From assembly GCA_934394595.1 (NCBI GenBank), contig CAKRRX010000061.1, forward strand, positions 1 to 13,802: DNA of 13,802 nt, given 5' to 3'. The notes beneath the pieces were generated by a model, which was given only the letters and a program-made list of their open reading frames with translations, was not told the origin of the DNA and did not search any database. The DNA comes from an uncultured Blautia sp. (lineage in GTDB: Bacteria; Bacillota; Clostridia; Lachnospirales; Lachnospiraceae). A program made the position numbers and the translations under genes. This document shows positions 1 to 13,802 of the stretch, in pieces. The number at the start of each line of letters is the position of its first letter. The stretch's first letter is position 1.

Positions 1-753
1 CAGCGTATTGCAAAGGTATCCCAGATTATCGTACCCTTTATGGCAATCTTATATGTGGTACTTGCTCTGATCATTGTGATCACAAACATTACCGCAGTTC
101 CAGGTGCAATTGCTACTATTGTAAAAACTGCATTTAGCGGAAGCGCTCTTGCAGGCGGTGCTATGGGAACCATGATCGTTGCAATGCAAAAGGGTATCGC
201 ACGTGGTATCTTCTCCAATGAATCCGGTCTTGGTAGCGCTCCAATCGCAGCAGCTGCCGCACAGACAAAGGAGCCGGTTCGTCAGGGTCTGGTTTCCATG
301 ACCGGTACTTTTATTGATACCATCGTGATCTGTACGATGACCGGTCTTTCCATTGTGATCACCGGTACCTGGAATACAGGACTTGAAGGCGTTGCCATTA
401 CCACAGCAGCCTTCCAGAAGGGACTTCCTTTCCCGGCTCAGTTTGCATCCTTTGCACTGATGCTTTGTCTGGTATTCTTCGCATTCACCACGATCCTTGG
501 ATGGGATTACTACGGTGAGCGCTGCCTGGAGTACCTGTTCAACCGCAATATGACAGCGGTTAAGACTTACCGCTGGTTATATATCCTGTGCGTATTCTTT
601 GGACCATACATGACTGTTGCAGCCGTATGGAACATTGCCGATATCTTCAATGCCCTGATGGCATTCCCGAACCTGATCGCATTGCTGGCATTAAGTGGTG
701 TGGTGGTAAGAGAGACGAAGGATTTCTTTAAGAGACATAAGAATTACGAATAG
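1..753 (+). CDS. Sodium:alanine (amino acid) symporter, AgcS family, C-terminal part
   Basis: The reading frame is open from the first base of the window, so the gene starts upstream; about 250 C-terminal residues are visible and end in TAG. AgcS proteins are inner-membrane symporters that import alanine or glycine with Na+. The family hallmark is present at visible residues about 65-81: the run GIARGIFSNESGLGSAP, followed by an Ala-rich stretch. Several hydrophobic segments typical of membrane helices follow (around ALMLCLVFFAFTTILG and YRWLYILCVFFGPYMTVAAV), and the protein ends in a charged tail. The internal Met at base 40 is not a credible start, because the coding sequence continues upstream and full AgcS proteins are roughly 450 residues. 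The family assignment is firm; the actual substrate (alanine, glycine or another small amino acid) cannot be read from this part. Confidence 0.93.
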   Translation, partial: QRIAKVSQIIVPFMAILYVVLALIIVITNITAVPGAIATIVKTAFSGSALAGGAMGTMIVAMQKGIARGIFSNESGLGSAPIAAAAAQTKEPVRQGLVSMTGTFIDTIVICTMTGLSIVITGTWNTGLEGVAITTAAFQKGLPFPAQFASFALMLCLVFFAFTTILGWDYYGERCLEYLFNRNMTAVKTYRWLYILCVFFGPYMTVAAVWNIADIFNALMAFPNLIALLALSGVVVRETKDFFKRHKNYE

Positions 754-765
754 AATAATGCAGCA

Positions 766-808
766 AGGCAAAAGCCCTCAGTACTTTCTGTGCTGGGGGC
801 TTTCGCCT
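766..808 (+). terminator. Intrinsic terminator after the symporter gene
   Basis: A 14-bp stem (771-784 with 790-803, two G-U pairs when read as RNA) encloses a 5-nt loop 17 bases after the symporter stop. The descending arm ends in GGGGGCTTT. The T-run is short, but the A-rich opposite arm could also let it stop leftward transcripts from the toxin gene, which ends at 820. Confidence 0.75.
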
Positions 809-819
809 GTATCTGAAAT

Positions 820-1086
820 TTATTTATCGCTATAATGACCTTTACATTGCAGTACTGTAATCGTCTCATCTGAGACTTCATACACAAGACGGTCTTTCAA
901 ATTAATTCTTCTACTCCATTTTCCACATAAATCGCCGCGAAGACCTTCTGGTTCTCCTTTTCCGGTGAAAGGAGTCCTCTGTATTTCTTTTAACAATTCA
1001 TTGATCTTCTTTAGTGTTTTTTTGTCTTGAATCTGCCAATATAGGTATTCTTCCCACGCAGATTCTGAAAATGAAATTTTACTCAC
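820..1086 (-). CDS. yoeB: Txe/YoeB-family mRNA interferase toxin
   Basis: The product is an 88-residue protein of usual YoeB length. YoeB toxins cleave mRNA in the ribosomal A site and stop translation. The family pattern is clear: SWEEYLYW-like opening (here SAWEEYLYW), then KKINELLKEIQRTPF, GKGEPEGL, WSRRI, DRLVYEV and a C-terminal GHY. By alignment from memory to E. coli YoeB, the catalytic Glu, Arg, His and Tyr correspond to E47, R66, H84 and Y85, so the toxin should be active. The start codon is GTG at 1084-1086, overlapping the antitoxin stop by 8 nt, with a GGAGG about 9 nt upstream inside the antitoxin gene. This implies one operon with coupled translation, antitoxin first. The protein family is well supported; its cognate antitoxin is not the usual YefM type (see findings). 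Confidence 0.92.
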   Translation of the reverse strand: MSKISFSESAWEEYLYWQIQDKKTLKKINELLKEIQRTPFTGKGEPEGLRGDLCGKWSRRINLKDRLVYEVSDETITVLQCKGHYSDK

Positions 1087-1351
1087 CCGCCATTGCCTCC
1101 AACTCTTCCATTGTTTTTACTACAACTTTTCCCTGTTCCGCTTGCTTTATTGATTTATAAAGCTGTGACATATTTTTTTCGGAATAAAATGGATCAACTG
1201 GGGCTTCAATTTCAAATGGTATTTTACGCTCCCGTAGTGCTTTCTTCGTATAAATCATATAAAATGTAGAAATATTCATCCCCATTGCTTCACACATTTC
1301 ATCTAATTCCCTTTTGGTTTCATCGTCCATGCGTAAACTAATTGTTGTCAT
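1079..1351 (-). CDS. RelB/DinJ-family antitoxin
   Basis: The product is a 90-residue antitoxin. Residues 1-48 (TTISLRMDDETKRELDEMC, then STFYMIYTKKALRERKIPFEI) match the ribbon-helix-helix DNA-binding fold of RelB/DinJ antitoxins, including the closing IPFEI. The C-terminal tail (about 59-88: NMSQLYKSIKQAEQGKVV and so on) is the kind of amphipathic segment that wraps and inhibits the toxin. The gene starts with ATG at 1349-1351, preceded by AGAGGTG at good distance. It lies directly upstream of the YoeB-type toxin and overlaps it. It should repress its own promoter, alone and with the toxin, as is usual for these modules. Confidence 0.88.
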   Translation of the reverse strand: MTTISLRMDDETKRELDEMCEAMGMNISTFYMIYTKKALRERKIPFEIEAPVDPFYSEKNMSQLYKSIKQAEQGKVVVKTMEELEAMAGE

Positions 1352-1384
1352 GATATCACCTCTTTCATTGATAATATTAATTAC

Positions 1385-1413
1385 ATTTTACTATAATTAT
1401 AATATATATGCAA
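1385..1413 (-). promoter_or_regulatory. Promoter of the toxin-antitoxin operon with candidate operators
   Basis: On the minus strand a -35 box TTGCAT (1408-1413) and a -10 box TAAAAT (1385-1390) are separated by exactly 17 bp. The spacer contains a perfect 10-bp palindrome TATAATTATA (1392-1401), and GCAA-N4-TTGC (1410-1421) overlaps the -35. These are plausible sites for ribbon-helix-helix antitoxin binding. Operator function is inference. Confidence 0.5.
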
Positions 1414-1482
1414 TCATTTGCTATATAATGTATTTATTTTTGATTAATTTTAAGAAGGTTATAGTGGAACAGAAAAAACTGT

Positions 1483-1488
1483 TATAAT
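1483..1488 (+). promoter_or_regulatory. Likely -10 box for the ATPase/nuclease gene
   Basis: A perfect TATAAT lies about 100 bp before the preferred start at 1584. The matching -35 is weak (TTATAG at 1459-1464, spacer 18). Together with the toxin-antitoxin promoter it makes 1352-1508 a divergent, very AT-rich control region. Confidence 0.45.
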
Positions 1489-1583
1489 CTTGCTATTTAA
1501 GTACCTGAATGATAAAATCTAAATACAGCAAATATGTTGTATCCCTTTGTATGGAAACAATTCCGGAAAGGAGTCTGAAGCGA

Positions 1584-3173
1584 ATGGGAATGTTTGTAAA
1601 TCCTGACAATTCTGCATTTCAGGCAGCATTGAATGCAAGAATCTATGTGGACAAAAGCGGCCTGCTCAATTATACTAACAGCGTCCTTGCATCAACAGAT
1701 GCATTTATATGCAACAGTCGTCCGCGCAGATTTGGGAAATCTATTACTGCCAATATGCTTACCGCTTACTATAGTAAAGGCTGTGATTCAAAAGAAATGT
1801 TTTCAAAGCTTGAGATCAGTAAAGCGGCAGATTTTGAGAAACATCTGAACAAATATGATGTAATTCACTGGGATATCCAGTGGTGTATGGAACCTGCCGG
1901 AAAACCGGAGCATATGGTTTCGTATCTTTCTCAAAAGACAATCCAGGAGCTTAAGGAATTCTATCCTGATGTTGTTGATGAAAAAAGCACTTCACTGCCA
2001 GAAACCCTGGCAAAAATTAATGCACACACTGGAAATAGATTTATTGTAATTGTAGATGAATGGGACGTTCTGATTCGTGATGAAGCTGCAAATCAAAGGG
2101 TACAGGATGAATACATCAATTTTTTGAGAGGATTGTTTAAAGGGACGGAGCCTACCAAGTATATCCAGCTTGCTTATCTGACAGGTATCCTTCCGATCAA
2201 ACGGGAAAAAACACAGTCCGCTCTGAATAATTTTGATGAATTTACGATGGTCAGTCCCTCTACTCTGGCACAGTATATCGGCTTTACAGAAGATGAAGTA
2301 CAAAAGCTTTCCCTGGAATACCATCAGGACTTCGATAAGGTAAAACGGTGGTATGATGGCTATTTACTGAAAGATTATCAGGTCTACAACCCAAGAGCCG
2401 TTATCAGTGTGATGCAAAAAGGAGAGTTTAAAAGCTACTGGTCTGAAACGGCTTCCTATGAGGCCATTGTACCTCTCATTAATATGAATTACGATGGTCT
2501 GAAAACTGCGATTATCGAAATGCTTTCCGGTGCAATGGTTAAGGTCAACACCGCAACTTTTAAAAATGATACCGTAAATATCCATAGCAAGGATGACGTG
2601 TTAACCTATATGATTCACCTGGGATATCTTGGATATGACCAGACAAAGAAGATGGCCTTTGTACCAAATGAAGAAATCCGGCAGGAACTGACAATTGCCG
2701 CTGAAAGCAGACCGTGGAATGAGATGATTCAATTTCAGCAAGAATCTGAAAATTTGCTCAATGCCACCCTGGACATGGACGAACTCACAGTTGCAAAACA
2801 GATTGAAAAGATACACAATGATTATGTTTCTGTCATTCAATACAACAACGAAAACTCTCTAAGCAGTGTACTGGCTCTTGCCTATTTAAGTTCAATGCAG
2901 TATTATTTTAAGCCGATTCGAGAGTTGCCTACAGGTCGTGGATTTGCAGATTTTGTATTTTTACCAAAGCCAGAATACCGAAGTGAATATCCGGCATTCA
3001 TAGTTGAATTGAAATGGAATCAAAAAGTGCAGACTGCAATGCAACAAATCAAAGAGAAAAAGTATCCATCTTCCATTGAAAAATATACAGGAAACATCCT
3101 GTTAGTAGCCATCAGTTATGATAAAGTAAGTAAAGAGCATCAATGCCTGATTGAGGCTTATGAAAAGGAATAG
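1584..3173 (+). CDS. AAA-ATPase-like protein with C-terminal PD-(D/E)XK nuclease-like domain
   Basis: The product is 529 residues from the ATG at 1584. The N-terminus (MGMFVNPDNSAFQ, then RIYVDKSGLL) and the P-loop RPRRFGKS (46-53) are the signature of the AAA-ATPase-like family (Pfam AAA-ATPase_like). A Walker B-like strand VIVDEWD follows at about 155-161. The C-terminal 100 residues resemble the PD-(D/E)XK domain usually fused to it (DUF1703/PDDEXK_9): GRGFADFVF with D456, then FIVELKW with E475 and K477, then a QIKEKKY motif. An in-frame ATG at 1509 would add 25 residues, but it has no ribosome site and sits only about 14 nt after the probable transcription start. GGAAAGGAG at 1565-1573 fits the ATG at 1584, and the family normally begins MG-x-x-x-NP. 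The family is very common in gut Clostridia and Bacteroidetes; its cellular role is not established. Confidence 0.85.
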   Translation: MGMFVNPDNSAFQAALNARIYVDKSGLLNYTNSVLASTDAFICNSRPRRFGKSITANMLTAYYSKGCDSKEMFSKLEISKAADFEKHLNKYDVIHWDIQWCMEPAGKPEHMVSYLSQKTIQELKEFYPDVVDEKSTSLPETLAKINAHTGNRFIVIVDEWDVLIRDEAANQRVQDEYINFLRGLFKGTEPTKYIQLAYLTGILPIKREKTQSALNNFDEFTMVSPSTLAQYIGFTEDEVQKLSLEYHQDFDKVKRWYDGYLLKDYQVYNPRAVISVMQKGEFKSYWSETASYEAIVPLINMNYDGLKTAIIEMLSGAMVKVNTATFKNDTVNIHSKDDVLTYMIHLGYLGYDQTKKMAFVPNEEIRQELTIAAESRPWNEMIQFQQESENLLNATLDMDELTVAKQIEKIHNDYVSVIQYNNENSLSSVLALAYLSSMQYYFKPIRELPTGRGFADFVFLPKPEYRSEYPAFIVELKWNQKVQTAMQQIKEKKYPSSIEKYTGNILLVAISYDKVSKEHQCLIEAYEKE

Positions 3174-3184
3174 AATATTAAGAA

Positions 3185-3231
3185 AGCCCCCGGTATGATT
3201 CTGTTTCATCATACTGAGGGCTCTTCTTTTT
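3185..3231. terminator. Shared (bidirectional) terminator between convergent genes
   Basis: A 15-bp stem (3185-3199 with 3208-3222, including G-U pairs) has an 8-nt loop and a downstream T-rich tract (3224-3231) on the plus strand. It lies between the stop of the ATPase/nuclease gene at 3173 and the stop of the kinase gene at 3230. The T-run favours the rightward transcript; the kinase stop codon overlaps the tail. Confidence 0.8.
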
Positions 3232-6200
3232 AGCCATCTACCCGATAGATTAATGTTGGAAATTCCGATCCCATGCCTTGTCCACTGTTTTCCAGCAGCA
3301 CATATTTACCATCCCAGCTCTCATCAAAATTAATGGAGTTAATATCATCAAAAACAATATTTCCATGCCAGTCAATAATTCTGTCTCCACTGATGCCAGA
3401 ATTTGAGTAGTGTCTGAAATGCCCTGTTGTACCAACTATATAAGGTCGTTCTGCCAGTCTACTTGTCACTTGTCCGTCTCCAGCAATCAGTGTATAAGGA
3501 CCCTCTCTGGTCTCAAAGTAATCATTCTCGGTATCATACTCCAAGTAATCATTCTCGATATCACTCTCATAGGTAACGGCTCCATCTTTTCTTATGTAAG
3601 AAATGGTTCCATCTGACTTTTTCATCTTAAAATACCCCAGACTAAAAGAATAATCACGCTCATATTCGGTGGGAACAATCACATTTCCATTATAATCAAA
3701 CAGTCCCATTTTATATTCACCAGATTCAAATTTCGTACCTTCTATAAGTCCCAGCTTCTCAAGCCAGATTCCCCGATTAATAAATGTGCGTGAAAATAAA
3801 CACTCTTGCACTGAGAAATTTCCTGCTCCTTCAATTTTTTCTTCTGCTTTTGTGTACTCTGTGATTCCGTCAAAAACATAAGGATTAAGTGGAGATGCCA
3901 CCTCCGTAAAAGAACTGTCATATGTTACAGTTTTATCATCGCTGAATTTAACATTCAGATAATCCTCTTCTGCAACAACATCGAGTTTTCCCTGGAAAAC
4001 TGCCGAAATCTTCTGATCGCTGCCAACATTATAAACCGTTGTCTCTAATGTATTCCCGTTCGCATCATCTTTGTATCCCACGATCCAGTTGGCATTCAGC
4101 ACCTCCAGGTAATCATATTCAAGAGGAACCACTTCGCTTCCATCCATAGCAAGTATTCCTTCTTGCCCCACAGTCGAACCATATTTTCTGGATAAAATCC
4201 AGCCATAGTCTGCACCGACTCCTACTGTATTCCCCCAGCTATTGTAATCAAAATCTGTAAGAATATTTCCCTCCAGATCCATGAGTGCATAACCGCCATC
4301 TTCGCCCTTTCTTACACAAAGTAAATCAGTTCCATATACAAATCCTTTGAGCCTAAGATCTTCATCCAATACAATCTCCCCGATTTTTGTCAGCTGTGCA
4401 TCTCCTTCATACACCTTATCATTGATGTTGGCTATGTAATTTTTTCCACTTACTTCCCAGCCATTTAATAACTCTATTTTAACCTGTAACCCGTAGTTTG
4501 CAGTCAGCTCCACATCCCCGTCTGGCATGGTAAAGGATACTGTCTGAGAGGCGGTATCTGTTAATTCCAGATTTCCCCCATTCACAGACCAATCTTTAAA
4601 TTCCTGATTCTCCGGTGCGGCATCTGCGGTCAGGGTTACCGTATCACCAACATGGAAGCTTCCCCCACCGGTTCCATTCTCCACTGTGACATTGTAGGAA
4701 ACATCCTCATACTGGGCGCTTAAGCTCACGTCTCCGTCTGGCATGGTAAAGGATACTGTCTGAGAGGCGGTATCTGTTAATTCCAGATTTCCCCCATTCA
4801 CAGACCAGCCCTTAAATTCCTGATTCTCCGGTGCGGCATCTGCCGTCAGGGTTACCGTATCACCAACATGGAAGCTTCCCCCACCGGTTCCGTTTTCCAC
4901 TGTGACATTGTAGGAAATCTCTTCGTATTTTGCAGTCAGCTCCACATCTCCCTCTGGCATGGTAAACCACGCCACCTTTTGGCTGTCATCTGAAAGCTGT
5001 GCCTGTCCCTGGGTTACTTCCCAGCCTGCGAATTGATAACCATCCTCTGGTGCATCTGCTTCTGCCACAATTTTCTCATCAGGCTGATATTCTCCGGATC
5101 CACTGCCGCCATTGATCCTGACCTGATAGCTGTCAGTCTCGGAAAGGGCAGTCAGCCGTACTGCCTCTGATGGCATATCCAAAGTAAGCTCTGCTTCCTG
5201 AGACTCTTCCTCAGAAAGTGAAATTCCTTCTGCCTCCCACTTGGTAAAATGCTCTCCCTCCGGAATATCCGCATGGATTTCCACTGCTTCACCAGCCTTG
5301 TAGCTGCCGCTTCCTGTTCCGTTTTTCACAACCATCTCATAGGTTTTGGATGCCTGTACGCCGTGATAAATACCATATCCACATGCACCTGCAAGCAGAA
5401 CTGCACCTACTGCAATGGCAATTTTTTTACCTGAGCCTGCGCCAGGGGCAGACTGTCTGCTTTCTTTTTTCTCTGTAGAATCCGTGTTCACAGTAGTATT
5501 CACAGAATCTGTATTTAAGCTGCTTTTTGAAATTTCCACTTTTTGGTCTTCTGTTGGCTGCAACGTTTTTGGTGTCTTTTTGGTTTCCCCCTCAGTCTTT
5601 TTTACCTGCTGCAGGGCATTATACATTTCATGCATGGTTTTGAACCGATTCTCAGGCAAATATTCGCATGCTTTTAAAATCACCTTCTGGAATTCTCTGC
5701 TTCCATTTGCAGGAGCCGGAAGAGGGTTTCCCTGCATCCGCTTCATCAGGGCATTTTCCCGGTCATTGAAGGTGATTGCCTGGGTAATCGGCGGATAAAA
5801 CGGCAGACGGTTGTGATTCATCAGACGATACAACACAATTCCAAGAGAATAAATATCAATCTGGTCATTGTAAGTCTTTCCCTGATAAACCTCCGGTGCC
5901 ATATAGTTTTCTGTGCCCTTTTTGGACAGGCCGCCTGTGGTCTTTTCGATGGTTCTGGCAATTCCAAAATCCCCAAGCTTGAAACGCCCCATCTGGTCTA
6001 CAAAGATATTCTCCGGCTTTACATCACGGTGAACAAGCCCTCCGTCTGTGGCATATGCAAGGGCACTGCTGATCTCGCAGCCCAGACGTATCACGGTCCT
6101 TTCATCCACCGGATGTTCTGTCATCCACCTGGACAAAGGTGTAAGCAGCTCCATTTTGATCAGAATATCCCAGCCGATCTCCTCTTCATGCTCTCTCACC

Positions 6201-6505
6201 AGATGGTCTTCGTAAGCCACAATATTGGGATGATCCTTCAGGGAAATCATGATCCTGATCTCTCTTAAGATTTCATCTACAAATCCACGGAAATACTGGG
6301 TTACAGACACCTCGTCCATGCCCTCGCTCATGATTTCCTGTACATCTGACACGGACTTAGGGATGCGGATCACCTTCAGTGCAGCTTTCGCAGAAATAGA
6401 GTGATCATTCTTCTGGATTTCAAAAACCTTTCCTGTGGCACCTTCCCCCAGTTCCCGGGTAATGATCCAGTCATTAAACACGGAATCTCCTATTGTATAG
6501 TTCAT
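3230..6505 (-). CDS. Membrane Ser/Thr protein kinase with InlB-B-type repeats and WG-like repeat ectodomain
   Basis: The product is 1091 residues from the ATG at 6503-6505. Residues 1-300 form a Hanks-type kinase with all key residues: Gly-rich loop GEGATGKV (20-27), Lys44, HRDVKPEN (159-166, catalytic D161), DFG (179-181) and APE (203-205). A charged, Ser/Thr-rich linker (about 301-360) precedes one transmembrane helix (about 361-380), so the remaining roughly 700 residues should be outside the cell. Four InlB-B-like (Flg_new/bacterial repeat) units of about 70 residues follow (about 388-672), each with a pattern such as NGTGGGSFHVGDTV, a central GW or DW, and TMPDGDV. The tail carries WG-repeat-like units (about 738-754, 782-800, 932-950; for example GLFDYNGNVIVPTEYE). 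AAGGGG-type ribosome bases 8 nt upstream and the promoter at 6602-6631 support this start over the longer one at 6586. It resembles PknB-type sensors, with these repeats in place of PASTA domains; ligand and substrates are unknown. Confidence 0.88.
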   Translation of the reverse strand: MNYTIGDSVFNDWIITRELGEGATGKVFEIQKNDHSISAKAALKVIRIPKSVSDVQEIMSEGMDEVSVTQYFRGFVDEILREIRIMISLKDHPNIVAYEDHLVREHEEEIGWDILIKMELLTPLSRWMTEHPVDERTVIRLGCEISSALAYATDGGLVHRDVKPENIFVDQMGRFKLGDFGIARTIEKTTGGLSKKGTENYMAPEVYQGKTYNDQIDIYSLGIVLYRLMNHNRLPFYPPITQAITFNDRENALMKRMQGNPLPAPANGSREFQKVILKACEYLPENRFKTMHEMYNALQQVKKTEGETKKTPKTLQPTEDQKVEISKSSLNTDSVNTTVNTDSTEKKESRQSAPGAGSGKKIAIAVGAVLLAGACGYGIYHGVQASKTYEMVVKNGTGSGSYKAGEAVEIHADIPEGEHFTKWEAEGISLSEEESQEAELTLDMPSEAVRLTALSETDSYQVRINGGSGSGEYQPDEKIVAEADAPEDGYQFAGWEVTQGQAQLSDDSQKVAWFTMPEGDVELTAKYEEISYNVTVENGTGGGSFHVGDTVTLTADAAPENQEFKGWSVNGGNLELTDTASQTVSFTMPDGDVSLSAQYEDVSYNVTVENGTGGGSFHVGDTVTLTADAAPENQEFKDWSVNGGNLELTDTASQTVSFTMPDGDVELTANYGLQVKIELLNGWEVSGKNYIANINDKVYEGDAQLTKIGEIVLDEDLRLKGFVYGTDLLCVRKGEDGGYALMDLEGNILTDFDYNSWGNTVGVGADYGWILSRKYGSTVGQEGILAMDGSEVVPLEYDYLEVLNANWIVGYKDDANGNTLETTVYNVGSDQKISAVFQGKLDVVAEEDYLNVKFSDDKTVTYDSSFTEVASPLNPYVFDGITEYTKAEEKIEGAGNFSVQECLFSRTFINRGIWLEKLGLIEGTKFESGEYKMGLFDYNGNVIVPTEYERDYSFSLGYFKMKKSDGTISYIRKDGAVTYESDIENDYLEYDTENDYFETREGPYTLIAGDGQVTSRLAERPYIVGTTGHFRHYSNSGISGDRIIDWHGNIVFDDINSINFDESWDGKYVLLENSGQGMGSEFPTLIYRVDG
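3516..3567 (-). repeat. Short in-gene tandem duplication (27-bp period)
   Basis: The first 15 bases of each copy (from 3516 and from 3543) are identical and later positions mostly agree. In the protein this gives two neighbouring ENDY(L/F)E units at about residues 984-999 of the kinase ectodomain. Confidence 0.5.
4497..4928 (-). repeat. Tandem 216-bp coding repeat inside the kinase gene
   Basis: Two adjacent copies are offset by exactly 216 bp (72 codons): 4497-4712 and 4713-4928. Within the core (about 4519-4692 versus 4735-4908) I count only about six base differences, giving one amino acid change (KG versus KD). They encode InlB-B-like units 3 and 4 (about residues 530-600 and 602-672). 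The other two units (about 388-457 and 458-528) are clearly diverged. This points to a recent duplication or gene conversion. Confidence 0.9.
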
Positions 6506-6601
6506 ACGCCCTTCCCCTTTATCTGAAATTCTTTCTCCCTTTTTCAGGCTTCCCCATTGTCTGAAAAAGCAAAGAAATTCATACAATAATTACCTTTTTT
6601 C

Positions 6602-6631
6602 ATTATAACCTTTCTTGGAAATTCCTGTCAA
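6602..6631 (-). promoter_or_regulatory. Promoter of the kinase gene
   Basis: On the minus strand a consensus TTGACA (6626-6631) and a consensus TATAAT (6602-6607) are separated by 18 bp. Transcription would start near 6595, giving a leader of about 90 nt to the ATG at 6505. Confidence 0.75.
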
Positions 6632-6920
6632 TTCCGGATTTTAGCAAGAAAGAAGTATCGTCATTTTTGCCACCAAGGCAAACACTTTTTCTCAGTTGTA
6701 TGCATATATGCCTCAGTGGAAAGTTTACAACTATCTGAATTAAATTATGTAGTAACTGGGAAGCCTAATAAATGAATAAGATTATAGATTAATATATCAA
6801 ACAGTTTCAATGACTTATGTGGATTTTCAGGTGAGTATGGATGGTGATTTCCATATAAGTTTCATTTTTTGTTTTATATTGTTATTTCAGTAACTTTTTT
6901 CCTTATATTGAGTATAAATA
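6632..6920. other. AT-rich intergenic region without a recognisable gene
   Basis: This spacer separates the divergent kinase and RloA-like genes. I see no credible coding frame. It holds a small hairpin (TTTGCC 6666-6671 with GGCAAA 6677-6682), a perfect palindrome GCATATATGC (6702-6711) flanked by two CTCAGT copies (6691-6696, 6712-6717), and an inverted repeat TATGGA/TCCATA (6836-6841, 6850-6855). None is assignable to a known regulator. Confidence 0.5.
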
Positions 6921-6976
6921 TTGTATTTTTCATTTATTTGTACTATAATACATAATATAATTAATGAAGAAGGAGG
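6921..6976 (+). promoter_or_regulatory. Promoter and ribosome site of the RloA/RloB-like operon
   Basis: A -35 box TTGTAT (6921-6926) and a consensus -10 TATAAT (6944-6949) are separated by 17 bp. A near-perfect ribosome site AAGGAGG (6970-6976) lies 9 nt before the ATG at 6986. The module therefore has its own promoter. Confidence 0.7.
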
Positions 6977-6985
6977 CTACAAATC

Positions 6986-8188
6986 ATGTTATGTCAGTTT
7001 TCGTTCCAAAACTTTAAATCCTACAAAGGCGAAACGACCTTGGATTTTCAGGCTGCCACACTTCCTGAATTTAGAGAAACATTGATTACCGAAGAAAAGG
7101 CAACTGATCTGTTGCCTGTAAGTGTTATATATGGGCCAAACGGAGGGGGAAAGACCAACCTTCTCCAGGCTCTTTCATGCGTAATTTCCACTATCGTAAA
7201 ACCTGTACATGAGCTTGAAAAAAACCGCCAGAAATTCATCCTTCAGCAGAAGGTTGATGCAGTACCATTCCTGTTTGACCAGACCTCATCCCACGCCCCC
7301 ACAGAATTCCGCATGTTCTTTAGAATTGCCCAAAATGAATACTGCTACTATATCGCCATTAAAAACGACGAGATTATTTCAGAGTCATTGTACCGTAAGT
7401 CAATCACTGGAAAGAAATCAGCGACCATATTTGAGCGTGAAGCCAATAGCATTACACTTGGCCCTTCTATAAATAAAAAAAGCATCAATACAAGTGTCAA
7501 TCCCAAAATGCCATACCTTTCTTTCCTTGCCATCAACTATAATATTTCAGTTATCAGTGAAGTTATGACCTGGTTCGAGAGCTGTATTATCCGCAGCTAT
7601 GCTAACCCCATAGTGGAACATCAGGTTATGCTGGCAAAAGACACTCCTTACAAAGAACAATTTATCCGTGCCCTGAATGACATGGATATTGATATTACAG
7701 ACTATCGCTATGATGAGGACAGCCACCAGCTCTTTATGAAGAGAAACTTAGATTCTGTAGAATACGAACTTCCATTCTCCGAAGAATCAGATGGAACGAG
7801 AAAGCTGATTGCTGCTCTTCCAGTTATCCTGCTTGCACTCCGTGAAGGTCGCATGGTAATTATTGATGAACTAGATGCAAAACTTCATCCAAAACTTCTT
7901 AAATACGTTATTTCATTGTTTAAAGATAAAGGTATCAATAAGCATGGGGCTCAGCTTCTGTTCACCTCTCATGATATGTACACATTAAAGAACACCGTGT
8001 TTCGACGTGATGAAATCTGGTTCGCTGCTGAGAATAAAGCACACGAAAGTGAAATCTATTCCCTTCACGAAATTCGCGGTGAGGATAATGACAGAATCAA
8101 AAATACGGCAGCTTACGACAAACAATACCTCGAAGGGCGCTATGGAGCAGATCCATACCTCTCCAATATGCTAGAAGGTGGATTTTAA
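6986..8188 (+). CDS. RloA-like AAA/ABC-type ATPase of a putative defence pair
   Basis: The product is 400 residues. It is an SMC/ABC-type ATPase of the AAA_21 (COG1106) group: opening FSFQNFKSYKGETTLDF, Walker A GPNGGGKTN (50-58), an ABC-signature-like ESDGTRK (267-273), Walker B VIIDELDAKLHP (291-302) and a switch histidine in FTSHD (326-330). The C-terminal motif GRYGADPYL (384-392) is typical of the RloA-like ATPases found beside RloB proteins. It overlaps the next gene by one base (TAATG), so the two products are very likely made together and form a complex. Such ATPase/TOPRIM pairs are linked to phage defence, where the ATPase is thought to sense infection and control the partner. Here the defence role is inference from family and pairing. 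Confidence 0.82.
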   Translation: MLCQFSFQNFKSYKGETTLDFQAATLPEFRETLITEEKATDLLPVSVIYGPNGGGKTNLLQALSCVISTIVKPVHELEKNRQKFILQQKVDAVPFLFDQTSSHAPTEFRMFFRIAQNEYCYYIAIKNDEIISESLYRKSITGKKSATIFEREANSITLGPSINKKSINTSVNPKMPYLSFLAINYNISVISEVMTWFESCIIRSYANPIVEHQVMLAKDTPYKEQFIRALNDMDIDITDYRYDEDSHQLFMKRNLDSVEYELPFSEESDGTRKLIAALPVILLALREGRMVIIDELDAKLHPKLLKYVISLFKDKGINKHGAQLLFTSHDMYTLKNTVFRRDEIWFAAENKAHESEIYSLHEIRGEDNDRIKNTAAYDKQYLEGRYGADPYLSNMLEGGF

Positions 8189-8859
8189 TGAGCCTAAAGC
8201 CACTCAAAAAAAGCGACTTAGATAAAAGCTGGATGAAATCCAGACGTGACAAACCAAAGAAAATCCAGCCGGAATATCACCTTATCATAACGGAAGGAAC
8301 AGACACCGAACCAGCCTATTTCGGAGCTATGAAAGAAATTATCAACAACACTTACTCCGATCATATTCAACTTTGCATCCATGGCACCGGTGATAATACC
8401 TTAAACCTTTTCCAAAAGGCCCAAAATATGGTAGCTGCCTCAGCCAATGGCTATAAGCATGTGTGGATTGTGTATGACACTGATGATTTCCCGGCAAACC
8501 ACATCAATGAAACTGCCAGGCTCGCTGTTTCGGAATCAACTGAAGAGACCACTTACCATGCCATCTGGTCAAACCAGTGCATAGAATTATGGTTCCTTCT
8601 GCATTTCAGTTTTATGCAGTCCAATCTTCACAGAGCATCCTACTGGCCAAAACTCACCGAGATACTTACCACCCTTGGTTATGGTGAATATGAAAAGAAC
8701 CGTACTGACATGTATCAGATTCTTTTACCATATATGGACGCTGCTATAGCAAATGCAAAAAAGCTTGACAAAATCAATGAAAGAAAGCTTCCCTCAGCTT
8801 CTGCCCCTGGAACAAAAGTATATGAACTTGTAGAAAAGTTAAAACCCTATCTGACATAA
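8188..8859 (+). CDS. RloB-family protein (TOPRIM-like putative effector)
   Basis: The product is 223 residues, typical for RloB. Visible motifs are ITEGTDTEPAYF (34-45), with E36 in the position of a TOPRIM glutamate; VYDTDDF (95-101), a DxD motif like the TOPRIM metal site; SNQCIELWFLLHF (128-140), the family's most conserved block; and a C-terminal APGTKVYELVEKL (206-218). The basic N-terminus (KSRRDKPKK) is also common. It starts at the ATG overlapping the upstream stop, with an AAGGTGG ribosome site 7-8 nt before it. RloB was named for restriction-linked genes in Campylobacter hsd loci. Related ATPase/RloB pairs act as abortive-infection modules (I believe lactococcal AbiL is of this kind). 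No restriction-modification genes are in this window. Nuclease activity is inferred from the TOPRIM-like residues only. Confidence 0.82.
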   Translation: MSLKPLKKSDLDKSWMKSRRDKPKKIQPEYHLIITEGTDTEPAYFGAMKEIINNTYSDHIQLCIHGTGDNTLNLFQKAQNMVAASANGYKHVWIVYDTDDFPANHINETARLAVSESTEETTYHAIWSNQCIELWFLLHFSFMQSNLHRASYWPKLTEILTTLGYGEYEKNRTDMYQILLPYMDAAIANAKKLDKINERKLPSASAPGTKVYELVEKLKPYLT

Positions 8860-8969
8860 AACAAAGCCTTTTAAAACAATATCACTTCCAACAAGTTTCC
8901 ATGTCTTACTTATATCCTCTTGCAACAATCCCGACTTAAGACCTGAATAAAATCTCAAACAAAAAAATC

Positions 8970-9006
8970 CGGCAGTAGAGAACTGTATGAACAGTTTTTA
9001 CTGCCG
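8970..9006. terminator. Hairpin terminator between the RloB-like gene and phoU
   Basis: CGGCAGTA (8970-8977) pairs with TACTGCCG (8999-9006), and an inner stem AACTGT/ACAGTT (8981-8986, 8991-8996) closes a 4-nt loop, with a small internal mismatch of gag against tt. Read leftward it is followed by seven T (8962-8968), so it is the terminator of the pst-phoU operon. Read rightward the tail is AT-rich but poorer in T and may also end the RloB transcript. Confidence 0.8.
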
Positions 9007-9071
9007 AATTTATTTTATCCATATCTCAATAAACCTATTTTAAAGAACTTCCGGTATATTGCCGCCACATT

Positions 9072-9752
9072 CTACAGTGAGTCCGGATTAAACAGATCGC
9101 TGATGCTGTCGCCGTTTCTGTGAATTCCATCTACAGCAAATTCTGCCCACTCTCCGATATTGGTGGCATGATCGCCGATCCTCTCGTAGTATTTGGAAAT
9201 CATCAGAAGATCCAGAACCTCATCACTTGAATACCCCATTCTGTTCATATCCAGTGCTTTTCTGATCTTGTCAAAAAGATTGTCCAGGATATCGTCACTG
9301 TCGATCACCTTTTTCGCCATATCACTTTTGCCTTCCACATAAGCAGTGACACTGTCATTTACCATATGCATAGCATGGTCTGCCATCTCCTGAAGGGGAA
9401 TGGCTGTCACTGGCACGTGAACGCTTCCTGTATTCATGATCTCAGCAATGTCTGTGGCCTGGTCACCGATTCGTTCCATATCTGTCACCATCTTCAGTGC
9501 TGCGGAAATCTTACGAAGATCAGTACCCACCGGCTGCTGTTTCAGAAGAAGCTGCATACAAAGAGCTTCAATATTATGCTCTTTATCATCAATTTCTTTC
9601 TCAATTTTGGCTATATCCTTTGTTGCCGCTTCCCGTACCTCCACACTAGCCAGGATCTGGCAGGTTTTCATAATTGCCTGACTGCACAGATTTCCCATTT
9701 CCAGAACCTCGTCTGAAAGTCTGGAAAGCTTTGCGCTATACACATCTCTCAT
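9072..9752 (-). CDS. phoU: Phosphate signalling/transport regulator PhoU
   Basis: The product is 226 residues, normal for PhoU. PhoU is a cytoplasmic dimer that connects PstSCAB transport activity to the phosphate sensor kinase and dampens uptake. Two symmetric three-helix halves are visible, each with the metal-binding signature: ERIGDQATDI (93-102) and ERIGDHATNI (190-199). I chose the ATG at 9750-9752 (MRDVYSAKLS) because GGGAGG (9763-9768) lies 10 nt upstream and PhoU proteins begin this way. A longer frame reaching 9845 runs inside pstB and adds 31 unlike residues. The start is one base after the pstB stop (TGATATG), so the genes are co-translated. It is the last gene of the operon and is followed by the hairpin at 8970-9006. 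Confidence 0.95.
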   Translation of the reverse strand: MRDVYSAKLSRLSDEVLEMGNLCSQAIMKTCQILASVEVREAATKDIAKIEKEIDDKEHNIEALCMQLLLKQQPVGTDLRKISAALKMVTDMERIGDQATDIAEIMNTGSVHVPVTAIPLQEMADHAMHMVNDSVTAYVEGKSDMAKKVIDSDDILDNLFDKIRKALDMNRMGYSSDEVLDLLMISKYYERIGDHATNIGEWAEFAVDGIHRNGDSISDLFNPDSL

Positions 9753-9753
9753 A

Positions 9754-10503
9754 TCAACCGAACCTCCCTGTAATATACTCTTCTGTTTTCTTGTTCTGTG
9801 GTCTTGAAAACAGTTCTGTGGTATCGTTATATTCGATGATCTCACCCAGCAAAAAGAAGGCGGTTTTATCGGAAATACGGGCTGCCTGCTGCATATTGTG
9901 GGTTACGATCACAATAGTATAACGGTCTTTTAATTCCAGAGCCAGGTCCTCAATATGTGAGGTGGAAATAGGATCAAGTGCGGAAGTAGGCTCATCCATA
10001 AGAAGTACCTCCGGCTCTACTGCAAGAGCCCTTGCAATGCAAAGTCTCTGCTGCTGTCCACCGGACATTCCAAGGGCACTTTTTTTCAGGCGATCCTTTA
10101 CTTCCTCCCAGATTGAAGCATTTCGAAGGGCTTTTTCCACAATGTCATCCAGTCTCTCTTTGGAGTGGATTCCATGGGTACGGGGGCCATATGCAATGTT
10201 GTCATAAATACTCATAGGGAACGGATTCGGTTTCTGGAAAACCATTCCCACACGTTTTCTTAACAGGTTTACGTCAATATCTCCGTAAATATTCTCGCCA
10301 TCAAGGCGGATATCACCTGTGATCTTACATCCCTCAACCAGGTCATTCATGCGGTTTAAGGATTTCAGCAAAGTGGACTTTCCACAGCCGCTGGGACCGA
10401 TGAATGCGGTGATTTTCTTTTCCGGAATATCCAGATTTATATTCTTCAGAGCATGAAACTGACTATAATACAGATCCATGTTTTTTACATCTATTTTACC
10501 CAT
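9754..10503 (-). CDS. pstB: Phosphate ABC transporter ATP-binding protein PstB
   Basis: The product is 249 residues, standard for PstB, the cytoplasmic ATPase that drives phosphate import through PstCA. It has Walker [10 protein letters not shown] (36-44), a Q-loop in [11 protein letters not shown] (88-98; the KPNPFPMS string is PstB-specific), signature [15 protein letters not shown] (146-160), Walker [13 protein letters not shown] (167-178) and the H-loop in VTHNMQQ (200-206). The ribosome site AAAAGGAG ends only 3 nt before the ATG at 10501-10503, which is tight. Upstream is a 96-bp gap to pstA with a hairpin; downstream phoU follows immediately. Confidence 0.97.
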
Positions 10504-10515
10504 ATTCTCCTTTTG

Positions 10516-10560
10516 AAAAAGCCGTAGCCGCTGTATTCCTTTTTTTGCCGCCGGCTTTTT
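10516..10560 (-). other. Intercistronic hairpin between pstA and pstB
   Basis: Within the only sizeable gap of the operon, CGGCTTTTT (10552-10560) and AAAAAGCCG (10516-10524) form a perfect 9-bp inverted repeat around a 27-nt loop. Read in the operon's direction it ends in CGGCTTTTT, just 5 nt or so before the pstB ribosome site. It could be a leaky attenuator, an mRNA end-protecting structure or a translational control element. Stem stability is modest because five of the nine pairs are A-U. Confidence 0.4.
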
Positions 10561-10599
10561 TTTGCCTTTCTTCTATATGATTTCCCAATTACAGCAGAT

Positions 10600-11457
10600 T
10601 TATTTTTCTCCGCCGACTTTGCTTAATCTCTTTGCGCACACTCCGGATATCCAGTTGAGAACCAGAACAAATACCAGAAGGATAACAGCCGTAGCATAGG
10701 CCTGATCCATGTAGAGTCCCTCACTGGAAAGTACATACATATGTACTGCAAGGGTACGGCCTGAACCCATCAGGCTGCCCGGTACCTTTGGAACTGATCC
10801 GGCAGTGTAAATAAGAGCTGCTGTTTCACCTACAATACGTCCCGTTGCAAGCACTACACCGGATAAAATTCCAGGAATGGCACTTGGAAGTACCACCTTG
10901 AATACTGTACGAAGCTTTCCTGCCCCAAGGCCAAAAGAGGCTTCCCGGTATGCATCCGGGACACCAAGAAGTGCTTCCTCTGTAGTACGGATGATCAGTG
11001 GCAAGATCATGATAACCAAAGTCATGGCACCTGACAGAAGAGAATATCCCCAATGGATCGCAGTACTGAAAAACAGAAGTCCAAAGAGACCAAATATAAT
11101 AGATGGAATTCCCTGAAGGGTTTCTGTTGTAATACGGATGATCTTTACCAGCTTGCTTCCTTTTTTTGCATACTCAACAAGGTAAATCGCTGCGAAAATA
11201 CCAAAGGGTACCGCAATTACCAATGTAAGCAGGGTTATGATCAAGGTATTGATAAGTGCAGGCATAAGAGAAGCATTGTCTGAATTATATTCAAGTGCAA
11301 ACAGCTCCGGACTTAAATTCCGCACACCTTTTATCAGGATAAAGCCTACAAGAAACGCCATAACTGCCACGGTAAGAATTGCGGAAAACCATACCAACAG
11401 TCTCAGGATGGCAGAACCTGGATGATCTTTCCAATAGGATATTTTACTTTTACTCAT
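10600..11457 (-). CDS. pstA: Phosphate ABC transporter permease PstA
   Basis: The product is 285 residues, usual for PstA, one half of the membrane channel for phosphate. About six hydrophobic helices can be seen (about 17-43, 64-93, 114-133, 141-156, 197-218, 254-273). The cytoplasmic EAA loop that contacts PstB is clear: AYREASFGLGAGKLRTVFKV (169-188), followed by VLPSAIPGI (189-197). GIPSIIFGLFGL and GETAALIYTAG are PstA-type motifs. The ATG at 11455-11457 lies inside the end of pstC (8-nt overlap) with AGGAG (11466-11470) 8 nt upstream, so translation is coupled to pstC. Confidence 0.96.
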   Translation of the reverse strand: MSKSKISYWKDHPGSAILRLLVWFSAILTVAVMAFLVGFILIKGVRNLSPELFALEYNSDNASLMPALINTLIITLLTLVIAVPFGIFAAIYLVEYAKKGSKLVKIIRITTETLQGIPSIIFGLFGLLFFSTAIHWGYSLLSGAMTLVIMILPLIIRTTEEALLGVPDAYREASFGLGAGKLRTVFKVVLPSAIPGILSGVVLATGRIVGETAALIYTAGSVPKVPGSLMGSGRTLAVHMYVLSSEGLYMDQAYATAVILLVFVLVLNWISGVCAKRLSKVGGEK

Positions 11458-12304
11458 CTTCTGCTCTCCTCTTCAGGGCTGATACACAAAGGTTGATGAT
11501 CAGGATAAATACGAATAATACCACACCTGTAGCAATCAGTGCTTCTCTGTGAAGATCTGTTGCATAGCCCATTTCAATAACAATATTTGCAGTCATGGTA
11601 CGGAGTCCTTTGAAAAGTCCCTGAGGCATCCAGGTCTGGTTGCCGGCTACCATGATCACGGCCATGGTTTCTCCGATTGCACGTCCGATTCCAAGAACCA
11701 CTCCAGCTAATACTCCTGATTTTGCAGCCGGAAAAACAGTGCCAAACACACTTCTTTCATGAGTTGCACCAAGTGCAAGTGCGCCTTCATAATAGCTAGT
11801 TGGAACGCTTTTCAAAGCCGGCTCTGCAACTCCTGTTACAGTTGGAAGGATCATAATTCCAAGAAGGACAGAAGCGGTAAGCATGGTGCTTCCGTCATGT
11901 CCTGTCAGCTGGCGGAGCAGCGGAACAAACACAGTCAGTCCGAAGAATCCATAGACAACAGAAGGGATTCCGGCCAGAAGATTTACCATTGCTTTTAATG
12001 GTCCATACAATCTTTTCGGACAATAGAAAGCCAGGAAAATTGCCAGAAGAAGAGCTGTGGGTACTCCCACTACAATTGCTCCGGCTGTTACATAGATACT
12101 TCCAAGGATAAATGGAAAAATTCCGTAAAGTCCATTGGATGGTTTCCATTTCATTCCAAACAGGAAGTCCGGCAGGCCAATCTTCGCCATTGCCGGGATT
12201 CCGTTTGCGAAAAGGAAAATACAGATTAATGCAACGGCCAGCACCGAAGTGCAGGCCGCTACAAGGAACACGATTTTCATTACTTTTTCATTCATTGATT
12301 TCAT
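11450..12304 (-). CDS. pstC: Phosphate ABC transporter permease PstC
   Basis: The product is 284 residues, normal for PstC, the partner of PstA in the phosphate channel. Hydrophobic helices lie at about 10-32, 61-93, 108-131, 142-160, 196-220 and 254-275. The EAA loop YYEGALALGATHERSVFGTV (171-190) with VFPAAKSGVLAG (190-201) faces PstB. GIPSVVYGFFGL (112-123) and GRAIGETMAV (207-216) are typical PstC strings. The ATG at 12302-12304 has an AAAGGA ribosome site about 9-10 nt upstream; a second ATG three codons later is possible. It follows pstS after a 36-bp gap with no terminator visible. Confidence 0.96.
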   Translation of the reverse strand: MKSMNEKVMKIVFLVAACTSVLAVALICIFLFANGIPAMAKIGLPDFLFGMKWKPSNGLYGIFPFILGSIYVTAGAIVVGVPTALLLAIFLAFYCPKRLYGPLKAMVNLLAGIPSVVYGFFGLTVFVPLLRQLTGHDGSTMLTASVLLGIMILPTVTGVAEPALKSVPTSYYEGALALGATHERSVFGTVFPAAKSGVLAGVVLGIGRAIGETMAVIMVAGNQTWMPQGLFKGLRTMTANIVIEMGYATDLHREALIATGVVLFVFILIINLCVSALKRRAEDE

Positions 12305-12340
12305 AAAGTCAGTTCCTTTTACCTTACTGTTTCGTTTTTC

Positions 12341-13201
12341 TTATTTTGCAAGGTCTTCCCATGTTGTGATATTGCCTGTGTAGATATCCTTAACCTGGTC
12401 ACTTGTAAGCTCTTCTACGCCACTGTCATTGTTTACGATAACTGCAATACCATCTTTTGCAATTACAGTTGCGGTAAGACCAGCCTCAGTCTCGCTGTCT
12501 TTTAAGTCACGGGATGCCATACCGATATCGCAAAGACCATCAATTGCAGATGTCATACCTGTTGTGGAATCGCTCTGCTGAACCTCAATGTCTACCTTGT
12601 CATTTACTGCTTTGTAACCTTCTGCAAGCTTCTCCATAACAGGTGTTACAGAAGAGGAACCAGCTACTACAACTTTTCCTTCTACATCAGCTGCTTCGTA
12701 TGCAGGTTTGTCGCCTACTGAGATGTATCCATTGTCTTCAATGATCTGCTGTCCGTCTGCACTCATAATGTAGGTAATGAAATCCTGTGCTGCCTCGCTT
12801 ACATCATCTTTTGTTGCAATGTTAAATGGACGAACTACTTTGTAGTCTCCGGACTCAATATTCTCTGCGGTAGCTTCTGCTCCGTCGATCTTTACTGCTG
12901 TTACGCTGTCATCCAGGGATCCAAGGGATACATATCCGATTGCGTTCTCATCCTGGGCTACTGTGCTTAACATAACGGATGTGCTGTTTGTGATCTTTGC
13001 TGCTTCTGTTGTATTGTCTACTTTATTTCCATCTGCGTCTTTTTCTTCAATTCCAAACAGTTCAATGAATGCACCTCTTGTACCGGATCCGTCTTCTCTG
13101 GAGCAGATTGTAATATCTCCGGAAGCTGCTGCCATTGCTGTTGTTCCCATTGTTGCTACTCCTAATAATGCCGCCATTGCTACTGCTAAACCTTTTTTCA
13201 T
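12341..13201 (-). CDS. pstS: Phosphate ABC transporter substrate-binding protein PstS, apparently circularly permuted
   Basis: The product is 286 residues and captures phosphate outside the membrane for PstCAB. Residues 1-25 are a signal peptide (MKKG, a hydrophobic core, then TTAMAA) with an Ala-x-Ala type cleavage site and no lipobox cysteine. The phosphate-pocket motifs are all present but in unusual order. SREDGSGTRGAF (34-45), normally in the second half of PstS, comes first and is followed by AIGYVSLGSL (87-96) and FITYIMSADGQQII (141-154). Then come VVVAGSSSVTP (177-187), QQSDSTTGM (208-216), MASRDLKDSE (228-237), AKDGIAVIV (248-256) and a terminal TGNITTWEDLA (275-285), which normally form the first half. 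The identity is secure from the motifs and from pstC next door. A ribosome site AAAAGGAG lies 11 nt before the ATG. Two Pho-box-like repeats lie upstream. Confidence 0.94.
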   Translation of the reverse strand: MKKGLAVAMAALLGVATMGTTAMAAASGDITICSREDGSGTRGAFIELFGIEEKDADGNKVDNTTEAAKITNSTSVMLSTVAQDENAIGYVSLGSLDDSVTAVKIDGAEATAENIESGDYKVVRPFNIATKDDVSEAAQDFITYIMSADGQQIIEDNGYISVGDKPAYEAADVEGKVVVAGSSSVTPVMEKLAEGYKAVNDKVDIEVQQSDSTTGMTSAIDGLCDIGMASRDLKDSETEAGLTATVIAKDGIAVIVNNDSGVEELTSDQVKDIYTGNITTWEDLAK

Positions 13202-13280
13202 AGTTTTAAATTCTCCTTTTCTTCGCGGTCTTAATGTTTTTTATCTCTCTCGCGATTACAGGTGTATCTTACTGTCTGGA

Positions 13281-13320
13281 TGTAAAATGCACTAGCTTTT
13301 TAATGTAAAATCACAGTAAA
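13281..13320 (-). promoter_or_regulatory. Candidate PhoP-box repeats upstream of pstS
   Basis: On the minus strand TTTACT (13315-13320) and TTTACA (13304-13309) are spaced exactly 11 bp apart, one helical turn, and a further TTTACA lies at 13281-13286. This resembles the Gram-positive PhoP consensus of TT(A/T/C)ACA-type repeats with 5-bp gaps, placed 80-120 bp before pstS. A clear -10/-35 pair for pstS was not found (TAAGAT at 13266-13271 is a weak -10 candidate). Regulation by phosphate starvation is inference. Confidence 0.4.
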
Positions 13321-13386
13321 ATATTTCAGGTCTGAAAACACTTTTCTTTACAAATTTACTTTTCGCAGCCATCCCAAAGGACTTAC

Positions 13387-13415
13387 TTGATTCAGTTATA
13401 ATAATCCTTTATAAT
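13387..13415 (+). promoter_or_regulatory. Promoter of the alarmone synthetase gene
   Basis: A -35 TTGATT (13387-13392) and consensus -10 TATAAT (13410-13415) are separated by 17 bp. Transcription would begin near 13422, giving a leader of about 50 nt. Confidence 0.7.
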
Positions 13416-13432
13416 GAAGTTATATAAATGAT

Positions 13433-13453
13433 GTCGGAGGCAAAAGCCCCGAC
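13433..13453 (+). other. Leader hairpin before the alarmone synthetase gene
   Basis: GTCGG pairs with CCGAC and GGC with GCC around an AAAA loop, with one bulged A at 13438. The stem fills most of the short leader and ends 8 nt before the ribosome site. No T-run follows, so it is not a terminator. Confidence 0.4.
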
Positions 13454-13473
13454 TAATTAAGAAAGGATCCGTT

Positions 13474-13802
13474 ATGACCGAAGAAAAAAATGTACCCTGG
13501 CTGGACACTCCTGACCCCCAGCGTTTTATTAATAATGCAGCGAAGTTCAGCGATCTGATGATGATGTACCGATGCGCTATCCGCGAAGTACAGACCAAGC
13601 TGGAAGTTCTTGATGATGAATTTTCAGTAGAGTATAAGAGAAATCCAATCTCCTTTATTAAGACAAGAATTAAGAAACCAGAAAGTATTTACCGGAAGCT
13701 GCAGAAACTTGGATATGATTTTACCGCTGAAAATATCCAAAAACAGTTAAATGATGTGGCTGGAGTCCGGGTGGTCTGTGCGTTTATTGATGATATTTAT
13801 AC
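13474..13802 (+). CDS. GTP pyrophosphokinase (small alarmone synthetase, RelQ/YjbM-like), N-terminal part
   Basis: The gene runs off the window; 109 residues are visible. Small alarmone synthetases transfer pyrophosphate from ATP to GDP or GTP, making (p)ppGpp in the stringent response, and lack the hydrolase and regulatory domains of RelA/SpoT. The start of the RelA_SpoT synthetase domain is visible: FIKTRIKKPESIYRKL (61-76), with the basic residues and Ser that contact ATP, and DVAGVRVVCAFIDDIY (94-109), the conserved D-x-x-G-x-R block. The short N-terminus before the domain and the lack of any HD domain fit the RelQ type. AAAGGA (13462-13467) lies 6 nt before the ATG. It is divergent from pstS. 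RelP versus RelQ type cannot be decided without the C-terminus. Confidence 0.88.
   Translation, partial: MTEEKNVPWLDTPDPQRFINNAAKFSDLMMMYRCAIREVQTKLEVLDDEFSVEYKRNPISFIKTRIKKPESIYRKLQKLGYDFTAENIQKQLNDVAGVRVVCAFIDDIY

Follow-up and report, generated by a model that had tools for sequence, protein, structure and literature searches.

A circularly permuted phosphate-binding protein in the pst operon of an uncultured Blautia

At the head of a pst operon in an uncultured Blautia sp., the place of pstS is taken by a gene that appears to carry the two halves of the phosphate-binding protein in swapped order. This raises the question of whether the order is real, how it came about, and whether the protein still serves the transporter. 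A sequence-only reading of the window (the whole stretch of 13,802 nt that was analysed, contig CAKRRX010000061.1) had proposed a circular permutation and three checks of it, namely an alignment of the chain as given and after rotation, a structure prediction, and a survey of homologues; all three were run. We put a probability of roughly 0.9 on the reading that the gene encodes a true circular permutant of a phosphate-binding protein, with a two-lobed fold, which is the sole PstS of its pst operon and the putative phosphate carrier to PstCA.

Order of the halves

In the encoded protein, what corresponds to the second half of a canonical PstS (C) comes first and what corresponds to the first half (N) follows, ending in ITTWEDLAK, which bears out the swapped segment order (Table 1). 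Half-specific profiles find one copy of each half, as expected from the claim that every element is present once, with neither truncation nor duplication. The proposed position of the new termini, between ITNW and REDGSGT, is upheld by HMM boundaries and structure-chain matches. The linker is 9 residues long by one HMM set and 11 by wider profiles.

Table 1. The permuted pstS gene, its parts, and the genes that follow it in the window
Feature	Position	Strand	Basis
Permuted pstS gene, 286 aa	12341..13201	-	ORF; profile and structure-chain matches; rotation test
Apparent signal peptide, signal peptidase I type, residues 1-24 (MKK...TTAMA)	13130..13201	-	Sequence (cleavage site placed from it); lipobox pattern tally
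Equivalent of second half (C) of canonical PstS, residues 28-164	12710..13120	-	Profile, HMM and fold alignments
REDGSGT phosphate-pocket loop, R35-T41	13079..13099	-	Alignment with E. coli mature R135, D137, S139, G140, T141
Linker, old C-terminus to old N-terminus, residues 165-173	12683..12709	-	HMM boundaries
Equivalent of first half (N) of canonical PstS (GSSSVTP ... ITTWEDL), residues 174-284	12350..12682	-	Profile, HMM and fold alignments
pstC permease	11450..12304	-	TIGR02138, 281 bits (cut-off 196.45)
pstA permease	10600..11457	-	TIGR00974, 276.8 bits (cut-off 193.45)
pstB ATPase	9754..10503	-	PF00005; name from operon position
phoU	9072..9845	-	PF01895, two stretches, 140.3 bits

Standard profiles recognize the protein in pieces. 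PF12849 (PBP_like_2) scores 116.2 bits against a gathering cut-off of 27, with residues 169-283 on profile positions 4-125 and a second stretch besides. TIGR02136 matches in two swapped stretches, the best of them residues 169-284 on profile positions 33-155, and the whole-protein score of 187.2 bits stays below the curated cut-off of 206.6, an under-scoring that we attribute to the swapped halves. With phmmer, the canonical PDB chains 4q8r and 4gd5 each match in two swapped blocks (on 4q8r, window residues 176-284 on 5-113 and 28-160 on 118-243), and 4h1x aligns collinearly as a single block (24-283 on 5-263; sequence score 222.7 bits).

For the rotation test, an HMM was built from 61 canonical rows and 52 start points of the window chain were tried. 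Unrotated, the chain matches as two blocks in swapped order, scoring 139.1 and 127.3 bits, and with residues 167-286 moved in front these become a single block of 272.5 bits covering model positions 2-244. A start at 172 scores 271.9 bits, and there is one peak, at 162-172, with lower scores on either side. The same swap is seen in every one of the 157 distinct type-1 permuted rows (type 1 being the kind to which the window protein and 4H1X belong) when they are set against the canonical HMM, and in all 61 canonical rows when they are set against the permuted HMM; all rows are collinear with the HMM of their own kind, each of which was built from those rows. Since the swap is reciprocal in 157/157 and 61/61 rows, a chance order is excluded.

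In the predicted fold, model residues 24-162 align to 114-245 of 4q8r, so that the N-terminal half of the model maps on the second half of that chain, and model residues 171-286 align to 2-118 of chain 9l8j. Both the collinear full-length match and the fold match place the protein in the permuted lineage typified by 4H1X. The window PstS does not have the canonical order of halves; it is a circularly permuted PstS. The old C- and N-termini are near one another in the PstS fold. Opening the chain between ITNW and REDGSGT would have created the new termini, the old ones would have been joined by the linker of 9-11 residues, and the product, according to the model, would fold as the usual two-lobed trap.

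The permuted gene is followed on the same strand by pstC, pstA, pstB and phoU; the phoU ORF as listed overlaps pstB and its real start is probably more internal. Divergent from this operon is the start of a RelA/SpoT-domain protein (13474..13802, plus strand), so that a single intergenic region lies between the phosphate-uptake genes and a possible alarmone gene and is common to both.

Elsewhere in the window, two genes at 6986..8859 (plus strand) match PADLOC AbiLi at 275 bits and AbiLii at 99 bits, with Pfam AAA_21 and RloB, and are probably an AbiL-type phage defence. A YoeB-like toxin and RelB-like antitoxin pair lies at 820..1351 (minus strand). The protein kinase at 3230..6586 (minus strand) has four InlB B-repeat-like stretches, its top PADLOC match being mad6 (196 bits, residues 34-385), and the protein at 1509..3173 (plus strand), with AAA-ATPase_like and PDDEXK_9 domains, has no PADLOC match.

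Distribution and origin of the permuted lineage

Scanned with A1, the GTDB species genomes yielded at least 552 relatives among at least 593 pattern stretches, of which the best 80 loci were kept for study. Together with the window these hold 85 ORFs in the order C-N and none in the order N-C, plus one short ORF that is a part of C alone. Record titles of the carriers name Lachnospiraceae, other Clostridia, Streptococcus, and Coriobacteriia such as Paraeggerthella. With the survey groups named from their centre genomes, and the centre genome counted each time, the class of Blautia massiliensis (G007, locus L010) has the permuted form in no fewer than 41 of 196 genomes (counted by one row spanning more than 200 of 285 positions, and including the type-2 G213 and the partial G085). 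At E<=1e-45, the class of a Streptococcus has it in 4 of 250 genomes and the phylum of Paraeggerthella in 5 of 246. The permuted lineage is present in many Firmicutes and some Actinomycetota, at least two phyla. The suggestion of an overlooked clostridial subfamily was right in that the lineage is real and clostridial homologues share the order, but too narrow, given its range into Streptococcus and Coriobacteriia.

The two forms rarely occur together. Among 200 genomes of the family of G007, 58 have the permuted form (E<=1e-60), 71 have a match to the canonical form at E<=1e-40, with 69 exceeding the cut-off, and 75 have neither. Both forms are found in 4 genomes against 20.6 expected (Fisher p 1.1e-8, a guide only because the test ignores shared descent), and in one of the four the canonical copy is partial (L251). 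Likewise, of 24 genomes chosen for holding the permuted form, 3 also have a one-block canonical match, and 2 of these are streptococci. Because the forms seldom share a genome, the costs and benefits of the permutation are open to study in nature.

All 150 PstC proteins of type-1 operons fall in one clade, with FastTree support of 0.915 and, in an IQ-TREE analysis of a 28-member subset, support of 100; the window PstC is inside this clade in both trees. Since the partners form a single clade, the swap appears to travel with an importer lineage. In the PstS trees a few members stray: L160 and L161 are outside the main permuted clade in the first FastTree, and L160 and L255 in the free PstS tree. 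Constraining type 1 to one clade gives a tree 26.4 lnL units better (p 0.877), and the PstC of L160 is inside type 1, so we handled type 1 as one group.

A second kind of permuted PstS, type 2 (L161-like), is cut at the same site, and the two types may have been permuted independently, a possibility that we rate somewhat short of an even chance. The free PstS tree puts type 2 beside a canonical group (SH-aLRT 100) with most of type 1 elsewhere, the PstC trees keep the types apart, their linkers differ, and the type-2 profile gives canonical 4q8r (153 bits, two stretches) a higher score than permuted 4h1x (128 bits, one stretch). However, AU tests tolerate types 1 and 2 as one clade both for PstS (p 0.693, the constrained tree being 11.7 lnL units better than the free-search tree) and for PstC (p 0.438), type 2 is on a long branch, and the cut site is identical in both. 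As the AU tests do not reject a single clade, we dropped independent origins as an established result. In the class of G020, a search with P0246 at E<=1e-30, run without a positive control, found type 2 in none of 250 genomes.

As for the route, it is likely that pstS was duplicated in tandem and in frame and that the outer halves were then lost, although we are less certain of this than of the rest. The duplication model of the sequence-only reading is plausible to the extent that there are tandem in-frame fusions of PstS, but the sound examples belong to a group that is already permuted. The most extensive is a triple PstS in a pst operon (L281, G921:C82, 3693..6614, minus strand), possibly a multi-trap binding protein: a single ORF with 990 residues between stops and three in-frame C-N units (CN-CN-CN), a lipobox-like ALAACG, and pstC, pstA, pstB and phoU behind it. 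DNA identity between the units is 91.0, 90.8 and 93.6%, and most differences are at third codon positions. Units 1 and 2 differ at 14 first, 6 second and 57 third positions, with 45 synonymous and 23 other codon changes, and this concentration at third positions makes an assembly repeat unlikely and suggests that the copies are selected. TIGR02136 spans both junctions (140.3 and 136.7 bits), giving C-[N-C]-[N-C]-N, and the whole chain scores 375.6, over the cut-off. Double in-frame fusions are found in P0247 (602 aa, 115-kb contig) and P0265 (593 aa, 7-kb contig), and P0284 from Mycoplasmatota (1.6-Mb contig) is N-C-N as called, perhaps with a late start. Since these arrays are within an already permuted group (type 2), they demonstrate that the tandem state which a duplication model requires exists, and not the passage from canonical to permuted.

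The permutation could also have come about with no fused tandem duplicate, by fission into half-genes that were re-fused in reverse or by recombination between neighbouring pstS genes. Such a route would fit the scarcity of duplicated halves, which are confined to the G921 triple and the L250 repeat in the loci (ORFs of at least 150 aa: 221 CN, 67 NC and 1 C fragment, with refetched genes counted again), and the adjacent separate pstS copies at L282, L058 and L152. We nevertheless consider it unlikely, given that one triple and two double in-frame fusions exist and that the loci hold no separate half-gene pair, the two "C only" hits being a short ORF and a contig-end fragment. At L282 (G980:C110) the two adjacent genes, 2488-3501 and 3616-4569 on the minus strand, are both type-2 permuted pstS and precede pstC and pstA; they share a reading frame, with six stops between their coding parts, the upstream gene's own among them.

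No genomic stage between the canonical and permuted orders was confirmed. L250 (G904:C28) is an NCNC ORF, a canonical PstS within which 104 residues are repeated exactly, which we set aside as evidence of duplication, as it may be a fresh duplication or an assembly error. Also set aside were C-N-C proteins, P0102, P0121, P0126 and P0212 (out of 238 database proteins classified, P0001-P0238), in which a canonical second half comes after a permuted gene. All four form clusters of one member, each from a single contig; P0121 and P0126 agree exactly over 256 residues and then have different tails (63% identical by position); G010 (L014), whose start is near-identical to that of a C-N-C protein, has no one-block canonical match; and permuted and canonical genes have exact stretches of up to 29 nt in common. 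For these reasons we did not count them as intermediates, and they may be assembly chimeras.

Taking tandem duplication as the preferred route, a fuller account can be sketched, tentatively, as it is somewhat less likely than not. PstS would have been permuted through tandem duplication in frame, possibly on two occasions at the same site, and the (CN)n arrays would be living stages, with the inner halves in G921 able to pair either with their own partner (permuted register) or with the neighbour's (canonical). The move of the membrane anchor from the first lobe to the inter-lobe crossover would then have established a distinct line of Pst importers that has a PstC of its own and that displaced the canonical one.

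Pocket, membrane anchor and function

In a mixed alignment with the E. coli residues that we take to form the phosphate pocket, E. coli R135, D137, S139, G140 and T141 fall on window R35, D37, S39, G40 and T41, and T10, F11 and S38 on S183, S184 and S212. Six of nine E. coli positions are identical (the five of the REDGSGT loop and S212), serine stands in place of T10 and F11, and D56 is not kept, the aligned residue being S230, beside R231. This counts against a phosphate carrier, although canonical clostridial relatives share it, several of their rows having SR at this position. Under a working definition of PstS as the phosphate-binding protein of a Pst importer, encoded with pstC, pstA, pstB and phoU, the gene qualifies by its operon, and the alignment suggests a pocket that is largely kept. 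Because of this the protein would be expected to bind phosphate and hand it to PstCA like any PstS.

The ligand of a binding protein can change, and with phosphate binding deduced from pocket residues, one might suppose a sensor or a binder of some other ligand in place of the transporter's phosphate carrier. We regard this as very improbable: the permuted gene comes before pstC in 84 of 85 ORFs, the pocket is largely kept, and canonical PstS is seldom found in the same genome.

A point against the phosphate-carrier reading is the absence of a lipobox cysteine. The window PstS has a plain signal, which does not account for retention at the cell surface. The lipobox pattern is present in 140/159 type-1, 21/22 type-2 and 58/64 canonical ORFs, with some cut or partial ORFs among the misses. 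Three of the 19 type-1 misses stand apart: in L014 there is a cysteine outside the pattern, L035 is cut and L156 is without the cysteine; the remaining 16 (the window and 15 others, several from Blautia) have a plain signal. B. massiliensis (G007) has one A2 match at E<=1e-20, of the plain-signal kind. In permuted PstS, the export signal and membrane anchor would be attached where the chain crosses between the lobes, and no longer where the first lobe begins.

An assembly or annotation artefact, which chimeric-looking family entries might bring to mind (P0121 and P0126 parting after their shared residues, P0088 joining a RelA/SpoT-like start to PstS), is refuted by the same order in named isolates and MAGs, in all the distinct type-1 rows and in a crystal structure.

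Comparison with known systems

The deposited fold 4H1X was already known. Permuted PstS as such was not met in the literature searched: among the matches listed, titles and abstract starts of openly licensed PMC papers did not mention it, and the term 4H1X was not found in the openly licensed PMC literature searched. Naturally permuted transporter binding proteins seem seldom described, TpMglB-2 being the only case found in our literature searches, and here a core nutrient transporter of at least two phyla has one. With the triple-fused relative, the duplication model can be put to a direct test.

Streptococcus pneumoniae SP_2084 (PDB 4H1X, molecule name PstS 2) has the same permuted order in a deposited crystal structure, unlike S. 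pneumoniae PstS 1 (4EXL), which matches in two blocks. The streptococcal loci L063 and L071 have a lipobox, whereas the window PstS does not. In PMC6722419 the SP_2084-8 operon is called Pst1, a name that clashes with the PstS 2 of the PDB entry. Pst1 and Pst2 are described as evolutionarily distinct in PMC4913102, a paper in which no word beginning "permut" appears. By analogy, kinship to SP_2084-8 and its transporter phenotype supports the function proposed for the window PstS.

Canonical clostridial PstS (4Q8R, 4GD5; TIGR02136) has both halves homologous to those of the window protein and the same pocket motifs and operon, and differs in the order of halves and in reaching a family cut-off that the window protein falls short of. 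In E. coli PstS, most pocket positions align with the window protein and the role of the protein is probably the same, but the order of halves differs, D56 is not kept in the window protein, and overall similarity is low.

The sequence families of the window PstS are PBP_like_2 and other solute-binding families; the absence of TpMglB-2 among the 50 VIA-align rows listed in the fold search excludes nothing. In PMC4990184, TpMglB-2 (Tp0684) of Treponema pallidum is a proposed type Ic binding protein of an ABC transporter, naturally permuted, with its permutation in the N-lobe, and is kin to type I glucose-binding proteins and not a PstS. The same text gives it an extra inter-lobe cross-over and holds that such proteins are probably tethered.
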